43,586 nucleotides of DNA from a virus. Below, piece by piece: positions 1-43,586 of the stretch (positions are counted from its first letter, which is position 1; every line of letters begins with the position of its first letter). Position numbers and translations under genes: made by a program. The notes under the pieces were generated by a model that worked only from the letters and a program-made list of their open reading frames with translations, did no database searches and was not told the DNA's origin. The stretch is from IMG/VR virus record IMGVR_UViG_3300017989_000184, positions 1 to 43,586 of that record; one strand, 5' to 3'.

Positions 1-210
1 GATTTAAAGGTAATCCCGGTTGAATTTTTCGGCTGTCCGGCAGACGGGAAACGTGGATGGATGCCGGTTGACGCTGGCGAGTTTGAGGTAGAGGTCCACA
101 ACGAGCGCGACGAGTCGATCGGGCATTACCTTTATATCCGGCAATTTGGAATAGGATGCCTGACAAATACAGGGCATATAAAATTAAAATTCAAAATGAG
201 GACGAAATAA
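1..210 (+). CDS. Hypothetical protein, 5' end outside window
   Basis: An open frame runs from the first base to a TAA at 208-210 (69 residues visible), so the start lies outside the window. I recognise no family. The visible part is rich in beta-branched residues with an acidic middle (DAGEFEVEVHNERDE) and a basic end (KLKFKMRTK). Its stop overlaps the next start as TAATG, the tight packing typical of this operon. If the two window ends are contiguous, the frame continues into the last bases of the window, where ATG lies at 43581 and another at 43491. Confidence 0.6.
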   Translation, partial: DLKVIPVEFFGCPADGKRGWMPVDAGEFEVEVHNERDESIGHYLYIRQFGIGCLTNTGHIKLKFKMRTK

Positions 211-536
211 TGGAGCGCGTTTATTGCACACTAAGGATCGGCACGGTCGCGATCGCGCAGCGAGGATTTGACGCGATTAATGTGCGCCCCGGCGAGCTGG
301 GCTTATGTTATGAGACCTATACGATCGGCGCGGACCATCAAGGGGCCTCGTTTATTTTCGAGGCAGGCGGCTATGACGGATTTTCACGCGACGATCTTAA
401 ATGGCTGAAAATGGTCGGCTGGATTCCGATCGCGTATCGTTTTCAAAACGTGGGCCAGCTTATGGAGTGTTATCGCTGCGGATTATTCCCTTTTTATTTT
501 AGGCAGTTGAAATTTTTAGGACTTGACAGGGCATAA
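210..536 (+). CDS. Hypothetical early protein (108 aa)
   Basis: The start is placed at ATG 210 because it overlaps the preceding stop (TAATG). An upstream in-frame ATG at 156 would overlap the previous gene by 55 bases. The product is a compact mixed alpha/beta protein with an aromatic-rich C-terminus (CYRCGLFPFYFRQLKF) containing a CxxC pair. There is no signal peptide or membrane segment and I recognise no family. Its place in the first early operon suggests an accessory or host-takeover role, but that is inference from position only. Confidence 0.6.
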   Translation: MERVYCTLRIGTVAIAQRGFDAINVRPGELGLCYETYTIGADHQGASFIFEAGGYDGFSRDDLKWLKMVGWIPIAYRFQNVGQLMECYRCGLFPFYFRQLKFLGLDRA

Positions 537-598
537 TATTTAGATTATTATTAAAGGGCAATAATCAATTTATTATCAACAAAGAAAGGACGGGCTCA

Positions 599-1081
599 GT
601 GGAATTCGATCGATCCGAATATATCACAATCCCGCTAAATAAAAAGGACCCGAAAACGGGAATAAAAATGACGCGCCGGATCAAGAAAACGGAGCTGCAC
701 CCCGGCGCTTATAGCGGCAGCGGTAGCCTGAATCTCTGCCCGGCCTGCGGGAAAATATTTCCGCATCACGATCAAAAGGTCCACCACGATCAAAATGCAG
801 CGCTTTTACGTTATTACCAACAGGCAGATCGCAACGTCCGGGAGCATTCAAAGATTGCATTTATAAATTATCCGAACCGGGTTGAGGATGCCTGCCCGTT
901 CAAGTGCGATAAGCACAAGACAGTAACTTTTGTGATATCGCTTTCCGGGGACGTGTTCTGCGGTCACTGTATCATAGAAGCGATCCGCGACGCCATGCCG
1001 CAGATCGGATCATTCAGTCAGAAGATAAATCTGGAGGACATTCAAGGCCTGCGGATAAACAAAGAAAACGATAAACCATAA
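599..1081 (+). CDS. Zinc-finger-like hypothetical protein (160 aa)
   Basis: The start is GTG at 599 with a good ribosome binding site (AAAGAAAGGA, 581-590) eight bases upstream. The protein has two Cys/His clusters: CPACG followed by HHDQKVHHDQ in the first half, and CPFKC-x-KH plus FCGHC in the second half, suggesting one or two structural zinc sites. The C-terminus is charged. It precedes the primase gene with one small gene between, so a nucleic-acid-binding replication accessory is plausible, but I do not recognise the family. Confidence 0.65.
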   Translation: MEFDRSEYITIPLNKKDPKTGIKMTRRIKKTELHPGAYSGSGSLNLCPACGKIFPHHDQKVHHDQNAALLRYYQQADRNVREHSKIAFINYPNRVEDACPFKCDKHKTVTFVISLSGDVFCGHCIIEAIRDAMPQIGSFSQKINLEDIQGLRINKENDKP

Positions 1082-1100
1082 TTTAAAATGGAGGTTTGAA

Positions 1101-1253
1101 ATGGCGGAAGCCGAAGAGGTAAAAATCAGCGCGGATATTCCGAGTAAGTTGCATAAGGAGCTGACCAAGCGTGCTGAGGACGAGGGGCGCAAGATTAAAT
1201 GGTATGTGACGCGCGGCCTCGAACTGGTACTCAAGGAAAAAGTATCAGCCTAA
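1101..1253 (+). CDS. Small ribbon-helix-helix (Arc/CopG-like) protein, 50 aa
   Basis: This short gene has a clear GGAGG (1090-1094) six bases before ATG 1101 and ends one base before the primase start. The product has a short strand near the N-terminus (VKISADIP), then helix SKLHKELTKRAEDEG, a turn, and helix IKWYVTRGLELVLKEK. That matches the beta-alpha-alpha pattern of Arc/CopG/ParD-type ribbon-helix-helix DNA-binding proteins, including the typical 'P-x-x-L-H/K-x-x-L' phase. Such proteins act as dimers on tandem short operator boxes. It is the best candidate in the window to bind the GACGAGT heptads at 43,434-43,468, but that link is inference. The fold assignment is by pattern only. Confidence 0.6.
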   Translation: MAEAEEVKISADIPSKLHKELTKRAEDEGRKIKWYVTRGLELVLKEKVSA

Positions 1254-1254
1254 G

Positions 1255-3831
1255 ATGGACAAGGCTGAAATTGAACGGGTCAAGCAGTCGGTCGATATCG
1301 CTGCATTTATAAACCAGTTTATCCGGCTGGAACAGGACGGAAAACATTGGAAAGCCTGCTGCCCGTTTCACCAAGAAAAAACCCCGTCTTTTGTAGTGAC
1401 GCCGGGAAAAGGAATTTTTAAGTGTTTCGGCTGCGGGGCAGAGGGCGACGCGATCGCCTTTGTCCAGCAATACAAAGGGCTGGATTTTAAGGACGCGCTG
1501 GCGGAGGTCCAGCAGTTTTCCGGCATAGGTCCCGGTCCGGCACCAAAGGAAAAAGAAAAAAATTTCAAGGTGCTGCCCGTCCCGAAGGGCGCGAGGCCCC
1601 CCGGTTTTTTCCAAGATGAACAGGCTGAAAAGCATTTCCCATATACCGATCAACAGGGAAATATTTTAGGCTACGGCGCACGGTTCAAAAATCCAAAATT
1701 TAAAAATCTATACATTTTATATGTCCAATATGAGGACGGGCGGACCGCGTGGAAATATACCCGGTTTTCAAAGCCGTATCCTCTTTACAACCTGCACCAG
1801 CTGGCGCATAGCCCAAAGGCGCAGGTAATGATCGTTGAGGGTGAAAAGTGCGCGGACGCGCTCAACCGGGTTTTGCAGGGCGCGCTTGTCGTCATGGCAT
1901 GGCCCGGCGGTTCCAACGGGGTCCGCTATACAGACTGGACCCCGCTGCACGGGCGCAAGGTAGTAATCTGGCCCGATAATGACGATCCCGGCGCAAAGGC
2001 CATGAATGAAATTCTCGGGCAGCTCGCGGGGAAAGCGGACCTGCGCTGCATGGCGATCCCGGATGATAAACCAAAAGGCTGGGACTGCGCGGACGCGGTT
2101 GACCTTGAGGGCTGGGATAAAGCGCGGATCGTCGAATTCATAAAATCGACCCTATATAAACCGGCTGAACCTGCCCGGCAGCAAGACGAGGCGCCTGCCG
2201 AGCCGCCCCCAGAGCCGTCGGAAAACGGCGGCAGGCCCTTTCAATGCCTCGGGCATGATCATGGGACCTATTTTTATCTGGCCCGTGGTTCCCGCCAAGT
2301 TATGCCGATCCGGGTATCAGATCATAAATCCCATTTATTGGGGCTGGCCCCGCTGCAATATTGGGAAACATACCACGCCGGGCGAAACGGTCCTGATTGG
2401 AACGGCGCGATCAACAGTCTACTCCGGGACTGCGAGGCTCAGGGCGTTTATAATATGCAATCGGTCCGGGGTCGCGGCGCATGGTATGACGCCGGGCGAT
2501 CCGTGTTACATTTTGGGGATCACTTACTTGCAGACGGAAAGCCGGTTTCAATCCTTGATTTTAATTCCAAGTTTGTTTACGAGGCCGGGATCGAGGTTAA
2601 GCATAATATCGGATCGCCGCTAATTAATGACGAGGCGACGCGGCTGATCCGATTAATAAAAATGTTTAACTGGAAAAAGCCCATTCATGCTGATCTTCTC
2701 GCAGGCTGGGTAGTGCTGGCCCCGATCTGTGGCGCGGTCCCGTGGAGGCCCCATATATGGCTGACAGGCGGCGCGGGGACCGGCAAGACTTATACCGTGA
2801 AAAACATTATTGAACCATGCCTCGGAGAATTCAGGCTATACGTTCAAGGGAATACGACCGAAGCCGGTCTGAGACAAACGCTGAAAAATGACGCCATGCC
2901 GATCCTATTCGACGAGTCTGAGGGCGAGGACCAGATCGCCGTAAAAAGGATCAAGGCGGTACTGGATTTAATGAAACAGGCCAGCTCGGACACGGGCGGC
3001 AACATACTCAAGGGAACACAGACCGGGCGCGCCATGATGTTCCAAATCAGGTCAATGTTTTGTATGTCCTCAGTCGGCTTATCAATAGCGGACGAGGCCG
3101 CGCGCGGTCGAATCTCAATCCTCGAACTGACAATCCCCAATAAAAGTGTAATTGAAAAACGGGAACATTTCGAGGCCCTTAATAAAAAAATCATCGAGAT
3201 CGTGACGGATAAATATTGCGCGGACCTGCGAGCCCGGACAATAAAGCTGATCCCGGTGATCCGGGAAAATATAAAGGTATTCAACAAGGCTGCTGCCAAC
3301 GTATTCAAAAAGCAGCGCACGGCGGATCAATACGGTACACTACTCGCGGGGACATATTCTCTATATGATGAAAATATCGTAACCTATGATCAGGCGGTGA
3401 AATTTGTAGAGTCTCAAGATTGGGACGACGTTGAGACGGATGATAACGACTCGATCGAGTGCTTAAATACCATTTTGCAGACAACGGTCAGGCTTGGAGA
3501 TTCAAATAGCGAAAAGTCGATCGCGGAATTACTGGAAGCGATCCGGCATGGCGGCGGGATCACAGGCACAGAAGAATCTAACACGCTGGCGCGGCACGGG
3601 ATCAGGCTGGTCGATAATTATATCTGGATTTCAGACAGTCACAGATCGATCCGCCGGATTATGGCTGACACGCGCTGGCCCAAAATGTGGAATAGAATAC
3701 TGCGGCGGCTGGATGGCGCGGAGGTTAAAAAGTCAATGCGGTTCCCCGGATATCCGACAAGCGCAACCGGGATTCCGTGGGATACCATATTTTCAGGTGA
3801 TTCAGTTATTCAAGAGGAAATGGATTTTTAA
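1255..3831 (+). CDS. Phage primase-helicase: CHC2 zinc finger, TOPRIM and helicase-like ATPase
   Basis: This 858-residue replication protein starts two bases after the upstream stop. Residues 36-60 form a CHC2 primase zinc finger (C36-P-F-H39 ... C57-x2-C60, followed by GAEGDAIAF). Residues 190-245 form a TOPRIM domain (VMIVEGEKCAD with catalytic E195; VVIWPDNDDPG with D241/D243/D244). A Pro/Ala/Glu-rich linker (about 302-325) leads to a helicase-like half resembling DUF927 proteins, with Walker A GGAGTGKT (505-512) and Walker B PILFDESE (549-556). The order primase-then-ATPase in one chain suggests it both primes and unwinds at the phage fork. It is long for a plain DnaG-type primase because it carries its own motor. 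Catalytic motifs look intact. Confidence 0.9.
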   Translation: MDKAEIERVKQSVDIAAFINQFIRLEQDGKHWKACCPFHQEKTPSFVVTPGKGIFKCFGCGAEGDAIAFVQQYKGLDFKDALAEVQQFSGIGPGPAPKEKEKNFKVLPVPKGARPPGFFQDEQAEKHFPYTDQQGNILGYGARFKNPKFKNLYILYVQYEDGRTAWKYTRFSKPYPLYNLHQLAHSPKAQVMIVEGEKCADALNRVLQGALVVMAWPGGSNGVRYTDWTPLHGRKVVIWPDNDDPGAKAMNEILGQLAGKADLRCMAIPDDKPKGWDCADAVDLEGWDKARIVEFIKSTLYKPAEPARQQDEAPAEPPPEPSENGGRPFQCLGHDHGTYFYLARGSRQVMPIRVSDHKSHLLGLAPLQYWETYHAGRNGPDWNGAINSLLRDCEAQGVYNMQSVRGRGAWYDAGRSVLHFGDHLLADGKPVSILDFNSKFVYEAGIEVKHNIGSPLINDEATRLIRLIKMFNWKKPIHADLLAGWVVLAPICGAVPWRPHIWLTGGAGTGKTYTVKNIIEPCLGEFRLYVQGNTTEAGLRQTLKNDAMPILFDESEGEDQIAVKRIKAVLDLMKQASSDTGGNILKGTQTGRAMMFQIRSMFCMSSVGLSIADEAARGRISILELTIPNKSVIEKREHFEALNKKIIEIVTDKYCADLRARTIKLIPVIRENIKVFNKAAANVFKKQRTADQYGTLLAGTYSLYDENIVTYDQAVKFVESQDWDDVETDDNDSIECLNTILQTTVRLGDSNSEKSIAELLEAIRHGGGITGTEESNTLARHGIRLVDNYIWISDSHRSIRRIMADTRWPKMWNRILRRLDGAEVKKSMRFPGYPTSATGIPWDTIFSGDSVIQEEMDF

Positions 3832-3833
3832 GA

Positions 3834-4274
3834 TTGTATTTATGTAATCAATGCGGAAAAAAAAAGGATGAAAAAGATTTTTATAAATCCGATCTTGAAC
3901 TTGCGCGCCGTGGCCTCTGGACGTCTTGCAAGGATTGTCATAAGGCGCGCGGCGTTAAATGCAAGCGGACCCTGCGGCGCAAGGTTCGAGATATGTATTT
4001 TGGAATGGTCAGGCGTTCACAGGACGACGGCCTGCAGCCGGTCCGGTTCAAGATCGAGACATTTATTCAATGGGCCAATCGGAACAATGTTGAAAGTTTT
4101 TATAATCGCTGGGTTGAGTCTGGATACGATAAAGGACTTGCCCCGTCTGTTGATCGTATCCACTCAACCGGCGATTATACTTTGAAAAATATTCAGTTAT
4201 GTACTTGGAAATGGAATGATTGGAAAAAAAATAATCACGACGGGCTGCTTTTTGATAGCGATACTCCTTTTTAG
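3834..4274 (+). CDS. HNH-like zinc endonuclease (146 aa)
   Basis: The N-terminus has a treble-clef-like zinc knuckle (CNQCGKKKDEKDFY ... SCKDCHKARG). The C-terminus carries the signature PSVDRIHSTGDYTLKNIQLCTWKWN, shortened here to its key elements S-V-D-R, G-D-Y-T and N-I-Q ... N, typical of a common class of phage HNH endonucleases. The start is taken as TTG 3834, two bases after the primase stop, because the zinc knuckle begins at once; the ribosome binding site is weak. It may be a homing-type free-standing nuclease or a packaging/recombination nuclease. The usual second His of HNH is not obvious, so activity is uncertain. Confidence 0.7.
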   Translation: MYLCNQCGKKKDEKDFYKSDLELARRGLWTSCKDCHKARGVKCKRTLRRKVRDMYFGMVRRSQDDGLQPVRFKIETFIQWANRNNVESFYNRWVESGYDKGLAPSVDRIHSTGDYTLKNIQLCTWKWNDWKKNNHDGLLFDSDTPF

Positions 4275-4416
4275 CTGCTGCGGGACCTGCGAGCGCAACC
4301 GGCAATGGGAGGATGAAATAAAACGCCGGACGGATTCACTTTTGAAAGAACTGGAGAAACCTTTAAATGTCAACGATACAATTTCAGGAGGCTTTTTTTA
4401 TGAAAGTAAAAATTAA
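4216..4416 (+). CDS. Small putative lipoprotein (66 aa)
   Basis: The ATG at 4216 lies inside the end of the HNH-like gene (59-base overlap, different frame). The product begins with basic residues, a hydrophobic stretch (TTGCFLIAILLFS) and a lipobox-like LFSC followed by a polar, charged tail (coiled-coil-like EDEIKRRTDSLLKELEK). That is the shape of a small lipoprotein exported and anchored at a membrane. An Rz1-type spanin is possible from its shape, but it lies in the early operon away from the lysis genes. A superinfection-exclusion lipoprotein is an alternative. No homologue recognised. Confidence 0.5.
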   Translation: MIGKKIITTGCFLIAILLFSCCGTCERNRQWEDEIKRRTDSLLKELEKPLNVNDTISGGFFYESKN

Positions 4417-4573
4417 GGGCGTCATTATCGGCGACCGGGAGATCAGCCATACAATCGAAATGCCAAATTATTCAGAACAGATGCGCGATATCTATGTTTT
4501 GGAATTCCTTAAAAGGCAGTATCCAGATAAGATTCAAAAAATTACAGACGTCAAACATGAGATTGTTGGATGA
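4400..4573 (+). CDS. Hypothetical protein (57 aa)
   Basis: The start ATG 4400 is chosen because AGGAGG (4386-4391) lies eight bases upstream; an earlier in-frame ATG at 4367 lacks such a site. The product has a short beta-rich N-terminus (MKVKIKGVIIGDREI) and a helical C-terminus (YVLEFLKRQYPDKIQKITD). Its stop overlaps the methyltransferase start (ATGA), implying translational coupling. Function unknown. Confidence 0.6.
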   Translation: MKVKIKGVIIGDREISHTIEMPNYSEQMRDIYVLEFLKRQYPDKIQKITDVKHEIVG

Positions 4574-5106
4574 AAAAATACAATATCATTTATGCCGATC
4601 CGCCGTGGAAATTCCGTAACGAGAAAACCGGCGGATCGCACAAATCAGGCGCCGGTCAGAAATATCCGGTAATGGACCTGAAAAAAATTAAGGCGCTGCC
4701 GGTCCCGGAAATCTGCCGCCCGGACGCCGTTTTATTCCTATGGGTCCCGGTCGCGATCGCAGGCTGGGGACTCGAAGTCATGGACGCTTGGAAATTCAAG
4801 TATAAAACGAAATTATTCTGGATTAAGACTGACCGGCTGGGCCTCGGATTTTGGTTTCGAAATCAGGTAGAGGAACTACTTTTCGGAATTCGCGGACGGG
4901 TCCCGGCGTTCAGGACGCGCATAAAAAACTATGTAGCCGCGCCGGTCCTGAAACATTCAGAAAAGCCTCCCGTTTTCAGATTCATAATAAAGGAGGCGAC
5001 CGAAAAAATAAAGCCGCGATATAAGCTGGAAATGTTTGCGCGGACCCGGTCGATCGGCTGGGACGTTTACGGGGACCAAGTGAAAGGATCGATTAAACTG
5101 CCATGA
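4570..5106 (+). CDS. MT-A70 family DNA adenine methyltransferase
   Basis: This 178-residue protein has the MT-A70 hallmarks in order: IIYADPPW (residues 5-12, the catalytic DPPW), LFLWVP, a WF.RNQVEELLFGIRG segment, HSEKPP, and the end motif LEMFART..IGWDVYGDQ. MT-A70 enzymes transfer a methyl group from S-adenosylmethionine to N6 of adenine; phage members act on DNA, often to evade restriction. Length is normal for the phage branch. It is coupled to both neighbours by 4-base ATGA overlaps. The target site cannot be read from the sequence. Confidence 0.92.
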   Translation: MKKYNIIYADPPWKFRNEKTGGSHKSGAGQKYPVMDLKKIKALPVPEICRPDAVLFLWVPVAIAGWGLEVMDAWKFKYKTKLFWIKTDRLGLGFWFRNQVEELLFGIRGRVPAFRTRIKNYVAAPVLKHSEKPPVFRFIIKEATEKIKPRYKLEMFARTRSIGWDVYGDQVKGSIKLP

Positions 5107-5726
5107 ACGTTGAGCGCGAGGACGCGCTATTCTGGTATCATAAATATAAAAATTCCGACGGGCGCACGCTGGAGGATTCAGATGAATTCGGAGAGGAAAA
5201 TCTGATTATGGAACTTACAAAAGCAAAAGGGATCGCAGACGGGCTTGTTGACCGGCTGGCCCCGTATTGCGAGCGAATTGAGGTTGCCGGGTCCGTCCGC
5301 CGGGAGCGTCCGAGCGTCGGAGATATTGAAATAGTTTGTATCCCGAAAATGGTAGAGGTCCCGGATACGTTTTTCGATACCAAAATTGAAAAGCACGCCG
5401 GATTTATTGAGGCGGTTGATAGCTTTGAAAAGTTGAAGGGCGACGCGCGGGACGGAAAATATATGCAGCGATTTATCAAGGAGTATAATATTAAGCTGGA
5501 TATTTTCACCGCGACGCGGACAAATTGGGGACTCATATTTGCGATCCGAACGGGGTCCGCAGAATTCAGCCACCGGGTACTCGCGACCGGCTGGAAGAAA
5601 AAAGGATTTACAAGCATAAATGGAAACCTGCGGAACGATCTCGGGCGGGTCCCGGTCTATGAAGAAATTGACCTTTTCAAGCTGATCGGGATCGAGTGGG
5701 TCCCACCAAAGGAGCGCGAATTATAA
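5103..5726 (+). CDS. Family X DNA polymerase / Pol beta-type nucleotidyltransferase
   Basis: This 207-residue protein carries the Pol X palm signature: VAGSVRRERPSVGDIEIV (GSVRR at 63-67, metal ligands D74 and E76) and the third Asp in KLDIFTA (D133). A thumb-like segment follows (IRTGSAEFSHRVLATGWKKKGF). Pol X enzymes fill short gaps or add nucleotides during repair. This one has no 8-kDa lyase or BRCT domain, so it is a minimal palm-thumb form as seen in other phages. It sits between the adenine methyltransferase and a VRR-NUC nuclease, pointing to DNA end processing. The ATG at 5103 overlaps the previous stop; an internal ATG at 5208 just before the core domain is an alternative start. Confidence 0.85.
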   Translation: MNVEREDALFWYHKYKNSDGRTLEDSDEFGEENLIMELTKAKGIADGLVDRLAPYCERIEVAGSVRRERPSVGDIEIVCIPKMVEVPDTFFDTKIEKHAGFIEAVDSFEKLKGDARDGKYMQRFIKEYNIKLDIFTATRTNWGLIFAIRTGSAEFSHRVLATGWKKKGFTSINGNLRNDLGRVPVYEEIDLFKLIGIEWVPPKEREL

Positions 5727-6175
5727 TGGATTCCGAGAAGAAAATTCAAGAGGATATTTTCGGCGAGGTCGGCGGACGCCGACGGATCAGGCTTTTTAAA
5801 AATCCCGTTGGAGTTGGATATTCAGGCCAGCGATACAAGCTGACAAATTATCATAAATGGCAAATTCGCCGGGCGCTGGGCCTGCCCCTTGCAGCCCGGT
5901 TCACCGTCTTGATAAATCCCCGCGTGATCCGCTATGGACTTGCGCCGGGCAGCTCGGACCTGATCGGCTTCAAAAAAGTGACCATTACTCCAGATATGGT
6001 CGGAAAAGATATTGCTCAATTTATTGCGATTGAATGTAAGCGCGCGGACGGGACCCCAAAGCCCCGGCAAAAAAATTTCATGAGTGTTGTCAATAGATAT
6101 GGCGGACTCGCTGGGATCGCCCGGTCCGTCTTACAGGCTTTCAATGTCATAAAGGAGGACCCCGAAAATGGCTGA
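5726..6175 (+). CDS. VRR-NUC domain nuclease (149 aa)
   Basis: The start is set at ATG 5726, overlapping the upstream stop (TAATG) and preceded by AAAGGAG (5708-5714); a GTG at 5696 is less likely. The protein carries the VRR-NUC/PD-(D/E)XK core: PGSSDLIGF (nuclease Asp), FIAIECKRADG (the E-x-K pair) and RQKNFMSVVNRYGGLAGIARS. Stand-alone phage VRR-NUC proteins are structure-specific nucleases, often Holliday-junction-resolving in type. Length is close to the family norm. Its neighbours, Pol X and an SF2 helicase, support a recombination or repair function. Confidence 0.85.
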   Translation: MDSEKKIQEDIFGEVGGRRRIRLFKNPVGVGYSGQRYKLTNYHKWQIRRALGLPLAARFTVLINPRVIRYGLAPGSSDLIGFKKVTITPDMVGKDIAQFIAIECKRADGTPKPRQKNFMSVVNRYGGLAGIARSVLQAFNVIKEDPENG

Positions 6176-6275
6176 TAAAATATTTTTGGCAATATACCTT
6201 GCCGCGATCGTATTCTTACTGGGCTGGATTCTAAAAAAAATAGATAAGATAGACAAGGAAAACCGTGAGGATTGA
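6168..6275 (+). CDS. Tiny single-span membrane protein (35 aa)
   Basis: The ATG at 6168 follows AAAGGAGGA (6151-6159) at normal spacing and overlaps the end of the VRR-NUC gene by eight bases. The product is essentially one transmembrane helix (IFLAIYLAAIVFLLGWIL) followed by a charged tail (KKIDKIDKENRED), predicted N-out or N-in undetermined. Such small membrane proteins are common in phage early operons; function unknown. The strong ribosome binding site argues it is translated. Confidence 0.6.
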   Translation: MADKIFLAIYLAAIVFLLGWILKKIDKIDKENRED

Positions 6276-6309
6276 ACATAATATTTCAAATATGATTGGA
6301 GGCCCGGCG

Positions 6310-6558
6310 GTGCCGACAAAAAAAACGTATCTTTTTTTCAATCATGATCCGGCGCTGAACGTTTACCGGGTCACAAATAAACACGCTCACGATCTTGGAT
6401 TCATTGATTATCATAATCCTTGGAGGCAACACGTTTGGGTCAATCCGATCGAGGGGGAAATTTATCTGTCTGCCGGATGCTTACTCGAAATCAAAAATTT
6501 TCTCGACGATCTAAACTCGAAAAAAGGCGTATATAAAAAACTTGAAACTCCAGCTTAG
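6310..6558 (+). CDS. Hypothetical protein (82 aa)
   Basis: The start is set at GTG 6310 because TTGGAGG (6296-6302) lies seven bases upstream; in-frame GTG 6265 and ATG 6292 have poorer sites. The product is rich in aromatic and His/Asn residues (FFNHDP, YHNPWRQHVWVNP) and ends in a helix (CLLEIKNFLDDLNSK). No family recognised. It overlaps the helicase start by 17 bases, so it is part of the same operon. Confidence 0.55.
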   Translation: MPTKKTYLFFNHDPALNVYRVTNKHAHDLGFIDYHNPWRQHVWVNPIEGEIYLSAGCLLEIKNFLDDLNSKKGVYKKLETPA

Positions 6559-7978
6559 ACCATACCAGCAAAATATCGTTGACCAAATCCGGCAGGCGTT
6601 CCGGGGCGGATATCGCGCCCCCCTGCTGCAGGCTCCGACCGGGTCCGGGAAAACGGTGATCTTTTCTTACATAGCCGAAAACGCGCACGCAAAAGGGAAC
6701 CGCGTTTTAATACTCGTCCACCGGCGAGAATTATTATATCAGGCAAGCGAACATTTACAGGAAATCGGGGTCAGGCATGGATTGATCCAAGCTGGCTGCA
6801 CTATGACGGGCGAGGCGATCCAAATCGCCAGCGTTCAAACGCTGATAAAAAGGCTGGACCGGGCGAACCCGCCGAATCTAATAATATGCGACGAGGGACA
6901 CCACTTGCAAAGAGGAAATAGCTGGGGCCGCGTGGTCGAAAATTTCCCGGATTCTTATTTACTTTCCGTCACCGCGACCCCGGCAAGGCTGGACGGCGGA
7001 GGGCTGGGCGTCGAGCATAACGGTTTCAATGATATTCTCATAAATGGCCCATCTGTCCGATCGCTTATTGATAATAATTTTTTATCCCCGTTCAAGGTCT
7101 ATGCCCCCCCCTCGAATATAGATTTCAGGGGGATCAAAACTCAGGGCGGCGACTATATGAAAAGCGCGCTCGCTTCGGTAATGGATAAGCCAAAGATTAC
7201 CGGGAACGCCGTTGAACATTATAAGCGACTCTGCCCCGGCGCACCAGCGATCGCCTTTTGCTGCAGCGTCAAGCACGCTGAACACGTCGCGGCTGAGTTT
7301 GAGGCAAACGGGGTCCCGGCGCTTTCCGTTGATGGAAAGCTGGATATCAGGACCCGGAAATATAGGCTCGACTGCCTGCGGGACGGTCGGATCAAGGTGC
7401 TGACCAGCTGCGACATTGTCAGCGAGGGATTTGACCTGCCGAAAGTGACCGCCGGAATTCTACTGCGCCGGACCCAAAGCCTCGGTTTATATCTCCAAAT
7501 GGTCGGCAGATGCGCGCGCCCTTTTCCGGGAAAATCGAATGCCATAATTTTAGATCATGTAAATAATAGTCTAATTCACGATATGCCGGACGCGGACCGG
7601 GTCTGGACCCTTGAGGGAGCCCCCAAAAAGGAAAAGCGGGGCGAGGTCGTCCGATCCGTGCGACAATGTCAGAATTGTTATTGCGTTTATTCTGCTATTT
7701 TGCCGGTCTGTCCAGAGTGCGGGTCCGCTCGGGAAATTAAGGATCGGCAATATGAGGTTATTGAGGGTCAACTGGAAGAAAGAAAGGCGCTGGAGGCCCG
7801 AGAGCAGCGCGCCAGAGCCTTTGAGGTAGCGCAGGCGAATAGTTTAGACGATCTACTGGAGATCGCCAAGCGTCGCGGCTACAATCGCGGCTGGGCCTAT
7901 CACAAATTCAAGGCCCGGCAGAGGAAACGGCTCAAAGCGGCGTTTTCGGAAGGCGCACAAACGCGGATTGACTTTTGA
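6542..7978 (+). CDS. Superfamily 2 DEAD/DEAH-type helicase (478 aa)
   Basis: SF2 motifs are in order: LRPYQQ (Q-like), Walker A APTGSGKT (31-38), motif Ia LVHRREL, motif II DEGHH (117-121), motif III VTATPAR, and motif VI QMVGRCARP. Motif II is DEGH rather than DEAH, a variant seen in XPB/RAD25-type helicases. After the second RecA-like domain comes a four-Cys zinc ribbon (CQNCYC ... CPECG) and a charged C-terminal helix. It uses ATP to unwind or translocate on DNA, probably in phage replication or repair with the neighbouring Pol X and VRR-NUC. The start is TTG 6542, chosen because the Q-like motif follows directly; no strong ribosome binding site is visible. Confidence 0.9.
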   Translation: MKLQLRPYQQNIVDQIRQAFRGGYRAPLLQAPTGSGKTVIFSYIAENAHAKGNRVLILVHRRELLYQASEHLQEIGVRHGLIQAGCTMTGEAIQIASVQTLIKRLDRANPPNLIICDEGHHLQRGNSWGRVVENFPDSYLLSVTATPARLDGGGLGVEHNGFNDILINGPSVRSLIDNNFLSPFKVYAPPSNIDFRGIKTQGGDYMKSALASVMDKPKITGNAVEHYKRLCPGAPAIAFCCSVKHAEHVAAEFEANGVPALSVDGKLDIRTRKYRLDCLRDGRIKVLTSCDIVSEGFDLPKVTAGILLRRTQSLGLYLQMVGRCARPFPGKSNAIILDHVNNSLIHDMPDADRVWTLEGAPKKEKRGEVVRSVRQCQNCYCVYSAILPVCPECGSAREIKDRQYEVIEGQLEERKALEAREQRARAFEVAQANSLDDLLEIAKRRGYNRGWAYHKFKARQRKRLKAAFSEGAQTRIDF

Positions 7979-7995
7979 CCTGAATTGCGTATATT
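7968..7995 (+). promoter_or_regulatory. Candidate sigma70 promoter at the end of the helicase gene
   Basis: TTGACT (7968-7973) and TATATT (7990-7995) are separated by 16 bases. Transcription would start near 8002, inside the non-coding stretch 7979-8184, and would meet the terminator at 8085-8117. This might produce a short RNA of about 115 bases. It could be fortuitous because the -35 lies in coding sequence. Confidence 0.4.
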
Positions 7996-8084
7996 AAGAT
8001 CATGCCAAATCGAAAAGCCCCAACTCAACCGGAAAGGAGGCCCGCGCTGAAATAAACGATATTTCTAAAGCCACTACATCTTGA

Positions 8085-8117
8085 GGGGAGTCCGGGAAAA
8101 TCCGGGCTCCCCTTTTT
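8085..8117 (+). terminator. Intrinsic terminator of the first early unit
   Basis: An 11-bp stem forms between GGGGAGTCCGG (8085-8095) and CCGGGCTCCCC (8102-8112), with one T-G wobble and a 6-base loop, followed directly by five T (8113-8117). This ends the transcription unit that finishes with the SF2 helicase. No gene lies between 7979 and 8219 apart from a 17-codon open frame at 8002 that I do not support. Confidence 0.85.
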
Positions 8118-8138
8118 CGCTTAAAATCCCATAAAAAA

Positions 8139-8152
8139 ACCGGGTCCCCGGT
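8139..8152 (-). terminator. Short hairpin with U-tract on the minus strand
   Basis: ACCGGG-T-CCCCGGT (8139-8152) can form a small hairpin. On the minus strand it is followed by seven T (complement of A 8133-8139), giving a weak terminator shape. No minus-strand gene reaches here, so its role is unclear; it may insulate the promoter at 8184 from antisense transcription. Confidence 0.3.
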
Positions 8153-8183
8153 GAAAAAAAATAATATTTCTATTAAAAAAACC

Positions 8184-8212
8184 TTGACAGGAATAAAAAT
8201 AATCATTATATT
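8184..8212 (+). promoter_or_regulatory. Near-consensus sigma70 promoter for the second early unit
   Basis: A perfect -35 TTGACA (8184-8189) is separated by 17 bases from TATATT (8207-8212). This is the best rightward promoter I see in the window. The expected start point, about 8219-8220, coincides with an ATG at 8220, so the first mRNA may be leaderless. It sits just downstream of the terminator at 8085-8117 and drives the unit containing the DnaJ-like gene and the recombination genes. Confidence 0.8.
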
Positions 8213-8219
8213 ATACAGT

Positions 8220-8405
8220 ATGAAGCCGAGAAACCATAATTTAAGTAAAAAAACGGGCCAGATGAAAATTAACGTAATCAATAAAGAAACCCTTAAAAAT
8301 CTCACAAAAGAGCAGATTGACGATATGATCGACCCGGAGGATCGCGCAATCGTCGAATTATGTCAGGCGTGCAGCTTTTTAAATTTTATCAAAATCAAAA
8401 AATAA
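8220..8405 (+). CDS. Hypothetical small protein (61 aa), possibly leaderless
   Basis: The ATG at 8220 lies at the expected transcription start of the promoter at 8184-8212. An internal ATG at 8262 would give 47 residues with a short leader but no clear ribosome binding site. The product has a basic N-terminus and an acidic helical part (NKETLKNLTKEQIDDMIDPEDRAIVELCQACS). No family recognised. It ends with TAA at 8403-8405, and the DnaJ-like gene continues in the same reading frame only 12 bases later. Confidence 0.5.
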   Translation: MKPRNHNLSKKTGQMKINVINKETLKNLTKEQIDDMIDPEDRAIVELCQACSFLNFIKIKK

Positions 8406-8417
8406 GGACGGGGCAAA

Positions 8418-8936
8418 ATAAAATACTTTACCAATCCAGAGAATATCGAGGCCGCAAGAAAGGAATATTTTAAGCTGGCTTTAGCGAACCACCCGGACAA
8501 GCACGATCAGGACCCGGAATACACGCGGAAATTTCAGGAGATTCAGGACGAGTATGAGCAGATCGTCAAGGCGCTGGAAGCCGGGATCAAGCCGGACGAC
8601 AAGTACAAGTTTACATGGGCTGGCGAAACCATGTTCAAGGACATAATAGATGAAATTATCCGGCGCGGGATCGACGAGCTGGAAATCGAAATCTGCGGAT
8701 CGTGGTTATGGGTCGGCGGAAACACCTTCGCGGTGAAGGATCAGCTTTACGCGATCGGCCTCAAGTATAGCGGCAGCAAGAAAAAATGGTACTACTCAGC
8801 ATACCTCGGCAAACGGCGTCCGCGCGGGTCCAAATCCATGAAGCAAATCCGCAGCGAATACGGATCAATCAAGGTCGAATATGAGGCCCGGAAAGGCTAT
8901 ATGATAAACCGCGAAGAAGAAACGGCGGCAGCTTAA
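8418..8936 (+). CDS. DnaJ-like (J-domain) phage protein with apparent AUA start
   Basis: The frame opens after TAA 8403-8405 and contains no ATG, GTG or TTG before the J-domain. The conserved N-terminus of this phage family, of the form M-K-Y-F, reads here I-K-Y-F from ATA 8418, with AAGGA (8404-8408) nine bases upstream. The J-domain follows, with HPD at residues 25-27, then EIQDEYE. The C-terminal half has the usual WLWVGG and LKYSGSKKKWYYS segments. J-domain proteins recruit and stimulate Hsp70 (DnaK); phage versions lack the Gly/Phe and zinc domains. The first ATG (8631) would remove the whole J-domain. Translation by AUA initiation, readthrough of the in-frame TAA, or a loss of the start codon are the options. 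The product would be 172 residues. Confidence 0.65.
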   Translation: MKYFTNPENIEAARKEYFKLALANHPDKHDQDPEYTRKFQEIQDEYEQIVKALEAGIKPDDKYKFTWAGETMFKDIIDEIIRRGIDELEIEICGSWLWVGGNTFAVKDQLYAIGLKYSGSKKKWYYSAYLGKRRPRGSKSMKQIRSEYGSIKVEYEARKGYMINREEETAAA

Positions 8937-8942
8937 ATTTAA

Positions 8943-8973
8943 CCGGGGACCGGGGCGCGGGTCCCGGTCCCGG
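8943..8973 (+). other. GC-rich hairpin next to a ribosome binding site
   Basis: CCGGGGACCGGG (8943-8954) can pair with CCCGGTCCCGG (8963-8973) with one bulged base. The 3' arm runs into GGAGGG (8972-8977), the ribosome binding site of the gene at 8984. No T-tract follows, so it is more likely to affect translation or RNA stability than to terminate. Confidence 0.4.
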
Positions 8974-8983
8974 AGGGCTGCAG

Positions 8984-9190
8984 ATGGAAATTATTTTTTT
9001 GATATTCGGGATCGTCGTTTTATGCGGCTGGCCCTACCATCTTTACACCGTAATAAAACGCCATAATACCCCGAATTATATCAGGCTCCAGCGGATCACT
9101 GATAACCAGTTTCATCTTACTATCAAAAACGACTCCGGGCTGCATACCGCTATTTTAAGAAAGGTTTATAATGTCAAATTTGAGGATTAG
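8984..9190 (+). CDS. Small membrane protein (68 aa)
   Basis: GGAGGG (8972-8977) precedes ATG 8984. The N-terminus is one hydrophobic segment (IIFLIFGIVVLCGWPYHLY) that would span a membrane or act as a signal anchor; the rest is a polar, beta-rich domain (FHLTIKNDSGLHTAILRKVYNVKFED). It overlaps the nuclease start at 9171 by 20 bases. No family recognised. Confidence 0.6.
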   Translation: MEIIFLIFGIVVLCGWPYHLYTVIKRHNTPNYIRLQRITDNQFHLTIKNDSGLHTAILRKVYNVKFED

Positions 9191-9983
9191 AGTTTCAACG
9201 CTTCCAAGTTATTTCGACTGCCCACGGCGCGCGATTGCCCGGACGTTTCGGCGGCTTATCGAGGACGAGGGATACAAGCTGAATCCGTTAATTACTGGAG
9301 TCGCGCCGGTCCTCGGGACCGCCATTCATGCAGGCACCGGGCATATTCTGGAAAACAAAAAAAATACCGGCGTGCCTGCAAACATGGCGGACGGGGAGGA
9401 GGTCGCGATCCTGAATTTCCGGGACGGGATCAAAGAGGGCGTTGAATGGGACGCGACAACGCCGCGCCAAAATGACGGCGAAAAGCAGATCAGGATCATT
9501 AATACCGCATATTATAAACAGGTCCAGCCGAAAATTATGCCGGTCGCGCTGGAGATTCCAATGAAAGCTAATCTCGGCGACGGCTTTATTCTGTCAGGCC
9601 ATGCGGACATATTGACGGCGATCGCGGTCCGCGATACAAAGACAGGCACGCGGGTTTCAGATTACCAATCTCAGATCGGCGGATACTCTTTACTCGCGAA
9701 ATCAAACGGGCAACCCAAAAAATATGGCTACATGGATTTTTTGCCGCGCGTGCCTCTCAATAAACCATATCCGGGCGCAAGGGAAATAGTATATGATCTG
9801 AAAATCGGAGAGCTGACCGCGCATAATATTACTATGAGAATGAAATTAGAGGTTCAAAACTTTATTCAAACAAAGGAGGCTTGGAGGATACCGGCGAACC
9901 CGTTATCAATGCTATGTAGTAAAAAATATTGCCCGGCGCACGGGACGGAATTTTGCGAGCTATGCCGAAAGAAAGGGAATTAA
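9171..9983 (+). CDS. Cas4/RecB-like PD-(D/E)XK nuclease with Cys cluster (270 aa)
   Basis: Nuclease motifs in order: H53 in GTAIHAG, D146 in LSGHADIL, D155-x-K157 in VRDTKTG, and the Q-x3-Y-type motif in YQSQIGGY (165-172). One Cys near the N-terminus (FDCPRR, C17) and a C-terminal cluster (C249, C254, C262, C265) match the layout of Fe-S-binding Cas4/AddB-type nucleases. It would resect double-stranded ends to give single strands for the Bet annealase two genes downstream, the usual exonuclease-annealase pairing. AAAGG precedes ATG 9171 closely. Metal and Fe-S binding are inferred from the motif pattern. Confidence 0.88.
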   Translation: MSNLRIRVSTLPSYFDCPRRAIARTFRRLIEDEGYKLNPLITGVAPVLGTAIHAGTGHILENKKNTGVPANMADGEEVAILNFRDGIKEGVEWDATTPRQNDGEKQIRIINTAYYKQVQPKIMPVALEIPMKANLGDGFILSGHADILTAIAVRDTKTGTRVSDYQSQIGGYSLLAKSNGQPKKYGYMDFLPRVPLNKPYPGAREIVYDLKIGELTAHNITMRMKLEVQNFIQTKEAWRIPANPLSMLCSKKYCPAHGTEFCELCRKKGN

Positions 9984-9984
9984 C

Positions 9985-10188
9985 ATGGCGGCAGTATATT
10001 CAGAATTTATCGACTATAAAACGGGCGACCCGGTTGCCGGGTTTCACCAGCTCGAAAATATAGTAAGGAGGTTTTTAGAGAGGGAAAATGCCGAGCTGAT
10101 ATCATTCAGCCATTCAATAATTCCGGTCCATCACGAATTTATGTATTTAGTGACCGGGATAATTTTTTATAAACCATTAAAAAAATAG
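9985..10188 (+). CDS. Hypothetical protein (67 aa)
   Basis: ATG 9985 lies one base after the nuclease stop. The product is a small alpha/beta protein (EFIDYKTGDPVAGFHQLENIVRRFLERENAELISFSHS) with a hydrophobic C-terminal strand (YLVTGIIFYKPL). It lies between the nuclease and Bet and may be an accessory of the recombination module; no family recognised. Confidence 0.55.
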   Translation: MAAVYSEFIDYKTGDPVAGFHQLENIVRRFLERENAELISFSHSIIPVHHEFMYLVTGIIFYKPLKK

Positions 10189-10199
10189 GAGGCCATTCA

Positions 10200-11159
10200 A
10201 TGGCAGAAGAACAGAGGACGGGCGACCAGCAGAAAACCGGCGCGCTCACAACCGTAAATAAGGCGACCAGATCGCTTTCAAAAACGCTGGCGGATCGCTT
10301 TGGGACAGATCCGGCGCATCTTATAGAGGCGCTGAAAATGGTCGCGTTCAAAAACGCGAGCATAACCACGCCGCAGCTTGTCGGACTCATGATCGTTGCC
10401 GACCAGTATAAACTCAATCCATTTACCCGCGAGCTGCACGCCTACCCGGATAAGCAGGGCGGGATCGTGCCGATCGTCGGCGTTGATGGATGGACCCGGA
10501 TCATGAATGAAAATCCGCAATATGACGGTATCGAATTCCGGGAATCTGAAAACATCATTCAAATTGATGAATACGCGAAAAACTGCCCGGAGTGGATCGA
10601 GTCTGTGATTTACAGAAAAGATCGAAACCATCCAGTGGTTGTCAGGGAATATCTCGACGAGTCATATCGCAAACGGATCGAGGTAAAAAAGCCCAATCAG
10701 GCCCCCTATTTCGTCAATACCCCGTGGCAGACCCATACAAAAAGGATGCTGCGAAATAAAGCCATAATTCAGGGCGCGCGGGTTGCTTTTGGATACTCCG
10801 GGATTTATGACGCGGACGAGGGGCGCGACGTGGTTAAGGCGCGCGAGGCTGAATTTGAGATAGTGAACGGACCAGACGTTGTAACCCCGGAGGCCCCTGA
10901 AAAGCAGCCCCCGGCGCCTGCCGCAGCAGCGGCGGCTGGAGTAAGGGAGCCGGAAAATCTGCAGCAGCCCCCGGCGCAGCCCCCCAAGCAATCCCGCAGA
11001 AAAAGATCTGGAAAGAAGCAGCAGGCCCCGGCAGCAGCACCGGCAGAAGCACCGGACCCGGCGCCCGCAGCAGCACCGGCAGCAGGCGAAAGCGCTCCGC
11101 CGCCTCTTGCGGAACCCGGAAAAGCGGCGAAAGAGTTAGATCAGCTTGACTTATTTTAA
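10200..11159 (+). CDS. bet: Bet/RecT-family single-strand annealing protein
   Basis: This 319-residue protein has AGGAGG upstream of ATG 10200. The conserved core is clear: a segment around DPAHLIEALKMVAFK, then LVGLMIVADQYKLNPFTREL, AYPDKQGGIVPIVGVDGW and NPQYDGIEF, all typical of lambda Bet-type annealases. It pairs complementary single strands in phage recombination. Residues after about 225 form a long Ala/Pro/Lys tail ending in an acidic tip (ELDQLDLF). That tip resembles the SSB-type acidic C-terminus used for partner docking (inference). It follows the PD-(D/E)XK nuclease and precedes a Rad50-like ATPase, forming a recombination cassette. Confidence 0.93.
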   Translation: MAEEQRTGDQQKTGALTTVNKATRSLSKTLADRFGTDPAHLIEALKMVAFKNASITTPQLVGLMIVADQYKLNPFTRELHAYPDKQGGIVPIVGVDGWTRIMNENPQYDGIEFRESENIIQIDEYAKNCPEWIESVIYRKDRNHPVVVREYLDESYRKRIEVKKPNQAPYFVNTPWQTHTKRMLRNKAIIQGARVAFGYSGIYDADEGRDVVKAREAEFEIVNGPDVVTPEAPEKQPPAPAAAAAAGVREPENLQQPPAQPPKQSRRKRSGKKQQAPAAAPAEAPDPAPAAAPAAGESAPPPLAEPGKAAKELDQLDLF

Positions 11160-11164
11160 ACCCG

Positions 11165-11212
11165 GCTGGTCCCCGGTTGTGACTGCCCCGTCCTCCGGGG
11201 ACCGGCTTTATT
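11165..11212 (+). terminator. Hairpin after bet, terminator or attenuator
   Basis: GCTGGTCCCCGG (11165-11176) pairs with CCGGGGACCGGC (11195-11206), 12 bp with one T-G wobble and an 18-base loop, followed by TTTATT. It lies in the 64-base gap between bet and the Rad50-like gene. The short T-run suggests partial termination or mRNA protection. Confidence 0.6.
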
Positions 11213-11223
11213 GAAAGGATACC

Positions 11224-12855
11224 ATGAAAATTAAAATTTCAAACTTTCGCGGGATCAAGGAGGCCGAATTCGAGCCCCCGAAGATTGCCGCAATTTTCGC
11301 GGACAACCACGCCGGGAAAACGAGCTTGATTCAGGCTTTGCAGGCGGCATTGACCGGCGAAACAATCCCGCTGGATATAACCAAAAAGCAGATTTCAATG
11401 CTGGTACACTCCGGCAGCGCGTCAGGTCTGGTCCAGATAGAGGCCGGGGAATCCAATACGAGGGTAATTTACCCGGAGGCCAAGCTTTCGACCGCAGGGA
11501 CCCCGCCAAAGGCTTCAGGATACGCCGCAGGGCTGGAGTCGATATTAACCCGGACCACAGACCGGCCCAATGTATTCGCGGAATATCTTAAAACCCTGCC
11601 GACAAAGGATCAGCTTATAAACAGGCTCAAGGACCCTGAAATGGTCGCCCGGATATGGGAAACCATTGAGGCGCAGGGCTGGGACGCCGCATTTTCGAAC
11701 GCAAAGGAAAAGGGCGCGCGTCTCAAGGGTCAATGGGAAATGATTACCGGGGAAAATTGGGGAGTCAGAAAGGCCGAGAGCTGGACCGCCCCGGCCTATG
11801 ACAATTCAATGACAAAGGTTGATCTGGAAAAGCGAGTTCAGGATGCTCGGGAATGGTTAGAGGCCGCGATAAGTTTTGAAGCCGTCAGCGAGGCCGAGAT
11901 CGAACGCCTTGAAAGCGAGTCAAAGGGCGCTGACGAGCTGATCGCGGAGCGCCAGAATCTTGAAAATCTCCGCGCCGGTTTCGAAAAACAGAAGATCGCG
12001 GTCGAGGAAAAAATTGCAGGGCGCGACTCCGGGGAAACGGTTGAACCGTGTCCGCATTGTAACAAGGAAATCGTAATAACCGCAAAGCGCAAGCTGAAAA
12101 AATGGCATTCAATCGGATCAATATCTGAAACGGATATCCAGAAATTCAGACAGGACGCGATCGGCTATCAGCGCGAAATGGATAAAATCGATCGCGCCAT
12201 AGCCGAAAATTCTGAAAAGTCACGGCGCGCCGCAGACGCCATGAAAAAGCTCGAACAGATCAAAAAGAAAGGAGCCGGGGATAAGCCACAAAAAACCGTT
12301 GAGGACTGCCGCAAGGAGCTGCAGAGCGCAGAAGAAAAATTAAAGGCGGTCGAGGATACATACAAAGCGGAAACGCTGAAAAACGGGATCGCGGTTAATA
12401 AAGAAATATCTGAGGTGCTTGCCCCGAGCGGTCTGCGCGCAGAGTGTTTAAAGCGCGCACTATCTGAAATAAATGGCGTGCTGCGGGTATTATGTGACGT
12501 CTCGGGCTGGGAGCTTGTCGAGGTTCAGGATGATCTAAGCATCACCTATAACGGAATGATCCTCGGTCCGAATTATAAAAAATCACTATGCAGCGAGTCA
12601 GAATATTACCGGGCCGAAATCATACTCCAGATCGCGTTTGCAATGAAGGATAATTCAGATTTTATCCTGATAGACCGGGCGGACCTTCTTGACAAGTCCG
12701 GTCGCAACGGGTTATTCAGGATTTTGGGAAGATGCAGTAAAAATGTTGTTGTCGCGTTTACATGGCTGGAGGGTCGCGACGCGATCCCGGACCTTTCCAA
12801 AATCCACGGCGCTGCATACTGGATCGAGAAAGGAGTCCTGCACAATGGGAAATAA
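11224..12855 (+). CDS. Rad50/SbcC-like ATPase with zinc hook (543 aa)
   Basis: An SMC-type ATPase in miniature: N-terminal FRGIKEAEF, Walker A FADNHAGKTS (25-34), about 250 residues of charged coiled coil interrupted by a CPHC zinc hook (276-279), a signature-like LCSESEYYRAE (455-465), and Walker B FILIDRADLLD (480-490). In Rad50 the Walker B Asp is followed by the catalytic Glu; here the residue after the Asp is Arg, so ATP turnover may be weak or supported by another acid. The chain is much shorter than SbcC/Rad50 because the coiled coil is short. No SbcD/Mre11 nuclease gene is nearby; the PD-(D/E)XK nuclease could fill that role (inference). GAAAGGAT precedes ATG 11224. Confidence 0.85.
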   Translation: MKIKISNFRGIKEAEFEPPKIAAIFADNHAGKTSLIQALQAALTGETIPLDITKKQISMLVHSGSASGLVQIEAGESNTRVIYPEAKLSTAGTPPKASGYAAGLESILTRTTDRPNVFAEYLKTLPTKDQLINRLKDPEMVARIWETIEAQGWDAAFSNAKEKGARLKGQWEMITGENWGVRKAESWTAPAYDNSMTKVDLEKRVQDAREWLEAAISFEAVSEAEIERLESESKGADELIAERQNLENLRAGFEKQKIAVEEKIAGRDSGETVEPCPHCNKEIVITAKRKLKKWHSIGSISETDIQKFRQDAIGYQREMDKIDRAIAENSEKSRRAADAMKKLEQIKKKGAGDKPQKTVEDCRKELQSAEEKLKAVEDTYKAETLKNGIAVNKEISEVLAPSGLRAECLKRALSEINGVLRVLCDVSGWELVEVQDDLSITYNGMILGPNYKKSLCSESEYYRAEIILQIAFAMKDNSDFILIDRADLLDKSGRNGLFRILGRCSKNVVVAFTWLEGRDAIPDLSKIHGAAYWIEKGVLHNGK

Positions 12856-13054
12856 AAATGATACCGGACTGCTCACTCCAGAGCAATTATCTGAACGCTG
12901 GCAAGGAAAAATAAAGCCATCCACGTTGGCCCAATGGAGGTACGAGGGCAAGGGGCCGCCGGTCACAAAGATCGGGAATAAGATTTTTTATGCCGAAGCT
13001 TCGATCGAAGTTTGGGAAAGAGCGCAGGAAACTCGCGTTAAGCGTGCGTTATAG
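12845..13054 (+). CDS. Helix-turn-helix excisionase-like protein (69 aa)
   Basis: The ATG at 12845 overlaps the end of the ATPase gene and has AAAGGAG (12830-12836) upstream. The sequence LLTPEQLSERW ... TLAQWRYEGKGPP ... KIGNKIFYAEASIEVWERA is the MerR-like winged helix (HTH_17) pattern of phage excisionases and small regulators. It binds DNA, as an excisionase or a transcription factor. No integrase accompanies it in the window, so regulation is more likely than excision. Confidence 0.8.
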   Translation: MGNKNDTGLLTPEQLSERWQGKIKPSTLAQWRYEGKGPPVTKIGNKIFYAEASIEVWERAQETRVKRAL

Positions 13055-13066
13055 TATTATATAAAA
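13022..13066 (+). promoter_or_regulatory. Weak candidate promoter before the AT-richer gene group
   Basis: TTAAGC (13039-13044) and TATAAA (13061-13066, within TATTATATAAAA) are 16 bases apart. The -10 is good but the -35 is poor. It would serve the gene at 13130 and its neighbours, which differ in base composition from the genes before them. Confidence 0.25.
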
Positions 13067-13129
13067 TGTTCATTATAGTTGTAGTTGTCTGTGCGGGGTG
13101 TAGGGCCAACCGCTTTAAGGAGGTGTGAA

Positions 13130-13345
13130 ATGAAAAGTTCTATTGAAGATGCCATTGACAAAAGCAGGAAAGTAGTAGCTCAATTTACGCTTGAAGGACA
13201 GGGAATTTCTCCTACTGTTCGCATCCTTGAAAATCAAATTGTAATCATGGCATGGCTAGAGGGTGTTCACAAAAAAATTAAAGCGATTGAAAAAGCCGTG
13301 TCTATTTCCCCCTCAACAGACAACAGCGCTAACGGCAAAGGGTGA
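13130..13345 (+). CDS. Hypothetical protein (71 aa)
   Basis: The start is placed at ATG 13130 because of an excellent ribosome binding site, AAGGAGGTG (13117-13125), directly upstream; a longer frame from GTG 13085 has none. The product is a soluble alpha/beta protein (SSIEDAIDKSRKVV, then EGVHKKIKAIEKAVSIS) with no recognised family. It begins a stretch (13,055-14,007) with lower GC than the preceding genes, suggesting a separately acquired group. Confidence 0.6.
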   Translation: MKSSIEDAIDKSRKVVAQFTLEGQGISPTVRILENQIVIMAWLEGVHKKIKAIEKAVSISPSTDNSANGKG

Positions 13346-13348
13346 TTT

Positions 13349-13681
13349 ATGCAATACGGTAAAGAATGGCGAAAAATGAACAAGTGGGTCAAGTCCAACA
13401 TTCAATATTTGGTTTGCGAAAATGATGAATGTCAAGGAACGGCAGGGCTTACCCTTCATCATTTTATTACTCGCAATGAAAGAAGGTCGCATCCAGAGAT
13501 TGGCGATATGCCAGAATATTGGATCGTGCTATGCCATTCTTGTCACTGGTATGCGAACCGCTATCCGTATCAGCCATTTCAAGTTAATAAAAGGATTGAA
13601 ATTGAAAAAATATTACATGATGGTTTTTCTGCTACAGAATCACTCACGGTTCATATGGCTGAAAAATCACTTTTGCCGTAG
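13349..13681 (+). CDS. HNH endonuclease-like protein (110 aa)
   Basis: The HNH frame is visible: a first Cys pair (CENDEC), then LTLHHFITR with the catalytic-type His pair, an Asn/His-containing loop (RNERRSHPE), and the closing zinc half (IVLCHSCHWYAN). HNH enzymes nick or cut DNA; small phage ones are homing-like or act with terminase. This one is far from the terminase genes, in an AT-richer group of small genes, so a mobile or accessory role is more likely. It starts three bases after the previous stop. Confidence 0.75.
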   Translation: MQYGKEWRKMNKWVKSNIQYLVCENDECQGTAGLTLHHFITRNERRSHPEIGDMPEYWIVLCHSCHWYANRYPYQPFQVNKRIEIEKILHDGFSATESLTVHMAEKSLLP

Positions 13682-13737
13682 CGCAAACGTTGTGCAATCC
13701 AGTGTAGAGACATCCATAATTCAAAAAGGACAATTTA

Positions 13738-14007
13738 ATGTATCAAATAATCATAAGCCATAATGAGTTAAGCGGCCATATAAAAACCGTCGAGCTATTA
13801 AATAAATTTGGAATTTCGCATATTACAAAAATAAATGATAAAGAAATGATATGCGATTGCGGCGATTATATCGGTCCCGGACAAAAAGATTATGCAGTCA
13901 TAAATGGCAAGGCCGTGTGCATTGATTGTTACGAAACCGGCGGGGATGGCAAGAGCATAAGCGGAGAGCGCGGCGCAAGCGCTGAAACCCTTTCCGACAT
14001 GGAATAA
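13738..14007 (+). CDS. Hypothetical protein with zinc-ribbon-like Cys pairs (89 aa)
   Basis: The last rightward gene. AAAAAGGACA lies upstream of ATG 13738. It contains CDCG and, about 20 residues later, CIDCYE, which could bind one zinc. The N-terminus looks like an alpha/beta unit (YQIIISHNELSGHIKTVELLNKFGI). No family recognised. It ends 30 bases before the convergent terminator. Confidence 0.55.
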   Translation: MYQIIISHNELSGHIKTVELLNKFGISHITKINDKEMICDCGDYIGPGQKDYAVINGKAVCIDCYETGGDGKSISGERGASAETLSDME

Positions 14008-14037
14008 ACCAATTTGCAAAAATCTATCAAGATAAAA

Positions 14038-14069
14038 GACAAGGGGGAGCCGTCGGCTCCCCCGTTGTC
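14038..14069. terminator. Convergent (bidirectional) terminator hairpin between early and late operons
   Basis: GACAA-GGGGGAGCC (14038-14051) pairs with GGCTCCCCC-G-TTGTC (14055-14069) around a 3-base loop, one bulged base. On the minus strand it is followed by TTTTATC. The rightward early genes end at 14007 and the leftward late genes end at 14107, so the hairpin sits exactly between two converging units. The rest of 14,008-14,106 holds nothing else I can name. Confidence 0.85.
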
Positions 14070-14106
14070 TCGGGCCAAAGGACGGGTCAGTCTTTTAGGC
14101 CACAAT

Positions 14107-14322
14107 TCAAAAAGGTAGATTCCAGCCGAATTTCTTTTTAGCCAGATTTTTCAGATAATTTATTGCTGCAATGCAGCCGGTGACGAGCGTTGCGTCATTC
14201 ACTCCGGGCAGCTCGTTAATCTCCGGCGCGATCGATTTTATGCCTGCCGCCAGCGCGGTCCCAAGAACCGGGACGATCCCGGCTTTTCTTATCCCGTGGA
14301 TATGAGAGTATTTTGAACCCAT
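14107..14322 (-). CDS. Small hydrophobic protein next to endolysin, possible holin (71 aa)
   Basis: AAAAGGAGG (14332-14340, minus strand) precedes the ATG at 14322, which overlaps the stop of the M15 gene (TAATG). The product has two moderately hydrophobic stretches (AGIVPVLGTALAAGI and NDATLVTGCIAAINYL) and a basic tail (LAKKKFGW). Position after the endolysin and partial hydrophobicity suggest a holin or other lysis accessory, but the segments are marginal for membrane spans. It is the last gene of the late operon. Confidence 0.5.
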   Translation of the reverse strand: MGSKYSHIHGIRKAGIVPVLGTALAAGIKSIAPEINELPGVNDATLVTGCIAAINYLKNLAKKKFGWNLPF

Positions 14323-14744
14323 TAATATAACCTCCTTTTTGTGATCTCGAAATGCGGCAAATCATTGAACCGCTGATCGTTCAAGTCTGTATCCGAATCC
14401 CAATCGCCCCCCCAGCGAATACAATGTTTCATTTTTCCCTGTCTTTTCAGCATGATCGCAATACCAAGGATCACCCCGGCAAAAAATCTCATACGCGGCG
14501 TATTTTTCCAATCAATGGGATACGGTACAACGTCAACCGCCTCGGACGGCAATTTATTATGCTTACTCTCCGGGTATTTAAGTTTTGAAAGCCCGTTTTT
14601 ACACGCTTCCATTTGTGCTTTCCAGCCGCGCCGTCCGCAGATAATTGAAACGTCGATATATTTTATTACCTCATTGAACAGAGTTTGCAGGTCTTCATGG
14701 CACCCGGAAAGTCTGCGCTTTGAGGTTGTTCCAAATTTTGGCAT
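14322..14744 (-). CDS. M15-family peptidoglycan endopeptidase (endolysin), 140 aa
   Basis: M15/VanY-type zinc peptidase motifs are present: SKHNKLPSEAVDVVPYP (H62 and D71) and DLPHFEI (H131), with the RWGGDWD segment between. This is the compact fold of phage L-alanyl-D-glutamate endopeptidases, cutting the stem peptide at lysis. There is no signal peptide, so release probably needs a holin. It overlaps the upstream YkuD-like gene by 79 bases. The metal-binding set looks complete. Confidence 0.88.
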   Translation of the reverse strand: MPKFGTTSKRRLSGCHEDLQTLFNEVIKYIDVSIICGRRGWKAQMEACKNGLSKLKYPESKHNKLPSEAVDVVPYPIDWKNTPRMRFFAGVILGIAIMLKRQGKMKHCIRWGGDWDSDTDLNDQRFNDLPHFEITKRRLY

Positions 14745-15148
14745 ATCTCAATTACTCCGTCGGAAATGTTTAGATCGTCAATGATTTTGAAAAACCGTTC
14801 CGCCTTTGAAACCGGGATCGTTATGCAGCCCATCGATCCGCGCTCGCCATACGGCGGATTTTTCCGGGCCGCGTGGATCGTGCAGCCCTGCATTAAATAT
14901 TGATTTTTCTGCGCGGGATTTGGCCTGCGGGTCCTTACAAAAGCATTATCATTCAAGACGATAACGCCACCGAAGCGAACATATTGAAAAGAATACTGCC
15001 CGTCGTCAATTTGCGGACAGGCTGGATCGTCCGGCGCGGTCGAGCATTCAGAATAAAAGAGCGCGCGCCCCTTATGAAAAAGGATCATGTAATCATTGAA
15101 TCCAAGATCGCCGGGAACACTCTTTACTGATATTTTTATTTCCAGCAT
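14666..15148 (-). CDS. YkuD-like L,D-transpeptidase-fold protein (160 aa)
   Basis: The signature of L,D-transpeptidases is visible: IHAARKNPPYGERGSMGCITI, given here by its key residues H92, S105, G107 and catalytic C108. The N-terminus forms the expected beta start (EIKISVKS ... MILFHKGRALFYSECST). Cellular YkuD enzymes make 3-3 peptidoglycan cross-links or attach lipoprotein. In a phage lysis cassette it may remodel or cleave peptide cross-links (inference). No signal peptide is visible, so export would need the holin or lysis. It sits between the tail fibre gene and the M15 endolysin. Confidence 0.75.
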   Translation of the reverse strand: MLEIKISVKSVPGDLGFNDYMILFHKGRALFYSECSTAPDDPACPQIDDGQYSFQYVRFGGVIVLNDNAFVRTRRPNPAQKNQYLMQGCTIHAARKNPPYGERGSMGCITIPVSKAERFFKIIDDLNISDGVIEICQNLEQPQSADFPGAMKTCKLCSMR

Positions 15149-15149
15149 A

Positions 15150-16232
15150 TTAATTCAAGCTTGTATTGATCTCGACCTGTTCAAAATTTGTTCCGACGTT
15201 ATTTGTAGAAATTAATTCCCACATATAAGCCGTGTTTCCCTCATGAGGCCAGAGGCCAAGGCGCGCCGGTCCGTCGGCTGGTGCGGCAGACCGAACCCGG
15301 CGTAAAGTAACCGAGCCTTTCCATCCCAATTTAATATTTTTCTTTACCGATCCAACTCCGTCTTTTCCCATGATCCATAATATCAGGCTTTTAAACCCGG
15401 CGACATAATCGCCGTCATTTATGATCGTAATCTCCGACCCCAGCTTGCCGTTGTTGATATTTATTTTTAGGTTCAATAAGGAACTCGCGGTCTGGAAAAT
15501 ATGGGTATTATAGGCCCCGGCGTCAATCGTGATCTTATACCAGCTCGTTGATATCGCGGTATAATCTGTATTGCTATAAACTTTCTGGCCCCTGATAAAC
15601 TCATTATTATTCAGGTCTAGATCATTGTTCACGTCGATCGTGTCCCCGGTAAGCGCGGCGATCGTATTGCCAAGGAACCCGGCAAAAGCCTTGACCGCGT
15701 TTGAAAAAACGCAACCATTAGACGGGGTTGTCTCAGAAAAAGAATCGCATTTTATTTTTTTGCCAGCCGCGATCGTCTGGTCCTGCAAGAACGTATTGGC
15801 CCGGTTTAAAAGCGCGATCGCGTTTGAAATCTGACTCCGATCATTGGCGTCGAGCGATCCGCCATTGTCAATAATGACGTTGCAAAGTTCCTCTTGAATT
15901 GCGTTGCGATCGACCGCGTTCAAGACGGTCCGGGCATAGGCCCCGCCGTTTCCGTCAGTATAATAATTCGGTTTTGTCGTCACGTCGATCCCCGTTTCGG
16001 AGCTCGTCGCGTTTCTTTCAACCTCGATCCAGCCTGCGACCGGATCGGTCGCGGTCACTTCATAGGGTTTCGTTGTTTCCGGGAATCCCTTTGAAAGTGT
16101 AACCCAGTAACCCGGTTTGATTTGCGACGCCAAAAAGGTCAATCCCGTGATCCGATTATTCGAGATCGTGGATATCCCATTTGAATAAGTCGCCCCGGAC
16201 GGTGTCGCGCCTGTGCTTGTAGTTCTTTTCAT
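15150..16232 (-). CDS. Tail fibre-like protein (360 aa)
   Basis: A Ser/Thr/Asn-rich beta protein with the low-complexity start (MKRTTSTGATPSGATYSNG) common in fibre proteins. Residues 16-87 form a module also found in the neighbouring gp48-like protein: NRITGLTF, then GYWVTLSKGF, YEVTATDPVAGWIEV and TSSETGIDVTT. Residues 100-150 contain an AVDRNAIQEELCNVI stretch typical of fibre-shaft/attachment parts. It follows gp48, where Mu carries its fibre gene (gp49). GGAGAT precedes ATG 16232. Receptor specificity cannot be read. Confidence 0.75.
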   Translation of the reverse strand: MKRTTSTGATPSGATYSNGISTISNNRITGLTFLASQIKPGYWVTLSKGFPETTKPYEVTATDPVAGWIEVERNATSSETGIDVTTKPNYYTDGNGGAYARTVLNAVDRNAIQEELCNVIIDNGGSLDANDRSQISNAIALLNRANTFLQDQTIAAGKKIKCDSFSETTPSNGCVFSNAVKAFAGFLGNTIAALTGDTIDVNNDLDLNNNEFIRGQKVYSNTDYTAISTSWYKITIDAGAYNTHIFQTASSLLNLKININNGKLGSEITIINDGDYVAGFKSLILWIMGKDGVGSVKKNIKLGWKGSVTLRRVRSAAPADGPARLGLWPHEGNTAYMWELISTNNVGTNFEQVEINTSLN

Positions 16233-16243
16233 TTCAATCTCCT

Positions 16244-17275
16244 TTACGGTGAAAATGTAACCGTTGTATGTGCCGGTTTGAATCTATCAATAAGGCAGTC
16301 CGCAACCGGCCTGCCGTTTCCAGTTTTAAATGTTACGTTGAAATGATATAGGCTCTCAAGTCCGCCGCATTCAGCGAGTCCGCATTCAGCGAGTCCGCAG
16401 TATCCAACGGCGTCCGCAGTTTCATCGATCTGCAGTAAGATAATCTTGTACTTGCTGGTATTATCCGGCGGCGTGGTCCAGTTCTTTTCGCAGGTCGCGA
16501 TCTTTGTGGCCCCGTCGTATGCAAATATAATATTATCTTGCCCCGCCCCGGTCCCGGATTGAATCTCTATCAGCATATTGTTGTAATAGTCATTACTGGC
16601 GGAGGCGCCTGCTGCCAGCGTGATCGTATTCGAGCCGCCGGCCTGAGCCGTGTCGCGCACCTGATCGACCCCCAAAAGGTCGCCAAGATGATAAAAAAAT
16701 CTTTTGCTTGCGCCATATTCGAGGGCCAGCCGAGCTATGTTTACCAGTTTATTATAAATCCATACCCGGCGGATCGGGTCCGTTGCCCCGGTGATAATGC
16801 AGCCGTCAGGTATTCCGAGATCGGTTTCCCATTCCCCGATCATTTCGCTCGGGTATTCTCCGATCTGAGTAGTAACCACCACGCCGGATTGAGAGCTGAT
16901 CGCGTCCGCGTCAATATCGATCCAGCCTGCCCCGGAGTCAGCCGCCGTCACCTTATAAAATTGATCTGAATACTGAAAACCGCTGCTTATTTTTACAAAA
17001 AAATTCGCGATAATATCCGATCCAGAAAAAGTCAATCCGGTGATCCGATTTGAGCCGGACGTGGTCGATCCCCCTGAATATTTTTTGCCGGAGATCATGG
17101 CGTTCTTACAAAGGACGGAGGCCAGTTCATCCATGCGGCGCAGTTCAGGCGCAAAGCTCGTAACAAATTTATATAATTCAGTGTTTTGAAGCCGGGGCCA
17201 TGCCGATCCCTTCGGCAGCAGATTCATTAACATACTGCCATATTGAACCTCAGTATATTTCGGATCGCAAATCAT
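16244..17275 (-). CDS. Mu gp48 / YmfQ-like baseplate protein with inserted domains (343 aa)
   Basis: The N-terminal pattern (YGSMLMNLLPKGSAWPR ... MDELASVL) and the central part (WETDLGIPDG ... WIYNKLVNIARL ... YHLGDLLGV) are those of the YmfQ (DUF2313) family, Mu gp48, which sits at the baseplate. The usual protein is near 190 residues; this one is longer because of two inserts. Residues 66-137 match the module in the fibre gene next door (NRITGLTF ... TVTAADSGAGWIDID). A second beta-rich insert lies at about 210-285 (LIEIQSGTGAGQDNIIFAYDG). Near the C-terminus a GLAEC repeat is present. Confidence 0.82.
   Translation of the reverse strand: MICDPKYTEVQYGSMLMNLLPKGSAWPRLQNTELYKFVTSFAPELRRMDELASVLCKNAMISGKKYSGGSTTSGSNRITGLTFSGSDIIANFFVKISSGFQYSDQFYKVTAADSGAGWIDIDADAISSQSGVVVTTQIGEYPSEMIGEWETDLGIPDGCIITGATDPIRRVWIYNKLVNIARLALEYGASKRFFYHLGDLLGVDQVRDTAQAGGSNTITLAAGASASNDYYNNMLIEIQSGTGAGQDNIIFAYDGATKIATCEKNWTTPPDNTSKYKIILLQIDETADAVGYCGLAECGLAECGGLESLYHFNVTFKTGNGRPVADCLIDRFKPAHTTVTFSP
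16366..16395 (-). repeat. 15-bp tandem repeat in gp48-like gene
   Basis: Two exact, adjacent copies of CGCATTCAGCGAGTC (plus strand) at 16366-16380 and 16381-16395, encoding the doubled GLAEC of the protein. The period is a multiple of three, so the frame is kept; a slippage duplication is likely. Confidence 0.9.
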
Positions 17276-17283
17276 TGTTTACC

Positions 17284-18360
17284 TCATACGAAAGTTATAT
17301 CTGCGTTTTTTATTGTCGGCAGCTCGCCGGTCCCGAAAGATATGTTTCCGACGCCGACCGAAACGGATTCAACCTCAATGTCAGTTATGACGTGATCGAC
17401 CTCCCCGGTTGCTAAGCTGATTGCCTCGTCCAGCTGGGATTTTAAAAGCGTCATTGAAACGTCTGCATTATCCTCAAAATAGGCCACCAGAGAAGCCTTG
17501 ACCGCGTCCTGAACGGCGCTGGTATTCGGCGACAACTCCATTTCAATTCCAACCTCTCGTTGAGTCGGCTTGTCAACCGACGGGATCGCGGTCACGGGAG
17601 CGCGCTTGTCGATCTCGTCCTGAATGGCTGAAATCTGAGTTGCATTCGGGAAAACCTGAGAGGCCAGCATGAAATAAATCTGGACCGTTCCGGGTCCGCC
17701 CTGCGCCGGAAATATCCAGACCCGGTCAGGCGAAAAAGCCCCCTGATAATTCAGGACCCAGCCCTCATAATCCGTATATGATCCACCCTGCGGAGTGTAC
17801 TGAATCCGCTCCAGTATCCGCGCCCTGTAATGATCGTCAGACTCAACGTCGCCGCCTCCAGTAAGCCCTCCGGTATCGACCGGGGCCTGATCGTCAACTC
17901 CTGCGATCGGAGTATCGATCGTCAAAATATCCCCGGCGTCCTGATTTCCATTCACCCCTGCAGTGGAGGCGGTAACATCAACACTGCCCGGCAGCACAAG
18001 CAAGGCGTCTGTGGTATATTCGACCCCGTCAGCATTTTTCCAGACGGTTCCCATCGGGATATTTGTTCCGGGCGTTCCGGTCGGAGTTATTGAGCCGACC
18101 GCGAAGGTCGCCGGGAGCCGCGCGAGCCCCCAGACCGCGCCATGTTCGTCCAAATAAGAGCCCTCCGCCGTTGTCGCGAAAATGGACGTTGAAAGAAAAT
18201 CAAGAAAACCATAAGTCAAATGAATGGCAGCGGCGAATACTCGCGCCATAACCTTGATAAAGGACCGGCGCAGAATACCCCAGCCAACGGTGACGCGGGA
18301 AAGGATATCGCCCTCAATCCTTGAATAGAGCTGCTGCAAAGTCGGTCTGTCAAGTGCCAT
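17284..18360 (-). CDS. Baseplate J-like protein (Mu gp47 type)
   Basis: The 358-residue product has the Baseplate_J pattern: TLQQLYSRIEGDI, SFIKVMARVFAAAIHLTYGFLDFL, ATTAEGSYLDEHGAVWGL, and the later GGGDVESDDHYRARILERI with YTDYEGW. It builds the baseplate wedge of contractile tails. It lies between gp46 and gp48 homologues, as in Mu. Length matches the family. Start ATG 18360. Confidence 0.93.
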   Translation of the reverse strand: MALDRPTLQQLYSRIEGDILSRVTVGWGILRRSFIKVMARVFAAAIHLTYGFLDFLSTSIFATTAEGSYLDEHGAVWGLARLPATFAVGSITPTGTPGTNIPMGTVWKNADGVEYTTDALLVLPGSVDVTASTAGVNGNQDAGDILTIDTPIAGVDDQAPVDTGGLTGGGDVESDDHYRARILERIQYTPQGGSYTDYEGWVLNYQGAFSPDRVWIFPAQGGPGTVQIYFMLASQVFPNATQISAIQDEIDKRAPVTAIPSVDKPTQREVGIEMELSPNTSAVQDAVKASLVAYFEDNADVSMTLLKSQLDEAISLATGEVDHVITDIEVESVSVGVGNISFGTGELPTIKNADITFV

Positions 18361-18362
18361 AA

Positions 18363-19406
18363 TTAAACCTCAATTTCTTTAATGGTATTTTCAAGGTTAT
18401 TCCAAGCAAAATAATATTTTGTGTCCTTGAAATCTCCGGGTCTATGGATAGTTATTTGAAAACCAAGTGTATAGAGATCGCGCCTTTCCACAAAAATATC
18501 AATTTCGGTTGCGACCCCGTCCTCGATCATCCATTCAAGGGCCTCGTCAATATAGCCCTGTGCAGCGTTTAAGGTATCCGGGATCAATATCTTTTCCCGG
18601 TCCAGCGTCCAGAGTTGCGATCCGTCCGAATCACCGGACCCGGCAAGGAGGGAGTCGCCCCACCAGCCGCGTCGGTCGTCCTTTACTGGAGGCGCGCCGT
18701 TTTCATCTCCGAATCTGCGATCGGTGAACATGGAAATATATACCGCCATTTTCAGCCCGTCATTTTCGGCCTCAAGCATATCATTGAGGATCACCGCGTC
18801 AGATGCGATTGCGAGCTGCGGGATGGATTGACCGGCAGGCGCCGCGCTTATTACCCGGCTGGAAAGCGACGGCGCAACGGCAGTCTCAGATGAAAGTTGC
18901 ACCGTGTTTTCAAGGTTATTCCATGTAAAATAATAGCGGGTAGATTCAAAATTTTCCGGCCTGCTGACCGTGATCGCCATGCCGATCTCATAGGTCCCGG
19001 CGCGCTCAACAAAAACGTCGATATTATCCACAACTCCATCATCAAGCAGCCATTGAAGCGCCTCAGTTATGTAATCGCTGGCCTGCGTTAAAATATCCGG
19101 CTCAATTATTTTCTCGCGCTCTAAGAGCCATAAGCCGGACCCGTCAAGATCGCCGGGGTCCGTCAGTAATGTATCGCCCCACCAGCCGCGCCGGTCGTCA
19201 GGCACCGGGGAAACTCCGTCAGAGAACAGAAACCGCCGATCCGAAAACAGGGAGATATAAATTGCCATTTTTAGCCCGTCATTTGCGAAATCCATGATCG
19301 ACGGGAAAAGCTCTGGAATATAAGGCTGAACGACTCCCGGTTGCCATATATGACTATCAATGGTCTGGTATTTGACCAGCTCGGACGTGATCGGCGTTTC
19401 GTACAT
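18363..19406 (-). CDS. Mu gp46-like baseplate protein, internally duplicated (347 aa)
   Basis: Two copies of the gp46 domain lie in one chain: residues about 40-180 (NDGLKMAIYISLFSDRRF, DDRRGWWGD, FVERAGTYEIG, YYFTWNNLENT) and about 215-345 (NDGLKMAVYISMFTDRRF, DDRRGWWGD, FVERRDLYTLG, YYFAWNNLENT). The family is normally a single domain of about 140 residues. Gp46 proteins are baseplate wedge proteins in Mu-type tails (GpW/gp25-like). The duplication must be taken as real since both copies are intact. It follows the spike genes and precedes gp47. The ATG at 19406 lies directly after the upstream stop. Confidence 0.88.
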   Translation of the reverse strand: MYETPITSELVKYQTIDSHIWQPGVVQPYIPELFPSIMDFANDGLKMAIYISLFSDRRFLFSDGVSPVPDDRRGWWGDTLLTDPGDLDGSGLWLLEREKIIEPDILTQASDYITEALQWLLDDGVVDNIDVFVERAGTYEIGMAITVSRPENFESTRYYFTWNNLENTVQLSSETAVAPSLSSRVISAAPAGQSIPQLAIASDAVILNDMLEAENDGLKMAVYISMFTDRRFGDENGAPPVKDDRRGWWGDSLLAGSGDSDGSQLWTLDREKILIPDTLNAAQGYIDEALEWMIEDGVATEIDIFVERRDLYTLGFQITIHRPGDFKDTKYYFAWNNLENTIKEIEV

Positions 19407-21161
19407 TTACGATAATACCTCAGTATCAAGATTTCCGTTGCCGTCGAGTGTCGTTGTGACCGTTTTTTGATTTGTGCCGGTCCCGACAAGCATTGTCTTC
19501 GGCTTTTGATCTCCGGGGCCTCCAAGGTGTCGGCTGGTAACGTCGCGATTGAAAAGGTAATCCCGCAGATCGTCATAGATTGAATCCGCGCCGACCGCGA
19601 TCCCGCTGGAGTCATAATTTTTAATTGCCTGAGCCACGATCTGCCTGTTTGTGTCGCTTGCTGCCAGCGTCACGGTTCCGGGGACAGATTCGAGGATCAG
19701 CGTGGTCCGGGTATAATAAAGCCGCACCGTTCCCTCGTCGAGGGCGAATTCAAAGAGCCATTGATCCGCCAGCTCTGTACTTGCAATTTTCACATAGCAC
19801 TCATATTGCCCGGTCCCAATTCTGACCAATTTCTTATACCCGGAAATGCCGGAATTAGTCAGCGGCGACGTGACCGCCGAATCCTGATAGAGAAGCGCGC
19901 TCTTGCTGGACCCGTCAAAGGTCGAGGCCTTGATCCCGAGATCGTTTGAATCCGGGTCCTCCATATTGCCGTCTGTATCGTAAAAATTGACCGATACCTT
20001 GTAAACATTATTCCCGGACCCCGGCACCAGCATATAACTCGGAATTGCGGAGGTAAGCCGGGTATTATTCTGGATATTCTGGATCGCGCCAAGATTTGTC
20101 GCGATATCCGCCGAAACGCTGGCCCCGGCAGGCGTCCCGATCTTGGTCTGTATATCCTGAGTATCGGTTTCAACGTCAGTCAGCTTGTCGCGGATCGCTT
20201 CCTGTGAATCCGTCGTATTATTGAAAGTCGCCCCGGCAAGGTCCTTGAGATTATTTCCAACGTCCGCCCCGCTGCCGAGCGTCACGGGCAGGCCGAGCCG
20301 TCCATAGCCGCCAGTTGGAGCCGTCTTTGTCCCGTCCACGCCGAGCGCGTGCCGAATATTTGCCAGCTCTGTCGAGGTCCAATCTCCGCCTGTCCCCGTA
20401 ACCTCATTGAATCCATATACATTCACCGTCGCGCCGCCGGTATTGTTTACCAGCCTGCCGCCGCCGCCAATTATTGTGATCGTGCCTGCCGTGCAGGTCC
20501 CGGCGATCTCGATCTCTCCCTCGAATCCGGCAATAACAATACTTGCGAGTGAATCCGTCAGCGCGTCGATCGCGAGGCGTCCGGCACAATCGACAATACT
20601 GATATATTCGCCTGTAGACCAGACTGAACCAAAATTTAGATGCGCCGCGCCAGCTCCAGAAGTAAAAGCGCAGGCGTGGCAATATTCTTTTCCATAAGGA
20701 TAAAGCGTGCCGCCAAGAATACAACTTTCAAACATTGCGTTCTGCCGACCATACCAGCCATAGACATAACAGGCAACATATTGATTACTTTCAACGCTCG
20801 CGACCTGCCCGGTGATCGCCAGATTTTTAAAAAGACAGTTGCTTATAACCTTGTTATTTAAATCGAGTATAAGCCCCAGCCCGTCGCCGGTGCCGAAAAA
20901 TCTTTTCCCGTCTGCGGCAGCGCCAAAAGTTTCAGTCTGGTATGGTCCGCCCGTGCAAAGTATATCGATCAATTCCTGAGTGTTTGCGATTGAAACTGCG
21001 TCGTCAATAGAATTTACTGGATAATTCGGGGTCCCATTTGGCCACGTCACCCCGGACCGCCCGGAATTTTTATCAAAGTGAACGGCCTTTTGAAATTCAA
21101 GTCCGCGCGTCAACTTTGAAAGGCAATGATAATAAAAAAAGCCGAGATCATAATCTGCCAT
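19407..21161 (-). CDS. Beta-helix tail protein (584 aa), spike or fibre
   Basis: The start is ATG 21161, with TTGGAGG directly upstream; a TTG two codons earlier is less likely. Residues 1-250 resemble the parallel beta-helix class of phage tail proteins: FDKNSGRSGVTWPNGTPNYPV, then many short turns with buried Ile/Val/Asn (CLFKNLAITG, MFESCILGG, IVIAGFEGEIEIAG). Residues 260-340 carry the ELANIRHALGVDGTKT and NTTDSQEAIRDKL helices seen in tail proteins, and a beta C-terminal domain follows. It is one of three spike-like genes inserted between gp45 and gp46. Host-receptor contact or surface-glycan cleavage is inferred; no catalytic site can be named. Confidence 0.65.
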   Translation of the reverse strand: MADYDLGFFYYHCLSKLTRGLEFQKAVHFDKNSGRSGVTWPNGTPNYPVNSIDDAVSIANTQELIDILCTGGPYQTETFGAAADGKRFFGTGDGLGLILDLNNKVISNCLFKNLAITGQVASVESNQYVACYVYGWYGRQNAMFESCILGGTLYPYGKEYCHACAFTSGAGAAHLNFGSVWSTGEYISIVDCAGRLAIDALTDSLASIVIAGFEGEIEIAGTCTAGTITIIGGGGRLVNNTGGATVNVYGFNEVTGTGGDWTSTELANIRHALGVDGTKTAPTGGYGRLGLPVTLGSGADVGNNLKDLAGATFNNTTDSQEAIRDKLTDVETDTQDIQTKIGTPAGASVSADIATNLGAIQNIQNNTRLTSAIPSYMLVPGSGNNVYKVSVNFYDTDGNMEDPDSNDLGIKASTFDGSSKSALLYQDSAVTSPLTNSGISGYKKLVRIGTGQYECYVKIASTELADQWLFEFALDEGTVRLYYTRTTLILESVPGTVTLAASDTNRQIVAQAIKNYDSSGIAVGADSIYDDLRDYLFNRDVTSRHLGGPGDQKPKTMLVGTGTNQKTVTTTLDGNGNLDTEVLS

Positions 21162-21176
21162 TTTCAACCTCCAATT

Positions 21177-23213
21177 TTACGGCGCATAGAGATCCATCCT
21201 CGAATGAAGGACGGACATTATCGCTGAAATCATTTTATAAAATTCGATCGCGCTTGTCGTCGATCCGTCACTTTCCTTAAATTGAATTGTAGCATTCATA
21301 ATCGCATCACGGATCGCCGTCGTGGTAAGCGAGCTGCCGATCTCCCCGTTATTCTGGATCACGTTTTCGGTCCCGGCGTCGGCATAAAACGACCCCGATC
21401 CAGCCCATGTATTCCAAGTAACCTCATTATAATTTGCCCCGGCCTGAATATTTACCGCGTACTTTCCAGAATCCACGCCAGCGAATCCGCAATCTGAAAT
21501 ACGGTTCCAGCCGCCGGTGATCTCAATATAATTCTGGTTTGCAGACTGATCGAAGGTCACATTATTAAAATGAGAAAGATTGCTTGCAATAAGCGCGATT
21601 GAATTTGTGATATTTGTTGCGCCGAAATGCCCGTTTTCAACTACTATATGATCCGCCCCGGATACAAACTCAATCATATAAACGCTGGACGGATTACTGA
21701 CGCCGCCGAAATCGAAATCTTCAAGGCGTGCTAAGTGATGCAGCTTGACAATGTTCGCGGTCCGCGCGCCCGTGTATGCCTCGATCCGAATATTTCTGAC
21801 GCTCGCGCCCTCCCCGATCTCCAGAACTGGCGCGTTAAGCGTGCCGGTATCACCGATCAGCCTAAAACTGGTTTTACTGGTGCTGGTGCCGACCCCGTCC
21901 GACCCGGCGCAGCCGATAATCTGGACCCCCTTCGGAACCACAACATTTTCAGCGTACCCGGACGGATCGGGCGAGGCCTCGGAACTTTCGCGGACATAAA
22001 TTCGATCGAACCTGCCCGGCAGACATTTTGCGGTTGCTGCAGCGATCGTCGTGAAAGCGTTTTGCCAATCCTCTCCGCTATTATTGCCGGTCGCCTGCTT
22101 ATCAACGAAAAATATTTTAGACTGAGCGTTGCGACCATTTACGACCGTATAAATATCTGAAATTATTTGCTGGTAAGCGAGAACGCCTTGCCCGGTGATC
22201 CCGCGAATTTCGAGATCGTCACTCGATCCCGGAAATGCAACCGTCCCACTCAAAAGGTCCTTGACAACGAGGGTCCACCCGCTTCCGCTTCTATCAGGAT
22301 CACCGTCGTCATCAGTTGCATCCCAGCGAGTCGTGCTTGGATTACCGTTATCATCAAACAAATCAGCGTCAGACATTCTTTCACATACCCCGAATTTTGT
22401 TCCGGGCATAATTCGAGAGGCGCTTTGATTATAAAAATATCCGCCGATAATCTGCCACGCCCCGCACTTGGTAGATTCTCCGGATTGAACCGTTGAAATG
22501 AAGCTGCCAAGCAGACTGCCCCGGTGGTTTGAGGGGTAAGTATCGGAATTATCAAGGTCGGTAAAGATAACTGAAAATAATGTTCCTCGGCGGAAAGATG
22601 TATTTTGCGCTGAAGCCGTATATCGCTGAGACGTTACGTTGCTTGCCTCGTCGCAGGTATCGATCAGCGGGAACATATAATCGAGTATGGACCCATTGAC
22701 GATCCCGCCCTGTAGCGTCGATTTGATGGCCTGATCCGCCAGAGATTTGGCAACGTCCTGTTTTGCAGTCGTCGCGAGACTTGCGGCCTGAACTGCAGGA
22801 TGGTTTGTAAAGGCCCCGGCAGGCAGCGCCCCGGTCGCCTCGTTGAGCTGAACGTCGCCATCTGAATTTGCGGACCCTGCAAGGTAAGATTTAGACGGTA
22901 ATTTGCCATAAATCGAGGCAACCTGTCCGCGCTCAGTGTGCATGATCAAAGGATAAATAACAACGTCTGCCGTCGAGGATTTTCCGCAAAGCGTAATTGA
23001 ATTATAATTCATTTCGCCTGCAGTCAGGACCAGCTCATAAACGCCGGGGCAGTTTGTAGAATCCGGTTCGCTTACTGAATTGCTTGGAGTTGCAGGCGTC
23101 GCGCCATCCTGTATTAAACGCATTGTGAAATTTCCAGAGTCGCCGGTTTTCGGCGCGTTTGCGCTCGTATCCCATGCCAAAAAATTTGCGACATAACTTT
23201 GATTTTTAATCAT
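21177..23213 (-). CDS. Beta-helix tail protein (678 aa), spike-like
   Basis: The start is set at ATG 23213 (MIKNQSYVANFLAWDT) because AAAAGGAGCC lies just upstream and the upstream gene ends at 23215; a longer frame to 23291 would overlap it. The N-terminal part (about 1-230) is a phage adhesin-type beta domain. Around residues 370-550 a parallel beta-helix pattern begins with IFFVDKQATGNNSGEDWQNAF and DRIYVRES ... YAENVVVPKGVQIIGC, then repeated short strands (VLEIGEGASVRNIRIEAYTG, HIVVENGHFG, HFNNVTFDQS). This is the layout of pectate-lyase-like tail spikes. Enzyme activity is not shown by the sequence. Confidence 0.68.
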   Translation of the reverse strand: MIKNQSYVANFLAWDTSANAPKTGDSGNFTMRLIQDGATPATPSNSVSEPDSTNCPGVYELVLTAGEMNYNSITLCGKSSTADVVIYPLIMHTERGQVASIYGKLPSKSYLAGSANSDGDVQLNEATGALPAGAFTNHPAVQAASLATTAKQDVAKSLADQAIKSTLQGGIVNGSILDYMFPLIDTCDEASNVTSQRYTASAQNTSFRRGTLFSVIFTDLDNSDTYPSNHRGSLLGSFISTVQSGESTKCGAWQIIGGYFYNQSASRIMPGTKFGVCERMSDADLFDDNGNPSTTRWDATDDDGDPDRSGSGWTLVVKDLLSGTVAFPGSSDDLEIRGITGQGVLAYQQIISDIYTVVNGRNAQSKIFFVDKQATGNNSGEDWQNAFTTIAAATAKCLPGRFDRIYVRESSEASPDPSGYAENVVVPKGVQIIGCAGSDGVGTSTSKTSFRLIGDTGTLNAPVLEIGEGASVRNIRIEAYTGARTANIVKLHHLARLEDFDFGGVSNPSSVYMIEFVSGADHIVVENGHFGATNITNSIALIASNLSHFNNVTFDQSANQNYIEITGGWNRISDCGFAGVDSGKYAVNIQAGANYNEVTWNTWAGSGSFYADAGTENVIQNNGEIGSSLTTTAIRDAIMNATIQFKESDGSTTSAIEFYKMISAIMSVLHSRMDLYAP

Positions 23214-23214
23214 T

Positions 23215-24591
23215 TTATATGGCTCCTTTTGCCTGAAATATGTGCTGCGGGACATGGACGGAAACAGCCGACGGATAGAAATCTGCGCCAACGTCAGTCG
23301 TTGTCGAGGCCGCGCCCCGATCGTCGCCGTCTATATCATACTGAGAAACATTTGAATCAGAACTTTTTCCAATACCTGCATTTCTTAAACTGCTCGATGA
23401 TTGTAAATGTAAATTCATTGTTGCATAAGTTGTATTAACAAAAGCAGCATTTGCTAAAGAAACTTGCCCGTTATTGTTTGCCGTACCTGCTGAAGTATCA
23501 TCAGATTTGTTGTATGCAAAATTTGAAGTTGCATTTGAATAATCAGAACCAATAAAACCATAATCTGCTGTACTATCTGTCGAGTAGACGTAATTATTTT
23601 TTATTAAAGGTAGATAACTTGAACCTGACGAATTACCAACATCAATCTCAAAACCGTAATTATCATAAGAACCGACGATGGTGTTGTTGTAAATTTTCAT
23701 CTGCCTTGATGCGGTCGTTTGATAATTCGCAGAAAATTCAATTCCGTATTCATTGACAGTACCATAACTACCAATAAAATTATCGTGAATAGATGAACCG
23801 TAACCTGAGTCTGAACCAGTGTGCACCCATTGAAATATAGCACCTGATGAATCTGCACCACTATCAGAAAACATTGCATTAAAAGCAACTTCGTTTCTTA
23901 TTCCAGATTTTCCAGACGTAAAATTTTGATAGTTATGTGCAATACCAGCACCGTAACTCCAATTACTTGAAGTACGAATAACACGAAGACCGTAAATTTT
24001 TAAATCATTTATCCCACAACCAATATTCCAATGATAGCTTGAACCGTCGGTACTTTTCAGAGTGTATCCATCGCCATCATAGGTGCCATCATGTCTTTGT
24101 GAGTTATTACACTGATTGGTAGTGTTGGTTGGTGTATAGATAATGAAATTATAACTTGAATTACAAGTCCAGTCGCCATTAATTTTGGTCAAACTCGTGT
24201 CATCACCATCATCGTAACAAGCAAGATAAATTTTAAAGGTGTTTGAAACTAAATTTGATGTTCCGATTTCACCATAAATTCCTGACGAAGATGCTGTACC
24301 GTCAAGTGCATCAGCAAGTGCGTTAAAAGCACGCTTAATACTTGTAACCGCAGTCGGTGTACCAACATTACTTGCACTTGTCCCATTAATATTTCTTACA
24401 CTCCAAATAGTTTGTGAAGTTTTTCCGACAATCATGTATTCAATAGAATTTGCAAGCACCACATCACCCACACCGATATCACCTGTTTGTGCAACCGTAA
24501 ATGTCATAACACCAGATGAAATAGTCATATTTGGCGAACCGGTTTTTAAATCACTTGTATCAGTACCGACGGAATAAAATATATCTGCCAT
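23215..24591 (-). CDS. Asn/Ser/Tyr-rich beta-helix tail protein (458 aa) in AT-rich DNA
   Basis: The protein is rich in Asn, Ser, Thr and Gly with the repeated short-strand pattern of a right-handed beta-helix (CGINDLKIYGLRVI, SSIHDNFIGSYG, QMKIYNNTIVG, YLPLIKNNYVYS). It ends with the motif DIDGDDRG ... DVGADFYP, the closing element of many secreted beta-helix proteins. The DNA from about 23,330 to 24,590 is strongly AT-rich (a sampled line is about 27% GC), unlike its neighbours, and the composition returns to normal within the last 40 codons, at the DIDGDDRG region. That suggests recombination inside the gene. Role: receptor-binding spike, inferred. Confidence 0.68.
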   Translation of the reverse strand: MADIFYSVGTDTSDLKTGSPNMTISSGVMTFTVAQTGDIGVGDVVLANSIEYMIVGKTSQTIWSVRNINGTSASNVGTPTAVTSIKRAFNALADALDGTASSSGIYGEIGTSNLVSNTFKIYLACYDDGDDTSLTKINGDWTCNSSYNFIIYTPTNTTNQCNNSQRHDGTYDGDGYTLKSTDGSSYHWNIGCGINDLKIYGLRVIRTSSNWSYGAGIAHNYQNFTSGKSGIRNEVAFNAMFSDSGADSSGAIFQWVHTGSDSGYGSSIHDNFIGSYGTVNEYGIEFSANYQTTASRQMKIYNNTIVGSYDNYGFEIDVGNSSGSSYLPLIKNNYVYSTDSTADYGFIGSDYSNATSNFAYNKSDDTSAGTANNNGQVSLANAAFVNTTYATMNLHLQSSSSLRNAGIGKSSDSNVSQYDIDGDDRGAASTTTDVGADFYPSAVSVHVPQHIFQAKGAI

Positions 24592-24594
24592 TAT

Positions 24595-24951
24595 TTAATC
24601 CACGGGAGCAATTTTAATTGTTTCTTTATTCACAGGATTTTCTGGTATAACATCAACAAAAATTTTTTTGCCTTCATCATATTTTACTTGATTCTTAGGA
24701 ATTTCTTTTACCTCATACCAGTTCCCTGATTCTTTATCAAAATATTTCCAAACCTCTTCTCCGGACTTGGGATTCAAAAGTTTATTATCCATTTCAACAC
24801 GGATTTCATGATTCTTAAGATACTGCGATCTTTTGAGACTGGGAACCTCGATAATTTTCCAGTGCTTGAATTTATTATACCGTGTGGAAAAAGGATTATC
24901 GCTAACCCTACGGACAGTGTTATCATTTGCATTCAATAAAAAGTAAGCCAT
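24595..24951 (-). CDS. Hypothetical protein in AT-rich module (118 aa)
   Basis: A lysine-rich soluble protein (KFKHWKIIEVPSLKRSQYLKNHEIRVEMDNK, key feature: many K/E/N) with no recognised family. ATG 24951 overlaps the upstream stop (TAATG). Like the adjacent beta-helix gene its codons are AT-rich, so the two probably arrived together. It may be a chaperone or small structural partner of the spike protein, from position only. Confidence 0.55.
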   Translation of the reverse strand: MAYFLLNANDNTVRRVSDNPFSTRYNKFKHWKIIEVPSLKRSQYLKNHEIRVEMDNKLLNPKSGEEVWKYFDKESGNWYEVKEIPKNQVKYDEGKKIFVDVIPENPVNKETIKIAPVD

Positions 24952-25253
24952 TACGGAAGCCTTCTTTTGATATCTTGAAGGCCCTCTTTTATGTGCCTGA
25001 ATTCGGTTTTACTCATTTCCTTTTGCAGCCGTTGTTCTGCCATGATACTGCCGAGCGTCTTTTTCGTTTTCGTCTCGAATTCTTGCGCCGCCTCTTTTCC
25101 CTGCCATTTCGTATTGCCGAAAGCGACAAAGGCCCCGGCGATCACGCCGAGCGCAACGATTAATTTGGCAAGATCATAGATCAGCCGAGTCATGAATTTA
25201 TCGTCACGTCTATTTCCGAAAAAATTGGTATCTTCTCTATTATCTTTCGCCAT
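24951..25253 (-). CDS. Single-span membrane protein with coiled coil (100 aa)
   Basis: A polar N-terminus (MAKDNREDTNFFGNRRDDK) is followed by one hydrophobic helix (LAKLIVALGVIAGAFVAFG) and a charged, probably coiled-coil C-terminal half (EFETKTKKTLGSIMAEQRLQKEM). AGGAA precedes ATG 25253. Similar small proteins are found among phage tail genes; it could be a holin, a spanin-like protein or a tail-associated membrane protein. None can be favoured. Confidence 0.55.
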   Translation of the reverse strand: MAKDNREDTNFFGNRRDDKFMTRLIYDLAKLIVALGVIAGAFVAFGNTKWQGKEAAQEFETKTKKTLGSIMAEQRLQKEMSKTEFRHIKEGLQDIKRRLP

Positions 25254-25261
25254 GATATTTC

Positions 25262-25507
25262 CTATTTAATTGCGCCGGTCCCTGTCCCGGTCCCCGGACC
25301 GGAAACGCCGGGGCCGGTCGTGACCCCTGAAACGCTGGCAACTGCGACAGTGGTTGTAACAAGGGCCTGCGTTTGAATGTGATTTACGACTTGCTCTGCA
25401 ATCACGTCAACAAATTTTTCAGTCTGCGGGGCGTTCCCGAGCTCGAATCCCTCCGCAGAAAGCGCGGCCTTGATAGCCGCCGATAAAACCGATCCACTCA
25501 TTGGCAT
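25262..25507 (-). CDS. Small phage protein with Gly/Thr-rich tail (81 aa)
   Basis: The pattern (SGSVLSAAIKAALSAEGFELG ... VVNHIQTQALVTTTVAVASVSGVTTGPGVSGPG) is that of a small protein often found beside Mu-type gp45 genes: an Ala-rich helical half, then a Val/Thr/Gly-rich beta tail. The function is not established. Start ATG 25507 overlaps the gp45 stop by three bases; ATG 25501 is an alternative. Confidence 0.6.
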   Translation of the reverse strand: MPMSGSVLSAAIKAALSAEGFELGNAPQTEKFVDVIAEQVVNHIQTQALVTTTVAVASVSGVTTGPGVSGPGTGTGTGAIK

Positions 25508-25995
25508 TATTTAGCCGCCCTTACTTTCGAAGATTTGTCTGGATGGACAACGCCTGTAAAAGAACACAGGCAGGCGCCGGTTACAACTCCATCAAGGACT
25601 GTCAGCGGGGTCCCGCCGATCTCAATGGTCGAACCACTGACAATGATTTTATCCTTTTTCAGCTTAACATAATCCCCGTTAGAATTGTATATCGCAGCCT
25701 CACCCTTTTCTAAGCCCTTGAGCCTGTATTCTGAATCGTCCACGGCGATCACTATGGCGTTGCTTCGGTCCCCGCCAACGTGCAATACAATGGCCTCCGC
25801 GCCATCCTCCGGGACGGACGTAAAACCGAAATTTTGCAGTCTTTCAACCGCGTCCATTATCTCGTCTTTCATGATCTCGATCTTCAAAGTCTGGAGATCT
25901 GTAGAGTCGTCTGCCGCCAGAATAATGGCCTTTCCAATCATGGACAGGACGCGCCTTTTCAGCGGGGCTATGAATTTATTAAGGGCGTCAATCAT
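25507..25995 (-). CDS. Mu gp45-like baseplate spike protein (162 aa)
   Basis: The N-terminal helix (MIDALNKFIAPLKRRVLSMIGKAII) and the OB-like beta core (GAEAIVLHVGGDRSNAIVIAVDD, then LEKGEAAIYNSNGDYVKLKKDKIIVSGSTIEIGG) match phage Mu gp45, the central baseplate spike that pierces the outer membrane. Length is near the family norm. The C-terminus contains CLCSFTGVVHP. It follows gpP and overlaps it by four bases. In Mu gp46 comes next, but here five extra genes and the spikes intervene. Confidence 0.85.
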   Translation of the reverse strand: MIDALNKFIAPLKRRVLSMIGKAIILAADDSTDLQTLKIEIMKDEIMDAVERLQNFGFTSVPEDGAEAIVLHVGGDRSNAIVIAVDDSEYRLKGLEKGEAAIYNSNGDYVKLKKDKIIVSGSTIEIGGTPLTVLDGVVTGACLCSFTGVVHPDKSSKVRAAK

Positions 25996-27008
25996 GGCTG
26001 AATGAAAGCCTCCTTCGGCATTAATTTAATCGCGGTTTCGGTCCCGGCGTCAGACTTGGAAAAAGCCAGATCGACAATAAGCAGGTCCTCCGCGATATCG
26101 AATTCTGGAATATCAACAAAAACATTTTTATTGATATCCCAAATTTCGGTTGTGCCGGTCTGATATAGGCCCTGAACTGTAACATCGAGGGCGCGGGATT
26201 TTCCGATCCGGGTAGATTTTTCCCATTCCGCCTGCCGGTTGCAGCCGTTTATATCAATGGCCTGCTCTGCCTGCACAACATGGGCGCGGTATCGAATATC
26301 TGGATCGATCGCGGTCCCCTGAATTGTCTTGACCTTTTTCTTTTTACGCCAGCCGGTCCCCTGAGTATTACTGAAACCGCGTACATAATAAAGCTGAAAA
26401 CGGTCCGAATTGTTCTGGTAAAATCGAGCTGACTTTATATTCTGACCCATTACCAGACGGGATAGCGCGCGCGCGTCGCTCGCGTTTGTGACCACCAGCT
26501 CGCCGTAACGGTTTGAGTTAAGCAGGCAACCCAGCTCCTTGCATTTCCTGTTTAAGATGCTGAAAACAGTCTCGCCGGGTTCAAAAGTGATATCAAATTT
26601 TTTGTCCTCGACCTCCGCCAACTCAACAATGTCAACGTCATAGTCTGAAATTATTTTTTTCGCCAGCGAATAGAGATCGATATTTTTATGAGTCACCTTT
26701 TCAAAGGACGCGGCGCAGTCAACAAGGTCCGCCGTTTTGTCGCGCCCGGTCACTCTCAGAAAATGAGATTCGGCGTTTTTTTCAGCGTTTACCTCGTCGA
26801 TATATCCGGTCAAAAGCAGGTTGTTGTCGATCTTGATCTTGATTTCGTCGCCCGGAGTAAAAACCCATTCGCGCAGGTCCGGGGTCCATTTATCGGAAAC
26901 CTCAATATCAAAAGTCGCGGCAAGGCTTGTCATGGAACGGCTGACAGATACCCGCTGCCAGCCATTATAGAGCTGATTTCCGACGACAATATTAAAATCT
27001 TCATTCAC
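25992..27008 (-). CDS. Baseplate hub protein, Mu gpP (gp44) type
   Basis: The 338-residue protein has the gpP/gp27-like hub pattern: VGNQLYNGWQRVSVSRSMTSLAATFDIEVSDKW, then FTPGDEIKIKIDNNLLLTGYIDEV and FLRVTGRDKTADLVDCAA (quoted in part), then ILNRKCKELGCLL. It forms the hub between tail tube and spike. It lies between gpN and gp45 as in Mu. The chain is complete. Start ATG 27008 overlaps the gpN end by eight bases. Confidence 0.9.
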   Translation of the reverse strand: MNEDFNIVVGNQLYNGWQRVSVSRSMTSLAATFDIEVSDKWTPDLREWVFTPGDEIKIKIDNNLLLTGYIDEVNAEKNAESHFLRVTGRDKTADLVDCAASFEKVTHKNIDLYSLAKKIISDYDVDIVELAEVEDKKFDITFEPGETVFSILNRKCKELGCLLNSNRYGELVVTNASDARALSRLVMGQNIKSARFYQNNSDRFQLYYVRGFSNTQGTGWRKKKKVKTIQGTAIDPDIRYRAHVVQAEQAIDINGCNRQAEWEKSTRIGKSRALDVTVQGLYQTGTTEIWDINKNVFVDIPEFDIAEDLLIVDLAFSKSDAGTETAIKLMPKEAFIQP

Positions 27009-28140
27009 GGCTTAGGACCTCCAGAGGAACGCTGCCGGGGACAAAGCCCGGATGTTCGACGGAGTTGCGATTTACAATATCGTCCGCGCGTTCAATATCC
27101 TCGTAGAGATCATAGGCCATATAAAGAGATGGGAGGGCAATTTGATTTGTGATTTCAATTAATCTTGGAGTATTTATCGATCGGGCGGTAATGTCCTCTA
27201 TAAATGACGCGCGCAGATCATGAATCTGGTAGTAAATATCGTCTGAAACGCTTTCCATGAGCTGGTCGAGCGCTACGACGACAACGGACTGAATTCGATC
27301 GGCCTGTGTAGTGCTTTCAAAATCGATCCCGGTTGCAGCCTGTGCAGCGGCGACGACTGAGGCGTATTGGATCAGCTTGTCAAAAGCCTTTTTATTGGCT
27401 TCGATCGTGCCGGTGTCTTTGTTGAAATTCTGTAATGACAGATTTTCCTCGATCCCGGATTCGCTTTTATTATAGCTAAAAAGCTCAATGAAATCCTGAG
27501 CGATCGCCTGCGCCGCGAGTTCCCCGGATTTAATATTTGATTTAATCCGGTCTAATGTTTCCGTAAACCCGGCGACGGTCCGGGCCACGGTGTAACCGTC
27601 CTCAATCGCTGCAACTGCGGCGTCCATCGAGTCGATCACTCCATTCACGATCGCCGCCGGTTGCTGGAAAAGATTGAAAGTGTCTGTGAAGCCGGCCTCG
27701 ATCCGGCTAAAAGCGCTGAGCGCCTTGCCGAGAAGATTGCCGACGGTGTCAAGGAGGGTCGAGGGAAATGCTGGCTTTTTGCTTTCCGAAAACTGGATCG
27801 TGATCCGGGCCATGCCGCCCTCGTCCTGTGTTTCTCGGATACGGACCAGACCGATCACCTGAACCTTGAGGCTCCCAAAATAAGGATGGACCAGCCGACC
27901 GGGTCCCGGAGTCTCGCAGGCTTTTATCAGCTGATCTTTGCGGAATTTATAAAGGTCCCCAATTATGAAGGCCTCAACATTGAAAAGCCGGGTCTGTTTT
28001 CCAAGGTCCTCAATATAATTCTTATCTTTACCCGGAAATTCATGAGTCGCGGTTTTCCGACCGGCAGCTGCCTCGGAGTCCACCACCTCAAACGGAATAC
28101 CCCTGAAACTTGCGGACCGTAGAAAATTTTTCCAGCTCAT
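27001..28140 (-). CDS. Mu gpN-type tail protein (DNA circularisation N domain)
   Basis: Residues 1-125 carry the DNA_circ_N pattern: SWKNFLRSASFRGIPFEVVD, RKTATHEFPGKDKNYIEDLG, FNVEAFIIGDLY and GRLVHPYFGSLKVQV. In Mu the homologue gpN is a tail/baseplate protein, despite the family name. The remainder is helical (AGFTDTFNLFQQPAAIV ... TVARTVAGFTETLDRIKSN). It sits between tape measure and gpP, as in Mu. Length 379 residues, slightly short of gpN. Confidence 0.88.
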   Translation of the reverse strand: MSWKNFLRSASFRGIPFEVVDSEAAAGRKTATHEFPGKDKNYIEDLGKQTRLFNVEAFIIGDLYKFRKDQLIKACETPGPGRLVHPYFGSLKVQVIGLVRIRETQDEGGMARITIQFSESKKPAFPSTLLDTVGNLLGKALSAFSRIEAGFTDTFNLFQQPAAIVNGVIDSMDAAVAAIEDGYTVARTVAGFTETLDRIKSNIKSGELAAQAIAQDFIELFSYNKSESGIEENLSLQNFNKDTGTIEANKKAFDKLIQYASVVAAAQAATGIDFESTTQADRIQSVVVVALDQLMESVSDDIYYQIHDLRASFIEDITARSINTPRLIEITNQIALPSLYMAYDLYEDIERADDIVNRNSVEHPGFVPGSVPLEVLSRE

Positions 28141-28147
28141 ATTTTAC

Positions 28148-29785
28148 TCACATTGCAAAAGCAGCGCCCCGGTTTACAACGTCCAGATCGTTTCCGCCAG
28201 CGTCGGCGCGAACCTTTGTGCCGGGGTTCCCGGTCACGTCGATCTGAATTTTCGAGGTCTGCGTTGTGTTACGATTAAGGACTTGCTGCCCTGCGGCAGC
28301 GGTAATTGCAGCGGCGTTTGCCGCGTTAGTTGCCGCCGGAGGTTGTTTAAATAATATTTTTCCAGCGGCATTTTTGATCCCGGACATAAGCGTTTTCAGG
28401 CCGGTTGCCGCCGGAGAATTCCACCACGCCTTGAATTTAGTGATCATTTTATCGAGCCAGCCTACAAGCAGCTTGACCGCCTTGACCATTGCCATTATCA
28501 TAACAGGAAAAGGGAAAATTATACTCACCAGTAATTTTCCGACGGTGCTTAAATCTTTCCACTTTTTCCAGAGCATAACTATAAACCCAATAAATACCCC
28601 AATCGCAATCCCAATCGCGACAACTTTGATCGCGAAAACGGATATTACTAAGGCCAGCGATCCGACAATTACAAGGAGGGGACCGATCGCCGCGACCAGA
28701 ACCAGAACGATCAATATTATTCGCTGGGTCCTCGGGCTCAATGCCTGAAATTTTTCGGTAAGCCGCGTTATAAATTCGGCGACTTTCAAAAGTACCGGCG
28801 TAAGGGCCCGCCCGATCGTTATCGCGACGCCCTCCAGCGCAGATTTTACTTTCCTCATGGTGCCGCCGATCCCGGCTTCCATAGTCGCCGCCGTTTTAGC
28901 CGCCGCGCCCTGCGAATTCTGGAGGTCCTTTGTAAAGGATCGAACCTTTGTGCCGCCCTCTGCCATGAGAGCAACGATCGCCTTGCCGCCGACCTTTCCG
29001 AATTTCGACATAATTTCAGTCGCGGAAACATTTTTCTGATTCAGCTCGTCGATAAATTGGCTGAATTCAGTAACCGGCCTGCCGGTTTTCTTGGAAAATT
29101 CAAGGAAAGCATTCATTAACTGCCGCCCGGCTTTCGATCCCTTGGTGCCGACATTTGCGAGCTGCCCGATCATGGCAACCAGCGATTCAAGATCGAGGCC
29201 AAGGCTGCGCGCGGTCCCGGCGACGGGCTCTAACGCCTCTGCCATTTCCAGAATATTAGTATTAGCGTTTGCCTGAGTATGCGCCAGAACGTCATTGATG
29301 CGCCCGAGATCGCTTACTGGCAACTTCATAGCCGACATTACATTGGTCGCGATATCAGCCGCCTCCGCGAGCTCTATGCCCCCTGCTGCCGCGAGCTGGA
29401 GGGTGCCGGGTAGAGCCTGCATAACTTTGTCAACGCTCAGCCCTGCCATGCCGAGAAACGTCATGCCCTCGGCAGCTTGACTCGCAGTAAATCGAGTTGT
29501 CCGACCCATTTCCTCGGCGAGCGCAGTCATTTCATTGAACTGCGCCCCGGTCGCCCCGGTCACGGCCTGAACCTTTCGCATTGAGTCGTCAAAGCCCATA
29601 AATACCTTGGTTGAGATCGCCCCTAATGCGACGATCGGCAGGGAAACACGGGTGCTGAGAGTTGAGCCGATATTTTTTGCAGCCTTTCCAAATTTATTCA
29701 ATTTAGCCGTCATTTTTCCAAGATTCGCGGATAACTTATCTTTACCAAAAATTTCAACTAAAATTGATTTTTTTCGTGGAGGCAT
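28148..29785 (-). CDS. Tail tape measure protein, TP901 type (545 aa)
   Basis: The TP901 core is clear: FDDSMRKVQAVTGATGAQFNEM, ASQAAEGMTFLGMAG, ALPGTLQLAAAGGIELAEAADI, LAHTQANANTNILEMAEALEP (shortened). Further on there are hydrophobic stretches (IILIVLVLVAAIGPLLVIVGSLALVISVFAI, in part) that would pass the inner membrane during injection. The tape measure length sets tail length; 545 residues is short, so a short tail is expected. A frameshift product of the chaperone genes just upstream assembles it. AAGGA precedes ATG 29785. Confidence 0.92.
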   Translation of the reverse strand: MPPRKKSILVEIFGKDKLSANLGKMTAKLNKFGKAAKNIGSTLSTRVSLPIVALGAISTKVFMGFDDSMRKVQAVTGATGAQFNEMTALAEEMGRTTRFTASQAAEGMTFLGMAGLSVDKVMQALPGTLQLAAAGGIELAEAADIATNVMSAMKLPVSDLGRINDVLAHTQANANTNILEMAEALEPVAGTARSLGLDLESLVAMIGQLANVGTKGSKAGRQLMNAFLEFSKKTGRPVTEFSQFIDELNQKNVSATEIMSKFGKVGGKAIVALMAEGGTKVRSFTKDLQNSQGAAAKTAATMEAGIGGTMRKVKSALEGVAITIGRALTPVLLKVAEFITRLTEKFQALSPRTQRIILIVLVLVAAIGPLLVIVGSLALVISVFAIKVVAIGIAIGVFIGFIVMLWKKWKDLSTVGKLLVSIIFPFPVMIMAMVKAVKLLVGWLDKMITKFKAWWNSPAATGLKTLMSGIKNAAGKILFKQPPAATNAANAAAITAAAGQQVLNRNTTQTSKIQIDVTGNPGTKVRADAGGNDLDVVNRGAAFAM

Positions 29786-29787
29786 TT

Positions 29788-30203
29788 CTAATCCTTTTTG
29801 TTAAGCTCGTTCATAATAAACTCAGCTCTTTTTGACCAGAATTTCACCCTGCTATTTGACATGGTCCACAACTCGCGCTCCGAGAATTTAAATACATAGC
29901 CGATCCATGCAATCGCATCTTCCCAATCGGCTATTCTTTCACGAAAAAATCAGACAATTCATTTGCAAATGCGACCGCGTCAGCCGCGTCCATCTTTGAG
30001 ATTATTGGGTAAGGTATCCGGGCAAGTTTAGCGCCCAGCCTCAAAAAATGAGGTATCTCCATTGCTTGTAAGGGAATTCCGACCATATCCCCGCCGGTTG
30101 GTCGGCGCATGATATTGATCTCGTTGATGGTTCCGCCCTCATGATCCGAGATCGGATATTTGAGGGAATAGGTTAGAACTGGCTTCGCGTTTCCGTCTGC
30201 CAT
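29788..30203 (-). CDS. Tail assembly chaperone, -1 frameshift fusion product (138 aa)
   Basis: The first 87 residues come from the gp41-like gene; a -1 slip at TTTTTTC (minus strand, plus coordinates 29943-29949) then adds 51 residues (RERIADWEDAIAWIGYVF ... SKRAEFIMNELNKKD) ending at TAG 29788-29790. The second reading frame opens only ten bases before the slip site, after a TGA, and has no ATG, GTG or TTG until far inside, so it appears to be reachable only by frameshifting. Such G/GT-type fusions are known to assemble the tail around the tape measure, whose gene follows directly. The zero-frame stop lies 10-12 bases past the heptamer. Confidence 0.8.
29931..30203 (-). CDS. Tail assembly chaperone, Mu gp41 type (90 aa)
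   Basis: The zero-frame product has the pattern of the E/41/14 tail-chaperone family: VLTYSLKYPISDHEGGTINEINIMRRPTGGD (in part), then MEIPHFLRLGAKLARIPYPIISKMDAADAVAF, ending SDFFVKE. It keeps the tape measure in a soluble state and recruits tube subunits. It lies between tube and tape measure genes, as in Mu. GGGCGGGTAC lies upstream of ATG 30203. Confidence 0.88.
   Translation of the reverse strand: MADGNAKPVLTYSLKYPISDHEGGTINEINIMRRPTGGDMVGIPLQAMEIPHFLRLGAKLARIPYPIISKMDAADAVAFANELSDFFVKE
29943..29949 (-). other. Slippery heptamer TTTTTTC for -1 frameshifting
   Basis: On the minus strand the codons read GAT-TTT-TTC, so T-TTT-TTC is in the correct phase of an X-XXY-YYZ slippery site. A -1 shift restores both tRNA pairings on TTT-TTT and opens the downstream frame. 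I see no obvious strong stem directly after it by eye; a pseudoknot was not tested. Confidence 0.8.
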
Positions 30204-30233
30204 TGTACCCGCCCTTTGTTAAGTGAAATTGTT

Positions 30234-30593
30234 TTAAATTTCTTCCAGCTCGTCGCCAAAAAATTCGACCTGCAAATGACCGTCGCTGGTTTTGGCCTCT
30301 CCGTCCGCATAATATTCCGCGTTGCGAAGTACCAGCGTTTTCTGATCCATTTCCAGCGTTATGGTCGCCTGCCGAATATTTGTGATCGCCTTCGCGTCGG
30401 TATCGGCTTCCAGAACGATCTCGCCCTTGATATAGGGCTCCTGCGGCGTCTCGGACGTGCCGACCACTTTGCCGCCCGATCCGAACCGGGGCTCGCGCTT
30501 CGGGGTCCCGAAATTGTAAGTAAACTCGCCCTCGGCCTGCAGTAAATTGCCGTCCTGTTTCAAATAGATAATTCCGTGTCTGCGCCTTGACAT
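30234..30593 (-). CDS. Tail tube protein, Mu gpM (gp40) type (119 aa)
   Basis: The pattern GIIYLKQDGNLLQAEGEFTYNFG ... YIKGEIVLEADTDAKAITNIRQATITLEM ... LVLRNAEYYADGEAKTSDGHLQVEFFGD (quoted in part) is that of Mu-type tail tube proteins, which stack as hexamer rings inside the sheath. The length matches. It lies between sheath and chaperone genes. No anomaly seen. The start is ATG 30593. Confidence 0.9.
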   Translation of the reverse strand: MSRRRHGIIYLKQDGNLLQAEGEFTYNFGTPKREPRFGSGGKVVGTSETPQEPYIKGEIVLEADTDAKAITNIRQATITLEMDQKTLVLRNAEYYADGEAKTSDGHLQVEFFGDELEEI

Positions 30594-30605
30594 TGTTCAG
30601 GCCTC

Positions 30606-32078
30606 CTATAAAATAAAGGATATGGTTGTTTCGCCGTTTCGATACTGGTTTACCAGATCGGGGAATATCTGCCAGTTAAATTTATTAACGTCGCTCAAAT
30701 CCCTGCTGGCAAGGACGGAATTTTTGAAAGCGGCGAAATCCTCGACGAGGCCGAGAACTTCCCAATCCTGAAAGGCCGCGATCGCCTCTGCCTTTCCGAC
30801 GGACGGAGTCAAAACGACCTGATTGGGGCCGATCCGGTTTCCGTCCCCGGCGAGTTTCGCCTGCGCGAATTTCAGACCGATCCGGCGCTTCCAATCCCAG
30901 CGTAAATAAAGGCAGGTGAACCGGGTGTTCACGTCCAGCCATGCAGTATCCGGGTTGCTCTGCGCGTCAAGCTGATATGTAGTAATCAGCCTTTCAATCA
31001 GGACGTTGCCGGAGGGATCAACCTTGTGGGTTGCGATCCCGTTGTTAAGCAGGGCGGTTTTCTCCGTAAAGGTGAACCGACTTGAAACGGGGCTCGCGGC
31101 GACCCCGACCAGCTTTAATGTCTGGAACGGTTTCGCCTCGTTTCCATTTCCACCGGCGAGCTGGTTTGCGACCTGCCCCGCGATCGCGGCGCTCCATTCA
31201 AAGGCGGGAGTCATGTTGTCATAAATACCCATAAGGACATATTGCTCAGTATTTTTGCCCGAGCCCAGCGTGATCAGATTCGCGTATGTATCCTTTTTGG
31301 TCACAAAGCAGACTCCGTCGATCATTGTCGTCGGACCGAAACGGCGTTCAAGTTCAGTCTGGATCGCGGCAAAATTTGTCGCGTCAACATAGGGGCTGAT
31401 CCAGACCTGATACCATTCATCTGCGAGGGCTGCGATCAGATTAGTAAGCGCGGGATCGCCGGACCCTCCTGACATGGCAGTGATTGTCAGCGCGACGCCT
31501 GCTGGGGTTTCGTCCCCGTCCTGAGCATTCAGCCTGATATCAATATCATTACTGACAACGCCGATATTGAGGGCCTCGAAATCGACCGTGTCAACGGTGT
31601 CGTCCGTTGATTTCATAGGCAGACTCAGATGGTTCGCGTCGATCTCCGCCTTGAGAGCTGCGGAGAGCTGGGCAACCGTCATGCCGGACGTGACGGAAAC
31701 TGCAACGCGCTCGCCTGCAATATAGAGCGCCAGAGTCCCGTTTCCGGTTGCTGCAGACGTGAATTGTACCGAGCCGGTCGCCTTATTTGTCGGCGTCGCA
31801 ACCGGGTCCATCGTTGCAGCGATCGCGGTGATCTCATTTACCCGGTTATTTCTGAAATAAGCCAGCGCCATCCTGTGGATCAGCGACCCCGTCCCGAATT
31901 TTGCGGCAGCATCATTGGGGCTCGAAATAGAAACCAGCGTGTTTGCGCTTTCCGATCCGGCGTCGGTTCCCTGTCCAATCAAAAGAACCTTATAGGCAAG
32001 CTGACCCGCGCCCTGACTTGCGAAGCGGGTATCAAACTTGATCTGGTGCATGGGAACCCTTGTGTTTACAAAATCCAT
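30606..32078 (-). CDS. Contractile tail sheath protein, Mu gpL type (490 aa)
   Basis: The N-terminus (VNTRVPMHQIKFDTRFA) and YKVLLIGQGTDAGS, then a Thr/Ala-rich middle domain, and the C-terminal FTCLYLRWDWKRRIGLKFAQ, DFAAFKNSVLASRD and FNWQIFPDLVNQYR identify a Mu gpL-type sheath. This proves a contractile (myovirus) tail. CGGAGG lies upstream of ATG 32078. Length is near the Mu value. It is followed by the tube gene. Confidence 0.93.
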   Translation of the reverse strand: MDFVNTRVPMHQIKFDTRFASQGAGQLAYKVLLIGQGTDAGSESANTLVSISSPNDAAAKFGTGSLIHRMALAYFRNNRVNEITAIAATMDPVATPTNKATGSVQFTSAATGNGTLALYIAGERVAVSVTSGMTVAQLSAALKAEIDANHLSLPMKSTDDTVDTVDFEALNIGVVSNDIDIRLNAQDGDETPAGVALTITAMSGGSGDPALTNLIAALADEWYQVWISPYVDATNFAAIQTELERRFGPTTMIDGVCFVTKKDTYANLITLGSGKNTEQYVLMGIYDNMTPAFEWSAAIAGQVANQLAGGNGNEAKPFQTLKLVGVAASPVSSRFTFTEKTALLNNGIATHKVDPSGNVLIERLITTYQLDAQSNPDTAWLDVNTRFTCLYLRWDWKRRIGLKFAQAKLAGDGNRIGPNQVVLTPSVGKAEAIAAFQDWEVLGLVEDFAAFKNSVLASRDLSDVNKFNWQIFPDLVNQYRNGETTISFIL

Positions 32079-32092
32079 TTTATTGCCTCCGT

Positions 32093-32359
32093 TTATTTTT
32101 TATTGGTTTTTTTTGATTTCTTTTTTTCGTCCTCCGGCTTTTCCTCTGCCGGGTCCGGGCTGGAGGCAGGCGCCGGGGCGGGTTCCGGGTTGTCGGCCTC
32201 TTTTAATTTCTGAATCGTTACGGCTCCCTCCGCGACGCGGCGAAACCAGTATTGATCATAAATCACTACCCGCCCGGCTTCCGGCAGGTATTGTTTGGGA
32301 TGATCCGGCAGGGGGACCCGCAGCCCTTTTGCCGGTTTTACCAAAACCCTTTCATTCAT
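32093..32359 (-). CDS. DUF2635 protein (Mu gp38 type), 88 aa
   Basis: The pattern VLVKPAKGLRVPLPDHPKQYLPEAGRVV and YWFRRVAEGAV (quoted in part) matches DUF2635, the small protein upstream of the Mu sheath gene. The C-terminus is a disordered acidic/basic Ala-Pro-Lys tail ending KKTNKK. The family function is unknown. It directly precedes the sheath gene in Mu as well. Confidence 0.85.
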   Translation of the reverse strand: MNERVLVKPAKGLRVPLPDHPKQYLPEAGRVVIYDQYWFRRVAEGAVTIQKLKEADNPEPAPAPASSPDPAEEKPEDEKKKSKKTNKK

Positions 32360-32371
32360 AATTTTACTCCA

Positions 32372-32932
32372 TTATGGATTGTTAAAAGTCTGATCCGCCC
32401 TTATATGCGCCGGTCCAGCAGCCCCTTCAATGGCGGCGTCGATCGACGTTACGGACCGGCGCAGAAGATCAAGAGACTGAGCTGGAGGCGCATAGGTCCG
32501 ATATTCAACATTCCAGATTGTTGCCATACCTGAAATGATTTTTTTTCCGTTATTTGTCTGAGTAACCCGCGTACTTTTATAAAGCGTATCGTCAGCCGGG
32601 TCCACCGAATTGAAAACGAGGTAAGGATTGAGGCCGAAAATATTTTCGACCTGTTCAATAATATCGTCGAAAATATCATCCGTTCCGGCGGTGCTTAATT
32701 CTTCTGCAAGCACCTCGACGATAAGCTGGAGGACCCTGTCATAATATCGCGGCGCGCTCTCTTTGTCGTCGGCATCTTCTTCGTGCATATAAACTGCTAT
32801 TGCCGGAAATTCAACCTCGAACCATGGGAGGGCGCGGGATTTATAGATAGAAACCTGTTGAGAATTATAAGTAATATTCCCGGTGAGCATCGAGACAACA
32901 TTGTTGCGGATCGTCTTGCGGGTATGCGCCAT
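32372..32932 (-). CDS. Minor tail / tail-terminator-like protein (186 aa)
   Basis: The sequence (TRKTIRNNVVSML, SRALPWFEVEFPAIAVYM, YYDRVLQLIVEVLAE, DDIIEQVENIFGLNP, MATIWNVEYRTYAPP) has the pattern of lambda-U / Mu gp37-like tail completion proteins: an N-terminal helix then alternating strands, ending with a strand-helix. It would cap the tail and meet the head-tail connector. The position between the head-tail joining gene and DUF2635 supports this. The exact family is not certain. Confidence 0.65.
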   Translation of the reverse strand: MAHTRKTIRNNVVSMLTGNITYNSQQVSIYKSRALPWFEVEFPAIAVYMHEEDADDKESAPRYYDRVLQLIVEVLAEELSTAGTDDIFDDIIEQVENIFGLNPYLVFNSVDPADDTLYKSTRVTQTNNGKKIISGMATIWNVEYRTYAPPAQSLDLLRRSVTSIDAAIEGAAGPAHIRADQTFNNP

Positions 32933-32934
32933 GA

Positions 32935-33273
32935 TTAGACCTTTTCATGCAAGAGACAAAGGACCGTTCCAACGCCGTCATATTGAGGCTCGATCACCTT
33001 ATATCTGACGCCGCGAACTTCAATTTCGTCGCCGGGCTTTACCGCAGCCTGCAGATCGTTTTCATTGATCCGGGCGACGGGCTGCCGGGAGATTACTCTT
33101 TCCCCTGAGTCAGGGTCAACGGTTTCAAACTCGTTATCGAATATTACCGCGACCTCATACGATCCGCCTGCTGCGGGATAATAAATGCAGGTCCCCGCGT
33201 CCTCTGCAAACTCAGACTTGTTAAAGAACGTTTCGTCCAGATCATTACTCAAGTCTTCCTTAAAAGTCGCCAT
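32935..33273 (-). CDS. Head-tail joining protein, FII-like (112 aa)
   Basis: A small beta protein: TCIYYPAAGGSYEVAVIFDNEFE, then VRGVRYKVIEPQYDGVGTVLCLL at the end, which is the closing pattern of head-tail joining proteins of the lambda FII kind (Y-x-V ... D-G-x-G-x-x-x-L-x-L). The protein would join the filled head to the tail. It lies between the FI-like and tail-terminator genes. Length fits the family. Confidence 0.75.
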   Translation of the reverse strand: MATFKEDLSNDLDETFFNKSEFAEDAGTCIYYPAAGGSYEVAVIFDNEFETVDPDSGERVISRQPVARINENDLQAAVKPGDEIEVRGVRYKVIEPQYDGVGTVLCLLHEKV

Positions 33274-33274
33274 A

Positions 33275-33670
33275 TCATTTCAGCGCCTTTTTAGCAGCCT
33301 TGATAATGTTCCGCGCCGTCTTAACTCCAATGCCGGGGATCACGGCGATCGCCTCTGGAGCCGAATCTGCGACGGCAGAAATTTTCTTGATACCGATCCT
33401 TTTAAGGGCCTGATCCAGTTCTTCTCCGACGCCATTGATCTGAGTTAGATCGTCGTCGGAGTCTTCGGTTTCGGGGTCCGTCTTGTCGTCGGAATCTCCG
33501 GCGGTTTCATTTGCCGGCTCGGGCTTTTCCGCAGGCTTGTCGTCGGAAACGGGCTCGGCGAGGTTGAGATCGAGCAATTCCTGAGCCTCGTCCTCCGTAA
33601 CCTCCAGAATTTCTCCGGCGTCATAATACTGCTTATTATGTTTGATACAGGAGATAGCTTTCAGCTGCAT
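33275..33670 (-). CDS. FI-like head protein fused to a helix-hairpin-helix domain (131 aa)
   Basis: Residues 1-40 (KAISCIKHNKQYYDAGEILEV ... AQELLDLNLAEP) match the small 'KxxxIKHNG' head-associated domain that often follows the capsid gene. An acidic, Pro/Asp/Glu-rich linker (about 42-75) connects to a C-terminal double helix-hairpin-helix (LTQINGVGEELDQAL, then AIAVIPGIGVKTARNIIKAAKK), a DNA-binding module. So the protein could bind DNA during packaging or head completion, as lambda FI helps terminase (inference). GGAGG precedes ATG 33670. Confidence 0.7.
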   Translation of the reverse strand: MQLKAISCIKHNKQYYDAGEILEVTEDEAQELLDLNLAEPVSDDKPAEKPEPANETAGDSDDKTDPETEDSDDDLTQINGVGEELDQALKRIGIKKISAVADSAPEAIAVIPGIGVKTARNIIKAAKKALK

Positions 33671-33690
33671 AATTTTTCCTCCAGTTTAAG

Positions 33691-33732
33691 AAAGGGGAGC
33701 GCGCGACCGCCAAGAAAAAGCCGCGCCTCCCC
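33691..33732 (-). terminator. Terminator-like hairpin after the capsid gene
   Basis: On the minus strand GGGGAGGCGCG pairs with CGCGCGCTCCCC with one bulge (plus coordinates 33694-33732), followed by TTTCTT. It lies directly after the major capsid gene, a common place for partial termination that keeps capsid mRNA abundant. The weak T-run suggests read-through into the tail genes. Confidence 0.6.
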
Positions 33733-33758
33733 GTGCGGTGTCCATCAACCGGAAAATT

Positions 33759-34796
33759 TTACGCAACCGTCGCGTGAGCGAAACCGTCGATCTGGTGCGG
33801 GGCCACCAGCGGCGAGCTCTGGACAAGCAGCAGCCGGGCGCTGGGGTCCTTCTCGATCCATGAGTTCGGGAAGAACTTGACCGGGGCCAGCGCTTCGAGG
33901 TCCTTGATCGCGCCGAAATGCTGCACGCAACGCGCGTCGGTCGAACCCATGATCACGGTTTTGGAAGTCATGATCGGAGTCACAACCCCCGCGTCCGTTT
34001 CATAGTATTCCGAATAGGAATAGAGATCGACATTGGGACGGCGCAGGGTGCCGAGAAATTCAAGGCCGCTGGGCAGCTCGCGGGGATTGATCTGACCGAG
34101 ATCGATCCGCCGGTTATCGAAAACGCTGGTGCTGCCGGATACCTTGGGATGATTCAGGAAAAGCGCAGCCGCGTCCTGATCCATGATAACGTCCCTCGGG
34201 ATCAGCCCGGAGTCCTTCTTGATCAGCTCATACCACGTTTTCAGATCGCCGACCGGGTCCGCGTTGGTCGTGTCGTCCCATTTGTCGGTTCCCGTCAGCG
34301 TGATCTTGTGGGTTGTTTTCATGTTGAAATCGACCGACAGGGAAATGCCGTCGCCGGAATAGGTGATCGAGCCCTGAGTTGAAAGAGACTGATGGGCCAT
34401 GAATTCCATTCGCCGGATAATCATATCCATGAACTCTTTCATCTGTTTCGCGAGCTCTTCGCGCGCGAGCTGCTGCCCGGTTCTGCCGCCCTCATAAATA
34501 TTCATTCCGGGCTTGGTTTTTAGAAGGTCCTCAGCCGTGGTCACGTCCTTAATTTTGATATAGGGCGGCTGGACGGACCGGCGCTCGAAACCGCGCTTCT
34601 CGATCAGCTTGCCCTGCATATTCGCGGCGACATAGGGAGCCAGCTTGCGCGTGCCGCGTACAAAGTCGATATCAATGTACTCGGACTGCGACCGTTTTGT
34701 TTCCGTGAAAAACTTTGAAAGAAACGGGGTCCTCACGGGATAGATATACTCGATCTGCTTGAGCATGGACCGGCTGCTGAAAATATCTATTGACAT
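33759..34796 (-). CDS. Major capsid protein E, lambda type (345 aa)
   Basis: The pattern of lambda-E-type capsids is present: FSSRSMLKQIEYIYPVRTPFLSKFF, DIDFVRGTRKLAPYV, RTGQQLAREELAKQMKEFMDMIIRRMEFMA (quoted in part), and the C-terminal STDARCVQHFGAIKDLE plus FPNSWIEKDPSARLLLVQSSPLVAP. It builds the icosahedral shell in the HK97 fold. Length matches lambda E (341). AAGAGG is upstream of ATG 34796. The decoration protein D gene precedes it, as in lambda. Confidence 0.93.
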   Translation of the reverse strand: MSIDIFSSRSMLKQIEYIYPVRTPFLSKFFTETKRSQSEYIDIDFVRGTRKLAPYVAANMQGKLIEKRGFERRSVQPPYIKIKDVTTAEDLLKTKPGMNIYEGGRTGQQLAREELAKQMKEFMDMIIRRMEFMAHQSLSTQGSITYSGDGISLSVDFNMKTTHKITLTGTDKWDDTTNADPVGDLKTWYELIKKDSGLIPRDVIMDQDAAALFLNHPKVSGSTSVFDNRRIDLGQINPRELPSGLEFLGTLRRPNVDLYSYSEYYETDAGVVTPIMTSKTVIMGSTDARCVQHFGAIKDLEALAPVKFFPNSWIEKDPSARLLLVQSSPLVAPHQIDGFAHATVA

Positions 34797-34847
34797 TTTT
34801 TATACCTCTTTTTTTTAGTTATAGGTTGAATTCATATTTTCCGGTTT

Positions 34848-35492
34848 TTAGGTGTTGGTAATGGGAGTCACCTGAAACATGCTCAGCTTTCTCATGGCGT
34901 CCTTATGCGTTGCCGCCGTATCGGACCCGCCAAAAGTCAGCGCTTCCTCGTTGAACTCGCCGGTAAGGGCGACCGGGATCGACTGCGCGCCGCCGGAGGC
35001 GTCCTTGTCCTCCAGAAGAACGCCATAGGGGTTTCCGCTCCCGTCGATCGCGGCGCTATTCACGGAAACCAGCTCGCCGGAGCCTGCCGGGGTCGTGATC
35101 GTGAAAATATCTCCGACCGCAAAATCCGTTGTGCCGTCGTTGATTGTCAGGTCCAGCTGATCCGACGTGAACGCCACGCCGACCTGAGCGATACCGACCT
35201 GACTGCCATCGGGAGCCAGAATTTCAAAGGTCCCGCCGTCCGTCGCCGCGAGAATTCCCTTCGCGGTATAGGTGCCGGGCTGAACGTTTTTCTTTGCGGC
35301 AACGCCGGTGCAGGTTCCGTCGCCTGTGTTCCCCGCGTCCGCGAGGCCGGTTGCGGCAACGGTTCCGACAGTCTTTTTTCCCATAACGCAGCCGCGAGAA
35401 AGATTCTCGCCGGATTCCAGCGTTTCGGGGCTGGTTTTAATGGGGAAATCTCCGCCGATCACCTTGTCCGGGGTAAAAGTTTCACTTGACAT
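34848..35492 (-). CDS. Head decoration protein D-like (214 aa)
   Basis: The N-terminus (PDKVIGGDFPIKTSPETLESGENLSRGCVMGKK, shortened to its key pattern) and the C-terminus (YGVLLEDKDASGGAQSIPVALTGEFNEEAL) match the lambda-D/HDPD decoration family. Between them lies an inserted beta domain of about 90 residues (GDGTCTGVA ... GIAQVGVAF ... GDIFTITTP). The protein caps capsid threefold sites. It is larger than lambda D (110 residues) because of the insert. GGAGGACAAAAA precedes ATG 35492. Confidence 0.88.
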   Translation of the reverse strand: MSSETFTPDKVIGGDFPIKTSPETLESGENLSRGCVMGKKTVGTVAATGLADAGNTGDGTCTGVAAKKNVQPGTYTAKGILAATDGGTFEILAPDGSQVGIAQVGVAFTSDQLDLTINDGTTDFAVGDIFTITTPAGSGELVSVNSAAIDGSGNPYGVLLEDKDASGGAQSIPVALTGEFNEEALTFGGSDTAATHKDAMRKLSMFQVTPITNT

Positions 35493-35522
35493 TTTTTGTC
35501 CTCCGTTTTGGTTATGGGTTAT

Positions 35523-35984
35523 TTAATTCCGGGTTGCTGCCATGATATCGGGGCGCGCGATCCCTGCGGCGATCGCTGCAGCTTTCGCCTCCTCGGCGTC
35601 CTGTTTGTCCTCGTCCGGGGTGTTTGCCGGGGCCTTGTCGATCGTCGCGACCTGATCGATCACCTGCTGATTATCTGCGGCGCGATTTTCGATCTGAATC
35701 TTCTCGCCCTTGCCCTGCGCTTCCAGAAGCTTTACGGCGACAGACTCCTTGGTTTCCTTGGGGTCTTTAAGTGCCGAGTCAATAATTTTTTTCGCGGCGT
35801 CCCCGGTCGCCGGGATCGACATGATACCCGCGAGCCTTTCGCGCTCGTTTTTCGCGCCGGTTTCCTCGGCGTTTTTCAGCGCGGTTTCCGCTTCGGCGTT
35901 GAGGGTTTCCCTCACGGTATCCTCAAGCTGCGCCGTCAGCTCGGGATATTTGGCCTTTAACTCTGCAACTGTTTTGGGTTCCAT
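35523..35984 (-). CDS. Nested capsid scaffold protein (153 aa)
   Basis: An in-frame ATG at 35984 (MEPKTVAELKAKYPEL) inside the protease gene has its own GGAGGG (35988-35993, minus strand). The product is a helical, Glu/Lys/Ala-rich protein, as expected of a scaffold made from the 3' part of a protease gene (lambda C/Nu3). Nested scaffold genes of this kind are established; here the internal ribosome binding site is the evidence. Confidence 0.75.
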   Translation of the reverse strand: MEPKTVAELKAKYPELTAQLEDTVRETLNAEAETALKNAEETGAKNERERLAGIMSIPATGDAAKKIIDSALKDPKETKESVAVKLLEAQGKGEKIQIENRAADNQQVIDQVATIDKAPANTPDEDKQDAEEAKAAAIAAGIARPDIMAATRN

Positions 35985-37049
35985 TTCTGGCCCTCCATTT
36001 TGTTTTGGTTGATTTTTAGGCTCAATCTGATTTGAAATATTCATAAAAGTAAGCAATTTGTCAAGGTTTTTGAAATCGCAGCCGTCAAGGGTATAATGGG
36101 CCGCGCGCTTGACCTGCCCCTGATTTTCATCAACGAGGCCGAATTCAAGGGCCTCTTTTCCCGTGAACCATGTTTCCGCGTCCATCTTGGACTGAATCTC
36201 GTCCACGGTTTTGCCGGACCGATCCGCATAGACCTGCGCGATCTGTCCTCGAATTTTATCTAATAGCTCGGCCTCCTTTCGCATTGCTTCGGCGTCGCCG
36301 ATCTGGACGCCCTGCGGATTGTGGATCATTAAGAGCGCATTATCAGGCATTGTGATTTTATCGCCTGCCATTGCGATCACCGATCCCATACTCGCAGCCA
36401 TCCCGTCAATGAAAACGTGAATATTTTTGCCGGAATTTTTGAGATTATTATAGATTGCCATGCCGTGATGGACCACTCCGCCGGGCGAATCTATATGCAG
36501 CTCGATTGAACTCGATTTTATTTTATTGAACTGGTTCACAAAGGCTGACGCGGAAACGCCAAAAGCGCCGATCGCGTCGTAAATGTCAATCCGGGTCCCG
36601 CCTCCGGCCTGAGCCTCGATCTTGAACCACGTCTGCGACTGAGGCGCCGGGTCCGGGTCCGGTTCCGGGCCTGCCTCTGCTTTTTTCGGCGCGGCAGGTT
36701 CAAAACGGATCGGAGTCACCTTGTTATCCTTGAGCCATTTCCGGGCCTGATCCGCAGTCCAGTTTGCAGTTGGAAATCGCAAGGTCTGGGGTGCAGCTGC
36801 GCGTCCGCTTTGAGACTTGAGCTGGCCCCAAATAACTGAGACGGTCGCCGGTACTTTGATCCGTCCGAAAATGGTTCCGCCCTTTGTGCGCCGGAATTTA
36901 CCGCCAGAGGACCAGTCTGGTTTCTCTTTAAAGTCGCCGGGATTCCGCAGGCGTGCGGCGTGTTCATTCGGGTAAGGATTTTTCAGCGTATCGGGATCAA
37001 CTATGGTCCCCAGAATAATAGCGGCGTTTACAAGGTGATCCCAATTCAT
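35523..37049 (-). CDS. Head maturation protease (ClpP-fold) with C-terminal scaffold (508 aa)
   Basis: Residues 1-110 form an N-terminal domain (RNPGDFKEKPDW ... FGRIKVPATVSVIWG ... ANWTADQARKWLKDNKV). The ClpP-fold protease follows (about 140-330): IELHIDSPGGVVHHGMAIYN, catalytic Ser in GMAASMGSVIAMAGDKI and His in NALLMIHNPQG. The C-terminal 150 residues are Ala/Glu/Lys-rich scaffold sequence, also made alone from an internal start at 35984. It cleaves scaffold and capsid proteins during head assembly. The N-terminal extension is unusual for lambda C but known in other phage proteases. GGGAGG precedes ATG 37049. Confidence 0.88.
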   Translation of the reverse strand: MNWDHLVNAAIILGTIVDPDTLKNPYPNEHAARLRNPGDFKEKPDWSSGGKFRRTKGGTIFGRIKVPATVSVIWGQLKSQSGRAAAPQTLRFPTANWTADQARKWLKDNKVTPIRFEPAAPKKAEAGPEPDPDPAPQSQTWFKIEAQAGGGTRIDIYDAIGAFGVSASAFVNQFNKIKSSSIELHIDSPGGVVHHGMAIYNNLKNSGKNIHVFIDGMAASMGSVIAMAGDKITMPDNALLMIHNPQGVQIGDAEAMRKEAELLDKIRGQIAQVYADRSGKTVDEIQSKMDAETWFTGKEALEFGLVDENQGQVKRAAHYTLDGCDFKNLDKLLTFMNISNQIEPKNQPKQNGGPEMEPKTVAELKAKYPELTAQLEDTVRETLNAEAETALKNAEETGAKNERERLAGIMSIPATGDAAKKIIDSALKDPKETKESVAVKLLEAQGKGEKIQIENRAADNQQVIDQVATIDKAPANTPDEDKQDAEEAKAAAIAAGIARPDIMAATRN

Positions 37050-38599
37050 TGAATCCCTCCCCCGGCGGTCGTTTTCACCGGCTGAATATTTCTTTCATTT
37101 AAAAATTTTTCTTCACGTCCCAGCCGGTCCATGCCGGATTCCCAATCTCCGCCGTTCATTGTTGCGTATTCATCCTCGTATGTTCCGAGGCGCGCGTTGA
37201 TCTTTTCTTTTGCGGCCTTGATTTCCTTGAGCGGATCGATCATGCCGCGCCCGATATTTGATTGCCACGCCGATCCGAGCCATGCAAAGCGAATGAAATT
37301 GTCGTCCATGAAGCCCGGCGCTTTTATTTTCCCTTTAATAATCTGGTCTGTTAAAAATTCCTCATAGATCAGATCGCACCAGTTTCGAGCCAGCCATGCG
37401 CGCCGGTTTGTTACGAATTTCCAGAACTCAATAAGTGCCGCGCGACTCGCGGAATATGAACTCGAAAAGTGCTGGATTAGAACCTCGAACGGAATTCCCG
37501 TCGCGGCTCCGACCTGTTCGACGACTGCATTATAAAAAGGTTTGAATGAATCATTTGGGCGCTTCGGATCGGCGGTTTCGATCGATTCATTTTCACCGAG
37601 ATCAATAATCGTTCCGTTTCCCATTTCGATCAGTTTGTTGTCGGAGTCCGACCCGGTAAGAATAGATTGATCGTCGGTATATCCCGCGCCAAGTCCCGCG
37701 CCGTCGCCCTTGCTCTCCTGTTTTATAAAGACGGTGAAAAAGGAGCTGACAACTGCAGCCATAAGCTCGGATTCTGAATATCTTGAAAGTTGTTTTAATG
37801 TCTCGACGACAGGGGTTAGAATTGGATAGCCGCGACGCTGGCTCGGCCGCTTCGGTTTGAATAGGTGAATGACGTTTCGCCGCCCTGACTTGGAGCCAAA
37901 AGCCGGGATCGGTGTCCATTCAAAAGAGGGCATTTCAGCGCCGGGATGGGATTTCTGAAACCAGTAGCGGACCGGCGCGCCCGTGCTTGGATTAATCTCA
38001 ATTCCCTGAGTCAGGTTTTTTGAATTTGGCTGCATCTGCGGATTTGAAACATAATCGCCCTCATAAAGTGAAATTCTCAAATCGCAGTCCGACCGGGGAC
38101 GCGGGACCAGAGGCATTACTGCAAAACAGTCGCCGGACATAAGCGCAGAAAGGAAAGCAACCTCAGTCATTTCATAAAAATTGAGTGTCCGGGCAAGGTC
38201 CGCATCCTTGGAGCTTGCCCACTGATCAAAACGCGCCTCGGTTTCCCGCTCCCATTGATCAGCCGCATCGTCTTCAATGTTCAGGAGTTTCCTTTTGATC
38301 CGGCTCTGGAGTCTGAGGCCCGAGCCGACAACGTTTTCAGCCGCCCGGTCCAGCGCGCCTGCTGCCAGCGGAGTATTCCTGTAAAGGTCCCGGCTTCGCT
38401 CTCGAATCGTTGCGAGCTCGCCATTTAAATCCGTATTTGGATCGCCGTCAGATGTAAGCCAGCCGCGCATAGAGCGCCGGGCGTGATCCCCGGCGACAAA
38501 AGAGGCTTGGTTTCTGATTTGTAAAAGTAATTTTTCCCGGTCCGAAAGGATCGGCCTGTTCAGGTGATCGTAAAGTCTTTTGCGGCCTGTTTTAACCAT
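37046..38599 (-). CDS. Portal protein, lambda gpB type (517 aa)
   Basis: The pattern of lambda-type portals is present: RSMRGWLTSDGDPNTDLNGELATIRERSRDLYRNTPLAAGALDRAAENVVGSGL (quoted in part), then YVSNPQ and GIEINPSTGAPVRYWFQ, SRYSESELMAAVVSSFFTVFIK, and FEVLIQHFSSSYSASRAALIEFWKF. The portal forms the dodecameric channel through which DNA enters and leaves. Length is normal. It overlaps the protease gene by four bases. Confidence 0.93.
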   Translation of the reverse strand: MVKTGRKRLYDHLNRPILSDREKLLLQIRNQASFVAGDHARRSMRGWLTSDGDPNTDLNGELATIRERSRDLYRNTPLAAGALDRAAENVVGSGLRLQSRIKRKLLNIEDDAADQWERETEARFDQWASSKDADLARTLNFYEMTEVAFLSALMSGDCFAVMPLVPRPRSDCDLRISLYEGDYVSNPQMQPNSKNLTQGIEINPSTGAPVRYWFQKSHPGAEMPSFEWTPIPAFGSKSGRRNVIHLFKPKRPSQRRGYPILTPVVETLKQLSRYSESELMAAVVSSFFTVFIKQESKGDGAGLGAGYTDDQSILTGSDSDNKLIEMGNGTIIDLGENESIETADPKRPNDSFKPFYNAVVEQVGAATGIPFEVLIQHFSSSYSASRAALIEFWKFVTNRRAWLARNWCDLIYEEFLTDQIIKGKIKAPGFMDDNFIRFAWLGSAWQSNIGRGMIDPLKEIKAAKEKINARLGTYEDEYATMNGGDWESGMDRLGREEKFLNERNIQPVKTTAGGGIQ

Positions 38600-38643
38600 T
38601 TACTTTCTAATATACTTAGGAATTTTTGAAAAAACAACTGATT

Positions 38644-38856
38644 TCAAATATCGCGCGGGACCGCCCTGCGCTGCCGCAGCCCCCCGCTTGAAATTTCGGC
38701 AACCTTATTCTGCCAAAATATAATGTTTTTACGGATTTCCTCGGCGTCAGCGCGGGACAGGGAGCGCCCCCCGATTGAGTAAGATTGACCATTCGCAACC
38801 GCGAGATCGGCTGCGAGCCAAGCGTCAAGATGGGCCTGAGCCTGTGCCTCTGTCAT
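38644..38856 (-). CDS. Head-tail joining GpW-like small protein (70 aa)
   Basis: AAAGGAG precedes ATG 38856. The pattern (AQAHLDAWLAADLAVANGQSYSIGGRSLSRADAEEIRKNIIFWQN, in part) matches the small protein found between terminase and portal genes, called GpW-like or DUF6148. It is thought to join head and tail. A second open frame on the same strand (38616-38828) is out of frame and not supported. The length fits the family. Confidence 0.78.
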   Translation of the reverse strand: MTEAQAQAHLDAWLAADLAVANGQSYSIGGRSLSRADAEEIRKNIIFWQNKVAEISSGGLRQRRAVPRDI

Positions 38857-38858
38857 TG

Positions 38859-40700
38859 TTAAACTCCTTTCCCGCGCACGCCGCGCCGTTTTGGAGGGCG
38901 TCGCTGGTAGTTCGGAATGAAATTTAAATTATTTTCTGCGAGTTTCGCAAGGTCCAGATTTAGGATACCAAGTGCAACGAGTGAATAGCAGTAGCAGTCA
39001 AGGGCTTCATTTCTTTTCCCGGCAGGTAAAACCCATTGAAACCGGGGCATACCGGATGATATGCGCTTGATCTTTTTTTCAGCCGTCAGCTGCTTGAAAT
39101 AATCCTCGTCAAATTCAGCCGGGAAATGGATAAACCCCGGACCCGGTTGAGCGATTTTTAATCTTGAGTAAAGCACGTCCTTTGCCTGATCTGTCCCGAT
39201 CTGAAAAAGAGCGCATTTTTTTCTATTCCCGCGCGTTGCCTTTCCGACGATCGGGCGACCCGGTCCAGCTATTCCCTTGCCAGCAAATACCCGCCTGAAT
39301 TCTCGCTCTTTACAGAATTCATATACATTGTCAGTCGCAAATCCTGAATCGACAACGGTGCAGGCGATCACAAATTGCTCGCCCCCAGCCCCGTGCCATG
39401 TTCTTAAAAGATACTGATCGAGAAGGTCCCATACACTACCCGGCGTTTTCGGATCGACCTCTGGATCTCCGGGGAAAACGTCGTGGCTGAGTACCCAGCT
39501 TTCAAATCGATCTCCATAGCCGACCGTGCTGCATTCAATTCTGTCGTTTTGAATATCGACGCCAGCGCATAGAACGAGCGCCCCCGGCTGGACGGGCGCA
39601 ATAAATTTTTCGCGGCGCCTCATAAGCCAGTTATGATTAATTGACTCCATAGACGGATCGAAAGTTTCGCCAAGTACGGTGTTTACCCATACCTTCATTT
39701 TCTCCGGGTCCCCTATAGCGTCAAGATGATCGTCAACCGCGTTCAGCCATGAGTACCAGCCGAGCGGAGAATACAGGGCGGACAGGTGGAAACCGGCGAT
39801 CCCGGATTCCGGGTTGTGCTTTCTCCATTCGCCATTGGTCAGCATCCAAGTTTTGTGATGTTCGCGGATTTCCTCTTTGCAGTGTTCGCATTCAAGGAAA
39901 ATAGAGGCGGGATCGGCGGTCCCGTTTTCGCGGCGTTTAAATTTTATGCTCTGCCATTTTATGATCTGCTTTTCTTTGCAGAACGGGCATGGGACATAAT
40001 AATATCGCTGGTCTGATTTCAGGAAATCTTTTTCAATATATGACGCCCCGGCGATCGTCGGAGTTGAAAGAGAATAGACCTTTGCTTTCTGAAAGTTTGT
40101 TGTCCTCTTAACCGCGATATCGATCGGCGATCCCTCCGCGCCCTGAAAACCAACGGACTCCGGGGCGCGGTCCTTTTCGTCAAATATCAAAATCCTGATC
40201 GATTTCGAGGCCAGCGGGTTCGGGCTATTCATTCCGACCATTGAAAGCGATCCGCCGGGGAAGCCCTTTTTTAAAATCCTGTTTTTGGAGTCGCGAGATT
40301 TTGCCGGTGGTATCCGGCGCCTGACCTCGTCCGTCGCGTCGATCGATTTCTGGAGCTTTTCTTCTGAAAATTCCCGGACGGTTTCGACGGTCGGCTGCGC
40401 GTATAAAATCCGGCAAGGATCGTGCGCGATATGGAAAAAAATCAAAATCTTTGCGGACTCTGTCGCGCCTATCTGCGATCCCTTCATGAAAACAACGTGC
40501 CGATATTTAGAATTCGGGGAGAGCGCGCTTAAAATTTCTTTGAGGTATGGGGTCCGGCTGGTCCTCCAGATTCCGGGCTCCGGTTCTTCTTCTGGAATAT
40601 AGTAATGACCGTCAGCCCATTCCCATATTTCGAAATCTGGAGGCGGGGCAAGAGATTCAAAAAACGTCGCCGCGAGCGACCTGTCAAGAATTGTCGTCAT
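38859..40700 (-). CDS. terL: Terminase large subunit, GpA type (613 aa)
   Basis: This is a lambda GpA-type packaging motor. The ATPase has a Walker A-like KGSQIGATES (73-82) and acidic Walker B ILIFDEKDR; the C-terminal nuclease region contains LCAGVDIQNDRIECSTVGYG (metal-binding Asp) and ACTVVDSGFATD. A zinc ribbon is visible (CPFCKEKQII ... CEHCKEEI). GpA-type terminases cut at a cos site or pac-like site and pump DNA into the head. It follows the Nu1-like small subunit, with a 17-base overlap. No frameshift or truncation is seen. Confidence 0.93.
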   Translation of the reverse strand: MTTILDRSLAATFFESLAPPPDFEIWEWADGHYYIPEEEPEPGIWRTSRTPYLKEILSALSPNSKYRHVVFMKGSQIGATESAKILIFFHIAHDPCRILYAQPTVETVREFSEEKLQKSIDATDEVRRRIPPAKSRDSKNRILKKGFPGGSLSMVGMNSPNPLASKSIRILIFDEKDRAPESVGFQGAEGSPIDIAVKRTTNFQKAKVYSLSTPTIAGASYIEKDFLKSDQRYYYVPCPFCKEKQIIKWQSIKFKRRENGTADPASIFLECEHCKEEIREHHKTWMLTNGEWRKHNPESGIAGFHLSALYSPLGWYSWLNAVDDHLDAIGDPEKMKVWVNTVLGETFDPSMESINHNWLMRRREKFIAPVQPGALVLCAGVDIQNDRIECSTVGYGDRFESWVLSHDVFPGDPEVDPKTPGSVWDLLDQYLLRTWHGAGGEQFVIACTVVDSGFATDNVYEFCKEREFRRVFAGKGIAGPGRPIVGKATRGNRKKCALFQIGTDQAKDVLYSRLKIAQPGPGFIHFPAEFDEDYFKQLTAEKKIKRISSGMPRFQWVLPAGKRNEALDCYCYSLVALGILNLDLAKLAENNLNFIPNYQRRPPKRRGVRGKGV

Positions 40701-41262
40701 CTAATTTTGTTTGAGATAGAGCCGTTAGGGCTTTTTTGATTTCGGTCGTGAGAATTTCGTTGCAGGCGAGTATATCCGTTTCGGCTGCGACGATCGCGGC
40801 GACCCGGTCCGGGATATTTAGAAGATGTTTCGAGATTTCGCGCCCACAATGATAAAAGGTTACGCGGACCAAGTCGCGGCGCACTAAGGTTTTTTCCTTT
40901 TCCTCCAGCTCCAGCTTCGCGATCTTTGCCTGCATAATTTCTTTTGCAGCTCGCGCCTTATGGTACTGGTCTGCGGTCCCGTCCATTCCGGGGATATCGG
41001 GATCGTCTTGCTTATCGCCCTTGTTATAAGTCGGCTGAGCGCCTTTGCCCTTCTCTTTTCGAGTGGCCCGGTGTCCGGGGCGGGTCCGATTAGACCAGTG
41101 AGCCTTACACTTTTCAGGATCAAAGCGATAAAGGGTCCTCTGCCCCCTCTTTTCAATTCTTTCTGGTTTAATCCGTCCATATTTTACCGCGTCCTGAACC
41201 GCCCGAAGAGTGACGCCAATAATTCTTGACAACTCCCGCATGGATACAAGCTTATCTGCCAA
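40684..41262 (-). CDS. terS: Terminase small subunit, Nu1-like (192 aa)
   Basis: The N-terminus carries a winged helix (MRELSRIIGVTLRAVQDAVKYGRIKPERI, in part), as in lambda Nu1, which binds the packaging site. A charged linker (KEKGKGAQPTYNKGDKQDD) and a helical C-terminal half (AKEIMQAKIAKLELEEKEK ... REISKHLLNIPDRVAAIV) follow, which would bind the large subunit. The start is TTG 41262 (MADKLVS), with GAAGGAAT upstream; it overlaps the preceding gene. The family assignment rests on pattern and position. Confidence 0.85.
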   Translation of the reverse strand: MADKLVSMRELSRIIGVTLRAVQDAVKYGRIKPERIEKRGQRTLYRFDPEKCKAHWSNRTRPGHRATRKEKGKGAQPTYNKGDKQDDPDIPGMDGTADQYHKARAAKEIMQAKIAKLELEEKEKTLVRRDLVRVTFYHCGREISKHLLNIPDRVAAIVAAETDILACNEILTTEIKKALTALSQTKLDDDNS

Positions 41263-41470
41263 GGTGAAATTCCTTCATTAAAGAAAACATATCAGCGATA
41301 TCCGGGAACCTTGACATTTTATTTACTGCCTTAATCCATTGATCGGCGGGTATTTTTACCATGAAATAATTCCCCTCCCCGTCGAAATCCATGAAATCAA
41401 TTTGAACCGCGCCGTCCGCAAGTCGCTTGAATCTCAAGTTTTCATTTGCCTTGAATTCCTGCTCTGCCAT
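41252..41470 (-). CDS. Small hypothetical protein between radical SAM and terminase genes (72 aa)
   Basis: The start is set at ATG 41470 (MAEQEFKANENLRF), because AAAAGGATC lies directly upstream and the radical SAM stop is one base earlier; a longer frame to 41563 would lie inside that gene. The protein is a mixed alpha/beta unit (VQIDFMDFDGEGNYFMVKIPADQWIKAVNKMSRF). No family recognised. It is coupled with the radical SAM and terminase genes. Confidence 0.6.
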   Translation of the reverse strand: MAEQEFKANENLRFKRLADGAVQIDFMDFDGEGNYFMVKIPADQWIKAVNKMSRFPDIADMFSLMKEFHLGR

Positions 41471-41471
41471 T

Positions 41472-42680
41472 TCATGATCCTTTTTTATACCAGAACTTGA
41501 CCTCGTCCTGATAATCGGTTTCAATGACCTTAGTTGAGTATAGAGCCTTATGGACAATTTCAATATCCTTTTCTTTTGATAATGCTTTCATTGAGTCATA
41601 TTGATCCCGGTCGATACAAAGGCTGGTCCCGATCCTCCAGAGAGCGTGCGCCGGGTACTTACATTGAAAAAATCTGACGCGCTTATTTCGATAAACCGAA
41701 ATCTGAAACATCTTGTCTATGAATTTTTTATCAAGATAGTTTTCAGTTTTAATGTCATGCCGACATTTGAAAAGCGGAGTAAACATTTGATATTCAAGAT
41801 TTGTGAATTTTATAAAAACGCGAGGCCGGACATTGTCGCCCCACGGAATTTCACTGAATAAATTATACCAATCTCGGCGCGGGTCCATGCCGCCGATACA
41901 AAAGAACTGGACCTCCACGCCGAAGCGTTCCGCGAGAACGATCGCCTTGTAGAAATCCTCGTCCGGGAAAGGCTTGCCATATTTCTTTCTATTCTCCGGC
42001 GTCGCAAATTCCAGACCCATTCGGACCAGCCGCGTCTTGCAAGATTTCAATTTTATAAAATCCTTGAGCATCATATCTTTTACCGGGGTATATCTGTAAT
42101 CCTCTCCGTATTCATTTGAGATCACGGTAAGAAATCCCTTGCCCTTTACTGACGCCGTCGCGCGCTTGATCCTCATTTCATTATTTTTCTGGTGCTTATT
42201 TGTCCACGACGTAAAACAAAACCTGCATTTATTTTTGCAGCCGGTCCCGCCCCAATAATAAAAGGTCCGGGTATTAACCTGAACGACGTGGCATTTTTCC
42301 CACTCGATCAGTGTTGACGGCGTGAGCGTTCCGGGCTTTCCACGGTAATAAACACAATCGAGATTCCGCATTTCGCTTTCGTTTTTACATTTGAAAAATT
42401 CAAATCCCTGTCCGACGTTTACGATATCAGCGAAGATCGCGCAGGCTTTATAATAGAAAGCGAAGTGTCCGCCGACCGCGATCCGCTGATCGGGGTGATA
42501 GTGCCTGATTTTTTCGAGATCGGCGAGGCCGGTGACGTCACACAAGGAAACGAGAATCATTTCCGCGCGTGCCGGGTCCGGGGTCACGTCATGCCGATTT
42601 AATTTTGCGAGCCGTTCCAGTAGTGAAAAAGTATAATGCTTATTTGTCCCGCCAACGTTTTTATGAATGTAAAATATCAT
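41472..42680 (-). CDS. Radical SAM enzyme with B12-domain-like N-terminus (402 aa)
   Basis: The cluster-binding motif C148-x3-C152-x2-C155 (GTGCKNKCRFCFTSW) identifies a radical SAM enzyme: it would bind a 4Fe-4S cluster and cleave S-adenosylmethionine to start radical chemistry. The N-terminal 120 residues have the pattern of a cobalamin-binding-like Rossmann domain (ARAEMILVSLCDVTGLADLEKI, IAVGGHFAFYY, IVNVGQGFEFF), but the DxHxxG motif that ligates cobalamin is absent, so B12 use is doubtful. LVRMGLEFATPENRKKYGKPFPDEDFYKAIVLAERFGVEV (in part) fits the TIM-barrel part. The substrate is unknown. It is coupled by a 20-base overlap to the ParB-like gene and precedes the terminase genes. Confidence 0.85.
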   Translation of the reverse strand: MIFYIHKNVGGTNKHYTFSLLERLAKLNRHDVTPDPARAEMILVSLCDVTGLADLEKIRHYHPDQRIAVGGHFAFYYKACAIFADIVNVGQGFEFFKCKNESEMRNLDCVYYRGKPGTLTPSTLIEWEKCHVVQVNTRTFYYWGGTGCKNKCRFCFTSWTNKHQKNNEMRIKRATASVKGKGFLTVISNEYGEDYRYTPVKDMMLKDFIKLKSCKTRLVRMGLEFATPENRKKYGKPFPDEDFYKAIVLAERFGVEVQFFCIGGMDPRRDWYNLFSEIPWGDNVRPRVFIKFTNLEYQMFTPLFKCRHDIKTENYLDKKFIDKMFQISVYRNKRVRFFQCKYPAHALWRIGTSLCIDRDQYDSMKALSKEKDIEIVHKALYSTKVIETDYQDEVKFWYKKGS

Positions 42681-43308
42681 TAATTACCTCTATCAATTTT
42701 TCTTGCAGTTTCAAGTTGACCTCAGTTTTTTTGTCCTCATTCGCTGCCATGAAATCGCAGAACTCCATGATCCGATCGGAGTCCCCCTTGTCCTTAATAG
42801 TAAAAGTATATTTGTTTATCCAGATGATCATATTTTTTCCGGGATTCCGCATGGCCCCCTCGTGCGTTCCGCCGACCCCATCATTGAGCTCGATTTCGAG
42901 ATCTCCCATAAGCCCGTCAATTTCTTCCTTTGAAAATCCTGTCAGGTTCAGGTCGAAGCCGTCCGTTTTCAGCTCGTCCATTATTGACTTGAGCAGCGTT
43001 TCGTCATAGGGCTGACCCTCCCCGAGCCGGTTGTCTGCCAGAAGATAAGCCTTGCGCCGGGCAACCGGGATATGGTCGAGGTTAATTGTCGGCACCTCGG
43101 CGATCTTTAGGTCCTTTGCTGCCAGAATACGACCATGCCCCGCCCAGACCTTGTTTTCGCTATCAATCAGGACCGGATTGTTGAACCCGAACTCCACGAT
43201 CGACGCGGCGATCTGCGCGACCTGTTCAGTTGTATGGATTTTGGGGTTGCGCTCAAAGGGCTGCAGATCCTTGAGCTTTTTAATTTGGATTTTATCTACA
43301 AGCTTCAC
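42661..43308 (-). CDS. ParB/Srx-fold protein (215 aa)
   Basis: Residues 10-95 form the ParB N-terminal (sulfiredoxin-like) domain: LKDLQPFERNPKIHT, ASIVEFGFNNPVLID, the nucleotide-binding GHGR (57-60), and KIAEVPTINLDHI. Residues 88-135 (YLLADNRLGEGQPYDETLLKSIMDEL ... LTGFSKEEIDGL) are the extension seen in phage ParB-methyltransferase proteins. The methyltransferase domain itself is missing here; about 75 residues of unrelated helical C-terminus take its place. Related phage ParB-fold proteins are found with DNA methylases or PAPS-reductase-like enzymes (IbrA/IbrB); here the partner is a radical SAM enzyme. The start is GTG 43308, the first gene of the late operon. Confidence 0.85.
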   Translation of the reverse strand: MKLVDKIQIKKLKDLQPFERNPKIHTTEQVAQIAASIVEFGFNNPVLIDSENKVWAGHGRILAAKDLKIAEVPTINLDHIPVARRKAYLLADNRLGEGQPYDETLLKSIMDELKTDGFDLNLTGFSKEEIDGLMGDLEIELNDGVGGTHEGAMRNPGKNMIIWINKYTFTIKDKGDSDRIMEFCDFMAANEDKKTEVNLKLQEKLIEVINDILHS

Positions 43309-43419
43309 GGTTGACCCGCCCTTTCTGGAAAATGGTTGAATTGTCCGGGGAATCCGCCGGCCTCCGCCCTCCGGGTGGCGACTCGGCGCGGCAGCTGCCG
43401 GGGTCCCCGGCTATTTTCC
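43309..43419 (-). other. GC-rich leader of the late operon
   Basis: About 105 bases lie between the expected start point (near 43,413) and GTG 43308. The stretch is very GC-rich and can form several hairpins. The perfect palindrome CCGGGGTCCCCGG (43398-43410) lies at its 5' end and GCAGCTGC (43391-43398) next to it. No open frame is supported. It may be a structured mRNA leader. Confidence 0.5.
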
Positions 43420-43448
43420 AATATACTCAAAGAGACGAGACTCGTCAA
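43420..43448 (-). promoter_or_regulatory. Strong leftward promoter of the late operon
   Basis: On the minus strand the -35 is TTGACG (43448-43443) and the -10 is TATATT (43425-43420) with 17 bases between. It lies about 110 bases before GTG 43308 of the ParB-like gene. The spacer and -35 are overlapped by GACGAGT heptads, so binding of a repressor there would block polymerase. Confidence 0.75.
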
Positions 43449-43468
43449 CTGGAAACTCGTCACTCGTC
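43434..43468. promoter_or_regulatory. Operator-like heptad array (GACGAGT repeats)
   Basis: ACTCGTC (the complement of GACGAGT) occurs at 43440-43446, 43455-43461 and 43462-43468; the last two are directly adjacent. In addition GACGAG-A-CTCGTC (43434-43446) is a perfect 6-bp inverted repeat around one base. The array covers the -35 region and spacer of the late promoter. Contiguous seven-base direct and inverted repeats are the site type of ribbon-helix-helix repressors such as omega/CopG (family knowledge). Confidence 0.7.
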
Positions 43469-43490
43469 TGTGAACGATTTGTAAAATGGC

Positions 43491-43586
43491 ATGATCTCAT
43501 TGACGACAAACGGCCGGAATTTTCAGGCGCCGCGGCTTCAAAGTGGCTGGAATGATTCAAAATCGCAAACTACAAAGAGGATGGGC
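43491..43586 (+). other. Rightward open frame running off the window end
   Basis: After an in-frame TAA (43482-43484), an open frame with ATG 43491 and ATG 43581 runs to the last base. If the window ends are contiguous it joins in frame to the partial gene at 1-210. Ribosome binding sites for either start are poor: AAGAGG abuts ATG 43581 and none is seen before 43491. Another frame in the same strand (ending TGA at 43552-43554) is also open. Nothing firmer can be said of this stretch. Confidence 0.3.

Follow-up and report, generated by a model that had tools for sequence, protein, structure and literature searches.

We found that a gene pair encoding a ParB/Srx-fold protein and a radical SAM (rSAM) enzyme, located ahead of the terminase genes in the window (the whole 43,586-nucleotide stretch of viral DNA analysed here), recurs in dozens of very different uncultivated phages at a position where other phages keep known DNA-modifying enzymes, and therefore probably represents an undescribed way of chemically marking phage DNA. 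On balance we favour the view that the two genes, which head the late operon, form a DNA-modification cassette in which ParB guides the rSAM enzyme to modify phage DNA before packaging.

The gene pair and its locus

The genes run on the minus strand in the order ParB, rSAM, a 72-aa ORF, TerS and TerL (Table 1). Successive genes downstream of ParB are separated by overlaps or by a 1-nt gap, which is consistent with translational coupling, and a ribosome-binding-like AAAGGG precedes the ParB start. The sequence-only reading of this DNA had described two coupled genes with a 20-base overlap ahead of terminase, and both ORFs and their overlap were recovered. Its further claim that the pair has its own strong promoter is less secure: it comes down to a single sigma-70 match, and the region contains 5 such matches where shuffled sequences give 4.3, so that the promoter evidence is weak. 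Relatives of the 72-aa ORF outside the window phage were not found in the loci searched.

Table 1. Window coordinates of the ParB–rSAM pair and of the features around it
Feature	Position	Strand	Details
ParB/Srx-fold protein	42661..43308	-	215 aa, GTG start, ORF
rSAM enzyme	41472..42680	-	402 aa, ORF
Overlap of ParB and rSAM genes	42661..42680	-	20 nt
72-aa ORF between rSAM and TerS	41252..41470	-	ORF
Terminase small subunit (TerS)	40684..41262	-	phrog_57, E 4.6e-31
Terminase large subunit (TerL), gpA type	38859..40700	-	PF20454, E 1.8e-80; PF05876, E 1.1e-76
Sigma-70-like promoter match upstream of ParB	43420..43448	-	TTGACG-17-TATATT, 10/12

Another contig of the window phage (IMGVR_UViG_3300017991_000474; loci L002 and L135) stops within about 1 nt of the right end of the window (43586). 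This shared end lies about 280 nt upstream of ParB and could mark either the physical terminus of the genome or a repeat at which assembly broke off. The early region of the window encodes an MT-A70-type methyltransferase (4570-5106, plus strand; PF05063, E 2.3e-23), which probably gives this phage a second methylase, acting on DNA or RNA, and towards the distal end of the late region (14669-15148, minus strand) there is a weak match to YkuD L,D-transpeptidases (E 1.5e-4, below the Pfam cut-off).

Sequence and predicted structure of ParB and the rSAM enzyme

The window ParB matched phrog_620, 'ParB-like partition protein' (E 4.7e-46), and its Pfam ParB_N match was sub-threshold (E 0.011). The motif GHGR (in AGHGRILAA), noted in the sequence-only reading, takes the place of GERR. 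The methyltransferase is absent, as that reading had stated: we found no such domain, and the match to phrog_498, 'DNA methyltransferase' (E 5.2e-43), is confined to the N-terminal 141 residues. The protein consists of an N-terminal domain (residues about 1-135) and a C-terminal tail (about 158-213) of predicted alpha/beta fold. Foldseek searches with its AlphaFold2 model (pLDDT 87) gave Noc, KorB and ParB as best matches, and weaker matches to free serine kinase and sulfiredoxin. Profile, fold and motif together place the protein in the ParB/Srx superfamily.

The rSAM enzyme is built from a Rossmann N-domain (GG70-71, G90), the cluster motif GCKNKCRFCFTSW (residues 147-159), an rSAM barrel and a helical C-terminus. 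The cysteines of the cluster motif (C148-x3-C152-x2-C155), which the earlier reading had called an intact CxxxCxxC, are invariant across 30 aligned members of the family. The Pfam Radical_SAM match of the window protein is sub-threshold (E 4e-4, under the curated cut-off), and 21 of the 30 members match PF04055 at E<=1e-3. An AlphaFold2 model computed from the 30-row alignment (pLDDT 94.3, pTM 0.91) had rSAM enzymes only as its top Foldseek matches, among them MgmA (E 2.7e-12), TsrM, MiaB, TokK, OxsB and RimO; motif and barrel thus identify a member of the rSAM superfamily.

In the predicted model the N-terminal domain folds like a cobalamin-binding/MiaB Rossmann domain, the arrangement of the cobalamin-type (class B) enzymes MgmA, TsrM, TokK and OxsB, which share this domain, the barrel and the GG and GxG motifs with the window protein but are not homologous to it at useful sequence identity. 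A few relatives give weak PF02310 matches. The sequence-only reading had noted a B12-domain-like N-terminus without the cobalamin His motif; indeed, DxHxxG is absent from the first 130 residues of the window enzyme and occurs in 1 of 30 sequences in alignment A1 and 0 of 22 in A6. Its absence does not bar cobalamin binding; some known class B enzymes also lack it. The cobalamin-rSAM-like fold of the model suggests C-alkylation chemistry.

MiaB and RimO have the same overall N-domain and barrel, but the window family lacks the three conserved N-terminal cysteines of their auxiliary [4Fe-4S] cluster. No auxiliary-cluster cysteines were found, the three rSAM cysteines being the only ones conserved at >=90% in the family, which argues against a methylthiotransferase. 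Viperin (E 0.034) and PylB were also rejected as identities, each having given a sub-threshold match alone.

Extent of the rSAM family

The window rSAM has no PHROG match, the PHROG library containing no model for the family, and a protein search found no match among 50,697 phages or in plasmid records. Protein searches with it returned just one other contig of the window phage, and scans of viral contigs with the window ParB and TerL returned the window phage alone. Five members tested against phage records (the window enzyme and four further ones) gave no match. The family was uncovered by scanning viral contigs with a degenerate cluster motif, GC..KC.[FY]C...[ST]W, which yielded at least 119 stretches; phmmer on the ORFs of the listed stretches gave several dozen clear homologs besides the window copies, at E about 1e-112 to 1e-30. 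In an alignment of thirty members, 17 columns are invariant and identity to the window enzyme is 16-44%. The members form two subfamilies, 'TSW', which includes the window, and 'YTW', which profile comparison relates to each other (E 1.3e-35).

A scan specific for TSW gave 43 stretches in viral contigs, and 8 in 84,980 bacterial and archaeal genomes. Of these 8, four combine a strong score with the presence of a ParB, and no ParB accompanies the remaining four. The A1 scan of 298 genomes of the Methyloceanibacter order returned the already-known Methyloceanibacter genome alone, and the A6 scan of the family of the Oscillospiraceae MAG, run without a positive control, found 0 of 301 genomes. 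Lacking both a phage record and a PHROG model, the family is seen here in metagenomes and MAGs alone. A separate group, which offers a useful contrast, consists of longer phage rSAMs (L006, L009, L016 and L054) whose cluster is followed by an ETW motif; no ParB was found in the stretches examined.

Conservation and co-divergence of the pair

Comparison of sequences established the pair, its conservation across unrelated phages, the co-divergence of its members, the matching of tail to enzyme and the exchange of partners beside the same ParB family. Once near-duplicates had been discarded, at least 450 nt of upstream sequence was available for 66 rSAM genes. A same-strand ParB gene lay within 200 nt in 57 of these and within 500 nt in 5 more, and was missing in 4; most pairs overlap, by 3-70 nt. 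The sequence-only reading was to fall if the pair were confined to close relatives. It passed this test, distant family members nearly always following a ParB. TerS/TerL of several lineages usually lies downstream, with several TerS PHROGs represented and, at TSW loci, TerL of phrog_2, 38, 979, 15, 9 and others.

Pairwise distances of rSAM and ParB were correlated (Mantel r=0.51, n=25, and r=0.52, n=20; p=2e-4), whereas those of rSAM and TerL (r=0.06, p=0.20) and of ParB and TerL (r=0.11, p=0.09) were not; the partial rSAM–ParB correlation given TerL was 0.52. Since rSAM and ParB co-diverge and TerL does not follow them, the pair moves as a unit among phages with different terminases, landing in the same place.

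The C-terminal tail of ParB differs with the enzyme. A zinc ribbon of the CPKCG type ends 38 of 38 ParB partners of YTW enzymes and 0 of 39 partners of TSW enzymes, a partition without exception, for which a Fisher value is not independent evidence because the sequences are related. This tail is not exclusive to rSAM partners, however: the ParB of Moraxella phage Mcat8 (L144:3492-3992), which is partnered with a C5 methylase, has a CPKCG zinc ribbon at its end as well. At another locus (L134:4987-9925, minus strand) there are two ParB genes, one before the rSAM gene and the other directly before a 169-aa gene and TerL.

Other enzymes beside the same ParB family

In isolated phages, chosen from ParB hits and not at random, the recognisable neighbour or fused domain of related ParBs was usually from a DNA-modifying family. 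An N6/N4 methylase is fused to ParB in P8625, IMGVR 15682261, 8818211 and Funu2; Mom accompanies ParB in Psychrobacter Y8A (PF25680, E 1.8e-55), a TAGT glycosyltransferase in E. coli 673R7 (E 1.1e-34) and Lactobacillus c5 (E 4.5e-54), a C5 methylase in Mcat8 (E 3.6e-58) and, in Pasteurella Pmp13, a protein that matches both ATPase and GNAT. Most ParB–enzyme units directly precede TerS–TerL, and TerS–TerL or TerL is downstream in Y8A, 673R7, c5, Mcat8, Pmp13, P8625 and Funu2; the exceptions, in the stretch seen, are Vibrio D93 and halovirus HHTV-2, which has a ParB–TAGT unit and no terminase within the stretch viewed. The window pair has the same layout, a homologous ParB gene adjoining that of an enzyme a little ahead of terminase. 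The neighbours in the isolates strongly support the earlier suggestion that the ParB-fold protein pairs with different DNA-modifying enzymes.

The partners are exchanged between closely related ParBs. The Y8A protein shares 78% identity with the ParB moiety of a ParB-methylase from another Psychrobacter phage, and 67%, 59% and 57% with the ParBs of Mcat8, Pmp13 and 673R7; this one close group (57-78% identity to Y8A) has five different partners among its members. Identity between them and the window ParB is 44-52%. At one locus (L019:5303-8752, minus strand) two ParB modules stand side by side, with ParB–rSAM, a small HNH-like ORF (81 aa) and a ParB–N6/N4 methylase in tandem. Hendrix and RcFrancesLouise have ParB near terminase without a recognisable modifying partner, so that ParB by itself may contribute to packaging. 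In Dulem virus 36 (L147:3471-5411) ParB is followed by a 190-aa gene and an rSAM of the different, PA0069 family, a combination that may have arisen independently.

Among known arrangements the closest are the ParB–N6/N4 methyltransferase fusions (phrog_498; P8625, pOW20-A and Funu2), whose homologous ParB N-domain is 39-52% identical to that of the window, which also lie just upstream of TerS–TerL and whose presumed target is DNA; there the enzyme is fused, whereas in the window it is a separate rSAM protein. The phages with ParB and Mom, TAGT, C5 methylase or GNAT share the two-gene organization, usually upstream of terminase, but differ in chemistry, and the TAGT-type ParBs have a common tail of their own over about 240 aa. 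A ParB-fold protein also accompanies a DNA-modifying enzyme, as we propose here, in the Dpd system, where DpdB, partner of DpdA, is a ParB-like ATPase in dPreQ0 insertion during deazaguanine DNA modification (PMC12839542), and at CmoX loci, where ParBc proteins occur near the DNA carboxymethyltransferase and their function is stated by the authors to be unknown (PMC12783734). Neither system contains an rSAM, their chemistries being deazaguanine exchange and carboxymethylation. We found no description of a ParB–rSAM phage pair in the openly licensed literature, and the pair would appear to be new, with a reservation for Iyer et al. 2013, which would be the likeliest place for an earlier mention.

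Proposed function of the pair

What the enzyme acts on, what ParB contributes, and the nature, timing and purpose of the reaction are inferred as follows. ParB would engage DNA as an adaptor, probably nucleotide-dependent, with its C-terminal tail matched to the enzyme that it serves. After replication of the phage DNA, and ahead of its packaging by the adjacent terminase, the rSAM enzyme would cleave S-adenosylmethionine at its [4Fe-4S] cluster and make a covalent change to a base of that DNA; the altered genome would then resist restriction in the next host. A narrower version, which we put forward only tentatively, is that a ParB adaptor guides a cobalamin-type rSAM on polymerised DNA, where the enzyme alkylates an unreactive base carbon and so creates a new base modification, and that the ParB fold is a general adaptor for swapped DNA-modification chemistries. 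The MT-A70 methylase that the window phage has elsewhere counts against a DNA-modification cassette. If the proposal is right, radical SAM chemistry joins the enzymes that mark phage DNA, and ParB, whose role beside phage DNA-modifying enzymes has been described as unknown (PMC12783734), can be named as a common adaptor. The surroundings of ParB genes would then point the way to further unknown DNA modifications. The matching of tail to enzyme offers a directly testable means of predicting the enzyme that a given ParB serves.

The main uncertainty of the DNA-modification reading is the substrate, since the fold relatives act on other molecules: MgmA and RimO on protein, MiaB on tRNA, and TsrM, TokK and OxsB on small molecules. 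To our knowledge none of these closest solved relatives, the class B enzymes among them, acts on DNA. The enzyme could accordingly modify RNA or protein (for example tRNA, terminase or a capsid protein). ParB would in that case be its NTP-dependent partner or regulator, and the terminase neighbourhood would reflect late expression alone. We consider this unlikely given that the cysteines of the MiaB/RimO auxiliary cluster are missing, that ParB co-varies with rSAM and not with TerL, and that the identifiable partners beside the same ParB family are DNA-modifying.

ParB/Srx folds bind and hydrolyse nucleotides, and together with the free serine kinase and sulfiredoxin matches of the ParB model this would suit a pair that acts on nucleotides or a host defence signal rather than on a polymer, in counter-defence or viperin-like chemistry. 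Such a function is improbable, the viperin match being sub-threshold and the families in the equivalent position (TAGT, Mom and the N6/N4 and C5 methylases) being those of DNA modification. Direct assistance to packaging, with ParB at the packaging site, the rSAM as a redox or SAM sensor and no lasting modification, would account for the constant placement of the pair just upstream of TerS–TerL and for ParB genes that adjoin terminase without a recognisable enzyme; this has a slight probability at most, because neither protein co-diverges with TerL and all 30 aligned rSAM members keep their catalytic residues unchanged. Finally, although late-operon heads gather accessory genes, the idea that ParB and rSAM are separate accessory genes and neighbours by chance is scarcely credible, being contradicted by their adjacency, mostly with overlap, by the exceptionless tail matching and by their co-divergence.
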